From Pseudarthrobacter chlorophenolicus A6 (GTDB taxonomy: Bacteria > Actinomycetota > Actinomycetes > Actinomycetales > Micrococcaceae): a stretch of DNA of 64,000 bases. The notes under the pieces were generated by a model. It was not told the DNA's origin. It made no database searches and saw only the letters and a program-made list of their open reading frames with translations. The stretch is taken from assembly GCF_000022025.1 (NCBI RefSeq), contig NC_011886.1, positions 4,139,953-4,203,952 on the forward strand, in the 5' to 3' direction. Positions 1-64,000 of the stretch are shown piece by piece (the first letter of the stretch is position 1; each line of letters begins with the position of its first letter). A program made the position numbers and the translations under genes.

Positions 1-129
1 GGGGTGGTGTGGGAAAACTGTGTGGTTACAACATTGTGGTGTTGTGTATTTAGTTGTTTGGTTCCGGCCAGCAACGTGTTGGGTTGTTGGTTGGGAACCA
101 CATAGTGGACGCAAGCAGAGTTTTGTATG
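1..129 (-). other. 23S-5S spacer of rRNA operon 1 (5S gene lies outside the window)
   Basis: This is transcribed spacer between the 23S gene and a 5S gene that must lie left of position 1. From about position 35 onward it matches the second operon at a 10,580-base offset. Left of that it lacks the 7-bp hairpin found at 10596-10612 in copy 2. Bases 100-116 are complementary, with one G-U pair, to 3388-3404 upstream of the 23S gene, which suggests the processing stem that brings the two ends of pre-23S RNA together. Confidence 0.8.
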
Positions 130-5302
<5,173 letters not shown>

Positions 5303-5455
5303 TAAAACAAAAACAGACACAACCAAAACCACCGGAAATAACGGCGATAAAAGCTGCACAAAATTTGAAACCAGCTAAAAACACCAAACCACGCCACAGG
5401 GGCGGTACGATTCAGCAAATTCAACCAATTACGATAAATTGGTATCAACAAACTT

Positions 5456-5480
5456 GGCACACTATTGAGTTCTCAAACAA
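5456..5480 (-). promoter_or_regulatory. rRNA leader antitermination box (boxA-like), operon 1
   Basis: On the minus strand the leader reads TTGTTTGAGAACTCAATAG, the typical actinobacterial rrn leader motif for Nus-factor antitermination, about 155 bases before the 16S gene. A near copy occurs in the 16S-23S spacer (3397-3421). The copy in operon 2 is at 16036-16060. Confidence 0.75.
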
Positions 5481-5541
5481 CAGACACACCCGGCACCACC
5501 CAAACAATTTCTGTTCAGGATCGCTCCGGAGCAACTTTTCA

Positions 5542-5570
5542 AACTTACCCGATCCCCGGAAGCTTTGCAA
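5542..5570 (-). promoter_or_regulatory. Putative rRNA operon 1 promoter
   Basis: On the minus strand a TTGCAA hexamer (5565-5570) lies 17 bases before TAAGTT (5542-5547). The same layout, TTGCTT-17-TAACTT, is present in operon 2 at the same distance from 16S. The two operons lose similarity just upstream of this -10 element. The call rests on spacing and conservation only. Confidence 0.5.
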
Positions 5571-5869
5571 ACCGGCGTTTCCGCCATCCACAAGCACCAC
5601 AGGAAGGGCCCCCACCCTAATCCGGCACGCACAACTGCGAACCATTTCAGGCTGTTCATAACGGGGGGTCGGTCGCTTTCTTTCCGCATCAGCGGCGGCG
5701 ACTCAGAAAACAATACACGCCCACCAACCCCACCGCAAATCCACCCCCGGGACGACCAATGGCCCCCAAAACCCCCACAAACACAGGGATCCTGAGGGCC
5801 ATCAGCACTCCCCAACCGCCCTAGCGGCCGAAACTGCCTGATATGCAGTGGCTCACATGTCTTTGCGGC
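5571..5869. other. Intergenic region upstream of rRNA operon 1, including a conserved 27-base block
   Basis: No gene is supported here. The region holds the upstream part of the rrn promoter and the end of the lacZ transcript. Bases 5695-5722 share a block (core GTGTATTGTTTTCT on the minus strand) with 16284-16310 upstream of operon 2, although the sequence between block and promoter is unrelated in the two copies. This suggests an upstream activator site or a second promoter. Confidence 0.5.
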
Positions 5870-8800
5870 CTACGGACGGACCCGCAGCACTACCGTGAAG
5901 TCGGCATCCCGTGGCTGCAGGCGGTACGGATCGAGGACACCCGGACCGCAGGCTCCGGTGCCCACACCACGCATGGCGTTGTCGAGGTAGATGTAGGTCC
6001 GCCCGTCGGCTGCCAGGTCAGGCCGGTGGGTTGCTTCGTTGAGTGCGGCCTGGCTGTAGGGGCGTACCGTCAGGGCAAAGGGCTCGCCGGCGATGTCCAA
6101 CGTGGCGCCATCCACCTCAAGGGCAGCCGAGCGGACACCGGCGCGGGCACCGGACTCCTGGGGCCGCGCATACTCAACATCGAGGTCACCCAAGGGCATG
6201 GAAAACCATCCCGTCCGCGTGCCTTGCCCCGTATCCGGATAAGCCTGGTGCGGTCCCTGCCCGAACCAGCTCACCGCTGACGTCCCGCCGTCCAGCACCA
6301 GTTCCAGGCCGATCCGGGCCCACTCCACCTCAAATCCGGCGTTGACCCAGGATCCCTGCGGCCGGACCTGGGTTCGGAGCGCCAGCGATTCCCCGTCACT
6401 GGTCCACGTGTAGTCCACAAGGACCCCGAACTGTTTGTCCGCGGCACCCACCCTGGTCCTCGTGACGAGCCGCTCCCCGCCATCGTCGGTGCGTTCAGCG
6501 CTAATGCCAAGCAGCCGGGTATGGAGCCGGTCAAGCCCTGCATCCTTCCATTGGGTGGCCAGGGGCCGGAGGTCGGCGCCGCCCCATTCCCTGCCCAGGT
6601 CATTGTCGGTGGGGGGCCACCACAGCGAGAGCCCCAGCTTTGCCACACTGATGCCGCCTATGCGTGTGGGCATCCCCGTCAGCCTGCTGAACACCGCCGG
6701 GCCCAGCCGCAGCTCATCGTCAGTGGCGGCCACGGATTCAGCAGCGCGGGGCTCTTCAACACGCGCGACGCCACGGACGGACTGGCCCCAGGCGATCTCG
6801 TGGCCGGTGCCGGCCCAGGACGTCGCAGCGGTGAGAACGGCGCTGACGGTGAGGACTGCCGGCCCGTCCGTGTGCGGAAGGCCGGCGGGCAACGCAACTG
6901 TGGCCGCGGACTGCGGCGCGACGCGCGGAACCTCCACCGTGCCGCCGTCGATAGTGTCGCCGTCGGCCTCCACCGTGTACTGGAAGCTGAACGGGGACGT
7001 GTCGGTGAAATCGTGTCCGTTGTGGACGGTGAAGCCGGACCAGTCCCCGGCAACCTGGATCCGCAGCGGCGCCACGACGCGCTTGAAGTCGAGGAGGCCG
7101 GGCCGGGGTTGGCGATTGGCGTCCACCAGTCCGTCGGTGACGAAGTTGCCGTCGTGAATTTCCTCACCGAAATCACCGCCATAGGCGAAGTGCTCACCGC
7201 CACCCGGCGTGGGGACGGCGATTCCGTGTTCCAGCCACTCCCAGACGAAGCCGCCCATCAGCCTGGGGTGGCGTTCAAAGAGTTCCTGGTACTCGGTCAT
7301 TCCTCCCGGGCCATTGCCCATGGCGTGAACATATTCGCACAGCACGAAGGGCATGGCACGGCGCCGGGCATCCAGCTCGGGGTCATCGAGTGGAGGCTCA
7401 GTTCCCTGTCCAATCAGTGCAGTCTCGGCCTGGTTGGCGTACATGCGGGAGTACACGTCAACGTAGGGTGAGGACCAGTCACCCTCGTAGTGGATGGGGC
7501 GGGACGGGTCGCGGTCCTTGGTCCAGCGCGACATCGCGGCCAGGTTCCGGCCGGTCCCGGATTCGTTGCCCAGCGACCACATCACGACGGCTGCATGGTT
7601 CTTGTCCCGCTCCACCGTCCGGCGCATCCGGTCCAGCAGGGCGTCCTCCCATTGGGGATCATCGCTCGGGTTCTGGGCCCAGCCGGCGCTCTCGAACCCG
7701 TGCGTTTCCAGGTCGCACTCGAGCACGACGTAGAAACCAAGCTGGTCAGCCAGGGCAAGGAATTTTGGGTGGGGCGGGTAGTGCGATGTGCGGATTGCGT
7801 TGATGTTGTGCTGCTTCATGAGCTTGAGCTCCGCCTCCATCACCTCCTGCGGAACCACGCGCCCCAGCCGGGGATGGTGCTCGTGGCGGTTCACCCCGCG
7901 CAGCAGGATCCGCCGCCCGTTCACCTTGAACTGGGAGTCTTCGATGGTGATGCTGCGGAATCCCAGCTGCAAGGACACCGTTTCGGCCGGGGTGCTGACC
8001 GTGGCTTCGTACAGGCGGGGCTCCTCTGCCGACCACGGCGCTACGGATGGCAGGCGGTGCTCCTGGCCGGCCTTAAGCTCCAGGTCCAGTTCGGGAACGC
8101 GTACGACGGCGTCAATCGCTTTTCCGCCCCGGCTCGCCTCCACGCGCAGCACACCTTCGCCTGTGCCGGCGTCGTAGTCAGCGTGGACGAAGACGTCGTC
8201 TATGCCGTCCGCAGGGCGGGCTTGAAGGGTGACGTCCCGGAAGATCCCCGGGAGCCACCACATGTCCTGGTCCTCCACGTAGCTGGCGGCCGAGAACTGC
8301 GCCACCCGCACGGCGAGGGTGTTGCTGCCTTCCGTAAGGATTCCTGAGACGTCGAATTCGTGGGCAAGGCGGCTGCCGCGGGTGGTGCCGAGTTCGACGC
8401 CGTTCAGCCACACCGTGCCGGCGGAGTCGATGCCGTCGAAACGCAGCAGTGCGTTGGGGAAGAACTCCGGGCCGGCGTGGAACGTCAGGAGGTGGTCACC
8501 AATAGGGTTGGCTTCCGGCACATGCGGGGGTTCCACGGCAAACGGAAACTGGATGTTGGTGTACGCCGGTGCGCCGTGCCCGTGCATGGGCCAGCTGGAC
8601 GGAACGGGCAGGGTTTCGAAGCCGTCCAGATCCTGGCCCAGCTGCCACCCCTCGGCGGGGGCGCTGCGGATGCCCGGGCTGAGGCGGAACTGCCAGTCGC
8701 CGTTCAGGGACAGCCGCGGCGCATCGCTGGCGAGATAGGCCCGGGGAGCAAGCGCACCCCGCCCCGGAGCCACTGAGGAGAGCTCGAGAACGCCTCCTGC

Positions 8801-8884
8801 GCCGAGTTCAAGATTGCGCGGCACAGAGTCGGAGGCATCACTTGCAGCAGCATTCGACACCGTTGTGGGGGACTGGACAGGCAT
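5870..8884 (-). CDS. lacZ: Beta-galactosidase, glycoside hydrolase family 2 (LacZ type)
   Basis: Cytoplasmic enzyme of 1,004 residues that hydrolyses beta-galactosides such as lactose. The GH2 order is visible: sugar-binding jelly-roll (about 55-220), immunoglobulin-like domain, TIM barrel with NRHEHHP at 332-338, acid/base Glu441 in SLGNESGTG, nucleophile Glu517 in VLCEYVHAMGN, then the C-terminal beta-sandwich. The length matches E. coli LacZ. The ATG at 8884 is preferred over an upstream start at 8917 because AAGGAAG sits just before it. The neighbouring LacI-family gene and the palindrome at 8922-8935 point to sugar induction. The gene sits between two rRNA operons. Confidence 0.93.
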   Translation of the reverse strand: MPVQSPTTVSNAAASDASDSVPRNLELGAGGVLELSSVAPGRGALAPRAYLASDAPRLSLNGDWQFRLSPGIRSAPAEGWQLGQDLDGFETLPVPSSWPMHGHGAPAYTNIQFPFAVEPPHVPEANPIGDHLLTFHAGPEFFPNALLRFDGIDSAGTVWLNGVELGTTRGSRLAHEFDVSGILTEGSNTLAVRVAQFSAASYVEDQDMWWLPGIFRDVTLQARPADGIDDVFVHADYDAGTGEGVLRVEASRGGKAIDAVVRVPELDLELKAGQEHRLPSVAPWSAEEPRLYEATVSTPAETVSLQLGFRSITIEDSQFKVNGRRILLRGVNRHEHHPRLGRVVPQEVMEAELKLMKQHNINAIRTSHYPPHPKFLALADQLGFYVVLECDLETHGFESAGWAQNPSDDPQWEDALLDRMRRTVERDKNHAAVVMWSLGNESGTGRNLAAMSRWTKDRDPSRPIHYEGDWSSPYVDVYSRMYANQAETALIGQGTEPPLDDPELDARRRAMPFVLCEYVHAMGNGPGGMTEYQELFERHPRLMGGFVWEWLEHGIAVPTPGGGEHFAYGGDFGEEIHDGNFVTDGLVDANRQPRPGLLDFKRVVAPLRIQVAGDWSGFTVHNGHDFTDTSPFSFQYTVEADGDTIDGGTVEVPRVAPQSAATVALPAGLPHTDGPAVLTVSAVLTAATSWAGTGHEIAWGQSVRGVARVEEPRAAESVAATDDELRLGPAVFSRLTGMPTRIGGISVAKLGLSLWWPPTDNDLGREWGGADLRPLATQWKDAGLDRLHTRLLGISAERTDDGGERLVTRTRVGAADKQFGVLVDYTWTSDGESLALRTQVRPQGSWVNAGFEVEWARIGLELVLDGGTSAVSWFGQGPHQAYPDTGQGTRTGWFSMPLGDLDVEYARPQESGARAGVRSAALEVDGATLDIAGEPFALTVRPYSQAALNEATHRPDLAADGRTYIYLDNAMRGVGTGACGPGVLDPYRLQPRDADFTVVLRVRP

Positions 8885-8921
8885 GGGACTTCCTTGAAGG
8901 CAGGGGGCAAATAGCATTCTT

Positions 8922-8935
8922 CGTGAACGTTCACG
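8922..8935. promoter_or_regulatory. LacI-family operator palindrome upstream of lacZ
   Basis: CGTGAACGTTCACG is a perfect 14-base palindrome with a central CG, the typical form of LacI/GalR-family operators. It lies about 38 bases upstream of the lacZ start and downstream of the LacI-type gene, so the regulator probably represses lacZ here. Confidence 0.75.
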
Positions 8936-9001
8936 TGACGCACGTACAAGCCTAGCCGTTCGGTCCCTGCATGGGTAGGGTGCGTTTGCACATCAGCCCA
9001 C

Positions 9002-10009
9002 CTAGGCCGACTGGCGCACCACCAGTTCGTGCCGCAGGAGCAGGGCCGAGGCACTGCCCCTCGGTTCAATAGCTCCGGACAAGAGGCCTTCAAGGAGGTC
9101 GACGGCGGCCCGGCCCACGGATCGCAGGTCCAGGGACAGCGTGGTCAGCTCGGGGGACACCAGCAACCCCAGTGGTATTCCGTCCATCCCGATGACTGCG
9201 ACGTCCCGGGGCACGTTCCGTCCTGCGGCTTGCAATGCCTTCAGTGCGCCGGCCGCCATCAGGTCATTGAAGACCAGGAGTCCGTCTATCTCGGCCTTAC
9301 CGGCCAGAAATGCGGTCACTGCCTCCCGGGCATGGACCGCGGAGGGCTCCGCCGCAATCTTCATCAGCTGAAGCCCGCGTTCCGCTGCTGCGGCGGACAC
9401 GGCAGAGCCCCTGCCCGCGGCGATACCGCCCTGGCTCGAATCCAGGAAGGCTATATTCCTGCACCCGTGGGCCACGAGCCTTTCCAGACCCAGCCGGGCT
9501 GCGTAGGCGTAGTCAAAGGAGATCGAGCCGGCTGCCTGTGCCTGGGGGTCATCGAGCCCGACGACGGGCCGCCGGCCCAGCATCGCCTGGGCTGCGACTG
9601 CGTGGTCCCCGAGGTAGCCGATGAGTGCGTCCACCTGGGGCGCCAGCCGGGCAGCGGCATCCAGGGCGTTAGCTGTGCCGTGGCCATAGTCATCCACCAC
9701 CACGTTCCATCCCCGTTCCGTGGCGGCCTCAACGACGCTGGAGGCAAACGCTGGAAAGTACGGATTGGTGAGGTCGGGGATGGCCAGGCCTATCGAAGTC
9801 CGTGCGCCCTGGACTAGGCCCTTGGCAAACCTGCTGGGGGTGTAACCCAGCTCTGCCGCGATCAGCTGCACGCGCTCCCGAGTGGCCTGGCTGATCCCGG
9901 TCATGTCGTTCATGGCCCGGGTGACCGTCTGCCGCGAGACGCCGGCCGCGGCGGCAACATCGAGGATGGTGGCACGGCCCTGTCGCGGCTCTGGGGATCG
10001 GGGACTCAT
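9002..10009 (-). CDS. LacI/GalR-family transcriptional regulator
   Basis: Probable repressor of the adjacent beta-galactosidase. The N terminus carries the LacI helix-turn-helix and hinge (ATILDVAAAAGVSRQTVTRA), followed by a periplasmic-binding-protein-like sensor domain with typical segments (SIGLAIPDLTNPYF, DGLLVFNDLMAAGALKAL, VIGMDGIPLG). About 335 residues is normal for the family. The ATG at 10009 lacks a clear ribosome binding site; a GTG at 10045 adds 12 residues and sits directly after GGAG, so the start is uncertain. The effector is probably a galactoside, inferred from the neighbour only. Confidence 0.88.
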   Translation of the reverse strand: MSPRSPEPRQGRATILDVAAAAGVSRQTVTRAMNDMTGISQATRERVQLIAAELGYTPSRFAKGLVQGARTSIGLAIPDLTNPYFPAFASSVVEAATERGWNVVVDDYGHGTANALDAAARLAPQVDALIGYLGDHAVAAQAMLGRRPVVGLDDPQAQAAGSISFDYAYAARLGLERLVAHGCRNIAFLDSSQGGIAAGRGSAVSAAAAERGLQLMKIAAEPSAVHAREAVTAFLAGKAEIDGLLVFNDLMAAGALKALQAAGRNVPRDVAVIGMDGIPLGLLVSPELTTLSLDLRSVGRAAVDLLEGLLSGAIEPRGSASALLLRHELVVRQSA

Positions 10010-10058
10010 AGGCCGTAAGTCTATGCGTCCCCGATCCCCAGCCACCTCCGAGACCTGT

Positions 10059-10352
10059 GACGCGCGCTCACTTGTGGTGGCTATCTTTGCGACGCGCGCT
10101 CACTTTTGGTGGTTGCCCGGGCCCCTTGTTGCGCTATCAGATATCGCTCCTCACAGGGGGTGTTAGGTGCGTTATCTGATGGGGCATCTCGGGGGGGGTG
10201 TCCCTGAGTTTCTGCGGGGGCCCAGGTCTACGCCGCCACGAGTGAGCGGGGGTCCGGGTCAGACCCGCCACAAGTGAGCGGGGGTCCGGGTGGGAACCGC
10301 CATAAGTGAGCGGGGGTCCGGGTGGGAGCTGCCGTAAGTGGGCGGGGGTGTT
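10059..10352. repeat. Inverted arrays of 32-base-period repeats, possible non-autonomous element
   Basis: Two units starting at 10059 and 10091 contain CGCTCACTTGTGGTGG or a close variant. Four units starting at 10233, 10265, 10297 and 10329 contain the reverse complement type CCGCCACAAGTGAGCG. Both arrays have an exact 32-base period and face each other across about 120 bases that contain no gene. Multiple inward-facing terminal repeats are a feature of IS21-type ends, but no transposase is present. The block lies between the 5S terminator and the LacI gene. Confidence 0.7.
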
Positions 10353-10376
10353 CCCTGGTGTGTGGTGGTTAAAGTC

Positions 10377-10410
10377 GTAGGGCCCTGACGTTCCTTTGTC
10401 AGGGCCCTAC
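10377..10410 (-). terminator. Terminator of rRNA operon 2
   Basis: A perfect 13-bp inverted repeat (GTAGGGCCCTGAC and its complement) with an 8-base loop lies about 10 bases after the 5S gene on the minus strand. The U-tract afterwards is weak. Confidence 0.85.
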
Positions 10411-10419
10411 GTAATTTAT

Positions 10420-10537
10420 GTCCGGCGGTGTCCTACTCTCCCACACCCTCCCGGGTGCAGTACCATCGGCGCTGTGGGTCTTAGCTTCCGGGTTCGGAAT
10501 GGGACCGGGCGTTTCCCCCACGCTATGACCGCCGTAA
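10420..10537 (-). rRNA. rrf: 5S ribosomal RNA, operon 2
   Basis: About 118 bases on the minus strand beginning GTTACGGCGGTCATAGCG and ending near GGACACCGCCGGAC, with the conserved CCCATTCCGAACCCGGAAG segment. It is the last gene of the 16S-23S-5S operon and is followed by a strong hairpin. Confidence 0.96.
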
Positions 10538-10709
10538 CCCTTTCACCCGTCACCAACCCCGCGGGGGTGGTGTGGGAAAACTGTGGTTACAACTCGCTGT
10601 CCATTGGACAGCTGTGTGGTGTTGTGTATTTAGTTGTTTGGTTCCGGCCAGCAACGTGTTGGGTTGTTGGTTGGGAACCACATAGTGGACGCAAGCAGAG
10701 TTTTGTATG
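10538..10709 (-). other. 23S-5S spacer, operon 2
   Basis: Transcribed spacer. It matches operon 1 from about 10615 rightward. It has an extra segment with a 7-bp hairpin (GCTGTCC, 3-base loop, GGACAGC at 10596-10612) that is missing in operon 1, so the two operons can be told apart here. Confidence 0.8.
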
Positions 10710-15882
<5,173 letters not shown>

Positions 15883-16035
15883 TAAAACAAAAACAGACAC
15901 AACCAAAACCACCGGAAATAACGGCGATAAAAGCTGCACAAAATTTGAAACCAGCTAAAAACACCAAACCACGCCACAGGGGCGGCACGATTCAGCAAAT
16001 TCAACCAATTACGATAAATTGGTATCAACAAACTT

Positions 16036-16060
16036 GGCACACTATTGAGTTCTCAAACAA
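16036..16060 (-). promoter_or_regulatory. rRNA leader antitermination box (boxA-like), operon 2
   Basis: Same motif and same distance to the 16S gene as in operon 1 (TTGTTTGAGAACTCAATAG on the minus strand). Confidence 0.75.
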
Positions 16061-16121
16061 CAGACACACCCGGCACCACCCAAACAATTTCTGTTCAGGA
16101 TCGCTCCGGAGCAACTTTTCA

Positions 16122-16150
16122 AAGTTACCCGATCCCCAGCTTCGAAGCAA
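16122..16150 (-). promoter_or_regulatory. Putative rRNA operon 2 promoter
   Basis: On the minus strand TTGCTT (16145-16150) and TAACTT (16122-16127) are separated by 17 bases, matching the operon 1 layout. The -10 differs from operon 1 by one base, and sequences upstream of about 16137 are unrelated between the operons. Confidence 0.5.
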
Positions 16151-16283
16151 ATCCATCTTTCAGGATCCAAATCGAATTGAAGACCGCCCCAACCGAATTC
16201 CAGCGCCCTGAAGAGCAACCAGATTTTGGCTTTGATTTGGGGTTTTTGGCCGCCCGGTGATCAGTTCTTCACTGTCTCCCCCG

Positions 16284-16310
16284 CGGCGACTTAGAAAACA
16301 ATACACGCCC
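16284..16310. promoter_or_regulatory. Conserved block upstream of rRNA operon 2
   Basis: The minus strand carries GTGTATTGTTTTCTAAGTCG, nearly the same as the block at 5695-5722 upstream of operon 1, differing by one base. The distance to 16S differs by 8 bases between operons. It is a possible activator site or distal promoter element. Confidence 0.45.
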
Positions 16311-16440
16311 TGCCGCGTCACCGCAAACCGGCCCTCCCGGCGGAGAACATCCCCCGGATTCCGCGGCGAAACGGGCAGTCCGGCACCCAAGACGCCTACT
16401 GCCGTCGTCATTCCGCCAATGTGTGCTGCCGCACAGGTTT

Positions 16441-16500
16441 CGACATGCTCAACCACCGATCGACAAGCTCAACCACCGATCGACAAGCTCAACCAGCACC
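16441..16500. repeat. Three tandem 20-base repeats
   Basis: Units at 16441, 16461 and 16481 follow the pattern CGACAAGCTCAACCACCGAT; the first has one change and the third is altered at its end. The repeats lie in the spacer between the rRNA promoter region and the rpsN terminator and contain no gene. Confidence 0.8.
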
Positions 16501-16528
16501 CACCGCCAGGCGGGTGGGTTAAACGCAG

Positions 16529-16560
16529 AAGGGCCGGCAACCAAATGGTTGCCGGCCCTT
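16529..16560 (-). terminator. Terminator after rpsN
   Basis: A perfect 15-bp inverted repeat (AAGGGCCGGCAACCA) with a 2-base loop lies about 30 bases after the rpsN stop. It ends the rpmB-rpmG-rpsN transcript on the minus strand. Confidence 0.85.
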
Positions 16561-16589
16561 CCCAAGCAGCTGGAATCAGCGGTGCTGGA

Positions 16590-16895
16590 TTACCAGGAAG
16601 ACTTGGTGATGCCCGGGAGCTCACCGCGGTGAGCCATGTCGCGGAAGCGAACACGGGAGATACCGAACTTCTGGAAGGTACCGCGGGGACGGCCGTCGAT
16701 GATGTCGCGGTTACGCAGACGGATCGGGGACGCGTTGCGGGGCAGCTTCTGCAGGCCCAGGCGGGCTGCTTCGCGTGCTTCGTCGGTTGCGTTTTCGTCA
16801 ACCAGGGTCTTCTTCAGCTCGAGGCGCTTCGCAGCGTAACGCTCAACGATGACCTTGCGCTGCTCGTTGCGAGCAATCTTGGACTTCTTAGCCAT
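16590..16895 (-). CDS. rpsN: Small ribosomal subunit protein uS14, zinc-independent form
   Basis: Ribosomal protein of 101 residues, the long form of S14. It lacks the CxxC pairs of the zinc-binding 61-residue form. Typical segments are [14 protein letters not shown] at the start, then [14 protein letters not shown] and [19 protein letters not shown] near the end. It is third in the rpmB-rpmG-rpsN cluster, 2 bases after rpmG. In actinobacteria such cysteine-poor paralogues are often controlled by zinc through Zur, but no clear Zur box was found here. Confidence 0.97.
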
Positions 16896-16897
16896 GT

Positions 16898-17065
16898 TTA
16901 GCGCTCCTCTCGGAATTCGACGTGCTGGCGGATCTTGGGGTCGTACTTCTTCAGAACCATGCGGTCCGGATCGTTACGACGGTTCTTACGGGTTACGTAG
17001 GTGTAACCCGTGCCCGCGGTCGACTTGAGCTTGATGATCGGACGTACGTCCTTGTCCTTAGCCAC
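16898..17065 (-). CDS. rpmG: Large ribosomal subunit protein bL33, cysteine-free form
   Basis: Ribosomal protein of 55 residues with no cysteine. It starts with GTG and reads [20 protein letters not shown], then a [18 protein letters not shown] core and the KKYDP ending typical of L33. The GTG shares one base with the rpmB stop codon (TAGTG), so translation is probably coupled. Because it lacks the four zinc ligands, it is the C-minus type. Confidence 0.95.
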
Positions 17066-17301
17066 TAGAGCTTCACCCCACGAGCCAGGATCGAGGCGAC
17101 GACTGCGTCGATGCCGCGTACGTCGATGGTCTTGATGCCACGAGCAGAAACCTGCAGCGTGACGTTACGGCGCAGGGACGGAACCCAGTAGCGCTTCTTC
17201 TGAATGTTCGGATCGAACCGACGCTTGTTGCGGCGGTGCGAGTGCGAAATGCTGTGCCCAAAGCCCGGCTCGGCCCCGGTCACTTGGCAGTGTGCTGCCA
17301 T
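17065..17301 (-). CDS. rpmB: Large ribosomal subunit protein bL28
   Basis: Ribosomal protein of 78 residues, first gene of the three-gene cluster. It has the family pattern: CQVTG near the start, [15 protein letters not shown], then [10 protein letters not shown] and a C-terminal LARGVKL. Only one cysteine is present, so it is the zinc-independent form. A GAGGAGAAG ribosome binding site precedes the ATG at 17301. Confidence 0.96.
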
Positions 17302-17326
17302 GACTTCTCCTCAAGAATTGAAAGTA

Positions 17327-17354
17327 ATGATCCGCATATCTGCTGCAGGATCAT
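17327..17354. promoter_or_regulatory. Inverted repeat upstream of rpmB
   Basis: ATGATCC and GGATCAT are separated by 14 bases, 26 to 53 bases before the rpmB start. It may be an operator or a leader hairpin. It does not match the usual Zur box well, so no regulator is assigned. Confidence 0.35.
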
Positions 17355-17640
17355 GCATCTAAGGGCGACCCAAAGTGATCAGGGTGAACGGTTAGTCACG
17401 CAACTTGAGCCCCTAACTACCGGCTACCCTGGAGAAAATTACCGGGCCACCGGAGCAATTGCGCACGCTCCGCGCACTTAGCGCCTACCAAGTCTACGAG
17501 GTGGCGCAATTAAAGGCCAATCCGGGGTGTTTGGGTGTATAAGGGCTTCCCGCGGTCGCCCCGTTCAGGCCCATAGTGTCACAGGTGGCGGACACCCGTT
17601 TTCACAGCTGAATGAAAGCTTGGCGGCGCATCTTAGGTAC
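17355..17640. other. Divergent intergenic region, no gene seen
   Basis: About 285 bases between rpmB (minus) and the ferric-reductase-like gene (plus). It should hold both promoters. No convincing coding frame or RNA gene was seen. Confidence 0.5.
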
Positions 17641-19131
17641 ATGAAAACGCAGTCCCTGCCGGCACCTCCGGCGCACAACAGCTCCGGCCGGCCGGGGCCT
17701 TCGCACCTATCCGTTTCCGGCACTCCGCCTACCGCCCGGGACAGCAGCGGATGGTTCAGCCGCCAGCGCCGGCAGCGGCTGCTGAGGGCCGACCTCCTGA
17801 CTGTTATTGCCTGGGGTTCCGTTGCCGCCGCCGTCGCCCTCTGGCTTGCCGACGGCGGTGCGGCCGAAGTCGGCTCCGTCGCCGCTGCGTTCACGGCGGC
17901 CGGGATCGTGGCCGGTTTGGCTGGCATGGACCTTGTCCTGCTGATGCTTCTGCTGGCAGCCCGGATTCCGTACATCGACCGCACCATCGGCCATGACCGG
18001 GCGCTGGAGTTCCACCGCAAACTCGGCAAACCCTCGCTTTACCTGCTGCTGGCACATGGCTTCCTGCTCGCGGTGGGATACGGCATGGCGGAAGGCCTTG
18101 ACCCGGTCAGCGAGTCCATCGCCCTCTGGCAGCAGGTCCCGGACATGTGGCTGGCGTTCGTCTCCATGGGGCTCTTCATTGCGGTGGTGGTGACCTCCCT
18201 GGTGGCGGTCCGGCGCCGCTTCCCGTACGAGTTCTGGTACGCGGTCCACCTCCTCACCTACGCTGCCGTGGGCACGTCCCTGCCGCACCAGTTCAGCGTG
18301 GGCGGGCTGTTCGCGGAAGGTACCTGGCAGCGGTGGTACTGGCTGGCGATTTGCATCGCCACCGGTGCGGCGCTGGTGTACTTCCGCGTGCTGCAGCCCC
18401 TCCTGGCAACGTCTCGGCACCAGCTCACGGTGTCCCGGGTGGAGGTGGAGGCGCCGGGCGTCATCAACATCTTCATGGCGGGCCGGCAGCTGGACCGGCT
18501 GGCGGAAACGGGCGGACGCTTCTTCATCTGGCGCTTCCTGGCACCCGGAATGTGGTGGCACCCCCACCCGTTCAGCCTGTCCGCCGAGCCCGCCGTCACC
18601 GGACCGCACGGCGAAGGCACCCTGCGCGTGACGGTGCGCAACCTTGGCGCCGGCTCCGCACAGCTGGTGCGGTTGCGGAAGGGGACCAAGGTTGCCATCG
18701 AGGGCCCTTACGGCCTCCTCAGCACCGCGGCCCGCACCAGGAAGAAGGTGGTGATGATCGGCGCGGGCATAGGCATCACGCCATTGCGTGCCCTGCTGGA
18801 AACCACCCCGTTCGCTCCAGGGGACGCGAGCGTCCTGCTGAGGGGCCACACTGACCAGGAACTGTACCTGAGCAGCGAAATCCTGGACCTGTGCCGCACC
18901 CGCGGCGTTCGCCTCTTCCATCTTCCGGGTCCAAGGTCACGCATCCGTTCCAGCTGGTTGCCCCAGGAAGCCGTCCGGGGCGGCTACGGGCTCACGGCTT
19001 TCGTCCCCGACGTCGCGGAATCCGACGTCTATGTCTGCGGCCCTTCTGGATGGGCGGACAGCGTGATCGCTGACGTCCGGCAGGCCGGAGTCCCCGAAGA
19101 CCAGATCCATCACGAAAGGTTCGACTGGTGA
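17641..19131 (+). CDS. Ferric-reductase-like transmembrane protein with FAD/NAD(P) domain
   Basis: Membrane flavohaem-type reductase of 496 residues. The N-terminal half has about six membrane segments with histidines suited to bind haem (FHRKLGKPSLYLLLAHG; YAVHLLTYAAVGTSLPHQF). The C-terminal half has the FAD motif HPHPFSLSAEP, the nucleotide motif GAGIGITPLRALL and a final CGPSGW. The ATG at 17641 follows TTAGG and is preferred over a longer frame from 17527. It overlaps by 4 bases with a periplasmic FMN-binding protein and is followed by apbE, so it probably passes electrons from cytoplasmic NAD(P)H across the membrane to the flavoprotein. Confidence 0.85.
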   Translation: MKTQSLPAPPAHNSSGRPGPSHLSVSGTPPTARDSSGWFSRQRRQRLLRADLLTVIAWGSVAAAVALWLADGGAAEVGSVAAAFTAAGIVAGLAGMDLVLLMLLLAARIPYIDRTIGHDRALEFHRKLGKPSLYLLLAHGFLLAVGYGMAEGLDPVSESIALWQQVPDMWLAFVSMGLFIAVVVTSLVAVRRRFPYEFWYAVHLLTYAAVGTSLPHQFSVGGLFAEGTWQRWYWLAICIATGAALVYFRVLQPLLATSRHQLTVSRVEVEAPGVINIFMAGRQLDRLAETGGRFFIWRFLAPGMWWHPHPFSLSAEPAVTGPHGEGTLRVTVRNLGAGSAQLVRLRKGTKVAIEGPYGLLSTAARTRKKVVMIGAGIGITPLRALLETTPFAPGDASVLLRGHTDQELYLSSEILDLCRTRGVRLFHLPGPRSRIRSSWLPQEAVRGGYGLTAFVPDVAESDVYVCGPSGWADSVIADVRQAGVPEDQIHHERFDW

Positions 19132-19700
19132 AAGCACGCGGAACACTCGCCGCAGCGGTGGCGTCCGCCGGCATCCTCCTGGCAGGCTGGCAGGCCGGCA
19201 CGCAGGCCGGGGGCAGCAGCACGCTCGCGTCAGGTTCAAGTACGACGACGGCAGGATCCACGGGTTCGACAGGGACGGGCACGCCCGGGGCGGGTTCGTC
19301 GGGGTCGGGTTCGTCGGGCAGTTCCGGCACCACCGGGTCCTCGGGCACGTCCAGCGGGTCCACCGGGTCCGGCTCCTCCGGCAGTTCGAGCAGCTCCGGC
19401 TCCTCAAGCAGCGGCACGGCAACGGCAGGCACCTACCAGGGCGCCGACGTCCAGACGAGGTTCGGTGCGGTGCAGGTCCAGATCACGGTGGCCTCAGGGA
19501 AGATCACGGACGTGACGGCCCTGCACCTGACCGACGACGACCGCAAATCCATCCAGATCAGCAACCGTGCGGCGCCGCTCCTGCGGACCGAGGTGCTGGC
19601 CGCACAGTCGGCTGACGTCCAGACCATCAGCGGAGCCACCGTCACCAGCAACGCCTACCTCACCTCGCTCCAGGCAGCCATCGATGCCGCGAACCTCTGA
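19128..19700 (+). CDS. Exported FMN-binding domain protein
   Basis: 190 residues starting with GTG inside the previous stop (GTGA). An N-terminal signal-like helix is followed by a Ser/Gly/Thr-rich linker of about 75 residues, then a compact FMN_bind domain from about residue 105. The motif SGATVTSNAY is the site where ApbE attaches FMN to threonine. The protein is therefore probably a surface electron carrier flavinylated by the next gene product. Its final acceptor is unknown. The linker is low complexity and may vary between strains. Confidence 0.85.
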   Translation: MKARGTLAAAVASAGILLAGWQAGTQAGGSSTLASGSSTTTAGSTGSTGTGTPGAGSSGSGSSGSSGTTGSSGTSSGSTGSGSSGSSSSSGSSSSGTATAGTYQGADVQTRFGAVQVQITVASGKITDVTALHLTDDDRKSIQISNRAAPLLRTEVLAAQSADVQTISGATVTSNAYLTSLQAAIDAANL

Positions 19701-20505
19701 TCCCCTCCGGTTACCGGACACGGGCTCGAAACTCTCGGCACGGACCTTTGAGTGCATGGGAACCGTCGTCAGCCTGACCTTCGCGGACTCCCCCGCGGCA
19801 GGGCAGGAGACCCAGGACGAACTCGCAGCGGCAACCGCCGTCGTCGAACGCCTGTTCCGCGAACTGGACGAGACGTTCAGCCTGTACCGCCCGGCGTCGG
19901 AAGCCAGCCGCCTGGCCCGCGGCGAACTGACGCTCCGGAACGGCTCACCGGAGATGCGGGCACGGTATGCGGAGGCGCACGAGTGGCGGCTCCTGACCGC
20001 AGGCGCTTTTTCGCCCGAGCGGCCGGACGGCGTTCTGGACCTCTCGGGGCTCATCAAGGGCCACGCGATCCGCGAGGCGGGGCGGTCCCTGCTTGCCCTG
20101 GGCCGCCGCGACTGGTGCCTCAACGCCGGCGGCGACATCCTGGTCAGCGGCTCACCCGTTCCGGGGTCCGGCGCAGCGTGGAAAGCCGGCATTGTCGATC
20201 CGGCAGACCGGCACTCCCTGATCTGTGGCTATGCGCTGGGCGGGGCCGGGGCGCACTCAGCCCTGGCCACGTCCGGCTCGGCCGAGCGCGGCGAACACAT
20301 CTGGCGGGTGGACGGTGTTTCCGACTTCGTCCAGGTCACTGTTGCAGCCGCGGACGTGGTGACGGCGGACGTCCTGGCCACAGCGATCGTCTCCGGCGGG
20401 ATGCCGGTACTCAATCTCGCCACGGACCGGTGGGATGTTGGGGTCCTGGCCGTCCACGCCGACGGCTCACTGCTGGCCACCCCCGCGTTCCGCCGCCAGA
20501 TCTGA
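19684..20505 (+). CDS. apbE: FAD:protein FMN transferase
   Basis: 273 residues. It transfers FMN from FAD to a threonine of its partner protein using magnesium. Family marks are CMGTVVSL near the start, GLIKGHAI, LNAGGDILVSG, ALATSGSAERG and TADVLATAIVSGG at the metal site. The chosen ATG (19684) lies inside the end of the FMN-binding gene, a 17-base overlap; its ribosome binding site is weak, so a nearby start is possible. There is no obvious lipobox, so the location (inside or outside the membrane) is unclear. The substrate is very probably the preceding gene product. Confidence 0.88.
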   Translation: MPRTSDPLRLPDTGSKLSARTFECMGTVVSLTFADSPAAGQETQDELAAATAVVERLFRELDETFSLYRPASEASRLARGELTLRNGSPEMRARYAEAHEWRLLTAGAFSPERPDGVLDLSGLIKGHAIREAGRSLLALGRRDWCLNAGGDILVSGSPVPGSGAAWKAGIVDPADRHSLICGYALGGAGAHSALATSGSAERGEHIWRVDGVSDFVQVTVAAADVVTADVLATAIVSGGMPVLNLATDRWDVGVLAVHADGSLLATPAFRRQI

Positions 20506-20521
20506 CTGCCAGGGCTCCTTG

Positions 20522-21295
20522 CTAGGCCTGCTGAGGAAGCCTGGTGAGCCGCGGGTACTTGGGGGCCAGATTGTCGCCGGAGGACTTGCCGGTAACCCGC
20601 CGGGCCACCCAGGGCGCGGCGTATTCACGGAACCACTGGGCGTTGGCGCGCAGGGCATCCGTCCCGCTGAGCTGCGGAACCGGGGTCATCGGCGGAACAT
20701 CAATGGAGTGCTCGTACTTGAGGACCTCCAGCACCCGTTTCGCCATGTTGGCGTGCCCCGCGGCGGACATGTGCATCCGGTCCCGCGCCCACATGCCCCA
20801 GTCGTAGTACTCACTGAAGCGCCAGTAGTCCACCAGCAGGGCGCCGTGGTCCCCGGCAATCCCGCGGACCAGTTCGTTGTAGATGGCGGTGCGGCCGCGC
20901 ATGGTGCCGAACACCTTCGAGCCGCGCGCGTCGAACCCGGTGAACATCACCACAGTGGCACCCGTGGCACTCAGCCTGCGGACGCCGTCGTCGTATTCGG
21001 CCATCAGGTCATCGATGTCGATCCGGGGGCGCAGGATGTCGTTGGCGCCGGCGTAGATGCTCACCAGGGTGGGCTGGAGTTCGACGGCGGCGTCCACCTG
21101 CTCGGTGAGGATTTGCCGGAGTTTCCTGCCGCGGATGGCGAGGTTGGCGTAACCGAATCCGGGGTCTCCCGCGCCGAGTTGCTCGGCCACGCGGTCAGCC
21201 CAGCCGCGGACGCCGTTGGGGCGGGCCGGGTCGTCGTCGCCCACGCCCTCCGTAAAGGAATCGCCGAGGGCAACAAACCGGGATGTGAAGTCCAT
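20522..21295 (-). CDS. SGNH/GDSL-family hydrolase
   Basis: 257 residues, probable esterase or lipase of the SGNH fold. Block I is FVALGDSFTEGVGD with the catalytic serine, block III is YAGANDIL, and block V is DRMHMSAAGH with the catalytic Asp-His. There is no signal peptide, so it is probably cytoplasmic. The substrate is not known. It closely resembles the product at 22259-23104, so the two are paralogues. Convergent with apbE. Confidence 0.88.
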   Translation of the reverse strand: MDFTSRFVALGDSFTEGVGDDDPARPNGVRGWADRVAEQLGAGDPGFGYANLAIRGRKLRQILTEQVDAAVELQPTLVSIYAGANDILRPRIDIDDLMAEYDDGVRRLSATGATVVMFTGFDARGSKVFGTMRGRTAIYNELVRGIAGDHGALLVDYWRFSEYYDWGMWARDRMHMSAAGHANMAKRVLEVLKYEHSIDVPPMTPVPQLSGTDALRANAQWFREYAAPWVARRVTGKSSGDNLAPKYPRLTRLPQQA

Positions 21296-21351
21296 CCGGT
21301 TAGTTTGCCACCCGTTGCCGGAAGCAACCAATCCCGGGCGGAGTTCAGGGG

Positions 21352-21837
21352 TCAGGGCTGGGTTTCGCGCAGGATCCAGTGGTCTGAATCGAGGCGGCCC
21401 ACCACTTTTTCGCCGATCCGGGCCAGGTCCTCGACGTCTTCTTCCGTGAGGGCATCGAGGAAGAGGTTCCGGACGTCTTCCACGTGGCCGGGCGCGAGGC
21501 CCACGATGGTGGACATGCCTTCCTCGGTGAGGTGGGCAATGGTGACCCGGGCGTCGCGCGGGTGCGGACGGCGTTCCACCCAGCCGCGTTTCTGCAGCTT
21601 TGTCACTACGTGCGAGAGCCGGGACAGGGAGGCGCTGGTGCGCGCGGCGAGTTCGCTCATGGGCAGGAACCGCTGCTCCGATTCCGACAGCATGGCCAGG
21701 ACGGTGTAGTCGAACAGGGAAAGCTTGCCTGCAGCATGGAGCTTGGTGTCCAGCGCGGCCGGGAGCAATGTGTTGATGCTTACCAGGGCCAGCCAGGCAC
21801 GGCGTTCGTCGGCACTCAGCCAGCGCGGTTCGGTCAT
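21352..21837 (-). CDS. MarR-family transcriptional regulator
   Basis: 161 residues with a winged helix: LSLFDYTVLAMLSES, then MSELAARTSASLSRLSHVVTKLQKRGWVERRPHPRDARVT, the classic MarR recognition helix and wing. It probably responds to a small aromatic compound or to oxidation. It lies 56 bases upstream of the SGNH gene on the same strand and is divergent from the broken YciI-like gene, so either may be its target. Confidence 0.9.
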   Translation of the reverse strand: MTEPRWLSADERRAWLALVSINTLLPAALDTKLHAAGKLSLFDYTVLAMLSESEQRFLPMSELAARTSASLSRLSHVVTKLQKRGWVERRPHPRDARVTIAHLTEEGMSTIVGLAPGHVEDVRNLFLDALTEEDVEDLARIGEKVVGRLDSDHWILRETQP

Positions 21838-21938
21838 GCACCCATTCTACGATTGATCCTTCAACCGACGGACAGGGCGGGATGGCCGGTGGAGCCGGTG
21901 CCCAATGCCGGGGCCCTTCGAGCCGGTAATCTGGGCGC

Positions 21939-22262
21939 ATGTATGTTGTCTCCCTGACCTACCGGGTTCCGCAGGACATTGTGGACTTCCACAACGACGC
22001 CCACATCGCCTGACTGCAGAAGGCCTTCGACGACGGCGTCTTCATTGCCGCGGGCCGCAAAGTCCCCCGGACCGGCGGGCTGCTGCTCTCCCAGGCCGAC
22101 CGGTCAGTCCTGGACGCGAGCCTCGAGCAGGACCCGTTCTATTCGAACGGCGTTGCTGACTTCGAGGTGGTGGAGTTCCATGCCGGACGCGTGGCCCCCG
22201 GCTACGAGATCCTGCTGGACACCCCTCCCGCACCCCCGGCTGAGGCGGCCCCTGGCCGTTAA
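21939..22262 (+). pseudogene. YciI-like protein, interrupted by an in-frame TGA
   Basis: The frame encodes a 107-residue YciI-type protein (start MYVVSLTYRVPQD, DFHNDAHIA, then LQKAFDDGVFIAAGRK and ADFEVVEF). Codon 25 (22011-22013) is TGA where the family has tryptophan before LQKAF, so one G-to-A change from TGG explains it. The rest of the frame has no damage and ends at TAA 22260-22262, which suggests a recent mutation or a sequencing error. TAATCT about 7 bases before the ATG suggests a leaderless transcript. The last four bases overlap the end of the convergent SGNH gene. Confidence 0.8.
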
Positions 22263-23104
22263 GGCGCGTTGCCGCCGTCGGACGCTCCTGCGGCGAGCTT
22301 TTTCAGCCCGCCTTTGCGCGGCACCTTGACGGGTTCGGGCCAGCGGGGCGTGAGCGCGTCCCCCAGGGTGACGCCGCGCAGCTTGCGGCCGAACAGGGGC
22401 AGGACCCAGTCGTGGACCCACCGCCGCTGCCGCCGTTCCCATTCCCGCAGCGTCAGCGGGGTGGGCGGCTCCCAGTCCTTGGGCCTGATCTTGTGCGGCA
22501 CACCCAGCTGGTCCAGGACCTGCCCGGCAAGATACTTGTGGCCGGCTTTGGACATGTGCAGCCGGTCCGAGTCCCACATGCGCCTGTCGTGGAAGGCGTC
22601 CAGGCACCAGTAATCCACCAGCACCGCACCATATTTTCCCGCGATGGCCCGCACCTGCTGGTTGTAGAAGGTGTTCCGCTTCTTCAGCGGCTCCAGCAGG
22701 GCGGAAACCTTGACGTCGAAGCCGGTGAAAAGGACCACTCTGGCCCCGGTGGCGGCGAGCCTGGCCACCAGTTCCTCGTAGTCCGCCATGAGCGTGGACA
22801 TGTCAGTTTTCAGGTCCAGGATGTCGTTGCCGCCCGCGTACAGCGTGACCAGGGCGGGCCGCATCCGCAGAGCGGGTTCCAGTTGTTCATCGATGATGTG
22901 GCGGAGCCGTTTGCTCCTGATGGCAAGGTTGGCATATTTCCAGCCCGGCTGCGCCTTGGCGAGCTTCTCGGCCACCCGGTCCGCCCAGCCGCGGACCCCG
23001 TTGGGCAGCCGCTCGTCCCGGTCCCCCACGCCCTCGGTGAACGAGTCACCCAGGGCAACAAACACCCGCCGCCCGGAACTGGGAAGCAAGGATTCAGGCA
23101 CCAC
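22259..23104 (-). CDS. SGNH/GDSL-family hydrolase, second paralogue
   Basis: 281 residues with the same blocks as the paralogue at 20522-21295: FVALGDSFTEGVGD, YAGGNDIL and DRLHMSKAGH. The C terminus is longer and basic (RKLRG, KVPRKGGLKKL). It begins with two GTG codons in a row, either of which could start. No signal peptide is seen. Substrate unknown; an ester or an acetylated cell-wall or sugar compound is possible. Confidence 0.86.
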   Translation of the reverse strand: MVPESLLPSSGRRVFVALGDSFTEGVGDRDERLPNGVRGWADRVAEKLAKAQPGWKYANLAIRSKRLRHIIDEQLEPALRMRPALVTLYAGGNDILDLKTDMSTLMADYEELVARLAATGARVVLFTGFDVKVSALLEPLKKRNTFYNQQVRAIAGKYGAVLVDYWCLDAFHDRRMWDSDRLHMSKAGHKYLAGQVLDQLGVPHKIRPKDWEPPTPLTLREWERRQRRWVHDWVLPLFGRKLRGVTLGDALTPRWPEPVKVPRKGGLKKLAAGASDGGNAP

Positions 23105-23316
23105 CCGCCCAACCTAGCCCCACCAAGGAAAGCGCAGGAAAAGCCGAAGTGAAGCAAAGATGACGAACGCACAGAGCTGGGACCGGCGTCTTGCGTAGGA
23201 GCGCATCGCCGACCAGAGCGAAGTGAGGCCGCCCGCGGCCGAACGGAGCGCCGGAAGGTGTCTAAGCGACGGCAAGGCGCCGGTCTCGGCGCCCCAGGCA
23301 AGGGGGCGGCAGAGGC

Positions 23317-24387
23317 TTACCCTTCGGCTTTGCCCTGCCTCCAGTAACCCATGAACGCAACCTGCTTCCGGTCGATGCCCACGTCCCGCACCAGGTAGCG
23401 GCGCATGTCCTTGATGACGGCTGCTTCGCCTGCGATCCACGCATAGAACGGCATGGCACCGGCGGGCATGTCCGGGTTCTTGGTGGCGCTGATGGCGGCG
23501 GTTTCCATCCGGGACGGTGTCTCCCAAAGGATGTCCTCGTCCACGTTGACGTCTTCGGGCTCGGGGCCCGCACCGGCGTCGGAGGCTTTGATGCCCACCC
23601 AGCCCGGGACGGGGACTGCCTTGCGTACGGCGTCCTGCAGCAGCTGGCCGTGCGGGCGGGACCGGCCGATCGCTGCACCGCGGGCCAGCCAGGTGATTTC
23701 GATGTCCGCCGGCGAGCTGAGCTGCTGGAAGTCGCCGGCTTCCGGGACTTCGAGGAAGGCGTGGCCGGTCATGTAGGACGGGAGGCTCTCGAGGATGGCG
23801 GAGATGGCCGGAATCGCAGTCTCGTCGCCGGCGAGCAGGACGCGCTGGGCCAGGCCCGGCCGCCATTCGATGCCGGAGTAGATTTCGGCGGTGACGCAGT
23901 GCGCTGCGCGGTTATTGGGGCCGATGATGGTGATGGCGTCGCCGGGCTTGGCGTTCAGTGCCCAGTTGGCGGCGGGCCCGCCGTTTCCGTGGTCGTCAAA
24001 GTGCATGACGAAGTCCACGTCGATTTCCGGGTACACCTCGTCCAGCCGGGCGTCGCGCACGGTGTAGGTGCGCATCGAGCCCTTCACGGCGGGGTCCATG
24101 GCCAGCCATTCGCGGTACCAGCCCGATTCGCTCATTTCGAAGACCGGCAGGGGAATCTGTGTTCCGTCGGCAGCGACGGACGGGATCATCAGCTTGATCC
24201 GGAGGTCCAGGGTGTCCCCGTGGACACCGAAATCGCGGAGGCAGTAGCCGCCGAACGTGATCCGGCGGAAGTTGGGGCTGAGCTCCTGCACCGATGAGAC
24301 GGTGACCTCGAAGGCCAGCGTCATCGGTTCTGTGTTCATGGGCTTGAGGTTCTGTGACGTGGTGGCTGCGGCGTCGCGGGTCTTCAT
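23317..24387 (-). CDS. Siderophore-interacting protein (FAD-dependent ferric-siderophore reductase)
   Basis: 356 residues of the ViuB/SIP family, which reduce ferric siderophores in the cytoplasm to release iron. Seen are the FAD domain with MRTYTVRDAR, an oxygen/flavin-binding IIGPNNRAA segment, and the C-terminal NAD(P)H domain with LLAGDETAIPAISAILE and the final YAWIAGEAAVIKDMRRYL and GYWRQGKAEG typical of SIP proteins. It is last in the iron operon; its ATG overlaps the ATPase stop by 4 bases. Internal Met codons leave the exact start open. Confidence 0.93.
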   Translation of the reverse strand: MKTRDAAATTSQNLKPMNTEPMTLAFEVTVSSVQELSPNFRRITFGGYCLRDFGVHGDTLDLRIKLMIPSVAADGTQIPLPVFEMSESGWYREWLAMDPAVKGSMRTYTVRDARLDEVYPEIDVDFVMHFDDHGNGGPAANWALNAKPGDAITIIGPNNRAAHCVTAEIYSGIEWRPGLAQRVLLAGDETAIPAISAILESLPSYMTGHAFLEVPEAGDFQQLSSPADIEITWLARGAAIGRSRPHGQLLQDAVRKAVPVPGWVGIKASDAGAGPEPEDVNVDEDILWETPSRMETAAISATKNPDMPAGAMPFYAWIAGEAAVIKDMRRYLVRDVGIDRKQVAFMGYWRQGKAEG

Positions 24388-25205
24388 GAAACAAGCTCCA
24401 GTTCGGTGGGGACGTGATGGCGGCCGATGGGAATGATCAGGGGCGTTCCGGAAACGGGATCCGGGATGACGCGGGATTCGAGGTTGAAGACGCTGCGGAC
24501 CAGGTCCTCGGTGACAACCTCGCGCGGGGTACCTTCGGCCACCACGGCGCCGGCTTTCATGGCAATCACGTTGTCTGCGTAGCGAGCCGCGAGGTTCAGG
24601 TCGTGCAGGACGATCGCCACGGTGGTCCCGCGCCTGCGGTTAAGGTCCGTGACGAGGTCCAGGACTTCCACCTGGTGGGCCAGGTCGAGGTACGTGGTGG
24701 GTTCGTCCAGCAGCAGAACGTCGGTTTCCTGCGCCAGGGCCATGGCGATCCAGACCCGCTGGCGCTGCCCGCCGGAGAGTTCGTCCACGTTCCGCCCAGC
24801 GAGGGCCAGCGTTTCGGTGGCCTCCAGCGCACGCTGCACCGCGGCGTCGTCCCCGGCGCTCCAGCTGCGGAAGAAGCCCTGGTGCGGGTACCGGCCGCGG
24901 CCCACCAGGTCGCGGACGGTGATGCCGTCCGGCGCGGTGGGATGCTGCGGCAGCAGGCCGAGGGTGCGGGCCAGTTCGCGGGCAGGGCGGGTGTGGATGT
25001 CCTTGCCGTCCAGCGTCACAGCGCCCCCGGCAGGTCTAAGGAGCCGGGACAGTCCGCGGAGCAGAGTGGACTTTCCGCAGGCGTTGGCGCCCACGATCAT
25101 GGTCACCCTGCCTTCGGGGATTTCGACACTGAGGCCGTCCACCACGCAGCGCTGATCGTATTTCAGCGTCAGGTCCTTGGCGTTCAGAACTGCCACGTCA
25201 GGCAT
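24384..25205 (-). CDS. Iron-siderophore ABC transporter ATP-binding protein
   Basis: 273 residues of the FecE/FepC type. Walker A is GANACGKST, the signature is LSGGQRQRVWIAM, Walker B is VLLLDEPTTYLD, and the switch histidine is in IVLHDLNLA. It powers import through the two permeases encoded just upstream. The ATG at 25205 overlaps the end of the permease gene by 8 bases, showing tight coupling. A longer frame upstream to 25466 overlaps the permease gene and is not used. Confidence 0.95.
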   Translation of the reverse strand: MPDVAVLNAKDLTLKYDQRCVVDGLSVEIPEGRVTMIVGANACGKSTLLRGLSRLLRPAGGAVTLDGKDIHTRPARELARTLGLLPQHPTAPDGITVRDLVGRGRYPHQGFFRSWSAGDDAAVQRALEATETLALAGRNVDELSGGQRQRVWIAMALAQETDVLLLDEPTTYLDLAHQVEVLDLVTDLNRRRGTTVAIVLHDLNLAARYADNVIAMKAGAVVAEGTPREVVTEDLVRSVFNLESRVIPDPVSGTPLIIPIGRHHVPTELELVS

Positions 25206-26313
25206 CCTTTCGGTTGTTCGTGACCAGGAGCCACAGCAGGAACGGGGCACCGAGCGCGCCGGTGATGACGCCCACCGGCAGGACGGTTCCGTCCAGCACC
25301 AGCGGGGCAAGGTTGGCGGCGAGGAAGTCCGCGGCGAGGACGATGAGGGCCCCCACCAGGGCCGACGCCGGCAGGCTGGCTTTACGGGTGAAGCGCCGGG
25401 CGATGGGACCGGCCAGGAAGGCGACGAACGAGACCGGCCCGGCGGCCGCCGTCGCCACCGCCGCAAGGGTGACGGCGATGATGACCAGGGCGAGGCGGGC
25501 GGCGTTGACCCGGATGCCCAGGCCTGCCGCGGTGTCGTCGCCCAGTTCGAGGATGCGCAGCGGCCCGGCGATGACGGCCACAGCGGGAAGGAGCACGGCG
25601 AGGGCCAGGAACAGGATCCCGGCGCGGTCCCAGTTGGCGGAGTTCAGGGAACCGTTGAGCCACACCAGGGCGTCTGCGGCGGTGCGGATATCAGCGCGCG
25701 TCATCAGGAAGTTGACCACGGCGTGCAGGGCGGCAGCGATTCCGACGCCTGCCAGTACCAGCCGGTTGCCGGCGGCATTGCCCCGGCCGGCCCCGCGGAT
25801 CCCGCCGCTGGAAATCGCGTAGATCAGGCCCGCTACGGCCAGGGCCCCCACCAGCGCGGCGCCGGACACCACTGCACCTGATGCGCCAAAAATCACGATG
25901 GCCACCACGGCTGCGGCGCTGGCGCCATAGCTGATGCCGATGATGTCCGGGCTGGCCAGCGGGTTGCGGAGCATCGTCTGGAAGAGTGCACCGGCCAGCC
26001 CGAAGGCCAGTCCGATCATGGTTCCGATGACCGCCCGCGGGAGCTTGTTCTCCATGACGATGAAACTGGCACCGGGGATCCGGGGACCGCCGGTCAGGTG
26101 GTTGAAGACGATGGTGAAGAAGTCAGGGATGGTCACCGTGTAACTGCCCAGCAGCACGGAAACGAAAAAGAGGACCACGACGCCGGTGGCCAGGAAGGCG
26201 GTCCGGTTCAGGGGGATCCGTTCCCGGCGTTGCCCTATCACTTTTGGTCCCTTGGACCCGGTTTTGGCAGCGATATCTGATGGGGCAAGCGGGGTGGTTG
26301 CCTTGAGGGTCAC
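25198..26313 (-). CDS. Iron-siderophore ABC transporter permease (FecD/FepG type)
   Basis: 371 residues with an N-terminal cytoplasmic tail of about 45 residues followed by nine to ten membrane segments. Family marks are ENKLPRAVIGTMIGLAFGLAGALFQTMLRNPLASPDIIGIS and the late GPVSFVAFLAGPIARR. It starts with GTG at 26313 overlapping the stop of the partner permease (GTGA). It pairs with the next permease to form the membrane channel. Confidence 0.93.
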   Translation of the reverse strand: MTLKATTPLAPSDIAAKTGSKGPKVIGQRRERIPLNRTAFLATGVVVLFFVSVLLGSYTVTIPDFFTIVFNHLTGGPRIPGASFIVMENKLPRAVIGTMIGLAFGLAGALFQTMLRNPLASPDIIGISYGASAAAVVAIVIFGASGAVVSGAALVGALAVAGLIYAISSGGIRGAGRGNAAGNRLVLAGVGIAAALHAVVNFLMTRADIRTAADALVWLNGSLNSANWDRAGILFLALAVLLPAVAVIAGPLRILELGDDTAAGLGIRVNAARLALVIIAVTLAAVATAAAGPVSFVAFLAGPIARRFTRKASLPASALVGALIVLAADFLAANLAPLVLDGTVLPVGVITGALGAPFLLWLLVTNNRKDA

Positions 26314-27401
26314 AGTCCGGCTCCCTTCCCGCGGCGGACCAGCCATACGAACACGGGCGCGCCGATGAGTGCGGTCATGATGCCGGCCGGAACCTCCCCG
26401 GGAAGCAGCACCACCCGTCCCACAATGTCGGCGCCGAGCAGCAGCACGGGCGCCACGACCAGGGAGAACGGCAGGATCCAGCGGTAGTCCGGGCCGGTCA
26501 GGAATCGGACAGCGTGCGGGATGACCAGTCCGACGAAGGCGATGGGGCCCGCCATCGCCGTTGCGGATCCACACAGCAGCACGATGCCCAGGGCAGTGAT
26601 GCCCCGGGCGAGTCCCACGCGCTGGCCCAGGCCGCGGGCAATGTCATCACCCAGCGCCAGGCTGTTGAGGATCCGGCCGGTCAACAGCACAACGACAGCC
26701 CCTGCAGCCAGGAAGGGCAGCCCCGCCAGCACCACGGACCAGTCACGGCCGGCAATGCCGCCCACCTGCCAGAACCGGAACTTGTCCAGGGTGTCCTGGC
26801 TGGAGACCAGGATGACGCTCATAAGCGAGTACAGGCCCGCGTTGAGGGCGGCACCGGCCAGGGCAAGCTTGACCGGCGTGGCTCCGTCCCGGCCCAGGGA
26901 TGCGATGAAGTAGACCACGACGGCGGCCACGGCGGCGCCGATGAACGCGAACCAGATGTAGCCGGACAGCGAGCCGACGCCAAAGACATAGATGCCGGTC
27001 ACCACGGCCAGGGCGGCGCCCGCGTTGACGCCCATGATTCCGGGGTCGGCAAGGGGGTTGCGGGCTACGCCCTGCATGGCGGCGCCGGCCAGGCCCAGCG
27101 CACCGCCGGCCAGCAGGCCGAGGATGGTGCGGGGAATACGGGCGTGGACCACAGCGTGGTCCCCGTTGGCGGGATCGAACTGCGTGAGCGCGTCCCAGAC
27201 GGTGCCCAGCGGCAGGCCCCTCGCGCCGACGGCGAGGGATGCACCTGCCAGGACGGCGAGTACGACGACGGCGGCCAGCAGCCAGGCGGCGCGCTTGCCG
27301 GGGAACGCGCGGGCGCTCCCCGGGGCACGGGCTTCCGTCCCCGGCACCGAAGTGCCGGGGCTTGCGGCCTGGCGTGCCGCCGTCGTCGAACTCTGTGTCA
27401 C
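26310..27401 (-). CDS. Iron-siderophore ABC transporter permease (FecC/FepD type)
   Basis: 363 residues. After a hydrophilic N terminus with alanine/proline stretches come about nine membrane segments. Family marks are IPRTILGLLAGGALGLAG, MQGVARNPLADPGIMGVN and IAFVGLVIPHAVR. It lies 10 bases after the substrate-binding protein gene and overlaps the second permease by 4 bases. It is homologous to that second permease, as is normal for these pairs. Confidence 0.93.
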   Translation of the reverse strand: MTQSSTTAARQAASPGTSVPGTEARAPGSARAFPGKRAAWLLAAVVVLAVLAGASLAVGARGLPLGTVWDALTQFDPANGDHAVVHARIPRTILGLLAGGALGLAGAAMQGVARNPLADPGIMGVNAGAALAVVTGIYVFGVGSLSGYIWFAFIGAAVAAVVVYFIASLGRDGATPVKLALAGAALNAGLYSLMSVILVSSQDTLDKFRFWQVGGIAGRDWSVVLAGLPFLAAGAVVVLLTGRILNSLALGDDIARGLGQRVGLARGITALGIVLLCGSATAMAGPIAFVGLVIPHAVRFLTGPDYRWILPFSLVVAPVLLLGADIVGRVVLLPGEVPAGIMTALIGAPVFVWLVRRGKGAGL

Positions 27402-27411
27402 GGAACCGGTG

Positions 27412-28497
27412 CTACTTCACGGCATCCGCTGCGGTGGCCAGTTCGGGCAGGAACGTGTCCAGCGCCCAGGGAAGGCTCAGCGGTGAGGAAGCAGAGATAG
27501 CGAGGACCAGGCTCTTGTTGGCGTCTGCCACGAACGCGCCGCTCTTGACGGCAGGGATCTGTCCGAGCAGGGGGTCGTTCTTGATGGCGTCAGCTTCGCT
27601 GGCGTCTTCCACCGAGCTGAGGAAGATGTCCGAATCAAGTTCGTTGACCTTCTCCGCGGACCACGGCACGAAGAATTCCTTCGAACCGGCCGATGCCTGC
27701 TCCGCAACGGGGGCGAGCTTCATGCCGATGGAGGACAGGAACTTGGGCCGGTTGTCGTTGGCCGTGTAGATGCCGGTCTGCGTGCGGTCGGACGGCAGGG
27801 CGTAGCCGTAGATGAACGTCTTGTCCTTGATCTGCGGGTACTTCGCCGCCTCTTCCTTGACGGTGGCCTCGGTGTCGGAGACCAGCTTGGCGGCTTCGGC
27901 GTCCTTGCCCAGCGCCTTGCCCACGATGGTTGTGGCGTCCTGCCAGGAGGTCCCGTAGGCCAGCTCGGGGTGCGCCACCACCGGCGCGATTTCGCTGAGC
28001 TTCTTGTAGTCCTCTTCGGTCAGACCGGAGTAGGCGGCCAGGATGACATCCGGGGTGAGTTTGGCGATCTCGGTGAAGTTGATGCCGTCGGCTTCCGAGT
28101 ACTGGACCGGAGCCTTGTCGGTGCCGAATCCGGCGCCGAGTTCTTCAAGTGCGGCGTCCTTCCACGGTGTGGAGCCCTTGTCGTTGCCGCCCCATTCGTT
28201 CTTGGGGACACCTACGGGGACAACACCCAGGGCAATGGCGACGTCGTCATTGACCCAGGAGACCGTGGCAACCCGCGTGGGCTGCTTCTCGATGGTGGTC
28301 TTGCCGAACACGTGGTCGATGGTGACCGGGAACTGTGCGCTGCTGGAGGTGGGTGCGCTGGCATCGGACGTCGACGTTGCCGGGCCGGTGGAGCAGGCGG
28401 AGAGCGTCACCGCGGCGGCCAGGATAGCCGACGCCCCGGCTGACCTAAGCAGCGTGCGGCGGGTGGTGCTGGTGCCCGTGAACAGGGAGGAAGCCAT
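27412..28497 (-). CDS. Iron-siderophore substrate-binding lipoprotein
   Basis: 361 residues. The N terminus has RR-containing TTRRTLLRSAGASAILAAA followed by the lipobox LSAC, so it is an exported lipoprotein, possibly through Tat. The body is a class III periplasmic-binding fold (PTRVATVSWVNDDVAIALGV, LTPDVILAAYSGLTEEDYKKL, APVVAHP). It probably binds a ferric siderophore, inferred from the SIP gene and the iron box. The start has AAGGAA at good spacing. It is first in the five-gene operon. Confidence 0.93.
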   Translation of the reverse strand: MASSLFTGTSTTRRTLLRSAGASAILAAAVTLSACSTGPATSTSDASAPTSSSAQFPVTIDHVFGKTTIEKQPTRVATVSWVNDDVAIALGVVPVGVPKNEWGGNDKGSTPWKDAALEELGAGFGTDKAPVQYSEADGINFTEIAKLTPDVILAAYSGLTEEDYKKLSEIAPVVAHPELAYGTSWQDATTIVGKALGKDAEAAKLVSDTEATVKEEAAKYPQIKDKTFIYGYALPSDRTQTGIYTANDNRPKFLSSIGMKLAPVAEQASAGSKEFFVPWSAEKVNELDSDIFLSSVEDASEADAIKNDPLLGQIPAVKSGAFVADANKSLVLAISASSPLSLPWALDTFLPELATAADAVK

Positions 28498-28524
28498 GAA
28501 ATTCCTTAAGTGAGCGATGCGAAC

Positions 28525-28543
28525 TTAAGTAAGGCTAGCCTAT
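28525..28543. promoter_or_regulatory. DtxR/IdeR iron box
   Basis: TTAAGTAAGGCTAGCCTAT matches 15 of 19 positions of the DtxR consensus TTAGGTTAGGCTAACCTAA, with a perfect AGGCTAGCCT core. It lies 28 to 46 bases upstream of the binding-protein start, so the uptake operon is probably repressed when iron is plentiful. Confidence 0.8.
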
Positions 28544-28865
28544 GCTCTGTCCTATTACGAAAGCTTTTCGTATCTTATTCCCCAAGGTGACGAAGGACAC
28601 AGCCGTTGTGGTCTTGGACAGGATTTCCCTGATTTGGCAGGATGGCATGGACCGGGTCCGCTGCGGAACGGCCGGACAAATTCTCAAGAGATCGGGACAT
28701 CGAGGAGCAATGCGCACGCCGGAGGCTGTCAGCCCGGCCGCTGCCGCGGAATGCGGGGTGGCCGTTTTGGCCTGCCTCGCGGACAACTGCTGACTCTCTT
28801 TTTCATCGAGCCCGATTCCCGGGCTGCCGCCCGATCCCGGGCACCCTTCTCGCGAAAGTTTTGCC
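28544..28865. other. Intergenic region, no gene supported
   Basis: About 320 bases between the iron operon and the FBP-domain gene. An 83-codon frame (28542-28793) has no family resemblance and overlaps the iron-box end. No RNA gene or strong hairpin was seen. Confidence 0.5.
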
Positions 28866-29360
28866 ATGCAATCAGTCACGCCCCAGCAAATCCGCTCATC
28901 CTTCGTCAACGCCAGCCGCTCCGAGGCCGCCAAACTCAACTTGCCCCAGCACTTCGACAGCATGGACTGGGACAGCCTGGACTTCCTCGGGTGGCGGGAC
29001 CCCAAAATGCCGCTGCGCGGTTATCTCGTGGTTCCCGGCCCCAAGGGCCTCACCGGAGTGCTGCTCCGGGCACCCGAAGGTGGCGCCCGGAAGAACCGCT
29101 CTGTCCTGTGCGAACTGTGCCGCGACGTGTTCTCCAAGGAGGACGTATTGCTCTGGGTGGCCCGGCGCGCCGGCCAGTCCGGCCGCAACGGCAACACCGT
29201 GGGTACCCTGATCTGCGCAGACTTCCTGTGCTCCGGCAATGTCCGCAAAGAGCCCCCGGCCAACGAGATCAACCCGGACCCGGCCGCCGTCGTGGTCCGC
29301 CAGATCCAGGGCCTCCAGGACCGCACCGCGCAGTTCCTGGGCAGGGTGCAGCTGAAGTAG
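28866..29360 (+). CDS. FBP-domain protein (treble-clef zinc finger, EF-G-binding type)
   Basis: 164 residues. It resembles FusB-like proteins that bind elongation factor G through a C-terminal treble-clef zinc finger; the zinc ligands are in VLCELCRDVF and, 40 residues on, ICADFLCSGN. The N-terminal helices (PQQIRSSFVNASRSEAAKL) and FLGWRDPKMPLRGYLVV also fit. FusB relatives rescue ribosomes from fusidic acid, but environmental actinobacterial homologues are of unknown role. No operon partner is seen. Confidence 0.8.
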   Translation: MQSVTPQQIRSSFVNASRSEAAKLNLPQHFDSMDWDSLDFLGWRDPKMPLRGYLVVPGPKGLTGVLLRAPEGGARKNRSVLCELCRDVFSKEDVLLWVARRAGQSGRNGNTVGTLICADFLCSGNVRKEPPANEINPDPAAVVVRQIQGLQDRTAQFLGRVQLK

Positions 29361-29370
29361 GGAACGGGGG

Positions 29371-30093
29371 TCAGCGGTAGGTGAAGCTGGCCAGGATGGC
29401 CTTCAGCGCCTGCCCCTGGCTCCCGGCAAACCACGCACGGGCGGTTTTGTCGTCCGGGAACTGCTGGTCATCGAACAGCACTTCCGCCGTGAGCACGCGG
29501 TCGCCCAGGAGGATGATTCCCTTGACCGCGTCCCGGGGGCCTGTTGCCGGTGCGCCCGCCGTCAGCTGCAGGTGGTACGTGGCATCGTCATCGTCCCAGT
29601 CCACATAGAACGAGGCATGCGCCTCCGGAGTGGACCGGCCCTGCAGCCCGGGCACCGGTACGGATTCGAAAACGGTCCTGGTGACGGGCCCGGAGACGCC
29701 ATCGGCGATTTGTCCGTAGTAGATGCTGACCAACTGCTTGTCACTGGCATCGTAGATGGTGGCCGTTCCCACATACGGGGACGCCGAGGCCTCGAAGACC
29801 TCTGCCTTCCAGTCCGCAGGCCGGGTGAAGGAAAGCTTGCCGTCAGGGAAGGTGAAGGTTGCCAGCCCGGCCGCAGCAGGATCGGAACTCGACGGCGCCT
29901 GCGTGGCGGCCCGGCCCGGCGTCGCGGACGGGGCCGCAGGCTCCGGCGCTCCCGTCGAAGGGGGAACAGTGGCGGCGGGAGACGTCACGGCGCCGCCGGG
30001 TCCGGCCGGCCCGCCGGATGTGCAGCCTGCCAGGAGTAAGGCGGCTGCGGTGGCCAGGGCGAAGGGTCCGGTCAGGCGGCGGGCTGGGTGCAT
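29371..30093 (-). CDS. Putative lipoprotein of unknown function
   Basis: 240 residues. The signal peptide ends in the lipobox LLAGC, followed by a Gly/Pro/Ala/Thr linker of about 55 residues and then a folded domain (ATFTFPDGKLSFTRPADWKAEVF, SIYYGQIADGVSG, FYVDWDDDDATYHLQL, ARAWFAGSQGQALKAILASF). I do not recognise the domain. It lies downstream of the jetABC genes on the same strand, but a hairpin at 30236-30261 and 200 bases separate them, so it is probably a separate transcript. Confidence 0.8.
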   Translation of the reverse strand: MHPARRLTGPFALATAAALLLAGCTSGGPAGPGGAVTSPAATVPPSTGAPEPAAPSATPGRAATQAPSSSDPAAAGLATFTFPDGKLSFTRPADWKAEVFEASASPYVGTATIYDASDKQLVSIYYGQIADGVSGPVTRTVFESVPVPGLQGRSTPEAHASFYVDWDDDDATYHLQLTAGAPATGPRDAVKGIILLGDRVLTAEVLFDDQQFPDDKTARAWFAGSQGQALKAILASFTYR

Positions 30094-30235
30094 GGTGGCT
30101 GCCTTTCACGATGGCGCCGTGAGTCTCTTGCGCGGCAACTGCGGGACCCAGCGTTCCGCAGTTGCCGATGGGGATCGGGCTGGCGAGGTGGTGTGGTGCT
30201 CACAAGGGTGGCACAACCAATTCGCGGCACACCAG

Positions 30236-30261
30236 AACCTGATGAATAAATCCATCAGGTT
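30236..30261 (-). terminator. Hairpin after jetC
   Basis: A 9-bp perfect stem (AACCTGATG and its complement) with an 8-base A/T-rich loop lies 35 bases after the jetC stop. It has no U-tract. It may end the jetABC transcript. Confidence 0.5.
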
Positions 30262-30295
30262 GTTATCCCTGTCTCAGGTTCGTCGCGGCGGGCTG

Positions 30296-33200
30296 TCAGC
30301 GCAGCACGATGTCCACCGGATTCGCCTCGGACCGCCAGGCCCCCTCCTCGCCCTGCCTGGGACGGATGACCGGCGCCGTCAGCACGCCGGAACGGTTGGT
30401 GCGCCGGTCCCGGAGGATCTCGGTTACGGAGCCCAGGTGCCGGGACAGGTCGATCACGTTCTCCGGGGCGGCCAGCAGCAACTGGAAGCCGAACTCGTGC
30501 AGCGCCTTGATGCCTGCACCGGCGAACTCCTCGGAAGCGAGTACGAAGGCTTCGTCCATCATGACGGTGCCGTACGTGGTGAAACCCTGTTCGGCGATGC
30601 CCAGCTGGTAACTGAGGGCGGCCGCCATGATGAACGCCGTAAACCGCTGCCGCTCACCACCGGACATGGAACCGGTGTCCGCGTGCATGAACACCTCGGT
30701 CTTCTTGCCGGCCTTCTTTCCCTTGCCCGAGGGGGCGGTGACCTCGCGGTGCTCCTTGCACTGGATGAACAGGTGCCCGCGGACATCCAGCACCTCGGCC
30801 CGCCAGCGCCGGTCCTCCGGGGCCTGTGAGCCCAGGCGCTTCACCAGCGTTTCCAGGGATTTGTAGCGTGCCGTGAGCTCGGCGTCGTCGTCCCGTTCCG
30901 CACCCGGCTCCGTTTTCGCGGGGCGGGTATGCCGGGCCTTCAGCGCGTTCTGGATGGCGTCCTTGAACTGCTTGGCCGTGGGCGGCAGGGTCTGCTTGAT
31001 GTCCAGTTCCAGGAAGCTGCCCTCATGGAAGTTCACCTGCGACAGGATGCCGTTCAGGGGCAGGATCCGGCTGGTGATGGAGCGGCGTTCCTCGTCCAGG
31101 AGGTGCAGCAGGGTGCTGAAGGATTCATGGGTGCGCTGGTTGAAGAACTGCCGGAATTCGGCTTCCTGCGCCGGCAGGCCGTCATTGACGATCGCGTGGT
31201 AGCGGGCTTCGAATTCGCTGGCCGCGCCAATGCTGGTGCCGTGGTCGGCGGAGATGGCGCTGCCCCATTCCCGCACGAACCCCTCGAAAATACGGGTGAG
31301 CCGCTCCGCGGTGGCCTGTCCCCGGGATTCGGCGGTATGCAGCTCGCCCTGCAGTGCGGTCCGCACCCTGTTGGCGAGGTTGTCCAGCTCGTGCATCTCC
31401 GTCACGTCGCCGAAGTCGGCGAAGTACGGTTCCATCGCCGTGACGGTGGCGTCCGACGGCGGCGCCTCGGCCAGGCGGTGGCGTGCGGCTTCCAGCAGGG
31501 AATCGGCAGCGGTCAGTTGCCTGTCGAGCGCCTTGTACTCGCTCTGCAGCACGGCCGCAGATTCGGTGCTGGACTGGTGCTTCTGCCGGACCTCCTCGAT
31601 GGTGGCGCGCAGCGGCTCCAGGTCCGCCTGGGCGGCAAGGGCATCCTTGAGCCGCTGCTCGATGCCCGCCAGCTCATCGGCTGCGACGGCTGCCGAGACC
31701 TGGTCCCAGGGCCTGTCGTCCTCAGCGATCCGGCGGAGCGCTTCGAGCTGCCGGCTCATGCCCTGGTGGGAATCTTCCCGGCTCTGGGCCAGCTCGGCGG
31801 CCTTGGCAACTTCCTGCCGGAGGTCCTCCACCTGGCCGGCCACAAGTTCCAGCTTGGCGGCGTTGTCGAATCCCAGCACGTAGTCCTGGCGGCTGGTGAA
31901 CCGGTCGTCCTTTTCCACGGTGTGGCGGTTCCGCTTGACCACGCCGCCCAGGCTCAGGCCCCTGTCCAGCGCGGCGAGCTGGTCCGGGTCTTCCACGCAG
32001 GGGTAGGCGAAGTCGAGGGCGATGCGTTCCCGCACCCATTCCCCGGCCTCGGCAGCCGCACCGCTGGCGAGGATGTCCAGCTTGGTGAGCAGGTCGCCGT
32101 CGTGCGCGTCCTCCACTGCCAGCGCACCGCCGGCGAGGGGCTTGGAGACGTCCACGGCCCGCAGCGCACCCCGGACGTTGTGGTCATTGAGGTAGCGGGT
32201 GACGGCACGAAAGTGTTCGCCAGGGACCAGGAGCGTGGTGGCCAGGTTGCGGAGCGCGCGCTCGGCCGCCGGCCGCCACCGCTCCTCCCCCTCGGCCAGG
32301 TCCATCAGCTCACCGGCGAACGGCATCCTGTCCTCCGGGATGCCGGTGGCCGCGGCAATGGCGGCACGGTTTTCAATGCTCGACGGCGGCAGCAGGGATT
32401 TGCGCGTCTTCAGCGACACGAGTTCCTGCTCAGCCGCGGCAAGTTCGCGCTTGCGGCTGGCGTGTGCGTCGAACGCCTCGAACCGCAACTCCTGCAGCGC
32501 CTGCGAATCATCCTTCAGCTCCGCGGACCGGGCGGCCGCCTGCTCGTGCGCTTGCTCCCAGCCGGAAGCCGTCCACTCAAGCTCCAGCCCGGCGTCGGAC
32601 AGCGCCTGCTGTGCGGCCTGCTCCACCTGGCGGCGGAGGCGCAGCCCCACCCGGGCGTTCTCCAGCGACTGCTCAATGGCGGAAATGGCGTTGCCGCCCT
32701 GGCTGTTGTAGTCCGTTTCCAGCTGCCGCAGGTTCTTGGCCAGGCCATCACGGACCGAGCGCTCGGCGCCGAGTTCCCTGGCTTTGGCCTGCGCCAGTTC
32801 CTTGAACCGGGCCAGGATCTTCTGCTGGACGGTGACGGCGAGGCGCTGCCTGTACGACTCGAATTCGCCGCCGGCCAGCTCCCGGAGCCGGTTGGCGTCA
32901 AGGAGCGCCTGGGCATACTCACGGTTCAGCCCCGGAACCGGCGCCAGCTGGTCGCGCTGCTGGCGGACGTCTTCGAGGCGCTGGCGGATGGACATGAGGT
33001 TGCTGAACTCTTCCACCACATCGTCAGCCGCGGTCAGTGTTGCGGGGGCATCCAGCACCTGGTCGCGGAAGAACGTGTTGACGCTGCCGCCCAGGCCCTT
33101 GCCGGCCTGGATGACCCGCAGCAATGGAAGCGCCTGGTCCGAGCTGATGCCCAGCAGCCGCCGGAACCGCTCGGCGAAGGCCTTGTGGACATCGAACACC

Positions 33201-33757
33201 TGGGCGTGCGGGAAGACCGTTTCCAGCGCACCCTTGGTGAACCGCTTGTCCGCGATGCCTTCAATCGCGTCGAGGTCCAGCGGAACATTGTCGATCAGGT
33301 AAAACCGGCCCACGCTCGATTCCGTGCCGTTCTTCGGCAGGTCGAACAGCGCCGAGACGGTCACCCGGGTGCCCGCAGCGTTGTCGAACGTCAGCCCGAC
33401 GGCGGACCAGGTGGCACCGGGGCGCTGGAAGGCACTGGCCGAGCCCTCGCCGACGGCCTTGTCGCCCACCTTGCCGCGCATGTACGTGAAGGTAGTGCGC
33501 TTGTCCTCCACAGCACCGCCGGACCGCTGGGCGGCTGCCTCGTTGGACCGCGGCCTGGCATCGAAAACGCGCAGCATGGCGTCGAAGAGGGTGGACTTTC
33601 CCACGCCGGAGTTACCGGTCAGCAGGGTTCCGTTGCGGTCTACCCGCATGGTGTGCGCGCCGTGGAACGTGCCCCAGTTGACCACCTGGACCAGCGCCAG
33701 CCGCATCTGTCCGGGGTTCGTCTCTTCCCCCAGCGGGAGCATGCTCGGAATGGTCAC
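30296..33757 (-). CDS. jetC: Wadjet/MksBEF SMC-like ATPase JetC (MksB)
   Basis: 1,153 residues, the SMC motor of a Wadjet-type complex. Walker A is GNSGVGKST at residues 48-56 in a [17 protein letters not shown] context typical of this family. Long Ala/Glu/Arg/Gln-rich coiled coils flank a central hinge region. The C-terminal head has the signature [12 protein letters not shown] and the Walker [12 protein letters not shown]. The start overlaps the jetB stop by 4 bases. In complete Wadjet systems the SMC complex extrudes DNA loops and hands circular plasmid DNA to the JetD nuclease. No jetD follows here. Confidence 0.93.
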
Positions 33758-34602
33758 TTGGCGGCCTCTGTGTCGTCGTTGTCGTGGTCCTCGCCATCGG
33801 CGGGCTCAGCCACCGGATCTGCGTCGAGGTCCAGGAGCGGTTCCGTGCCGGACTGGTCCGTTGACGCGGCCACCAGGGCTTCGATGTGGGCCGGGATGTC
33901 GCCGATGTTCTCGAACGGGAGGGCCAGCGGGAGGGCGTTGGAGATGGTGTACACGTCATCAAGGCCCGTGGGCAGCAGGAGCTGGCGGGCCAGGAGCTTG
34001 GTGATGGCACGGGTGACCACGTCCGAGTCTCGCAGGGCGTCCTGCTGGCCGGAGGGCTGGTAGTGCGCCACCAGGTCCGTGATTTCCTCGCGGGTGATGG
34101 TGGGGTCCGTCTGGGCGGTGACGTGCCGGTCCAGCAGGAGCCGCAGCCGGAGCAGCACGATGGTTTCCACCCGGCTGAGCGCACGCTGCTGCCGCAGGAT
34201 GCTGGACCGGGCGCTGCCGCCGATCACGTCCGGGTCCACGGGGCGCAGGACGGCGATCTTCCGCTCATGGTCCAGCTGCATGCTCAGGAACAGCTCCGAA
34301 AGCCGGCTGCGCAGGATCACCTGGTTGTCCAGGAGGACTGTCCACAGCTTTTCGTCCCGGCCGCCGTCAATGTACGGGCCCTTGAGGAGCTTCACCAGTG
34401 CCTGGCGGACCTTCATGTTCAGCACGCCCGTGTCGCCGGGGAACAACGCGGCCCCGTCCACGAAGGTGTCGCGGGGGGAGACTGCTGCGGTGACGTGGCT
34501 GGCCGGCATCGGATCGTCCGCGGTTTCGACGGTCTCAACCACCGTCTCGAGAGTTTCGCTCCCCACCTGCTCAACTGCCGGCGTCGTGATCTCTTCAGTC
34601 AT
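33754..34602 (-). CDS. jetB: Wadjet/MksBEF accessory protein JetB (MksE, DUF4194)
   Basis: 282 residues. It has the DUF4194 pattern: [42 protein letters not shown], then a winged-helix region ([31 protein letters not shown]) and a late [14 protein letters not shown]. It is the KITE-like subunit that dimerises and binds the kleisin. Acidic tails are present at both ends. It overlaps jetA by 8 bases and jetC by 4, so the subunits are co-translated. Confidence 0.92.
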
Positions 34603-36052
34603 CTGAATCCTTTGCGAACGTGACCACCGGCAGGTAGGCCCTGCGGGTGGAGCCGTCTATCTGTTCGAAGTCCAGGCCCTCGAAATCGCTGCGGTTGAAG
34701 TCGGCCCCGGCGTGCAGGGCCTCCGACAGGAGCGCCCGGATGGTGTTGATGTGCTGCTCTTCGGGCGGCAGCTGCCCCCAGGCGTCGCCCAGGGTCGTGG
34801 CGCCTGCCATGGCCGCGCGGACCACAACCGGTTTGGCTTTGCCGGTCCTCGGCGAGCGCACGCGGTCCGAATCGCTGAAGGCGATGGGATCGGCCAGTTT
34901 GGGCGGCGCCGCGAACTCGTCGGGGTCGAACAGCTTCACCATGGACAGCGCCTCGAAACCCGCGTTGTACAGGACCGGTCCGGGAACCAGGCCGGGCCGG
35001 TCGCGCTCGTACGGCAGGGACCGGATGGCGTGCTCGGCCTCGCGCAGGACCTGCCGCAACCGGACCGACTGGCGGAAGTCGTCGCTCTGGACGTAGGTGT
35101 TGAGGCTTTCGCTGAGCTTGCCGTAGATGCGCTGGATCTGGCTGTGCTGCTGGCGGAGTTCTGCCACCAGGTTCTTCAGTGTTTCGCGGTCCTCCGGCGA
35201 GAGGTCGTCCGCGAACTGCCGGCCGAGGACTTCACCGATGGCCGAGCGGAAGCGAAGCTGCTGCTGAGGGTCCTCCAGGAACGCGGTGAAGGACCGGAAC
35301 GTCCTGCCCTCCGGGCTCTGGCGGAGGCGCTTGTCTGCTTCCAGCACCTGCGCCATGGTGGCGCCCTTGGTCAATGACTCCTCGATGATCTGGTTGCGGA
35401 GGCCGCCCACCAGTTCTTCGATCCGGTCGCGCATCTTCTTGTAGTCGGCGGGCAGGCTGGCGGCCAGGTCCAGGATGTTGCCCGCGGCCTCCACGGCTTG
35501 GTCGTCATCGAGCAGACCGTCGAACTCGCCGCTGCTGATGTCCTCGATCAGCTGCTGCCGCTCGCCGATTTCCTCCTCAAGGGCCTCAAGCCGGGCGCTC
35601 TGGTCCGGGTTGGTCTCATTGGCGAGCTTTTCGACGTCACCGAGCAGCGTGCCCAGCCGGGACCCGTTCAGGGTGGACCGTTCACTGGACAGGCTGTCCA
35701 GAAAGGCGAGCACGCGGGCGGCCGGTTCGGTGACTTCGTACACGATCTGGCCCGACTGGTTCCGGCGGGTCAGGAACTGCCGCCGCGTCCACTCGTCGCC
35801 GAACGACTTGCCGTTCGCGCCGCCTCCCAGGCCGGGGTCCTGCCGGCGGAGCTCCTCAAGGAAGGAGTCGACGTCGGCATGGAACTCCTCGAGCGGAAGC
35901 TGCGGCCGGGTGCGCGTGAAGGATGCCTGCAGCACCGCGATGACCCACGGCGCCGAGCGGGTGAGGGCCCAGGCGGGTCCTTTGGTGAGGAGTTCGAGGT
36001 CCCGGAGCCGGGCGCTGATGGCGTCAGCGGATGACCTGGCGGAGCGGGGCAC
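34595..36052 (-). CDS. jetA: Wadjet/MksBEF kleisin-like protein JetA (MksF, DUF3375)
   Basis: 485 residues of the DUF3375 family, the kleisin that joins the SMC heads. Features are an N-terminal [17 protein letters not shown] segment, [23 protein letters not shown], a central helical region, and a C-terminal [12 protein letters not shown] and [11 protein letters not shown]. The GTG at 36052 has AAGGAG five bases before it and is preferred over a longer frame to 36109. It is first in the jetABC operon and divergent from a small membrane protein gene. Confidence 0.92.
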
Positions 36053-36315
36053 ACACTCTCCTTGGACTGTTGGCGGGGCGGGCGGCGGGGCGGGCCGGAA
36101 AACGGCCAACTACAAGGTTAACGCAGCCCGTTCAGGGGGACCGCCGCAACCGCTCCGTGACCTACCTGGCGGTAGGGTATCGATCCCGTATCAACAGCGG
36201 TTTCCCGGCGCCCGGCTCTGGCTGGCCACGCGGGCCCCACCCTACGCTTTCTGCTACCGGCCTTCGCCGCTTGGCCGCAGCAGACTTTCACCACAGCAAC
36301 GCCGCAGGGGGACAC
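36053..36315. other. Divergent intergenic region, no gene seen
   Basis: About 260 bases between jetA and the small membrane protein gene. Promoters for both are expected. No palindromic operator was recognised. Confidence 0.45.
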
Positions 36316-36618
36316 ATGCAGTTCGATTTGAGCGCTCTGGACACATCCACGCTGGTCTTCATCGGGACCCTGGCTTTTGGCGGGCTGTTGGCCGCCTTCG
36401 TCCTGGCATCGGGGCTGGTTGCGCTCCTGCTGCTGGGGACGGGAAAGCTCGCCTGGGTGCTGGTGTCCAGTACGCTCCTGGCGGTTGTCCACGGCATCAA
36501 CGCCGGCTGGGACCGGCTGGTGCACCACGCGAAAAGCGTGGACGCGGCTGCCGACTTTCAGGCCCAGCCTTCCCCTAGCACCGGAACTTACCCGCGGGTA
36601 ATATTGAGGGACAGCTGA
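36316..36618 (+). CDS. Small membrane protein of unknown function
   Basis: 100 residues with two hydrophobic segments (residues about 14-45 and 47-62) and a polar C-terminal tail. AGGGGGA precedes the ATG. Unrecognised. The tail includes WDRLVHHAKSVDAAADF. It is divergent from jetA and 61 bases before the acyl-CoA dehydrogenase gene; neither neighbour suggests its job. Confidence 0.65.
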   Translation: MQFDLSALDTSTLVFIGTLAFGGLLAAFVLASGLVALLLLGTGKLAWVLVSSTLLAVVHGINAGWDRLVHHAKSVDAAADFQAQPSPSTGTYPRVILRDS

Positions 36619-36679
36619 AGGGTTCTCCAACCCGGCGGATCCATGGCTTCACCGGCCATTCCGGCCTAGGAGATAACCC

Positions 36680-38680
36680 ATGACCTCCGCCACGCACAGC
36701 CCGTCCACTGACGCACCGGCTGAAGAAACCCCCGTCCCCGCCGGCAAGATCGGTTCCGGCGTCACCGCGGATGAAGCCCGCGCCGTGGCCGAGGCCGCCC
36801 GGGAAACCGGATGGGACCGGCCCAGCTTTGCCAAGGGCCTGTACCTGGGCAACTTCGACCTCAGCCTGGTCCACCCCTGGCCCACGCCCGATCCTGCCGA
36901 TGTGGAGCGTGGCGAAGCCTTCATGGGCAGGCTCACCGCGTATGCCCGCACCATGGACGGCCGGGTGATCGAGCGTGCGTCACAGATTCCGGACGAGTAC
37001 ATCCGCGGACTGGCGGACCTGGGCGTCTTCGGCATGAAGATTCCCGAGGAGTACGGCGGGCTGGGCCTCTCCCTGGTGTATTACGGCCGTGCCCTTGCGC
37101 TGCTGGGCAGCGTCCACCCCAGCCTCGGCGCGCTCCTTTCGGCGCACCAGTCCATCGGCGTGCCCGAGCCGGTCAAGGTGTTCGGCTCCCCGGAACAGAA
37201 AAAGGAGTACCTGCCCCGGTGCGCGGCCGGCGCCATCACCGCGTTCCTCCTCACCGAACCGGACGTGGGCAGCGACCCCGCCAGGCTGGGCAGCACCGCC
37301 ACACCCGCGGACGACGGCGAGGCCTACCTTTTGGACGGCGTGAAGCTCTGGACCACCAACGGGGTGATCGCGGAACTGGTGGTGGTGATGGCCGTGGTTC
37401 CCGCGCACACGGATGCCGACGGCACAACACACAAGGGCGGCATCAGCGCATTCGTGGTGGAAATGGACTCGCCCGGGATCACGGTGGAGAACCGGAACGC
37501 CTTCATGGGCCTGCGCGGCATCGAAAACGGCGTCACCCGCTTCCACCAGGTCCGGGTACCTGCGGCCAACCGGCTGGGCCGCGAGGGGCAGGGCCTGAAA
37601 ATTGCCCTGACCACCCTTAACACCGGGCGGCTGGCCCTGCCTGCCCTGTGCGTCGCGTCCGGGCGCTGGAGCCTGAAGATCGCCCGCGAATGGTCCAACG
37701 CCCGCACCCAGTGGGGCCGGCCCGTGGGCGAGCACGAAGCTGTGGGAAAGAAGATCGCCTTCATCGCGGCCTCCGCCTTCGCGCTGGATGCCGTGTTCGA
37801 GCTCGCCGCCGAGCTTGCGGACGCAGGCCAGAAGGACGTGCGGATCGAGGCCGCCCTGGCCAAGCTGTGGGCCACGGAAATCAGCTGCCGGATCGCTGAC
37901 GAGCTGGTCCAGATCCGCGGCGGGCGCGGTTTTGAGACCGCGGAGTCCCTGGCCGCACGCGGCGAGCGCGCAGTACCCGCCGAGCAGCAGCTGCGGGACC
38001 TGCGGATCAACAGGATCTTTGAAGGGTCCTCCGAGATCATGCGTCTCCTGATTGCCCGCGAAGCCGTTGACGCGCACCTGGCCGCCGCCGGGGACCTGGC
38101 GTCGCTGGATGCGAGCCTGTCCGACAAAGCCAGGGCCGCCGTCGGCGCCTCCGGCTTCTACGCCAAATGGCTGCCCAAGCTGGTGGCCGGCGCCGGGATG
38201 GACCCGCGCTCCTACAGCGAGTTCGGCCGGCTGGCCCGGCAGCTGCGGTTCGTGGAACGCTCCTCCCGGCGGCTGGCCCGCCAGACCTTCTACGCCATGG
38301 GCAGGTGGCAGGCGAAGCTCGAGCGCAAGCAGGCCTTCCTGGGCCGCGTGGTGGACATCGGCGCTGAACTCTTCGCCATGACAGCGTGCTGCTCGCGCGC
38401 GGAAATGCTGCTCCGCACCGATCCAGGGCGGGCGGCGAGCGCCTACGAACTCGCCGAGGCATACTGCGAGCAGGCGCGGGTGCGGGTGGACGAATACTTC
38501 GACCAGCTGTGGCGGAACACGGACGACGGCGACCACCGCCTCACGCGCAAGGTCCTCGCCGGGGACTACGCCTGGCTGGAGGAGGGGGTCCTGGACCAGT
38601 CCGAGGGCACCGGGCCGTGGATTGCCGATGCCTCCCACGGGGCCTCAGCGAAGGAGAACCTGCACCGCAGGTACCGGTAG
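36680..38680 (+). CDS. Acyl-CoA dehydrogenase, very-long-chain (ACADVL/ACAD9) type
   Basis: 666 residues, longer than the usual 380-400-residue enzymes because of a C-terminal helical extension of about 200 residues, as in VLCAD/ACAD9. It should oxidise acyl-CoA to enoyl-CoA with FAD. Segments seen are FLLTEPDVGSDPA (flavin and substrate binding), NAFMGLRGIENGVTRFHQVRVP, RTQWGRPVGEHEAV, IRGGRGFETAESLAARGERA and the catalytic glutamate in RIFEGSSEIMR. An AGGAGATAACCC ribosome site precedes the ATG. No beta-oxidation partner genes are adjacent. Confidence 0.93.
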   Translation: MTSATHSPSTDAPAEETPVPAGKIGSGVTADEARAVAEAARETGWDRPSFAKGLYLGNFDLSLVHPWPTPDPADVERGEAFMGRLTAYARTMDGRVIERASQIPDEYIRGLADLGVFGMKIPEEYGGLGLSLVYYGRALALLGSVHPSLGALLSAHQSIGVPEPVKVFGSPEQKKEYLPRCAAGAITAFLLTEPDVGSDPARLGSTATPADDGEAYLLDGVKLWTTNGVIAELVVVMAVVPAHTDADGTTHKGGISAFVVEMDSPGITVENRNAFMGLRGIENGVTRFHQVRVPAANRLGREGQGLKIALTTLNTGRLALPALCVASGRWSLKIAREWSNARTQWGRPVGEHEAVGKKIAFIAASAFALDAVFELAAELADAGQKDVRIEAALAKLWATEISCRIADELVQIRGGRGFETAESLAARGERAVPAEQQLRDLRINRIFEGSSEIMRLLIAREAVDAHLAAAGDLASLDASLSDKARAAVGASGFYAKWLPKLVAGAGMDPRSYSEFGRLARQLRFVERSSRRLARQTFYAMGRWQAKLERKQAFLGRVVDIGAELFAMTACCSRAEMLLRTDPGRAASAYELAEAYCEQARVRVDEYFDQLWRNTDDGDHRLTRKVLAGDYAWLEEGVLDQSEGTGPWIADASHGASAKENLHRRYR

Positions 38681-38744
38681 AACCGCAGGTCACGGAACAG
38701 TAAGCATCCTTGCTATCGGGGTGGGGCGGTGGTTGAGTGGATCC

Positions 38745-39671
38745 ATGAGCAGCCCCACGGACCCAGAGAACCTCCCTCCCCGGCGAGCGCGGCAGGACGG
38801 GCGCAGCGAAACCGGCCGGCCCGGCGACGCGGACAGCCAGGCCACAAGCTCCATTGACCGGACTCCCGCTGACAATGCAACGCGTCCCATCGCCCGCACA
38901 TCCGCCGGCGACACCACACGCCCGTACTCTGAGGCACCGGCCGCATCCGCGGAGCGCGACTACCGCCAGGACACCTACGCAGAGCGGACCGACCCCGACC
39001 CCGACCGGGACTACGCGGACCGCAGCGGATCCGCGGCAACCACGCGGACCGCAGCCGTTCCGGCTGCGGCCGTGGACCCGAACCTGGCCGACCGCGAAAC
39101 GGCGGTGGCCCGGCAGAAGGAACAGTTCGGCGGCATCAAGGTAGGCTCCGCATTCTTTGGCTGGCTGACCGCAACCGGCATGGCCGTCCTGCTCACCGCA
39201 CTGGTGGCCGCGGCCGGTACCGCCGTGGGGCTGGCCAACAACACGGACGTCAATGAAGCCGTGGACCAGGCCACCCGGAACAGCGGCACGGTAGGCCTGG
39301 TGGGCATCATTGTGCTGCTGGTGATCCTGTTCGTGTCCTACTACTCCGGCGGCTACGTGGCCGGCCGGATGGCGCGCTTCAATGGTGCCAAGCAGGGCCT
39401 CATGGTGTGGGTCTGGGCGTTGATCGCCGCGATCGTCATCGCCATCCTGGGCCTGGTGGCCGGACAGCAGTTCAATGTGCTGGCCAACCTCAACAGTTTT
39501 CCGCGGATCCCCATCAATGAGGGTGAACTGACCACCACCAGCATCATCGCCGCCGTAGTGGTGGCCGTGGTTGCGCTGGTGGGCGCAGTACTGGGCGGGC
39601 TGGCCGGAATGCACTTCCACCGGAAGGTTGACCGGGCGGGATTCACGCCGGACAACGACTACGCCGAGTAG
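38745..39671 (+). CDS. Membrane protein with long disordered N terminus
   Basis: 308 residues. The first about 130 are polar, rich in Arg, Asp, Thr and Pro (disordered). These are followed by four predicted membrane segments (FGWLTATGMAVLLTALVAAA, GIIVLLVILFVSYYSGG, MVWVWALIAAIVIAILGLVA, SIIAAVVVAVVALVGAVLGG). Similar TM proteins are common in actinobacteria without known function. Its stop codon is directly adjacent to the stop of the convergent YchJ-like gene. Confidence 0.78.
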   Translation: MSSPTDPENLPPRRARQDGRSETGRPGDADSQATSSIDRTPADNATRPIARTSAGDTTRPYSEAPAASAERDYRQDTYAERTDPDPDRDYADRSGSAATTRTAAVPAAAVDPNLADRETAVARQKEQFGGIKVGSAFFGWLTATGMAVLLTALVAAAGTAVGLANNTDVNEAVDQATRNSGTVGLVGIIVLLVILFVSYYSGGYVAGRMARFNGAKQGLMVWVWALIAAIVIAILGLVAGQQFNVLANLNSFPRIPINEGELTTTSIIAAVVVAVVALVGAVLGGLAGMHFHRKVDRAGFTPDNDYAE

Positions 39672-40070
39672 TCAGTCCCGGATGTCCCCGTCCACGTAAA
39701 GCCACCGGCCGCCCGAACGGACAAACCGGCTGGTTTCGTGCAGCACGCCGCGCTCTCCGGTGTGCCGGTAGTGAGCCTTGAACTCCACTGTTCCCGCGGT
39801 GTCGAACGGTCCGCCGCCTCCGGTGGCCGCAATGTCCAGGCGCCGCCACTGCATTTCCGGGTCCAGCTGCAGATCCAGGGGGGCTGTGTCCGGGTGCCAC
39901 GTCCGGAGCAGGTAGTCCCGGTCCAGGAGGACGAAGGCCGTGTACCGGGAACGCATCAGCTGCTCCGCCGTGGCTGCTTCAGCCCCGCCTGAATGGAACC
40001 GGCCGCAGCAGGAGGCGTACTGTTCCCCGGACAGGCAGGGGCAACGGTCCTGTGCTCCGATTTTTGTCAT
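39672..40070 (-). CDS. YchJ-family (SEC-C motif) protein
   Basis: 132 residues. The N terminus has the zinc-binding SEC-C pattern (RCPCLSGEQYASCCGRFH), and then AEQLMRSRYTAFVLLDRDYLLRTWHP, the mark of the YchJ/UPF0225 family with a SnoaL-like fold. Function is not established. It ends with no gap against the convergent membrane protein gene. Confidence 0.9.
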   Translation of the reverse strand: MTKIGAQDRCPCLSGEQYASCCGRFHSGGAEAATAEQLMRSRYTAFVLLDRDYLLRTWHPDTAPLDLQLDPEMQWRRLDIAATGGGGPFDTAGTVEFKAHYRHTGERGVLHETSRFVRSGGRWLYVDGDIRD

Positions 40071-40234
40071 ACGGGGATGCTGTCACATCCGGTAACGGCT
40101 TTGCTACAACCCCGTGGACGCCCCCGCGCCTGGGGCACTGCGGCGCAAAAATCCGTAAGGTGGATACGAAGCTGCTGCCGTGTGTGGGGGCGCCGCCGCG
40201 GGCCCAAGCTGCCGGCAGAGAGGAGAGATGAATC

Positions 40235-40978
40235 GTGGAGAATCCGGACACGCTCGTCCTCAACCTGACCTTTTTGGGCACGGTGGGCGTCGCCTTCCTG
40301 ATCTTCTTTGTCCTCTTCCTCCTGGGCGTCATCACCCTGCTCCTCGCCGGTGTGGGCCGGCTGGCCGCCATCGTCCTGATGCGGCTGTTCGGCAAGGGCA
40401 AACGGAAGGACGGGATGCCCCTGGTGCAGCTCTACGGAACCCGGCTTGGCGAGCCCGAGTCCGGCAACGGCGCTGCGCCAGGATCCGTGCGCCCATCGCG
40501 GGGCTGGGCTGCGGCACTCAAGCCGGCGCGCCTAAAGTCCGCTTTCGCGAAGTCTCCGTTGGCAAAATCGGCGCTGGGCACCGCCGTCGCCCGTAAATCC
40601 GGAACCCGCCGTGAGCAAGCCGTCCTGGCCGAGGACTGGGCCTCCGCCGTGGCCGAAGCCGACGCCCGCGCCACGGCCCGGGAGCGCGCCGCGAACCCCG
40701 AAATCAAGCTCTCGGTGCGGGACCTCCCTGATCCTGCGGTTCCGGCGGAGAAGGTGGAGTCCGTGGCGCCGCTCGTGGAATCTGCGCTGCACAACCACCG
40801 CCCCGTCCGCGAAGTCCCGCACTCCTTCACGAAGCCCAAGGCTCCGCAGGTGCTGCCGCCGCTGGACACAGGATCGCTGGTGTCCCTCTCCGCGCAGCAG
40901 GTACTCAAGCATGGCCAGGACCAGAAAAGGACGGAATCCGACGCCACTGCACGGAACGGGGGACGGCCCTTACCCTGA
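40235..40978 (+). CDS. Single-pass membrane protein of unknown function
   Basis: 247 residues. An N-terminal hydrophobic segment (residues about 8-45, possibly two helices) is followed by a basic stretch (LFGKGKRKDG) and a long polar cytoplasmic-like region rich in Ala, Arg and Pro. It starts with GTG at 40235 after AGGAGAG. I do not recognise the family. Confidence 0.65.
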   Translation: MENPDTLVLNLTFLGTVGVAFLIFFVLFLLGVITLLLAGVGRLAAIVLMRLFGKGKRKDGMPLVQLYGTRLGEPESGNGAAPGSVRPSRGWAAALKPARLKSAFAKSPLAKSALGTAVARKSGTRREQAVLAEDWASAVAEADARATARERAANPEIKLSVRDLPDPAVPAEKVESVAPLVESALHNHRPVREVPHSFTKPKAPQVLPPLDTGSLVSLSAQQVLKHGQDQKRTESDATARNGGRPLP

Positions 40979-41005
40979 GCAACCATCTCCGCTAGCGTGA
41001 AGCCC

Positions 41006-42010
41006 ATGGAATTCAGATACCTCGGAAACAGCGGTTTCAAAGTCTCGGAAATTACTTTCGGCAACTGGTTGACGCACGGCTCCCAGGTGGAGAACGACGT
41101 CGCTTCCCAGTGCGTGCGCGCCGCCCTCGATGCCGGCATCAGCACCTTCGACACTGCCGACGTGTACGCCAACACCGCGGCGGAAACGGTCCTGGGCGAG
41201 GCCCTGAAGGGCGAACGCCGCGAATCGCTGGAGATCTTCACGAAGGTCTTCGGCCCCACCGGTCCCAAGGGCAAGAACGATCTTGGCCTGTCCCGCAAGC
41301 ACATCATGGATTCCGTCAACGGCTCCCTGCGCCGGCTGCAGACGGACTACATCGACCTCTACCAGGCCCACCGGTACGACTTCGAAACGCCGCTTGAGGA
41401 GACCATGCAGGCCTTCGCGGACATCGTCCGCCAGGGCAAGGCCCTGTACATCGGCGTCAGCGAATGGACCGCGGACCAGCTCCGGGAAGGGCACAAGCTG
41501 TCCCGCGAGCTGGGGTTCCAGCTGATTTCCAACCAGCCCCAGTACTCCATGCTCTGGCGCGTCATCGAAGCCGAGGTGGTGCCGGCGTCGGAGGAACTGG
41601 GCGTGTCCCAGATTGTCTGGTCACCCATGGCCCAAGGTGTCCTGAGCGGCAAGTACCTTCCCGGCCAGCCGGCACCCGAAGGCAGCCGCGCCACCGACGA
41701 AAAGGGCGGCGCCAAAATGATCTCGCGGTGGATGCGCGACGACGTCCTGCAGGGCGTGCAGGACCTCAAGCCGGTTGCTGAGGAGGCGGGCCTGTCCATG
41801 CCGCAGCTCGCCGTGGCCTGGGTGCTGCAGAACCCCAACGTGGCTTCCGCGATCGTGGGTGCCTCGCGGCCGGAGCAGATCGCCGACAGCGTGGCTGCCG
41901 CCGGCGTGAAGCTGGAGCCGGACGTCCTGAAGAAGATAGACGACGCCATAGGTGCCCTCGCCGAACGCGACCCCGCCCAGACCAAGTCCCCCGCCACGCG
42001 GGAAGCCTAG
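41006..42010 (+). CDS. Aldo/keto reductase, potassium-channel beta-subunit-like
   Basis: 334 residues; NADPH-dependent oxidoreductase of the AKR superfamily. Seen are the start MEFRYLGNSGFKVSEITFGN, the catalytic Asp/Tyr in FDTADVYAN, the lysine in IFTKVFGP, the histidine in LYQAHRYD, and the cofactor-binding IVGASRPEQI near the end. The IDLYQAH and VSEWTADQL segments are typical of the Kv-beta/YghZ group. The ATG at 41006 is preferred over a GTG at 40997. A reductase-like partner follows 5 bases later. Confidence 0.92.
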   Translation: MEFRYLGNSGFKVSEITFGNWLTHGSQVENDVASQCVRAALDAGISTFDTADVYANTAAETVLGEALKGERRESLEIFTKVFGPTGPKGKNDLGLSRKHIMDSVNGSLRRLQTDYIDLYQAHRYDFETPLEETMQAFADIVRQGKALYIGVSEWTADQLREGHKLSRELGFQLISNQPQYSMLWRVIEAEVVPASEELGVSQIVWSPMAQGVLSGKYLPGQPAPEGSRATDEKGGAKMISRWMRDDVLQGVQDLKPVAEEAGLSMPQLAVAWVLQNPNVASAIVGASRPEQIADSVAAAGVKLEPDVLKKIDDAIGALAERDPAQTKSPATREA

Positions 42011-42014
42011 GCGC

Positions 42015-42869
42015 ATGGCGGCGGACCTGCCGGACCTTGCGGTCACCGGCTCCACCAGCGGGCTGGGCGGCATCGTGGCCCGGGAACTTGCAGGCGCCGG
42101 TTTCGCCCAGCGCCTGCTGGTGCGGGACCCGTCCCGCGCGCCTGACCTGGAGCAGGCGGCCACCGCCGTGTGCAGCTACGGCGACGCGGAGGCCGCCAGG
42201 AGTGCCCTTGAGGGGGTCCGGGTGTTGTTCATGGTGTCCGCCGCGGAGGCGGAGGACCGGTTGCAGCAGCACTTTGCGTTCGTGGATGCCGCGGCCGCAG
42301 CCGGTGTGGAGCACGTGGTGTACACGTCCTTTTACGGGGCGGCCCCGGATGCCACGTTCACGCTGGCCCGGGACCACTACGCCACGGAAGAGCGGATCCG
42401 GGCCTCCGGGATGGATTACACGTTCCTTCGGGACAACTTCTACCTGGACTTCCTGCCCCTGATGACCGATGACCAGGGGGTTATCAGGGGCCCGGCCGGT
42501 GACGGCGTGTTTTCCGGGGTGGCGCGGGAGGACATTGCACGCAGTGCGGTGGCCGTGCTGCGGGACCCTGCCATCCACAAGGGCAAGACCTACCGCCTCA
42601 CGGGCCCCGAAGAGCTTTCCATGGCACGGGCTGCGGAGATCATCAGCGAAGGCACCGGCAGGAACGTGAGCTTCCAGGCGGAGACGGTGGAGGAAGCCTA
42701 CGCATCACGGGCACCCTACAACGCGCCGCAGTGGCAGCTGGATGCGTGGGTCAGCACGTACACCGCCATGGCGGCAGGCGAGATGGCAGGCATCTCACTC
42801 GACGTGCACGGCCTGACGGGCCAGGACCCCATCAGCCTTGCGGAGTTCCTGACCAGGCCCGTGCTGTAG
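42015..42869 (+). CDS. NmrA-like/atypical SDR NAD(P)-binding protein
   Basis: 284 residues with an atypical SDR fold. The N-terminal nucleotide motif is VTGSTSGLGGIVARELAGAG. VRVLFMVSA, VEHVVYTSFYGAAPDATFTLARDHYATEERIRASGMDYTFLR and VFSGVAREDIARSAVAVL follow, as in NmrA/QOR2-type proteins. QOR2 relatives reduce quinones, but the activity here is not proven. It lies 5 bases after the aldo/keto reductase gene, so they are probably co-transcribed. Confidence 0.88.
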   Translation: MAADLPDLAVTGSTSGLGGIVARELAGAGFAQRLLVRDPSRAPDLEQAATAVCSYGDAEAARSALEGVRVLFMVSAAEAEDRLQQHFAFVDAAAAAGVEHVVYTSFYGAAPDATFTLARDHYATEERIRASGMDYTFLRDNFYLDFLPLMTDDQGVIRGPAGDGVFSGVAREDIARSAVAVLRDPAIHKGKTYRLTGPEELSMARAAEIISEGTGRNVSFQAETVEEAYASRAPYNAPQWQLDAWVSTYTAMAAGEMAGISLDVHGLTGQDPISLAEFLTRPVL

Positions 42870-42902
42870 CGGTTCTTGCGCCTTCAGGGCGTTGACGGGC
42901 GC

Positions 42903-42944
42903 GCGGGGCGGGCGTAAACCAGAAGCAAGGAACGCCCGCCCCGC
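42903..42944 (+). terminator. Terminator after the reductase pair
   Basis: A 13-bp perfect GC-rich stem (GCGGGGCGGGCGT) with a 16-base loop lies between the NmrA-like gene and the sulfite-oxidase-family gene. No U-tract. Confidence 0.6.
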
Positions 42945-42970
42945 CATCCGCCCCACAGAATCGCAGCGCC

Positions 42971-44089
42971 ATGACGCAGACCCAAGACAACCTGCAGTCC
43001 GTCCAGGCGGCTACCCCGGAGGGCACGGCACCCGTCGGGCCCACCACCGGCCCGCTCACCGCGGAGGAACTCCAGCTCTCGGCCCGCAACCACTCCATGC
43101 CGCTGGAGGCGATGCGCCGCGATGTCACGCCACCGGGCCTGCACTATGTCCTCACACACTTCGATATTCCGGACATCGATGCGGCGTCCTGGCACCTGCT
43201 GATCGGCGGGGCGGTGGAACGGTCCCTGGAACTGAGCATGGCGGCCCTGCGCAAGGACCCTGCCATCACCGTCCCCGTGACGCTTGAGTGCGCCGGCAAC
43301 GGACGGTCCCTGCTCAGCCCCCGGCCCATCAGCCAGCCCTGGGTCCTTGAAGCCGTGGGGACGGCGTACTGGACGGGTGTTCCGCTCGCCTACCTGCTGG
43401 GCAAGGCGGGCGTCCTGCCCAGTGCCCGGGAAGTCGTCTTTACCGGTGCCGACGCCGGGATCCAGGGCGGCGTCCGGCAGCGGTACGCGCGCAGCCTGCC
43501 GATCCGCGAGGCGATGCGGGCCGACGTGGTGCTTGCCTACACGATGAACGGCCACGAACTCCCGCCCCAGCACGGCTACCCCCTGCGCCTGGTGGTCCCC
43601 GGCTGGTACGGCATGGCCAGCGTGAAGTGGCTGGAATCCATCGAGGTGGTCACCGCCCCCTTCACCGGCTACCAGCAGCACGTCGCCTACCGCTACCAGG
43701 ATTCCGCGGACGACGCCGGCACACCGGTTTCGCGCATCAGGGTGCGTTCGCTGATGGTTCCGCCGGGCATTCCGGACTTCCTCACACGGAACCGGACCCT
43801 GGCCGCCGGGCCTGTCCTGCTGCAGGGCCGGGCGTGGTCCGGTGGGGGTGCGGTGACCGGAGTGGACGTCGGCATTGACGGGGCCTGGCTGCCGGCGCAG
43901 CTGGAGAAGCCGCTGGGTGGATTTGCGTGGCGGAAGTGGACGCTGCCGTGGGTGGCGGAGCCCGGCGAGCACGTGCTGTCCTGCCGCGCCACTGATGCCA
44001 CCGGCGCCACCCAACCCCTGGAGCAGAACTGGAACTACCAGGGCATGGCCAACAACATGGTGCAGCAGGTCCGGGTGACAGTGGCCTAA
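42971..44089 (+). CDS. Sulfite-oxidase-family molybdopterin enzyme
   Basis: 372 residues. The molybdenum-binding cysteine is in VTLECAGNGRS. Substrate and cofactor segments include GVPLAYLL, FTGADAG, LAYTMNGHELPPQHGYPLRLVVPGWYGMASVKWL, followed by a C-terminal dimerisation domain (residues about 245-372). There is no signal peptide or haem domain, so this is probably a cytoplasmic oxidase or reductase. The true substrate (sulfite or other) cannot be told from sequence. Confidence 0.92.
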   Translation: MTQTQDNLQSVQAATPEGTAPVGPTTGPLTAEELQLSARNHSMPLEAMRRDVTPPGLHYVLTHFDIPDIDAASWHLLIGGAVERSLELSMAALRKDPAITVPVTLECAGNGRSLLSPRPISQPWVLEAVGTAYWTGVPLAYLLGKAGVLPSAREVVFTGADAGIQGGVRQRYARSLPIREAMRADVVLAYTMNGHELPPQHGYPLRLVVPGWYGMASVKWLESIEVVTAPFTGYQQHVAYRYQDSADDAGTPVSRIRVRSLMVPPGIPDFLTRNRTLAAGPVLLQGRAWSGGGAVTGVDVGIDGAWLPAQLEKPLGGFAWRKWTLPWVAEPGEHVLSCRATDATGATQPLEQNWNYQGMANNMVQQVRVTVA

Positions 44090-44129
44090 GGCTGGGGTCC
44101 GGGCGCCGGGGCTATACTCGGTGCCAACC

Positions 44130-44513
44130 ATGACGAGCCTTCCCTCCTCCCCCGCCAGCGCCCGCATTGACGCGTGGCTGTGGGCCATCCGCGCCTACAA
44201 GACGCGTTCGGCCGCCACCGCAGCCTGCCGCGCCGGCCATGTCCGCCTCAACGGCACACCGGCCAAGGCATCCGCCACCCTCGTCACCGGCGATAAGGTG
44301 ACGGTCCGGATGCCCGGCTATGAGCGGATTCTTGAGGTCCGCCGCCTGATCGTCAAACGCGTCGGCGCGGAGGTGGCCTCTCACTGCTTCACGGACCACA
44401 CCCCGCCCCGGCCCGTGGCCCCCGCCCTGGGGATCCCGCAGCGGGACCGGGGCACCGGCCGTCCCACGAAGAAGGACCGGCGGGACATGGAACGCCTCCG
44501 CGGGTCCGCATGA
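44130..44513 (+). CDS. S4-domain RNA-binding protein (Hsp15-like)
   Basis: 127 residues with an N-terminal S4 domain (RIDAWLWAIRAYKTRSAATAACRAGHVRLNG) and a basic C-terminal tail rich in Arg/Lys (KKDRRDMERLRG). Hsp15 relatives bind free 50S subunits that carry a blocked nascent chain. A TATACT box at 44113-44118 lies 11 bases before the ATG, suggesting a very short leader; a GTG at 44121 is a less likely start. Confidence 0.88.
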   Translation: MTSLPSSPASARIDAWLWAIRAYKTRSAATAACRAGHVRLNGTPAKASATLVTGDKVTVRMPGYERILEVRRLIVKRVGAEVASHCFTDHTPPRPVAPALGIPQRDRGTGRPTKKDRRDMERLRGSA

Positions 44514-44545
44514 CGTGCCGTGGGCAGCGGCCGGATTCCCCGTGG

Positions 44546-44601
44546 CGGCAGCACAGTGACAGCACCCCGGTGACGGCAACACGGTGACGGCAACACGATG
44601 A
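44546..44601. repeat. Four tandem 14-base repeats containing the start codon of the next gene
   Basis: Units begin at 44546, 44560, 44574 and 44588 with the pattern CGGCAACACGGTGA. The fourth unit holds the ATG (44598) of the amidohydrolase gene. Three earlier copies offer GTG in the same place but in other reading frames. Confidence 0.85.
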
Positions 44602-46115
44602 CGGACGCTGCCGCGGAACTGATCCTGGCCTCCGTGCGCCGCCCCGGGTCGAAGGCACCTGTGGACGTGCACCTCCGCGGCGGGGTGGTGGCAGGGGTCA
44701 GCCCGGCGGGGACGCTGGCGCACAAAGCCAGGCCCCTCAGGACCGTCGACTGCGCCGGCCGGTTCATCATCCCGGGCCTGTGGGATGAACACGTCCATTT
44801 CACCCAGTGGGCGCTGCACGCGAACCGGCTGGACCTCTCTGCGGCGACGTCCGCACACGAGGCGGCCGCCGCCGTCGGACGCTTCATTGCCGCGGATCCT
44901 GCGGACGGGACCGGACCCGGCCACCCGATCACCGCCGTGGGTGTGGGCTTCCGGGATGCCCTCTGGCCGGATACGCCCACGTTGGCCATGCTCGATGCCG
45001 CCGCCGGGGAACGGCCGGCCGCGCTGATCAGCCATGACCTGCACTGTGTGTGGGTGAACACCGCTGCCGCCCGCCGCTACGGGCTCCGGGCGGACGCCTC
45101 GGGCCTGCTCCGCGAAGAACCCGCCTTCCTCCTGACCCGTGAGCTGGGCCGGCTGCCGGATGCCGTGGTGGACGGCTGGATCAGCCAGGCCGCCAAGGAT
45201 GCAGCCGCCAGGGGCGTGGTGGGCGTAGTTGATTTTGAGATGACGTGGAACCGCGATCCGTGGCTGCGGCGGATGGCCGCCGGTTTCGACAGCCTGCGCG
45301 TGGAGGCCGGCGTGTACCCGGCGGACCTGGAGCGGGCTGCGGCAGAGGGCCTGCGGACGGACAGGGAGGTACCCGGAGGCAACGGTTTGCTCCGCACCGG
45401 CCCGCTGAAAGTCCTGATTGACGGGTCCCTGAACACCCGGACCGCATATTGCGTGGATCCCTACCCTTTCGGCGGGCATGGCCTGCTGACCGTTCCGATA
45501 GATGAACTGCGGGCCCTGCTGCGGCGGGCAGCGGAAACCGGGTTTGTTCCGGCAGTCCATGCCATCGGTGATGCCGCCAACCGGGTGGCTTTGGACGCGT
45601 TCGAGCATGCGGGCATCGGTGGCCGGATTGAGCATGCCCAGTTTGTCCGGCGGGAGGATTTTGCCCGTTTCACTGCCTTGGGCGTGGTGGCCAGCGTGCA
45701 GCCGGCGCATGCGCTGGACGACCGGGACGCCGCAGAGGCCAACTGGAGCGGGCGGACAGACCGGGCTTTCCCGCTGCGGTCGCTGCTCGACGCAGGTGCC
45801 ACGCTGGCGCTGGGATCGGATGCGCCGGTTGCCGCGCTGGATCCCTGGGCAGCGGTGTCGGCCGCCACCACGCGCTCTTCCTTCGACGGCCGCGACCCGT
45901 GGGAGCCGCAGGAAGCCATCACCCGCGAGCAGGCCCTGGCCGCCTCCACCCGGGGCCGCGGCACCGTGCAGGTGGGCAGCCCGGCGGACCTGGTGCTTCT
46001 TGACGCCGATCCCCTGGCGGTTCCGGACGCCGGGCTGGCGGGGATGCCCGTCGCGGCGACGCTGGTGGGCGGGTATTTCACGTACGACGGCGGATGGGCG
46101 GCTTCGCAGGGCTAG
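44598..46115 (+). CDS. Amidohydrolase family protein (YtcJ-like)
   Basis: 505 residues of the amidohydrolase superfamily 3 type. Metal-binding segments are IIPGLWDEHVHF (His-x-His), VPAVHAIGDAANR, RIEHAQFV and ALGSDAPVAALDPWAAV. The C terminus has the QALAASTRG and GSPADLVLLDADPL layout of the composite domain. YtcJ-type enzymes hydrolyse C-N bonds of unknown natural substrates. No clear ribosome site is seen because the start lies in a tandem repeat, so the start is uncertain. Confidence 0.88.
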   Translation: MTDAAAELILASVRRPGSKAPVDVHLRGGVVAGVSPAGTLAHKARPLRTVDCAGRFIIPGLWDEHVHFTQWALHANRLDLSAATSAHEAAAAVGRFIAADPADGTGPGHPITAVGVGFRDALWPDTPTLAMLDAAAGERPAALISHDLHCVWVNTAAARRYGLRADASGLLREEPAFLLTRELGRLPDAVVDGWISQAAKDAAARGVVGVVDFEMTWNRDPWLRRMAAGFDSLRVEAGVYPADLERAAAEGLRTDREVPGGNGLLRTGPLKVLIDGSLNTRTAYCVDPYPFGGHGLLTVPIDELRALLRRAAETGFVPAVHAIGDAANRVALDAFEHAGIGGRIEHAQFVRREDFARFTALGVVASVQPAHALDDRDAAEANWSGRTDRAFPLRSLLDAGATLALGSDAPVAALDPWAAVSAATTRSSFDGRDPWEPQEAITREQALAASTRGRGTVQVGSPADLVLLDADPLAVPDAGLAGMPVAATLVGGYFTYDGGWAASQG

Positions 46116-46145
46116 GCGGCGGGACCTGCCGGGCTGCCTTCGCCG

Positions 46146-46667
46146 TCAGCGGGCAGCGTTGCTGCGCGCCTGGATGAGGTTCGCGAACGGCAGCCTGCCG
46201 AATTCTGCCACGAAGCCGGCGTGGTAGGCGGCCTCCGCCTGGTTGAGCTGTTCCGCCGGCAGTTCCTTCCACGCGACGGCCAGCCGGCCCGCATCGGCCA
46301 ACTGCCAGATGGCCCTCCCGTCCCAGTGGCCGGGTGGCTTCCCCTGCCCAAAATCAACGAATTCCTGGATCTGGCGCCTGAGTCCCCGGTTCCCTTTGCT
46401 GCCCGGCCCCGCTTTGCCGATGTACAGGACAGCTGCCGATTCCAGCCATTCGGCCCGGAGCTCCGGTTCGGTAAGGGTTGGGTTCCTCTTCTTGAAAACG
46501 CCGGCCGTGCTCCTTTTCAGGAAACGCGGATGGAATCCTGCCGGCGCGACGACTGCGAAGAGGCCGTTTCCCTGCGGAATCCGCATGACGTCAAGATCGT
46601 CGATGGGCCTGAAGCCTGAGAAACCGTCGGCTTTCAGGCCTTTCCTGGTGAACTGCACGTTCCCCAT
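46146..46667 (-). CDS. Conserved hypothetical protein, possibly GIY-YIG-like
   Basis: 173 residues, unrecognised with certainty. The central part (AAVLYIGKAG, GLRRQIQEF, HWDGRAIWQL) resembles the GIY-YIG nuclease layout of YIG, a following Arg and a later aromatic stretch, but the first motif is altered (no GIY). The N terminus includes DVMRIPQGNGLFAVVAPAGFHPRFL. It stands alone on the minus strand between two plus-strand genes. Confidence 0.65.
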   Translation of the reverse strand: MGNVQFTRKGLKADGFSGFRPIDDLDVMRIPQGNGLFAVVAPAGFHPRFLKRSTAGVFKKRNPTLTEPELRAEWLESAAVLYIGKAGPGSKGNRGLRRQIQEFVDFGQGKPPGHWDGRAIWQLADAGRLAVAWKELPAEQLNQAEAAYHAGFVAEFGRLPFANLIQARSNAAR

Positions 46668-46831
46668 TGAACAGCATGCCCGTCCGGGGCCGCTGCGGAC
46701 GGGGAATCGCCCCTGGTTTCACCACAGCCCGCGGGCACCCGCGCGAAATCGCCTTGCCCGCCCTCATCTCCGGAAGCGTAGAGTGGCATCAGACGCCTGT
46801 TTCTGGACGCCGTGCTGCTGAGGGAGAGATC

Positions 46832-47449
46832 GTGACGATTGATTGGGACGAAAAGAAAGCCCTGCTACAGGAACCGAACATCGCGCAAGTAACCCAGCTT
46901 TGCGACGAACTCATGGAGAAGAAGCCGGGCTCCACGGTCCCTTACATCGACCCGGTGCACGACGAGGATGAATGCCGCATTGTCACCCTGCAGGTCAGCC
47001 CGGGGAAGGGGACCGAATCCGGATTCGTGTCCCACAACAACGATGATGAGGCGGCACGCCGCGCAACACAGATTTACGAACTGGCCGAGCTGGACCCCCG
47101 CTACGTCATGCCGTGGAACGCCTATCCGTGGGTGCGGGACACCGGCAGCCCGTCGGCACTGAGTGTCCAGGAGAAGACGGACGGCCTCCGCCCGTTCCGG
47201 CAGTTCCTCAAGATCAACTCCAGGGTCTCGGCGATCATCGCCCACGGAACCGATGCGTCCACTTTCCTGACGCTCTACGAAAAGACCTACCACGCGGCGC
47301 TGAAGAATAACGGCATCAAGATCTACAAGGCCACCGCACTTGGGGGGCGCGCCTTCGCCGTCTCCGACACGAAGCAGGAAGAGATCCTCACAAAGAACGT
47401 GGAGATCTATAAGGACGCCATGCAGCGGGCGGGCATCCAGCACCTGTGA
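46832..47449 (+). CDS. Uracil-DNA-glycosylase-superfamily-like protein
   Basis: 205 residues, starting with GTG after GAGGGAGAG. The segment PRYVMPWNAYPWV followed by LRPFRQFLKINSRVSAIIAHGTDA resembles the UDG fold, in which the PWN region contacts uracil and HG-type ends bind DNA. A full catalytic set could not be confirmed, so a repair role is only likely. Its stop overlaps the next gene's GTG (GTGA). Confidence 0.62.
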   Translation: MTIDWDEKKALLQEPNIAQVTQLCDELMEKKPGSTVPYIDPVHDEDECRIVTLQVSPGKGTESGFVSHNNDDEAARRATQIYELAELDPRYVMPWNAYPWVRDTGSPSALSVQEKTDGLRPFRQFLKINSRVSAIIAHGTDASTFLTLYEKTYHAALKNNGIKIYKATALGGRAFAVSDTKQEEILTKNVEIYKDAMQRAGIQHL

Positions 47450-48414
47450 GCCGCACCCTGCCGGGCAGCACGCTGGACTGGCTCCTCGACTCCGACGCGG
47501 CTGTCCGCTGGCAGGTCCTCCGCGACCTTGCCGGAGCGCCAGCGGAGGACGTGGAAGCGGAACGCCGCCGGGTGGCGGCCAGCGGATGGGGCGCCCGGCT
47601 GCTGTCCCTGCAGGGAGCCGACGGCCAGTGGGACGGCGGCACTTATTGGCCATCCGAGGACACCTCTGACGGCCACACCCACGAATCCGACGGCCAGCCC
47701 TGGACCGCCACCACTTACAGCCTGTTGCTCCTGCGTGACTTCGGTGTGGACCCTCACGATGGACGGGTGCGGCGCGTCATCTCCCTGGTCCGGGACAACT
47801 CCCGCTGGGAGGAGGGGAACCAGCCGTTCTTCGAGGGCGAGACTGAACCGTGCATTAACGGCATGGCGGTGGCGCTGGGCGCCTACTTCGGCGAACGCGT
47901 GGACGGCATCGTTGAAAGGCTCTCTGGCGAACAGCTCGATGACGGCGGCTGGAACTGCGAGGCCGAGCGCGGCTCCACACGCTCCTCGTTCCACAGCACC
48001 ATCTGCGTCCTGGAAGGGCTTCTCGGGTATGAATACTCAGGCGGCGGGACTGCCGCGTCGCGGGCCGCCCGGAACCGCGGCGAGGAGTACCTCCTGGACC
48101 GCCAACTCCTGCGCAGGAAATCAACCGGCGAGGTAGTCAGCCCCGACTTTCTGCAGTTCTCCTACCCCACCCGCTGGTTCTACGACGTCCTCCGGGGGCT
48201 GGACTACTTCCGGGCCACTGGACAGGCGCCGGATGGTCGCCTTGCCGAAGCGGTGGAGCTGGTGCGGTCCAAGCAGCAGCCGGACGGGACCTGGTTCCTG
48301 GAAAACACCCATGCCGGCAAAACCCATTTCCCCCTCGAGGACGGCGACGGCAAACCCAGCCGCTGGAACACCCTGCGCGCCTTTCGCGTCCTGCGCTGGT
48401 ACGAAGGCTCCTGA
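47446..48414 (+). CDS. Alpha/alpha-toroid (squalene-cyclase/prenyltransferase-like) protein
   Basis: 322 residues with repeated QW-like helical hairpins: LLSLQGADGQWDGGTYW, LDDGGWNCE, VRSKQQPDGTWFLE. This is the barrel shape of terpenoid cyclases and prenyltransferases, but the catalytic DxDD of squalene-hopene cyclase is not visible, so it is probably not a true cyclase. The 4-base overlap with the UDG-like gene means co-translation. Function unknown. Confidence 0.7.
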   Translation: MSRTLPGSTLDWLLDSDAAVRWQVLRDLAGAPAEDVEAERRRVAASGWGARLLSLQGADGQWDGGTYWPSEDTSDGHTHESDGQPWTATTYSLLLLRDFGVDPHDGRVRRVISLVRDNSRWEEGNQPFFEGETEPCINGMAVALGAYFGERVDGIVERLSGEQLDDGGWNCEAERGSTRSSFHSTICVLEGLLGYEYSGGGTAASRAARNRGEEYLLDRQLLRRKSTGEVVSPDFLQFSYPTRWFYDVLRGLDYFRATGQAPDGRLAEAVELVRSKQQPDGTWFLENTHAGKTHFPLEDGDGKPSRWNTLRAFRVLRWYEGS

Positions 48415-48435
48415 GCAGGCCCGGTCCGGGGCAGC

Positions 48436-49692
48436 CTACCCTTCGAACAGCCGGCGGCGATGCTTCAACTCCTTGACCCAGGCCCTGGTGACGATGTCCG
48501 GGAACGGCGACCCGCCGCCGTCGTTCTTCCCCGCCGTAGCGGCCCCTACAAACGCGGTGCCGGCCTCAAGGTCGGCGAGCAGTGGCCCTGATGCCCCCAA
48601 GGCCAGGTCGATGACCTTGCCGGCGGCACGCTCCGGAAGCCCGAGGCCCGCGGTCCAGCCCAGGAAGTGGCGGCGGGAGATACCTGTCCGCTTGCCGTCG
48701 ATGGCCAGCGCGAGCGTCTTGTCGCCGTAAACAACCGTGGAGGGAATGTCGTAGACGGGTGCGACCACCCAGCCGGCCCGGGGATCCTGCACCATGGACA
48801 CGTTCTTCGCGTGCAGGTCGCCGTTCCCGGTCAGCCAGGCAAACGCACCCTGCAGGGCAAGGTTGCGGAGGGCCGGCAGCGGAGCCGCGCAGTGCTCCGC
48901 CAGAGCCCGGCACACCTGCCCGTACCCCACGTTGTACTTGTCCGCCGGGTACAGCCCGAGAACCTGGGCTCCGTCCTCGACGGCGAGCCGCAGGACTTCG
49001 TCGGAACCGGCGCCGGCCGTGCGGTCAAGGGGCGGCACACGGTCGAAGCGTTCCACCAGCAGGCCCGGCCGCCCGGCGACGTCCCGGATCAGCGCCACGC
49101 GGCTCAGCGGAATCCGCAGTTTGGCCGCGTAGCGGAACATGGCAAGCTCGTTCTCCACCACGTGCGGGAACTCGGGCGCGTTGAGCTTGAGGATGAACCG
49201 TTTCCCCTGGGCGGCCACGGGCAGCGAGATCATCCCGGCGGACAGCTTGTCCTGCACACCGGCGAGCGCCACGGGATCGATCAGGTCCGGGTCGCCCAGG
49301 AGTTGATCGAAGTCCACCGGCTGCCGCGGGTCCAGCTCCACCGCATGTTCGTCCGGGTCCAGCGGTTCGCCGTGGCCGATGATCTGGACGTCGCCCACAG
49401 GGTTCCCGCCGGCCGCGATCAGCAGTGACAGGTCGTCGTCAGAGCTGGTTTTGATGGACCGCCGCAGCGCATTCAGGCGCCGGCCTTCCGGCAGGAGGCC
49501 GGTGAAGTACGGCGGGGCGGCCCCGGCGGCGGACAGGACCGGTTCGCCGGTGAGGGGAAGGGAGGACGCGACGGCGGGTCCGCCGCCGGCCAGGTAGGCG
49601 GGCAGGTAGCTGAACCTCGTTCCTCCGTCGTACCGCTCCAGCCGCGCAGCGAGGATCCCTGCCTTGTAGACGTCCGCGATGCGGTGCCTCAC
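48436..49692 (-). CDS. hipA: HipA-family serine/threonine kinase toxin
   Basis: 418 residues, toxin of a type II toxin-antitoxin pair; HipA of E. coli phosphorylates glutamyl-tRNA synthetase. Seen are the N-terminal FTGLLPEGRRLNALRR segment, the nucleotide loop ALAGVQDKLSAGM, the catalytic loop LTGNGDLHAKNVSM and the metal site in VAPVYDIPSTV. These match active kinases. The start overlaps the hipB stop by 4 bases, so antitoxin and toxin are co-translated. Confidence 0.93.
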   Translation of the reverse strand: MRHRIADVYKAGILAARLERYDGGTRFSYLPAYLAGGGPAVASSLPLTGEPVLSAAGAAPPYFTGLLPEGRRLNALRRSIKTSSDDDLSLLIAAGGNPVGDVQIIGHGEPLDPDEHAVELDPRQPVDFDQLLGDPDLIDPVALAGVQDKLSAGMISLPVAAQGKRFILKLNAPEFPHVVENELAMFRYAAKLRIPLSRVALIRDVAGRPGLLVERFDRVPPLDRTAGAGSDEVLRLAVEDGAQVLGLYPADKYNVGYGQVCRALAEHCAAPLPALRNLALQGAFAWLTGNGDLHAKNVSMVQDPRAGWVVAPVYDIPSTVVYGDKTLALAIDGKRTGISRRHFLGWTAGLGLPERAAGKVIDLALGASGPLLADLEAGTAFVGAATAGKNDGGGSPFPDIVTRAWVKELKHRRRLFEG

Positions 49693-49952
49693 GGCGCTTC
49701 ACTCCCGGCACGGACCTGGCTGGCGAGGGAACGCTCGGCCTGGCTGGCCCTGTCGGCGATCCGCAGTTCGAGGCCCAGGGTATCCAGGACTGCAAGCAGC
49801 GAATCCAGCTGCACGCTTGGCTTCCCCCGCTCCACGAACCTCACGAACCGCTCCGATACGCCTGCCATGTCGGCAAGGTCCCGCTGGGTAAGCCGCAGTG
49901 CTGCGCGTCTGGCCCGGACCTCGGCGGCAACCAGGTCCATTGCTGTGGTCAT
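49689..49952 (-). CDS. hipB: HipB-family antitoxin, XRE-type HTH
   Basis: 87 residues with a Cro/C1-type helix-turn-helix (LTQRDLADMAGVSERFVRFVERG) and a short helical C-terminal end. AGGAGGT precedes the ATG at 49952, which fixes the start; a longer upstream frame would run through the operators and is rejected. It should bind HipA and repress its own promoter through the palindromes at 49966-49979 and 50038-50051. Confidence 0.93.
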   Translation of the reverse strand: MTTAMDLVAAEVRARRAALRLTQRDLADMAGVSERFVRFVERGKPSVQLDSLLAVLDTLGLELRIADRASQAERSLASQVRAGSEAP

Positions 49953-49965
49953 GCCAACCTCCTGA

Positions 49966-49979
49966 GGCACGATCGTGCC
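49966..49979. promoter_or_regulatory. HipB operator, proximal palindrome
   Basis: GGCACGATCGTGCC is a perfect palindrome 14 bases upstream of the hipB start. The near copy at 50038-50051 supports a paired operator. Confidence 0.8.
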
Positions 49980-50037
49980 GGTTAAGGCCAATGTAGCAGC
50001 CCTGACCTGACCACGGTAGGGGCCGTCGAGCACTAAC

Positions 50038-50051
50038 GGCACGTTCGTGCC
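50038..50051. promoter_or_regulatory. HipB operator, distal palindrome
   Basis: GGCACGTTCGTGCC differs from the proximal site by one central base; centres are 72 bases apart. It is also 30 bases upstream of the -35 of the divergent FCD regulator gene, so it could affect both promoters. Confidence 0.7.
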
Positions 50052-50081
50052 GGTTCTTCCCGGGCAACTGACAAGTGGCGC

Positions 50082-50111
50082 TTGACACCCCCGTGTGACC
50101 GGTGCCATATT
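50082..50111 (+). promoter_or_regulatory. Promoter of the FCD regulator gene, leaderless transcript
   Basis: TTGACA (50082-50087) and CATATT (50106-50111) are separated by 18 bases. The GTG start codon is 7 bases after the -10, so the transcript probably begins at or one base from the start codon. Confidence 0.65.
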
Positions 50112-50117
50112 TGAAGC

Positions 50118-50822
50118 GTGAACCTGTCAGACAGCCGGACAGCAGGACAGCCTGCGTTCCCCCTCGCGCGGCTCAGCGCCGCCGAGGCGGTCTTCAATGC
50201 CATCCGCGTGGACATCGAATCCGGGTTGGTTCCCGTGGGCAGCAAACTCAGCTCCGAAGCTACCCTCGCCCAGCAGTACGGCGTGAGCCGCTCTGTTATC
50301 CGGGAGGCGCTCCGCTCCTGCACAGCCCTGGGCCTGACGGTCACCAAGACCGGCAAGGGCACGTTCGTGGTGGCCAACAAAGTAGCCAACGACCTCACGC
50401 TGGGGCAGTACTCCGCCCGCGACCTGACGGAGGCCCGCCCCCACATCGAAATCCCTGCCGCCGGCCTGGCCGCCGAGCGGCGCACCGATGAAGAACTGGA
50501 CACCCTCCGCCAGATCATGGCCGCCATGGCCACCGAAACCGATCCGGAGTCCTGGGTGGCCCTGGACTCCACCTTCCACGCCGCCATCGCCCGCGCCAGC
50601 GGCAACAAGGTCTTCGAAAGCGTCGTGGCCGATATCCGGGACGCTTTGGCCCACCAGTCGGAAACCCTGAACATGGTGGCGGACCGGCAGCACGCCTCAG
50701 ACATTGAACACCAGCACATCCTCGCCGCCATCGAGTCAGGTTCCGCGGACAATGCGCGCACCGCCATGGCCCGCCACCTGGAAGCCGTGGGCCAGGCCCT
50801 CGACTCCATCCTCAACAAGTAA
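50118..50822 (+). CDS. FadR/GntR-family regulator with FCD domain
   Basis: 234 residues. An N-terminal winged helix (VFNAIRVDIESGLVPVGSKLSSEATLAQQYGVSRSVIREAL) is followed by a helical FCD ligand domain (LDSTFHAAIARASGNKVFESV, EHQHILAAIESGSADNARTAM) with histidines that can bind metal and a carboxylate. It starts with GTG, probably on a leaderless mRNA. The three following genes use asparagine, so it is probably their regulator with an amino-acid-derived ligand (inferred). Confidence 0.9.
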   Translation: MNLSDSRTAGQPAFPLARLSAAEAVFNAIRVDIESGLVPVGSKLSSEATLAQQYGVSRSVIREALRSCTALGLTVTKTGKGTFVVANKVANDLTLGQYSARDLTEARPHIEIPAAGLAAERRTDEELDTLRQIMAAMATETDPESWVALDSTFHAAIARASGNKVFESVVADIRDALAHQSETLNMVADRQHASDIEHQHILAAIESGSADNARTAMARHLEAVGQALDSILNK

Positions 50823-50846
50823 CCCGCCAGCAACCCCAAGGACACC

Positions 50847-51893
50847 ATGCCCTCCCCCGCGTTTTCCGCTGCCCGCACCCCTGCCCCGGACCACCTGGCC
50901 CTGCCGCAGCACGCTCCCCTGGTGGCGGCCGTCCGCAGCGGCCTTGTGGAAAGCGTCCACTACGGATCGGCCCTCGCCCTGCGCAGGGACGGCTCCACCG
51001 CCGCCACCGCCGGCAACCCCGAAGCCCCCTTCTACCCGCGCTCCTCGCTCAAGCCGCTCCAGGCAGTGGCCATGGTCCGGGCCGGCCTGGATCTCCCGGC
51101 GGACCTCCTGGCCCTGGCCGCCGCCAGCCACTCCGGCGACAGCCGCCACCGCGATGGCGCCCTCCGCATCCTGGAACTGCACGGCCTCAGCGCCACGGAC
51201 CTCGAAAACAGCACTGACCTCCCCTACGGCACGGCCGAACGCGAAAAATGGCTGCGCAACGGCGGCGAAACCACGCAGCTCACCCAGAACTGCTCGGGCA
51301 AGCACGCCGCCATGGCCGCCACCTGCGCCATCAACGGCTGGCCGGTCCGCGGCTACCTTGAGCCGTCCCACCCGCTCCAGCAGCTCGTTGCCGCCACCGT
51401 CACCGAACTGACCGGCGAAGAACCCGCCGCCATCAGCACCGACGGCTGCGGAACCCCGCTGTTCGCCCTCACCCTCCGCGGCATGGCCCGCGCCTTCGGC
51501 ATCATCGCGCGCGCAGCCGGCCAGGCGGACGGAACCTCCGACGACGGCGGGCCGGCGTCCCTAAGCGCGGAAGCCGCCGTCGGGCTCGCCATGCAGCAGC
51601 ACCCCCACATGGTGGCGGGCGAGGGACGCGACGTCACGGAGCTCATGCGCCTGGTGCCGGGCGCCGTGGCCAAGGACGGCTTTGAAGGCGTCCAGCTGGT
51701 GGGCCTGGCCGACGGCAGCGCAGCAGCCGTCAAGATTTCCGACGGCGGCGACCGCGCCAGGATGCCGGCCACCGTCCGGCTCCTCGAGGCGCTGGGACTT
51801 GATACCGGCCCGCTGGCCGCCATCGCCACCGCACCCGTGCTGGGCGGCGGCCACGAAGTGGGCCGGCTGCAGGCCACCGACTTCCTCAACTGA
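50847..51893 (+). CDS. Asparaginase, Rhizobium etli type II-like family
   Basis: 348 residues. It hydrolyses L-asparagine to aspartate and ammonia. It belongs to the thermolabile R. etli-type family, not to the E. coli AnsA/AnsB fold: RSSLKPLQAVAMV holds the catalytic Ser-Lys pair, NCSGKHAAM and STDGCGTPLFAL hold the other conserved residues. AAGGA precedes the ATG. It is second in the operon and feeds aspartate to the aspartase encoded next. Confidence 0.9.
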   Translation: MPSPAFSAARTPAPDHLALPQHAPLVAAVRSGLVESVHYGSALALRRDGSTAATAGNPEAPFYPRSSLKPLQAVAMVRAGLDLPADLLALAAASHSGDSRHRDGALRILELHGLSATDLENSTDLPYGTAEREKWLRNGGETTQLTQNCSGKHAAMAATCAINGWPVRGYLEPSHPLQQLVAATVTELTGEEPAAISTDGCGTPLFALTLRGMARAFGIIARAAGQADGTSDDGGPASLSAEAAVGLAMQQHPHMVAGEGRDVTELMRLVPGAVAKDGFEGVQLVGLADGSAAAVKISDGGDRARMPATVRLLEALGLDTGPLAAIATAPVLGGGHEVGRLQATDFLN

Positions 51894-51933
51894 TTTCTGT
51901 CCGAACCAGACAACGACGCCCGTAAGGACCCCC

Positions 51934-53349
51934 ATGACCATCACACCAACCGCCGAAAACTTCCGGTCCGAACACGACCTGCTGGGTGACCGCGACGTCC
52001 CCGCGGAGGCATACTGGGGCGTGCACACCCTGCGCGCCGTGGAGAACTTCCCCATCACCGGCCAGCCGCTCTCCTCCAACATGCACCTGGTCCGCGGCCT
52101 GGCAGCGGTCAAGCTCGCCGCCGCCCGCACCAACCGGGACCTTGGCCTGCTGGATGCCGAACGCACCGCAGCCATCGAGCAGGCCTGCCAGGACATCCTG
52201 GACGGCAAACTCGCCGAGCAGTTCGTGGTGGACGTCATCCAAGGCGGCGCCGGAACGTCCTCCAATATGAACGCCAACGAGGTCATCGCCAACCGTGCCC
52301 TGGAAATCCTTGGCCACCCCAAGGGTGACTACGCCCGGCTGCACCCCAACGACCACGTCAACCTCAGCCAGTCCACCAACGACGTCTACCCCACCGCGGT
52401 GAAACTCGGCACCATCTTCGCCGCCCGGGAACTCCTGGACGCCCTGGCCGAACTGGAAGAAGCCTGCGCCGCCAAAGCGCAGGAGTTCCGCACCGTGGTG
52501 AAGATGGGCCGCACCCAGCTCCAGGACGCCGTCCCCATGACCCTGGGCCAGGAATTCGGAACCTACGCCGTCACCATCGGCGAGGACCGGCTGCGGCTGG
52601 CCGAGGCCGAACTCCTGATCCACGAGATCAACCTCGGCGCCACCGCCATCGGCACCGGACTGAACGCCCCGGCCGGCTACGCCGACGCCGCCTGCCGTCA
52701 CCTGGCCGAGGTCACTGGCCTGCCGCTGGTCACCGCCGTCGACCTGATCGAGGCCACCCAGGACGTGGGCGCGTTCGTCCACCTCTCCGGCGTACTCAAG
52801 CGCGTGGCCGTCAAGCTCTCCAAGATCTGCAACGACCTCCGCCTGCTCTCCTCCGGCCCGCGCGCCGGCCTGGGCGAAATCAACCTGCCGGCCGTACAGT
52901 CCGGTTCCTCCATCATGCCCGGCAAGATCAACCCGGTGATCCCGGAAGTGGTTTCCCAGGTGGCCTACGAAGTGATCGGCAACGACGTCACCATCACCAT
53001 GGCCGCCGAAGCCGGGCAGCTTCAGCTCAACGCGTTCGAACCCGTCATTGTCCACAGCCTCCACAAGAGCATCTCCCACCTCGAAGCAGCCTGCCGCACC
53101 CTGACGGCCCGCTGCATCCGCGGAATCACCGCCAACACCGAACACCTGCGGCTCACGGTGGAGCAATCCATCGGCCTGGTTACCGCCCTGAACCCCCACC
53201 TGGGCTACGCCACCGCCACTGCCATCGCGCAGGAAGCCCTCGCCACCGGCAAGGGCGTGGCCGAGCTGGTCCTGGAACACGGGCTGCTCACCGCCACCCA
53301 ACTGCAGGAACTCCTGAGCCCCGAACGGCTCGCCAACCTCAGCAAGTAG
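51934..53349 (+). CDS. aspA: Aspartate ammonia-lyase
   Basis: 471 residues; converts aspartate to fumarate and ammonia in the cytoplasm. The fumarase/aspartase signature GSSIMPGKINPVIPE carries the catalytic serine loop. Other family segments are GGAGTSSNMNANEVIANRA, HPNDHVNLSQSTNDVYPTA and TELQDAVP-like KMGRTQLQDAVPMTLGQE. The ATG at 51934 follows AAGGACCCCC. Together with the asparaginase it gives fumarate and two ammonia from asparagine. Confidence 0.96.
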   Translation: MTITPTAENFRSEHDLLGDRDVPAEAYWGVHTLRAVENFPITGQPLSSNMHLVRGLAAVKLAAARTNRDLGLLDAERTAAIEQACQDILDGKLAEQFVVDVIQGGAGTSSNMNANEVIANRALEILGHPKGDYARLHPNDHVNLSQSTNDVYPTAVKLGTIFAARELLDALAELEEACAAKAQEFRTVVKMGRTQLQDAVPMTLGQEFGTYAVTIGEDRLRLAEAELLIHEINLGATAIGTGLNAPAGYADAACRHLAEVTGLPLVTAVDLIEATQDVGAFVHLSGVLKRVAVKLSKICNDLRLLSSGPRAGLGEINLPAVQSGSSIMPGKINPVIPEVVSQVAYEVIGNDVTITMAAEAGQLQLNAFEPVIVHSLHKSISHLEAACRTLTARCIRGITANTEHLRLTVEQSIGLVTALNPHLGYATATAIAQEALATGKGVAELVLEHGLLTATQLQELLSPERLANLSK

Positions 53350-53382
53350 AGTCCCCAACTTTCCCCGTCTGTAAGGACAACC

Positions 53383-54897
53383 ATGAGTCAGTCCCCACTC
53401 CCAGACCACGTCATCGACGGCGGTCACGCACACGCCACCGAGACCTCGCTGCACGCCGAGGACAAGGGCTATCACAAGAGCCTGAAGCCGCGGCAGATCC
53501 AGATGATCGCCATCGGCGGCGCCATCGGTACCGGCCTGTTCCTCGGTGCCGGCGGCCGCCTGAACGCGGCCGGCCCGTCCCTGGTCATCGCCTACGCCGT
53601 CTGCGGTTTCTTCGCGTTCCTGATCCTGCGGGCCCTCGGCGAGCTGGTGCTCCACCGCCCCTCCTCCGGGTCCTTCGTGTCCTACGCCCGTGAGTTCTTC
53701 GGTGAGAAGGCCGCGTTCGTGTCCGGCTGGTTCTACTGGATCAACTGGGCCACCACCACCATCGTGGACATCACCGCGGCGGCCCTCTACATGCACTTCT
53801 TCGGCAACTACGTGCCCTGGATGGCTGACGTTCCGCAGTGGGTGTGGGCCCTGATCGCCCTGGTGGTGGTCCTGAGCCTGAACCTGGTTTCCGTGAAGGT
53901 ATTCGGCGAAATGGAGTTCTGGTTCGCCCTCATCAAGGTGGCCGCCCTGGTGGCGTTCCTCCTTGTAGGCACGTACTTCGTCATCTTCGGCACCCCGGTG
54001 GACGGCCAACAGGTTGGCCTGAGCCTCCTCTCGGACAACGGCGGCGTGTTCCCCAACGGCCTGCTGCCCATGATCATCCTGATGCAGGGCGTTCTGTTCG
54101 CCTACGCCTCGATCGAGCTGGTGGGCACCGCGGCCGGCGAGACCGAGAACCCCGAGAAGATCATGCCCAAGGCCATCAACTCCGTGGTCTTCCGCATCGC
54201 CGTGTTCTACGTGGGCTCCGTGATCCTGCTGGCACTGCTGCTGCCCTACACGTCCTACCAAAAGGGCGTCAGCCCGTTCGTGACGTTCTTCGGCTCCATC
54301 GGCGTCCAGGGCGTGGACGTGATCATGAACCTGGTGGTCCTCACCGCGGCGCTCTCCTCGCTGAACGCCGGCCTGTACTCCACCGGCCGCATCCTGCGGT
54401 CGATGTCCGTCAACGGATCGGCTCCGAAGTTCGCGTCCCGCATGAACAAGGCCGGCGTCCCCTACGGCGGCATCGCCATCACCGCCGGCGTCTCGCTGCT
54501 GGGTGTGCCGCTGAACTACCTGGTCCCGGCGGAAGCCTTCGAGATCGTGCTGAACATCGCCTCCGTGGGCATCATCATGACCTGGGCCACCATCGTCCTG
54601 TGCCAGATCCAGCTCAAGCGCTGGGCGGACAAGGGCTGGGTGGAGCGGCCATCCTTCCGGCTGTTCGGCGCCCCGTTCACCGGATACCTCTCGCTGGTCT
54701 TCCTGGTGGGTGTCCTGGTGATGGTGTTCATCGACTCGCCCTTCACCATGATGGTGACAGCCATCGCCTCTGTGCTGATGGTGTTCGGCTGGTTCGCCTG
54801 CCGCAAGCGCATCCATGAGATTGCCGAAACCCGGGAGGGCCACACCGGCATCTCGCCGGTGGTGGCCAATCCTCCGGCAGGCACCTTCAAGAAGTAG
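53383..54897 (+). CDS. ansP: L-asparagine permease, amino acid/proton symporter
   Basis: 504 residues of the APC amino-acid transporter family with twelve membrane segments. Family marks are [23 protein letters not shown], the [22 protein letters not shown] loop, and [28 protein letters not shown]. The operon context with asparaginase and aspartase points to asparagine as the substrate. AAGGACAACC precedes the ATG. Last gene of the operon, ending at a strong hairpin. Confidence 0.92.
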
Positions 54898-54912
54898 CGC
54901 TTCTTAACGTCC

Positions 54913-54960
54913 GACGGCGGCACCTGGGTTCTGGAACTACAGAACCCAGGTGCCGCCGTC
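54913..54960. terminator. Bidirectional terminator between ansP and ggt
   Basis: A perfect 21-bp stem (starting GACGGCGGCACC) with a 6-base loop lies between the convergent ansP and ggt genes. T-rich or A-rich flanks on both sides are short. Confidence 0.85.
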
Positions 54961-54997
54961 AGGGTTTAAGGGCAGCCGCCTGTCGGCAGCGGCCGGA

Positions 54998-56860
54998 TCA
55001 CCGGGCGGGTTTGACCACCATGGCCGATCCGCCGCCGCGCCGTTCGGGTTCAGCCACCGCTGTCACGCGGCCATCCCGATGGAACTCAATGGCCGTTGCT
55101 GCGCCGATCTCGGCCGCGGACGTGCCGGGGGTACCGGCTGCCGTGAACTTGTGGCCGAACTTAGCCGCCAGGACCTTGCCGGAGGGCGAGTCGATGAAGC
55201 CCTGTTCTGCTGTCACATTGGCGGTATTGCGCTGCGAGGCGCGGGGCGCCGCCACCGCATCCTCGATGCTCATGCCGAGGTCGATCCGGTTAACCAGCGT
55301 CTGCAGCACAGTGGTGATGATCGTCGAGCCGCCGGGCGAACCGAGCGCCAAGAACGGATCGCCGTCCTTCAGCACGATGGTGGGCGACATCGAGGACCGG
55401 GGCCGCTTGCCGGGCTGGATGCGGTTCGGATCGTCCTCCTTGTACACCGTGGAGAAGTCCGTGAGTTCGTTGTTCAGGATGAAGCCACGGCCGGGAACCA
55501 CGATGCCCGATCCCCCGGTCTGTTCGATGGTGAGCGTGTACTCCACCACGTTGCCCCACTTGTCCGAGACGGTGAGGTTGGTGGTGTTGATGTTCTCGGT
55601 GTCCTTGGCGTCCTCGCCGGCCGCCGGCGCAACATCGCAGGTGCCGTCGTAGTTCTCAACGTCGCCCGCCGCCACGGGCTTCACTGCAGCTTTCCGGGGA
55701 TCGATGTTGCAGGCGCGTTCCTTGCCGAAGACGTCGTCAAGGAGGACTTCTGTGGGGACGTCCACGAATTTCGGATCACCCACGTACTTGGCACGGTCCG
55801 CGAAGGCGAGGGCCGACGCTTCAAGGTAGTGGTGCAGGACATCGGACTGGTTCTTGGCGTTGCCCTTGCCCCTCACCAGGTCAGGCAGTTCGAAGGGGGC
55901 CAGGATGTTCAGGGCCTCGCCCACCGTGGTGCCGCCGCTGCTGGACGGTGCCATGCCGTAGACGTCATAACCCCGGTACTCCACATGGGTGGGGTCCTGG
56001 TTCAGGACCTCGTAGTTAGCCAGGTCCTCTGCGGTCATGAACCCCTTGGGGACGGGCAGTTTGGTGGTTGCCGTCTTGGGCGGGTTCTGGACCGTCGCAG
56101 CGATTTCCTCGGCGAGCGGGCCCTGGTAGAAGGCGTCGGTACCCTCATCCCCCAGCAGCCGGTAGGTGTCGGCGAGGTCGGGGTTCTTCAGGACGGTTCC
56201 GACGGCGGGCGCCGCACCGCCGGGGAGGTAAAGTTCGCTGGTGGCCGGGAAGGCCTCAAAACGCACCTGGTTCTCGGCGGTCTGAAGGTTGAAGGTCTCG
56301 TCCACGGTGAACCCGTTGTCTGCCACGTCAATGGCGGGCTCCAGGGCATCGCCGAGGCTCAGGCTGCCCCAGCGTTCGAGGGCCCGCTCCCACGTGGCGG
56401 CTGTGCCGGGGACGCCTACGGAGACGCCGCTGGTGACCAGCTCCGGGGTGAAGTTGTACGCCTTCCCGGTGGAAGGATCAATGAATGCATCGTTCGGCAT
56501 CGCCGCAGGTGCGGTCTCACGGCCGTCCAGCGTGTGCACCTCGCCGCTCTTCGCGTCGTAGTACACAAAGTAGCCGCCTCCGCCGATCCCGGCAGAGTAG
56601 GGCTCCGTTACCCCCAGGGTTGCCGCCGCTGCGACGGCGGCGTCCACGGCGTTGCCGCCCTTGCGGAGCACTGAGATGGCGGCGGCGGAAGCGTCGGCGT
56701 CCACTGTGCTGACCGCTCCCCCGTATCCGGTGGCGGTGGCTTTCTTCTCGGGTTCGTCGTCCCACTTGTGGGCCGAGGCCGGACTCATGATGGCTCCGGA
56801 CGTCACGCTCATCGCCAGTGCAGCCGTTAAGGCTCCTACCCGGCGTCCCAGATGTGGCAT
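54998..56860 (-). CDS. ggt: Gamma-glutamyltransferase, exported
   Basis: 620 residues. A Sec-type signal peptide (cleavage near SPASAHK) leads to the large subunit, then autocleavage before the catalytic threonine in NINTTNLTVSDKWGN, and the small subunit with SPGGSTIITTVLQTL (oxyanion hole). It cleaves gamma-glutamyl bonds of glutathione or glutamine outside the cell. It is convergent with ansP and may supply amino acids, but there is no shared control seen. ATG at 56860 follows GGAGCAACC. Confidence 0.95.
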   Translation of the reverse strand: MPHLGRRVGALTAALAMSVTSGAIMSPASAHKWDDEPEKKATATGYGGAVSTVDADASAAAISVLRKGGNAVDAAVAAAATLGVTEPYSAGIGGGGYFVYYDAKSGEVHTLDGRETAPAAMPNDAFIDPSTGKAYNFTPELVTSGVSVGVPGTAATWERALERWGSLSLGDALEPAIDVADNGFTVDETFNLQTAENQVRFEAFPATSELYLPGGAAPAVGTVLKNPDLADTYRLLGDEGTDAFYQGPLAEEIAATVQNPPKTATTKLPVPKGFMTAEDLANYEVLNQDPTHVEYRGYDVYGMAPSSSGGTTVGEALNILAPFELPDLVRGKGNAKNQSDVLHHYLEASALAFADRAKYVGDPKFVDVPTEVLLDDVFGKERACNIDPRKAAVKPVAAGDVENYDGTCDVAPAAGEDAKDTENINTTNLTVSDKWGNVVEYTLTIEQTGGSGIVVPGRGFILNNELTDFSTVYKEDDPNRIQPGKRPRSSMSPTIVLKDGDPFLALGSPGGSTIITTVLQTLVNRIDLGMSIEDAVAAPRASQRNTANVTAEQGFIDSPSGKVLAAKFGHKFTAAGTPGTSAAEIGAATAIEFHRDGRVTAVAEPERRGGGSAMVVKPAR

Positions 56861-57092
56861 GGTTGCTCCTAGGGGTTTGGGTGATGTGCATCACACGCTA
56901 CTCCTCGGGCCGGACAGGCTCAACGCCCCCGGCTACCGCATAGGGCACCCTGGAGACGCTTGGCGCCCCAAGAATCATGGCCGGCAGCACGTCATGCAAC
57001 GGAACCGCAACGGGCCCGCGGCGTCCCATCCCTTATGCTCGCAGCAGTAAGGACAGCGGGCAGTTCAACGGGGAACCAACGGGAGTGACAGC

Positions 57093-58409
57093 ATGACCAA
57101 CTGGCGGATCAGGGATTTTCACTCAGCGGACCTGGACGGGATCCTGCACCTGTGGGAGACGCTCAAGGCAACCAACGTGGAGCCGGTCTACGCACTCTCA
57201 GAGGTCCTGGCCTCGTGCGAGAAGGACCATGCCGTGGTGGCGGTGCTGGGCGACCTGGTGGTGGGTGCCGCCGTAGGGCGTGCCGCGCATGACCAGGGCT
57301 GGATCGTCTTCCTGGCCACCCTGCCGGAGTACCGCGGCCGGGGCATCGGCACCTCGCTGCTGGCCGCCGTCGAAAACCGGATGGCACCGCACGGGCTGAA
57401 CAAGCTGTCCGCCCTGATGCCCGAGTCCGAAACCCGGGTGGAAGCGTTCCTGGGCCGCGGCTTCGCGCTGAAGAAGAACCTGCGCTACTTCGAACGCACC
57501 ATCCCCGTGCAGCGGCAGGAGCTCGGCGCCCTCGGGCAGCTGGGTGGCCGGGTCCTGGCCCGCGACCTCTGGGAAAACGTCGCCGGCATGCGGAAGGAAA
57601 AGGAACTCCTGGAACGCCGCCTGGTGCTTCCGCTGGCCGAAGCGGACCTCGCGGACGAATTCGGCGTGGTGCCGCCGCGCGCCGTCGTCCTTTTCGGCCC
57701 GCCGGGAACCGGCAAGACCACGTTCGCCAAGGCCATCGCCTCACGCCTGGAGTGGCCGTTCGTTGAAGTGTTCCCGTCCCGCCTCGCCGCGGATCCGCAG
57801 GGCCTGGCCGGGGCCTTGCGGGAAACCTTCCTCGAAATCGCCGAGCTTGAGCACGCGGTGGTGTTCATCGACGAGGTGGAGGAAATCGCCTCACAGCGCG
57901 CCGGCGACCCGCCCTCGCCCCTGCAGGGGGTCACCAACGAACTGCTTAAGATCATTCCGGCGTTCCGGGAACAGCCCGGCCGGCTCCTGGTGTGCGCCAC
58001 CAACTTCATCCGTGCCCTGGACACGGCGTTCCTCCGGCACGGCCGGTTCGACTATGTCATCCCCATCGGGCTGCCGGACCGGCAAGCCCGCGAAGCCATG
58101 TGGCAGCGCTTCATCCCCGCGCCCGTGGTGGATGATGTGGACGTGGAACTCCTCGTGGAGAAGACCGAGGGCTTCTCGCCGGCCGATATCGAGTACGCCG
58201 CCCGCAGCGCATCACAGCGGGCGCTTGAAAAAGCCGTGTACGACGACGGCGGGCTGGCTTCGGATTCGCGGGTTTCCGTCCGGGAGGCGGTGCGGAAGGG
58301 GCCCTCCACCGAGGATTACCTCGCCGCGATCGCCGAAACCCGCACCACCGTCAGCGCCGAGGTACACCAGGACTTCCTCGAAGACATCGACGCTCTGGGA
58401 AGGGTCTGA
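57093..58409 (+). CDS. GNAT acetyltransferase fused to an AAA+ ATPase
   Basis: 438 residues in two parts. Residues 1-135 form a GNAT domain with the acetyl-CoA motif ATLPEYRGRGIGTSLL (RGRGIG at 81-86). After a short linker, residues about 175-400 form an AAA+ ATPase with Walker A GPPGTGKTT (202-210), Walker B VVFIDEVE (256-263), sensor 1 LVCATN, the arginine finger in RHGRFDYVIPIGLPD, and sensor 2 GFSPADIEYAARSAS. No protease domain is present. It could remodel and acetylate a protein target, but the target is unknown. No frameshift evidence suggests that the fusion is artificial. Confidence 0.88.
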   Translation: MTNWRIRDFHSADLDGILHLWETLKATNVEPVYALSEVLASCEKDHAVVAVLGDLVVGAAVGRAAHDQGWIVFLATLPEYRGRGIGTSLLAAVENRMAPHGLNKLSALMPESETRVEAFLGRGFALKKNLRYFERTIPVQRQELGALGQLGGRVLARDLWENVAGMRKEKELLERRLVLPLAEADLADEFGVVPPRAVVLFGPPGTGKTTFAKAIASRLEWPFVEVFPSRLAADPQGLAGALRETFLEIAELEHAVVFIDEVEEIASQRAGDPPSPLQGVTNELLKIIPAFREQPGRLLVCATNFIRALDTAFLRHGRFDYVIPIGLPDRQAREAMWQRFIPAPVVDDVDVELLVEKTEGFSPADIEYAARSASQRALEKAVYDDGGLASDSRVSVREAVRKGPSTEDYLAAIAETRTTVSAEVHQDFLEDIDALGRV

Positions 58410-58437
58410 GCGGGTCCGGCCCGGCTATCTTTGAGGC

Positions 58438-59697
58438 ATGTCCTCAAACCCCCTCCGGCATGCGTTCGCGCGCATGGGCGGCCGCGATCCGCATGAGAAA
58501 CACCGGGCAGCCACCCCGCTGGAGCTCTTCTTCGACCTGACGTTCGTCATTGCCTTCGGCGTGGCGGGAAGCCAGTTCGCCCATGAAATCGCGGAGGCCC
58601 ACGTGCTGCCCGGGCTGATCGGTTTCGCGTTCGCGATGTTCGCCGTGATTTGGGCCTGGATCAACTTCACCTGGTTCGCCAGCGCCTACGACACGGACGA
58701 CTGGGTGTTCCGCGTGGTCACCATGGTCCAGATCGTGGGCGTCCTGATCCTCACCATGGGAATCGAGCCGATGTTCCACTCGATCGTCGAGGGGCAGCAT
58801 GTGGACAACCGGGTCATTGTGGGCGGCTACATCCTGATGCGCCTGGCCCTGGTGGCGCAGTGGATGCGCGCCGCCCGCCAGGATCCCGCCCGCCGCGAGA
58901 CCTGCCTGCGCTACGCCCGGTACCTGGCCGTCGTCCAGCTGGGCTGGGTGGCAGTTCTGGTCCTCGACACCGGCGTGGCGGCCACCCTCCTGATGGTGGT
59001 CCCGCTGGTGGCACTGGAGATGGCCACGCCCTATTTCGCCGAGCGCAGGGCCGCCACCCCGTGGCATGCCCACCACATCGCCGAACGGTACGGACTGCTG
59101 GCCATCATCGCCCTGGGCGAGTGCCTGATCGGTGCCATCGAGACGCTGCGTGCGTTCGTGGCCAACAGCGGCTGGACCACGGACGCAGCCCTGGTGGGAT
59201 TCGGTGGAACAGCGCTGGCCTTTGGGATGTGGTGGGTGTATTTCATGCTGCCTGCCGGGCGGGCCCTGCACCTGCGGCGGCACCGCTCTTACTTGTTCGG
59301 CTACGGCCACATCCCCATCTTCGCGGCCATCGCCGCAACCGGGGCAGGCCTCCATGTCGCCGCCTACTACATCGACCACGAGGCCCACATCGGCGCCGCG
59401 GCCGCGGTGGCGAGCATTGCCATCCCGGTGGCGGTTTTCAAGGCGACCCTCACCTGGCTGTACAGCGTGATGATGGGAGCCGACCGGATGGTCATAGCAG
59501 TCGCGGCCGGCGTCATCGCCATCCAGGGCGGTGCGGTAGCCCTGGCGGCGGCAGGCGCCTCCGTCCCCGCGTGTTTGCTGGTAATCGTTGCCGCCCTGGC
59601 CGCTTCGATCGTCATCGACGAAAAACGCGGCAGCGACCGGGTGCACGCGGCCCTGTCGAAGCTGGAGACGCGCGCTGAGCCGGGACTGCCCGCCTAG
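58438..59697 (+). CDS. Low-temperature-requirement A family membrane protein
   Basis: 419 residues with about eleven membrane segments. The N terminus has the LtrA mark (HRAATPLELFFDLTFVIAFGVA), then AWINFTWFASAYDTDDWVFR, the HHIAERYGLLAIIALGECLIGA segment and GMWWVYF. LtrA in Listeria is needed for growth in the cold; the molecular activity is not known. It lies 28 bases after the GNAT-AAA+ gene, perhaps in one transcript. Confidence 0.93.
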   Translation: MSSNPLRHAFARMGGRDPHEKHRAATPLELFFDLTFVIAFGVAGSQFAHEIAEAHVLPGLIGFAFAMFAVIWAWINFTWFASAYDTDDWVFRVVTMVQIVGVLILTMGIEPMFHSIVEGQHVDNRVIVGGYILMRLALVAQWMRAARQDPARRETCLRYARYLAVVQLGWVAVLVLDTGVAATLLMVVPLVALEMATPYFAERRAATPWHAHHIAERYGLLAIIALGECLIGAIETLRAFVANSGWTTDAALVGFGGTALAFGMWWVYFMLPAGRALHLRRHRSYLFGYGHIPIFAAIAATGAGLHVAAYYIDHEAHIGAAAAVASIAIPVAVFKATLTWLYSVMMGADRMVIAVAAGVIAIQGGAVALAAAGASVPACLLVIVAALAASIVIDEKRGSDRVHAALSKLETRAEPGLPA

Positions 59698-59701
59698 GGC
59701 C

Positions 59702-59902
59702 TTACTGTTTGCCGTACTTCCGGTGCACCGCCTGTTTGGTGACGCCCAGACACAGTGCAATGGCTTCCCAGGACAAGCCGGCCTGCCTCGCGCCGCGCAC
59801 CAGAGCAGCCTCGGCCCGGCTGACTTCCTTCTGCAGTTCGGCAACGGCATACAGGGCCTCGGCGGGGCCTTTGCCGTCCATTGATCCCACGAGCGTCTTC
59901 AT
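59702..59902 (-). CDS. Small helix-turn-helix protein
   Basis: 66 residues. It contains an HTH (AALVRGARQAGLSWEAIALCLGVTKQAVHRKYGK) at the C terminus, similar to the sigma-70 region 4 type. GGAGGT lies 7 bases before the ATG at 59902; a longer frame to 59953 would cross the operators and is rejected. The two palindromes just upstream are probably its own binding sites. It follows gluQ on the same strand, but its own promoter is implied by the operators. Confidence 0.78.
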   Translation of the reverse strand: MKTLVGSMDGKGPAEALYAVAELQKEVSRAEAALVRGARQAGLSWEAIALCLGVTKQAVHRKYGKQ

Positions 59903-59920
59903 CCGATCCACCTCCACGGC

Positions 59921-59936
59921 GTCAACATTAGTTGAC
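59921..59936. promoter_or_regulatory. Operator palindrome 1 of the small HTH gene
   Basis: GTCAACATTAGTTGAC has two 6-base arms with a 4-base spacer; the arms extend further by GGC/GCC. It lies 19 to 34 bases before the HTH gene start. Confidence 0.75.
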
Positions 59937-59948
59937 GCCGCACGTGGC

Positions 59949-59964
59949 GTCAACGTTTGTTGAC
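59949..59964. promoter_or_regulatory. Operator palindrome 2 of the small HTH gene
   Basis: GTCAACGTTTGTTGAC, with the same arms and spacer as palindrome 1 and centres 28 bases apart. The last codons and stop of gluQ lie inside this site. Confidence 0.75.
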
Positions 59965-60843
59965 AACTCCTTCCCAGACCCAGGCCGCGGTTGGCACTCC
60001 GGCGGGATTAAAGGCCGCCAGCGCCTGGTCCAGCGTCCCCGGCGGTAGGCCGAGAGACGCCAGCAGCCGGTCCCGGACCTCACCAACAGGCATCCCCGCC
60101 GCATCAAGATCCGCAAGCGTTACGGCACCGTCCCGCTTGGCCAGCCGGACGCCGTCGGAATTCACCACCAACGGGACATGCGCATATTCCGGAACCGGAA
60201 TATTCAGAAGGGAGGCGAGATATGCCTGCCGGGGGGTCGAGGGAAGCAGGTCATCGCCGCGGACCACCTGGTCGATGCCCTGCTCGGCATCGTCCACCAC
60301 CACTGCCAGGTTGTAGGCGGTGACGCCGTCGTTGCGGCGGAGCACAAAGTCATCCACTGCACCGGTGTAGCTGCCATGCAGGGCATCCCGGACGGTGTAC
60401 TCACTAACGGAGGCGCGCAACCGGATGGCCGCCGGCCGGGTGGACCGCTTGTACTCGAGCTCCGCGGCGTCGAGGTTTCTGCAGGTCCCGGGGTAGGCGC
60501 CCTGCGGCGCATGCGGGGCGGAGGGGGCTTCCTGGATTTCCCGGCGGGTGCAGAAGCACTCATAGGTCAGGCCTGCAGACTGCAGGCGCCCGATGGCCTC
60601 CTCGTACAAGGTTCCGCGGTCGGTCTGCCGGACCACGGCACCGTCCCAGTCCACCCCTATCGCGGCGAGGTCACGCAGCTGGACGGCTTCAGCTCCAGCG
60701 CGCGCCCGGTCCAGGTCCTCGACGCGCAGGAGGAAGGTGCGGCCGGTGGAGCGGGCGAAGAGCCAGGCAAGCATGGCGGTGCGGAGGTTGCCCACGTGCA
60801 GTTCGCCGGAAGGACTGGGGGCGAAGCGGCCGGCCAATGTCAT
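59950..60843 (-). CDS. gluQ: Glutamyl-Q tRNA(Asp) synthetase
   Basis: 297 residues, a shortened glutamyl-tRNA synthetase without the anticodon-binding domain that attaches glutamate to queuosine in tRNA(Asp). The HIGH-like motif is FAPSPSGELHVGNLRTAMLAW, the zinc-region cysteines are in YECFCTRREI and YPGTC, and the KMSKS-like segment is VRLAKRDGA. The stop codon is embedded in an operator of the next gene. Confidence 0.94.
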   Translation of the reverse strand: MTLAGRFAPSPSGELHVGNLRTAMLAWLFARSTGRTFLLRVEDLDRARAGAEAVQLRDLAAIGVDWDGAVVRQTDRGTLYEEAIGRLQSAGLTYECFCTRREIQEAPSAPHAPQGAYPGTCRNLDAAELEYKRSTRPAAIRLRASVSEYTVRDALHGSYTGAVDDFVLRRNDGVTAYNLAVVVDDAEQGIDQVVRGDDLLPSTPRQAYLASLLNIPVPEYAHVPLVVNSDGVRLAKRDGAVTLADLDAAGMPVGEVRDRLLASLGLPPGTLDQALAAFNPAGVPTAAWVWEGVVNKR

Positions 60844-60869
60844 GCCTCCAGCCTATGCGGAACAGCACA

Positions 60870-60928
60870 AGAGCCCCTCAGCCACCGATATGGCCGGATA
60901 TCCGGTGGATCGGTAGCCCAGGGGCTCT
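60870..60928. repeat. Large hairpin in the gluQ-Lrp intergenic region
   Basis: An outer stem of 9 bp (AGAGCCCCT with AGGGGCTCT) encloses an inner stem (CCACCGATAT with ATATCCGGTGG, one bulge). It is a 59-base structure between divergent genes. On the minus strand it is followed by TTGTGCTG, so it could end a small minus-strand transcript coming from about 61100. Confidence 0.6.
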
Positions 60929-61119
60929 CGTCAGTGGGTGCGGAAAGACGATGCGTGAACAAGAGTCAATCAGCGGCGGGCCTCCTTGCGGGAAGCTGTG
61001 CGCGGACCCCGGGTGGTGTGCCGGGAGGCCGGTGGCCTGCGGGCAGTGGCGGTAGCCGCTGCCGTGTTGCCAACATTTCAGCACCGGACCTACAGTTGGT
61101 GCAACCGCACTCACGTTCT
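60929..61119. other. Intergenic region, no gene supported
   Basis: About 190 bases between the large hairpin and the Lrp operator. Short frames on both strands lack a ribosome site or known family. A small RNA on the minus strand ending at the hairpin is possible but not shown. Confidence 0.4.
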
Positions 61120-61136
61120 TTAGTCAATCTGACTAA
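61120..61136. promoter_or_regulatory. Palindrome upstream of the Lrp-family gene
   Basis: TTAGTCA and TGACTAA separated by 3 bases form a 17-base palindrome, 35 bases before the TTG start. The form suits an Lrp/AsnC autoregulatory site. Confidence 0.65.
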
Positions 61137-61170
61137 TCCATGCGCGCCGCATCAGCAGAAAGTAGGCAAA

Positions 61171-61629
61171 TTGCAGGAACTCGACGCCACGGACCGGCGG
61201 ATCCTCCGGGCGCTGGACGAGGACCCGAGGGTTCCCATCATGGTGCTGGCCCAGCGGCTGGGGCTGGCGCGCGGGACGGTGCAGTCGCGCCTGGAGCGGA
61301 TGACGGCGGCCGGAGCCCTCCGGCCCAACAGCAGCAGGGTCCTTCCCGCAGCCTTGGGCCGCGGGGTGGCGGCGTCGGTAAGCGCAGAACTGGACCAAAG
61401 CCACCTCAATGAGGCGATCGCCGCCCTGCGGAACATTCCGGAGGTCCTCGAGTGCCACGCACCAGCCGGCGACACGGACCTCCTGATCCGGGTGGTGGCC
61501 ACCAGCCCGGACGACCTGTACCGGGTCTCGGAGGAGATCCGGCTGTGCCCGGGGATCGTCCGCACTTCCACCAGCATGTTCCTGCGCGAAGTCATTCCCT
61601 ACCGCACCACGGGGCTGCTGGACGGATAG
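61171..61629 (+). CDS. Lrp/AsnC-family regulator
   Basis: 152 residues. The N-terminal HTH is LDATDRRILRALDEDPRVPIMVLAQRLGLARGTVQSRLERM, and the C-terminal RAM domain (VASVSAELDQSHLNEAI, GDTDLLIRVVATSPDDLYRV) binds amino acids. No ATG or GTG is available near the HTH; the TTG at 61171 after AAAGTAGG is the best start. Its ligand and targets are unknown; the palindrome upstream suggests autoregulation. Confidence 0.9.
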   Translation: MQELDATDRRILRALDEDPRVPIMVLAQRLGLARGTVQSRLERMTAAGALRPNSSRVLPAALGRGVAASVSAELDQSHLNEAIAALRNIPEVLECHAPAGDTDLLIRVVATSPDDLYRVSEEIRLCPGIVRTSTSMFLREVIPYRTTGLLDG

Positions 61630-61698
61630 CCCTCCCCATCGCCCCGCTGCACCTTCCCGGCTAGGCTGGCACGGTACATCCACACAGGGGGAATCATC

Positions 61699-63183
61699 AT
61701 GGCGGGTACCTTTTACGGCGGCGACGTCGCCCAGCTCCGGCAGCTCGCCAAGGACCTCGCCGGCGGCGCCAACCGGCTCAACGCCCTGGGCCAGCAGCTG
61801 AACAGCACCATCAGTTCCGGGCTGTGGAAGGGGCACGACGGTGACAGGTTCCGCAGCGAATGGACCTCCTCCCACATCAAACTGCTGAAGTCCGCCACGG
61901 CAGGGCTTGAAACGGCGTCCAAGGCTCTGCTCGCCAACGCTGACGAACAGGAACGGGCCAGCAACGGCGCCGGCGGCGGCAGCGGTGGAGGCGCGGGCCA
62001 ATCGGGCGGAGGCGGCGGGACCGCGCAGGACCTGACCGATACCCTTAACTCGATGACGCCGGACGAGCGCCGGGACTACCTGCAGAGCGACGAGTTCAGG
62101 CAGTGGGCCCTGGCCAACCCGGAAGCTGCCAAGGCCGCAATGGATGCCGCTGCGGACTCCGGCCTGATCGACAAGAACTCCCCCGAGTACGCCGACTTCC
62201 TCAGCGACTACTGGAACAACCAGGCCATGCTGGAGATGGGCATCGATCCGGCCACCTGGGACACGGCCAACGGCACCGAAGCCAACTGGGAAACCATCCG
62301 CAGCGTCTACGACTTCTACGGCCAGGCCTACCTCGCCAACCCGGACCTGCAGTGGGCAGGGATGGCCAACATGATCGGACCGTCCTTTGCGGGCGGCTTC
62401 CGCGACATGGCCATGATGCGGGACCTCGCGCAGCAGATCGCCAACAATCCGGCTTCCAACATACCGCTGCCCATCCTGGACCAGATCGAACAGCTGGCCG
62501 GCATGACTGACCAGGAGATCCGGTTCTACGAAACCAGCATGCTGGACATGAACAAGGAAATCTTCCTGGACCAGGCCCGCCAGCACCAGGCGTACCTCAA
62601 CGGCGGCCTGGACGAGATCAACCGGCTCCATGAGTCCGGTGCCATCGATGCCGGAACGGCGGAGGCGTGGGCCAACATCGATTCCGGCGACCCGGACCGC
62701 GTCCAGGAAGGCAACACCGCCCTCCTGTACCGCGAGCAGAACGAAATCATCGCCGACGATTACGACAACATGCGCAGCCACCCCGGCGGTGAAGCCGTGA
62801 CCTACATGGTGACCCTGGCCGGCGAGCCCTCCATTCCCGGAGCCAGGAGCTACGCCGAAGTGTTCCCCTACACCTTCAGCGTGGAGAGCCCCGGCCCGCA
62901 GAACGTCCCGTTCACCAACTGGGACAACCCCACACAGTTCCGCACCGACTTCACCACCGGCTTCCCGGACGGCAACATTGCCAACGCGGACCAGCGCTGG
63001 GAACTCATCCGCCAGGACACCCTGCCCGCCTACCAGGACCTACTGGCCTCGGACCCGGACCGGGCAGCCCAGATCATCGGCTCCGACTTCGACACCCGGG
63101 TGGACCAGTACCAGCCCACCAACAACATCCCCCAGATCATGGACCGCTTCCTGGACGGCTTCGACGCGGAGGTCCACCAGTGA
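61699..63183 (+). CDS. WXG100-domain protein, possible type VII secretion substrate
   Basis: 494 residues. Residues 1-90 form a helical WXG100-like hairpin with LWKGHDGDRFR at the turn. A Gly/Ser linker (residues about 92-112) follows, and then a large mostly helical region of unknown family rich in acidic and aromatic residues (DERRDYLQSDEFRQWALANPEAA, FTNWDNPTQFRTDFTTGFPDG). The shape matches secreted polymorphic effectors, but no toxin domain is recognised. A lipoprotein gene overlaps its stop by 4 bases. No other secretion gene is in the window. Confidence 0.8.
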   Translation: MAGTFYGGDVAQLRQLAKDLAGGANRLNALGQQLNSTISSGLWKGHDGDRFRSEWTSSHIKLLKSATAGLETASKALLANADEQERASNGAGGGSGGGAGQSGGGGGTAQDLTDTLNSMTPDERRDYLQSDEFRQWALANPEAAKAAMDAAADSGLIDKNSPEYADFLSDYWNNQAMLEMGIDPATWDTANGTEANWETIRSVYDFYGQAYLANPDLQWAGMANMIGPSFAGGFRDMAMMRDLAQQIANNPASNIPLPILDQIEQLAGMTDQEIRFYETSMLDMNKEIFLDQARQHQAYLNGGLDEINRLHESGAIDAGTAEAWANIDSGDPDRVQEGNTALLYREQNEIIADDYDNMRSHPGGEAVTYMVTLAGEPSIPGARSYAEVFPYTFSVESPGPQNVPFTNWDNPTQFRTDFTTGFPDGNIANADQRWELIRQDTLPAYQDLLASDPDRAAQIIGSDFDTRVDQYQPTNNIPQIMDRFLDGFDAEVHQ

Positions 63184-63857
63184 CGACCACCCGGAAAGCC
63201 GCAGCCGGGACGCAAAGGCGCGCAGCCGGCGTCGTACTCCTCCTGCCGGCCCTGGCCGCCGGCCTGGCGCTGGGCGGTTGCCAGCTGTCCGCCCCCGATT
63301 CCGCCACCCCGTCCTCCGCCACATCACCTTCTGCAGGGAGCACCGTGAAAACCTCCGAATTTTCCACCCTTGATGCCGCCGGCGTGGAGACCATCCGCAG
63401 CACCGGTGCCGCACGGCTGGACATGAGCTCCGGCACGCTGGTCAAGGAATCCGTCCAGGTCACGCAGGACAGCTACGGACCCGAGATCAACACCCGCGGG
63501 GCCGGAAAGATCAACCTGACCATCGTGGCGCCCAGCGGCGAAATCACCGGCGAAACGGACCGCATCCGGTTCAACACCACGGACAAGCGCCCGGACTTCA
63601 GCGAAGTCACCTACTTCCTCACCGCGTCATCCGCCGAGGAGTATTTCGCCCTGATCCGTGAGGGAGTGCAGCGGTACGGAATCGATGAGGCCTCCGCCGA
63701 GCGGTGGATCAGCAGCACCGAAAGCGACCCGGAGGGGAAGAGCGATTTCTCCATCACCTCCGGGACGGCCACCGGCCTGGACGTGAACTACGACCTGAGG
63801 TACGACGGCGGCAAGGACACCCAGGTGATCATCGTCCACGTCCGCCCGGCGGCCTAG
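63180..63857 (+). CDS. Putative lipoprotein coupled to the WXG100 protein
   Basis: 225 residues starting with GTG inside the previous stop (GTGA). The signal peptide ends in the lipobox ALGGC, followed by a Ser/Thr/Pro linker and a beta-rich domain (VQVTQDSYGPEIN, GKINLTIVAPSGEITGETD, DFSITSGTATGLDVNYDLRY). Family not recognised. It may be a surface partner or an immunity-type protein for the WXG100 protein, based only on the overlap. Confidence 0.75.
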   Translation: MTTTRKAAAGTQRRAAGVVLLLPALAAGLALGGCQLSAPDSATPSSATSPSAGSTVKTSEFSTLDAAGVETIRSTGAARLDMSSGTLVKESVQVTQDSYGPEINTRGAGKINLTIVAPSGEITGETDRIRFNTTDKRPDFSEVTYFLTASSAEEYFALIREGVQRYGIDEASAERWISSTESDPEGKSDFSITSGTATGLDVNYDLRYDGGKDTQVIIVHVRPAA

Positions 63858-63872
63858 GCCAACGGGCGGCCG

Positions 63873-64000
63873 CTACACCGGCGGCCCGGCGTTCGATTTA
63901 AGGTTCTTCATCACCAGTGTGGAGGTCAGCCGCTCCACGCCCGGCAGGGACGTCAGCTCTGCGTCGTAAAAGCGCTGGTACGCGGGCAGGTCCTCCGCGA
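63873..64000 (-). CDS. Lrp/AsnC-family regulator, C-terminal end (partial)
   Basis: Only the last 41 codons and the stop are in the window; the gene starts right of 64000. The frame reads EDLPAYQRFYDAELTSLPGV then ERLTSTLVMKNLK, which is the usual end of Lrp/AsnC proteins. It runs against the lipoprotein gene, with 15 bases between the stops. Confidence 0.8.
   Translation of the reverse strand, partial: AEDLPAYQRFYDAELTSLPGVERLTSTLVMKNLKSNAGPPV

Follow-up and report, generated by a model that had tools for sequence, protein, structure and literature searches.

The jetABC operon and its flanks

The window, a 64,000-nt stretch of Pseudarthrobacter chlorophenolicus A6 DNA, carries three minus-strand genes, jetA (mksF; 34595..36052), jetB (mksE; 33754..34602) and jetC (mksB; 30296..33757), which overlap by 8 bases (jetA/jetB) and 4 bases (jetB/jetC). 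JetA is a kleisin of the DUF3375 family (Pfam PF11855, 296.5 bits, 4.8e-88; PADLOC JetA1, 868 bits), JetB is a KITE subunit of the DUF4194 family (Pfam PF13835, 98.1 bits, 5.9e-28; PADLOC JetB1, 528 bits) and JetC is an SMC-type ATPase of 1153 aa (PADLOC JetC1, 1162 bits; Pfam AAA_29 and SbcC_Walker_B) with Walker A (GNSGVGKS), signature (SGGER) and Walker B (VMMDEAF) motifs. The jetA gene starts with a GTG codon, and AAGGAG can be read 5′ of it. JetA, JetB and JetC show the family and ATPase features of Wadjet type I, and the A-B-C gene order with short overlaps is likewise that of Wadjet type I. The solved JetC structures 8as8/8dk2 match the window's JetC (E 5e-63), and solved Wadjet JetA chains match its JetA. 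Judged by its sequence, jetA-jetB-jetC is an intact SMC operon; the coordinates, Pfam and PADLOC matches and JetC motifs bear out a preliminary description of the locus as overlapping genes with complete ATPase motifs that encode an intact complex.

A structure model of JetA has low confidence (mean pLDDT 65, pTM 0.30) and is usable for the two end domains only. A Foldseek search with this model gave five matches at E ≤ 0.001, all of them chains of Wadjet entries, and the PDB matches have TM-scores of 0.2-0.3.

On the 3′ side of jetC, a 9-bp inverted repeat (30236-30244 / 30253-30261) possibly marks the transcript 3′ end, although it has no T run and a terminator scan did not report the repeat at 30236..30261. 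The place expected for jetD is occupied by a lipoprotein-like ORF (29371..30093, minus strand) with a lipobox read from the sequence and no Pfam match above cut-off. Beyond it lies an FBP_C gene (28866-29360, plus strand; PF16571, 198 bits). The hairpin and the plus-strand FBP gene of the preliminary description are thus found, while the lipoprotein gene, which it placed on the other strand, lies on the minus strand like the operon. Since a related ORF accompanies just 5 of 65 JetD-less operons of the family (this one counted), the lipoprotein-like ORF is not a conserved partner. Upstream of jetA, the region 36053..36315 faces a presumed divergent plus-strand gene and is expected to hold the promoter; a promoter scan of it gave no sigma-70-like match.

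Absence of JetD from the operon, the genome and related loci

No jetD gene (DUF3322 plus JetD_C) was found in the operon or elsewhere in the window, and profile searches of the genome with JetD_C (PF09983) and DUF3322 (PF11795) each gave 0 matches; C. glutamicum, among 14 control genomes, matched both profiles and served as the positive control. The gap first noticed after jetC therefore holds for the neighbourhood and for the whole genome, in which the locus differs from Wadjet type I, and the idea that the nuclease is encoded elsewhere is refuted for recognisable JetD-family proteins. The window is internal to a contig of ~4.4 Mb (genome total minus two other contigs), so that no contig end lies anywhere near the operon.

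The gap recurs in relatives, which makes it part of a JetD-less branch and not a local deletion. A JetD-less operon of the same score class occurs in 65 of 149 sampled family genomes, with open full-length jetA, jetB and jetC frames at all 65 loci, in 12 genera, and with Walker A and Walker B in 65/65 each. A JetD profile at E ≤ 10 was absent from 65/65 family stretches and from 76/76 named stretches, with at least 3 kb of sequence after jetC in 61/65 and 71/76 of them, respectively; four family and five named stretches end 0-1.5 kb past jetC. In the genus sample, JetA is present in 121/121 genomes and any JetD in 52/121, the full-length JetDs mostly adjoining another JetA class.

Such coexistence raises the possibility that a second, complete Wadjet operon supplies JetD in trans: among the 65 family genomes that carry a JetD-less operon, a JetD_C match was found in 22; it adjoins another JetA in 20 of these and is a fragment in two (G061, G109). 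The other 43, the genome studied here among them, have no JetD_C match anywhere, and the window's proteins share only 22-30% (JetA) and 24-36% (JetC) identity, in local segments, with those of the second-class loci L126-L132. We consider this supply very improbable, and the absence of PF09983 and PF11795 matches refutes it for P. chlorophenolicus A6.

Neighbouring genes

An unrelated or unlinked nuclease might instead stand in for JetD in trans and preserve a defence function. Lamassu and Rad50-type systems, in the descriptions available of them, are SMC-like motors paired with varied effectors, and a RecB-nuclease/helicase gene (a cluster whose identity to the L232 gene with that annotation is 55-76%) lies near 17 of the 65 operons. 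That gene stands beside none of the 8 operons of the same genus, the present one among them. Neighbour clustering over the 65 loci (mechanical ORFs from ~5 kb before to ~8 kb after the operon, some loci being cut) found no gene common to all operons; the commonest cluster covers 28 loci at scattered distances. A replacement gene adjoining the operon is accordingly rejected, the different effector once suggested for this locus finds no support, and, with the genome devoid of JetD-family proteins, a stand-in nuclease in trans appears unlikely.

Descent and selection

On the JetC tree, all sampled entries of one supported clade (SH-aLRT 100) are JetD-less, and 32 of the 35 family JetD-less operons placed on the tree share one clade with the window's operon, which is part of a long-standing branch of Wadjet type I that lacks JetD. 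Distances agree with those of RpoB across 30 genomes (Mantel r 0.764 for JetC and 0.775 for JetA). Between genera, the correlation with RpoB is 0.52 for the JetD-less class versus -0.04 for JetD-linked JetA (13 genomes), and drops to 0.22 for JetD-less JetA when computed on the 13 shared genomes. Unlike the patchy Wadjet type I operons, the JetD-less operon tracks the RpoB tree.

The complex evolves fast, JetC differing by 12% where RpoB differs by 1.2%. Purifying selection acts on the operon: dN/dS (NG86) against 7 genus relatives is 0.08-0.13 for JetA, 0.05-0.12 for JetC and 0.16-0.30 for JetB. A decaying Wadjet remnant, or an assembly artefact that deleted jetD, would account for the absence of JetD and for JetB being the least constrained subunit, but is hardly credible and was rejected given the intact frames, the low dN/dS and the recurrence of the jetD gap in many independent assemblies; the assembly break considered for this site is likewise not borne out.

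The distance between operon and dnaA amounts to 1.3-18.7% of the replicon (24 genomes, 9 genera). Because two of the five JetD-linked operons computed are near dnaA too, nearness alone does not distinguish the JetD-less operon.

The JetD and JetC trees contain much the same groups, which fits an ancestral JetD. A wider JetC tree implies 7 changes in JetD presence, 5 of them forced by well-supported branches. The two JetC trees disagree on the sister group of the main clade and neither has an outgroup, so that loss rather than gain of JetD is a direction that we infer.

Class-differing residues

Comparison of 62 JetD-less with 30 JetD-linked JetA sequences yielded eight class-differing positions, each at least 90% conserved per class. 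Three of them (H434, N436 and R439 versus G, A and V) lie together on a single helix in the C-terminal domain, and we regard these positions as a possible lead only. For JetC (62 versus 24 sequences, 90% and 80% levels), six differences are scattered. Separately, JetC is present without JetA in one Micrococcales family.

Relation to known SMC complexes

Wadjet type I, which restricts plasmids by cutting small circular DNA, includes the MksBEFG system of C. glutamicum and EptABCD of M. smegmatis. Both are counted as JetABCD in print. The operon shares its SMC-kleisin-KITE plan with SMC-ScpAB, whose ScpA is encoded separately at 1.716 Mb of the same genome, but JetC scores 16.1 bits against the NCBIfam SMC_prok_B cut-off of 567.35 and so falls outside that family. 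A parallel is Pseudomonas aeruginosa MksBEF: here, too, a kleisin-KITE-SMC operon without a nuclease stands beside SMC-ScpAB. Pseudomonas MksBEF is described as having a role in chromosome segregation and as likely derived from JetABCD by JetD loss, in the portions consulted of PMC10586767 and PMC7485682. JetB scores 22.5 bits against Pfam MksE (PF21980), under the cut-off of 27, and this together with its strong DUF4194 match indicates a branch other than Pseudomonas MksBEF.

The actinobacterial relative C. glutamicum MksBEFG, unlike the window's operon, has a nuclease; PMC7083940, as far as seen, describes it as acting on plasmids, through their copy number, and not on chromosome organisation. 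This raises another reading of the operon, non-destructive control of plasmids or other extrachromosomal circles, in which total extrusion would sense small circles and lead to their compaction, silencing or lower copy number, as proposed for Smc5/6. Close kin are plasmid sensors, and in Wadjet it is JetABC that confers circle sensing, according to the sections seen of PMC10586767. The presence of JetA in every sampled genus genome and the agreement with RpoB, unlike the patchy JetD-linked operons, speak against circle control, which we hold possible but not favoured.

A probable housekeeping condensin

We favour, with a probability of about 0.6, a nuclease-free JetABC (MksFEB) that arose from a Wadjet type I ancestor by loss of jetD, passed mainly vertically through the Micrococcaceae and serves as a second chromosomal condensin beside SMC-ScpAB. 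As in Wadjet, a complex of JetC dimers linked by the kleisin JetA and by JetB would bind DNA and use ATP to extrude loops from it; a small circle, met without JetD, would be released or compacted instead of cleaved, and the complex would most likely act on the chromosome. Loop extrusion and the chromosomal target, like the direction of change, are inferred. Because relatives kept the nuclease-free motor intact, the cutter-free motor has probably turned into a housekeeping machine. Of the nuclease-free housekeeping condensin envisaged in the preliminary description, the first part stands, with no JetD in the genome; the housekeeping role would fit an operon that is inherited vertically, encodes a JetA universal in the genus sample, lies where it does on the chromosome and is under purifying selection.

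The operon's best PADLOC matches are to JetA1, JetB1 and JetC1, and a related species, Paenarthrobacter lasiusi S21, has a related JetABC-only operon of ~5.8 kb, listed as 'Wadjet: JetA, JetB, JetC' in a table of defence systems next to a full type I operon (PMC11719660, Table 6, consulted in part), with no comment on the absent nuclease in that part. Tools that call JetABC alone 'Wadjet' file such operons under defence. That MukBEF/MksBEF descend from Wadjet, MksBEF through loss of the nuclease, has been inferred in print (PMC10586767, in the part consulted); new here are the actinobacterial lineage, the presence of JetA throughout the genus sample and the signs of repeated JetD loss. Whether Wadjet motors have been repeatedly disarmed and domesticated in Actinomycetota is, in our estimate, evenly balanced; the Micrococcaceae product would then be a core condensin of ancient date, now miscounted as defence, whose origin independently parallels the one from Wadjet that has been proposed for MukBEF/MksBEF. 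The finding bears on the interconversion of chromosomal condensins and SMC systems directed against plasmids, and since the same genus of soil bacteria holds both disarmed and armed copies, mutants and purified components would allow the change to be tested.

JetD is missing from the operon and from the genome

The window holds jetA (34595–36052), jetB (33754–34602) and jetC (30296–33757), in that order on the minus strand, with overlaps of 8 and 4 bases and products of 485, 282 and 1153 residues, each matching its Wadjet type I family. It spans bases 4,139,953–4,203,952 of a ~4.4 Mb contig that has dnaA at base 570; two other contigs of 427 and 158 kb complete the genome. The preliminary description had left room for a nuclease gene elsewhere in this genome, and searches with JetD_C (PF09983) and DUF3322 (PF11795), both with C. 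glutamicum as positive control, return no match in it.

A JetB search yields 76 named relatives at 74–97% identity (75 named Arthrobacter or Pseudarthrobacter, one Micrococcaceae bacterium). Neither these 76 stretches nor the 65 stretches with JetD-less operons from the family sample (Micrococcaceae) give any match, up to E 10, to a profile built from 30 JetD proteins. At least 3 kb of DNA follows jetC in 61/65 family and 71/76 named stretches. The remaining nine (family L074, L077, L084 and L105; named L170, L181, L182, L187 and L210) end 0–1.5 kb past the jetC frame or within jetC and therefore carry little information on a linked jetD. Of the four family genomes concerned, three (G093, G140 and G051) have a JetD next to their other JetA; the fourth, G074, does not feature in the set of 40 genomes that match JetD_C.

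Two classes of JetA

JetA occurs in 82 and JetD in 40 of the 149 family-sample genomes. JetA matches of 376–493 bits normally have JetD 5–7 kb away, the exceptions being G136 (376 bits, in a genome lacking a JetD_C match) and G105 (JetD on a different contig). The lower class (281–364 bits, 65 genomes) has no JetD found beside it; 43 of its genomes lack a JetD_C match anywhere, 20 have JetD_C beside a high-class JetA, and G061 and G109 have fragments only.

Within the genus sample, JetA is found in 121/121 genomes and JetD in 52/121. The low-score class is among the matches listed, or is the best match, in at least 118 genomes; it is not among the matches listed for G470, G509 and G517. Of the 49 JetD matches that score 140 bits or higher, 45 by hand count have a JetA scoring 396 bits or higher no more than 7 kb away; the other four fall one each in G468, G472, G530 and G542. 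G483 and G526 pair a JetA of ~301 bits and a divergent linked JetD with a second JetA of 292–298 bits, and G523 carries a JetD-linked JetA of 340 bits alongside a JetD-less one; the lineage is therefore defined by the tree and not by score alone. The JetD-less operons form a lineage and are no accident. In the phylum sample JetA occurs in 16/296 genomes and JetD in 22/296, so most genomes there have neither.

Phylogeny of JetC and JetD

The first JetC tree comprises 69 rows: 35 drawn from the 65 family operons, 10 further JetD-less and 24 JetD-linked. A single clade with SH-aLRT support of 100 unites 32 of the 35 family rows and two plasmid-record copies; the other three, all from genus g10, place elsewhere. 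The second tree, also of 69 rows, retains 17 of the 35 and adds, from other families of the order, 12/20 JetD-linked, 7/7 JetD-less and 4/13 JetC-only loci, and support for the main clade is still 100. JetD changes state seven times on the second tree, or five times when only well-supported branches are counted, the corresponding count on the first tree being four. Both trees lack an outgroup, the main clade has a different sister group in each, and several JetD-linked rows form long branches. JetD proteins group much like their JetC partners, with two of three groups undivided and one divided by a single row. This agreement fits joint descent, and hence an origin of the JetD-less lines by loss of JetD. 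In an order-wide search with the window's JetC, matches with at least 39% identity across most of its length are confined to the family (16 rows); outside it, full-length matches reach at most 34%, and three partial ones (68–162 residues) 37–54%.

Vertical descent and chromosomal position

JetD-less JetC and JetA distances track those of RpoB in 30 genomes (Mantel r 0.764 and 0.775; 0.52 between genera). For 13 genomes carrying both classes, JetD-linked JetA gives r 0.43 (–0.04 between genera) and JetD-less JetA 0.73 (0.22 between genera).

We searched for dnaA in 44 genomes and computed its distance from the JetD-less operon in 24 (9 genera), where it is 1.3–18.7% of the replicon; in nine genomes of the own genus, g1, it is 191–439 kb. 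The chance of all nine genus means lying so near dnaA is roughly 1.5e-4, assuming independent genera and uniform places. Five distances were computed for JetD-linked operons, three in g1 at 1.1–2.1 Mb and two in other genera at 0.23 and 0.40 Mb; nearness is therefore not peculiar to the JetD-less class. The JetD-linked operons of g1 genomes G447 and G513 (computed directly) and G482, G510, G539 and G549 (by subtraction of positions) lie ~1.1–1.2 Mb from dnaA, which suggests an insertion hot spot; that of G523 lies at 2.1 Mb.

Constraint on the JetABC proteins

All three frames are open and full-length in 65/65 family loci, and in 74 (JetA), 76 (JetB) and 72 (JetC) of the 76 named ones (misses in L162, L182, L187 and L225). 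JetC retains Walker A and Walker B in 65/65 family loci and the signature SGGE in 64, the pattern reading the remaining one as AGGEI; in the named set the patterns detect 74 Walker A motifs, 71 signatures and 70 Walker B motifs (misses in L162, L182, L187, L204, L224 and L225). Against seven genus relatives, dN/dS (NG86) is 0.08–0.13 for JetA, 0.05–0.12 for JetC and 0.16–0.30 for JetB.

Relatives of the window's JetC have been solved in E. coli and P. aeruginosa, matching at E 5e-63. JetA matches solved JetA at E 2e-23, confined to residues 23–351. Its AlphaFold model is of low overall confidence (pLDDT 65, pTM 0.30), and every one of the five PDB chains that it matches at E<=0.001 belongs to a Wadjet entry, with TM-scores of 0.20–0.31. 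Entry 8dk3, whose title names the JetA cWHD, contributes a match at E 0.1 through a chain of 94 residues. JetD-less and JetD-linked JetA differ at three positions on one helix of the C-terminal domain, the cWHD by position: H434, N436 and R439 in the former, G, A and V in the latter; as read from sequence, these substitutions are a possible trace of changed partners.

Genomic neighbourhood

Operon context is conserved inside many genera and differs between them, and neighbour clustering finds no gene standing in for jetD throughout the 65 family loci. An acyl-CoA dehydrogenase side is common to 7/8 g1 operons, and the lipoprotein-like ORF adjoining jetC occurs in 5/65 loci. A RecB-family nuclease/helicase gene, 55–76% identical to that annotated in L232 (Arthrobacter sp. 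ERGS1:01), lies upstream in 17/65 loci (L061–L066, L069, L074, L080, L083, L088, L089, L093, L094, L096, L098 and L105), immediately adjacent in L074 and L105. Downstream of the window's jetC, 23317–28497 holds genes for siderophore uptake, namely those for a binding protein, two FecCD permeases, an ATPase and a SIP reductase; a FecCD and SIP set also precedes the lone JetC of L290, a likeness that is probably due to chance.

Related operons in other families

JetD is present in 20 of 40 out-of-family loci and absent from 20, of which 13 also lack JetA. These 13 stretches (up to 13 kb), all from family f75 of the same order (L285, L287–L293 and L296–L300), contain a lone JetC (PADLOC JetC1, 1165 bits in L290) and match neither JetA nor JetD at E<=10; the L292 stretch begins at jetC and so covers the downstream side. 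Only L297 and L299 have JetB upstream, and the JetC match of G628 and G815 contains one stop. An SMC protein kept across a group without its kleisin would be odd. Seven further JetA–JetC operons in f72, f77 and f78 (L314–L317, L319, L320 and L322) have no JetD downstream. In f6, of the same class, L142 and L145–L148 form a separate long-branched JetABC clade without linked JetD; two of its five genomes have JetD elsewhere, in G417 a partial copy on a different contig and in G218 one next to a second operon.

Functional implications

JetABC senses circular DNA, with extrusion proposed, and JetD cuts it (PMC10586767). In C. glutamicum, the kleisin MksF links the nuclease MksG to the complex, and MksBEFG targets plasmids, not the chromosome (PMC7083940); deletions of mksG, mksB and mksF have the same effect on plasmid pBHK18 (PMC10123090). 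P. aeruginosa MksBEF acts in chromosome organisation and segregation (PMC7485682). Titles, abstract openings and passages, mostly outside the subscription literature, yielded no description of a nuclease-free Wadjet lineage in Actinomycetota; in the parts seen of a species paper, a table row records a JetABC-only operon without discussion (PMC11719660).

The genome also encodes canonical ScpA. Because the ATPase motifs are kept, the cutter appears lost, the chromosomal phylogeny is followed and JetA is present in every genome of the genus sample, JetD-less JetABC is, on these comparisons of sequence, best explained as an auxiliary condensin.
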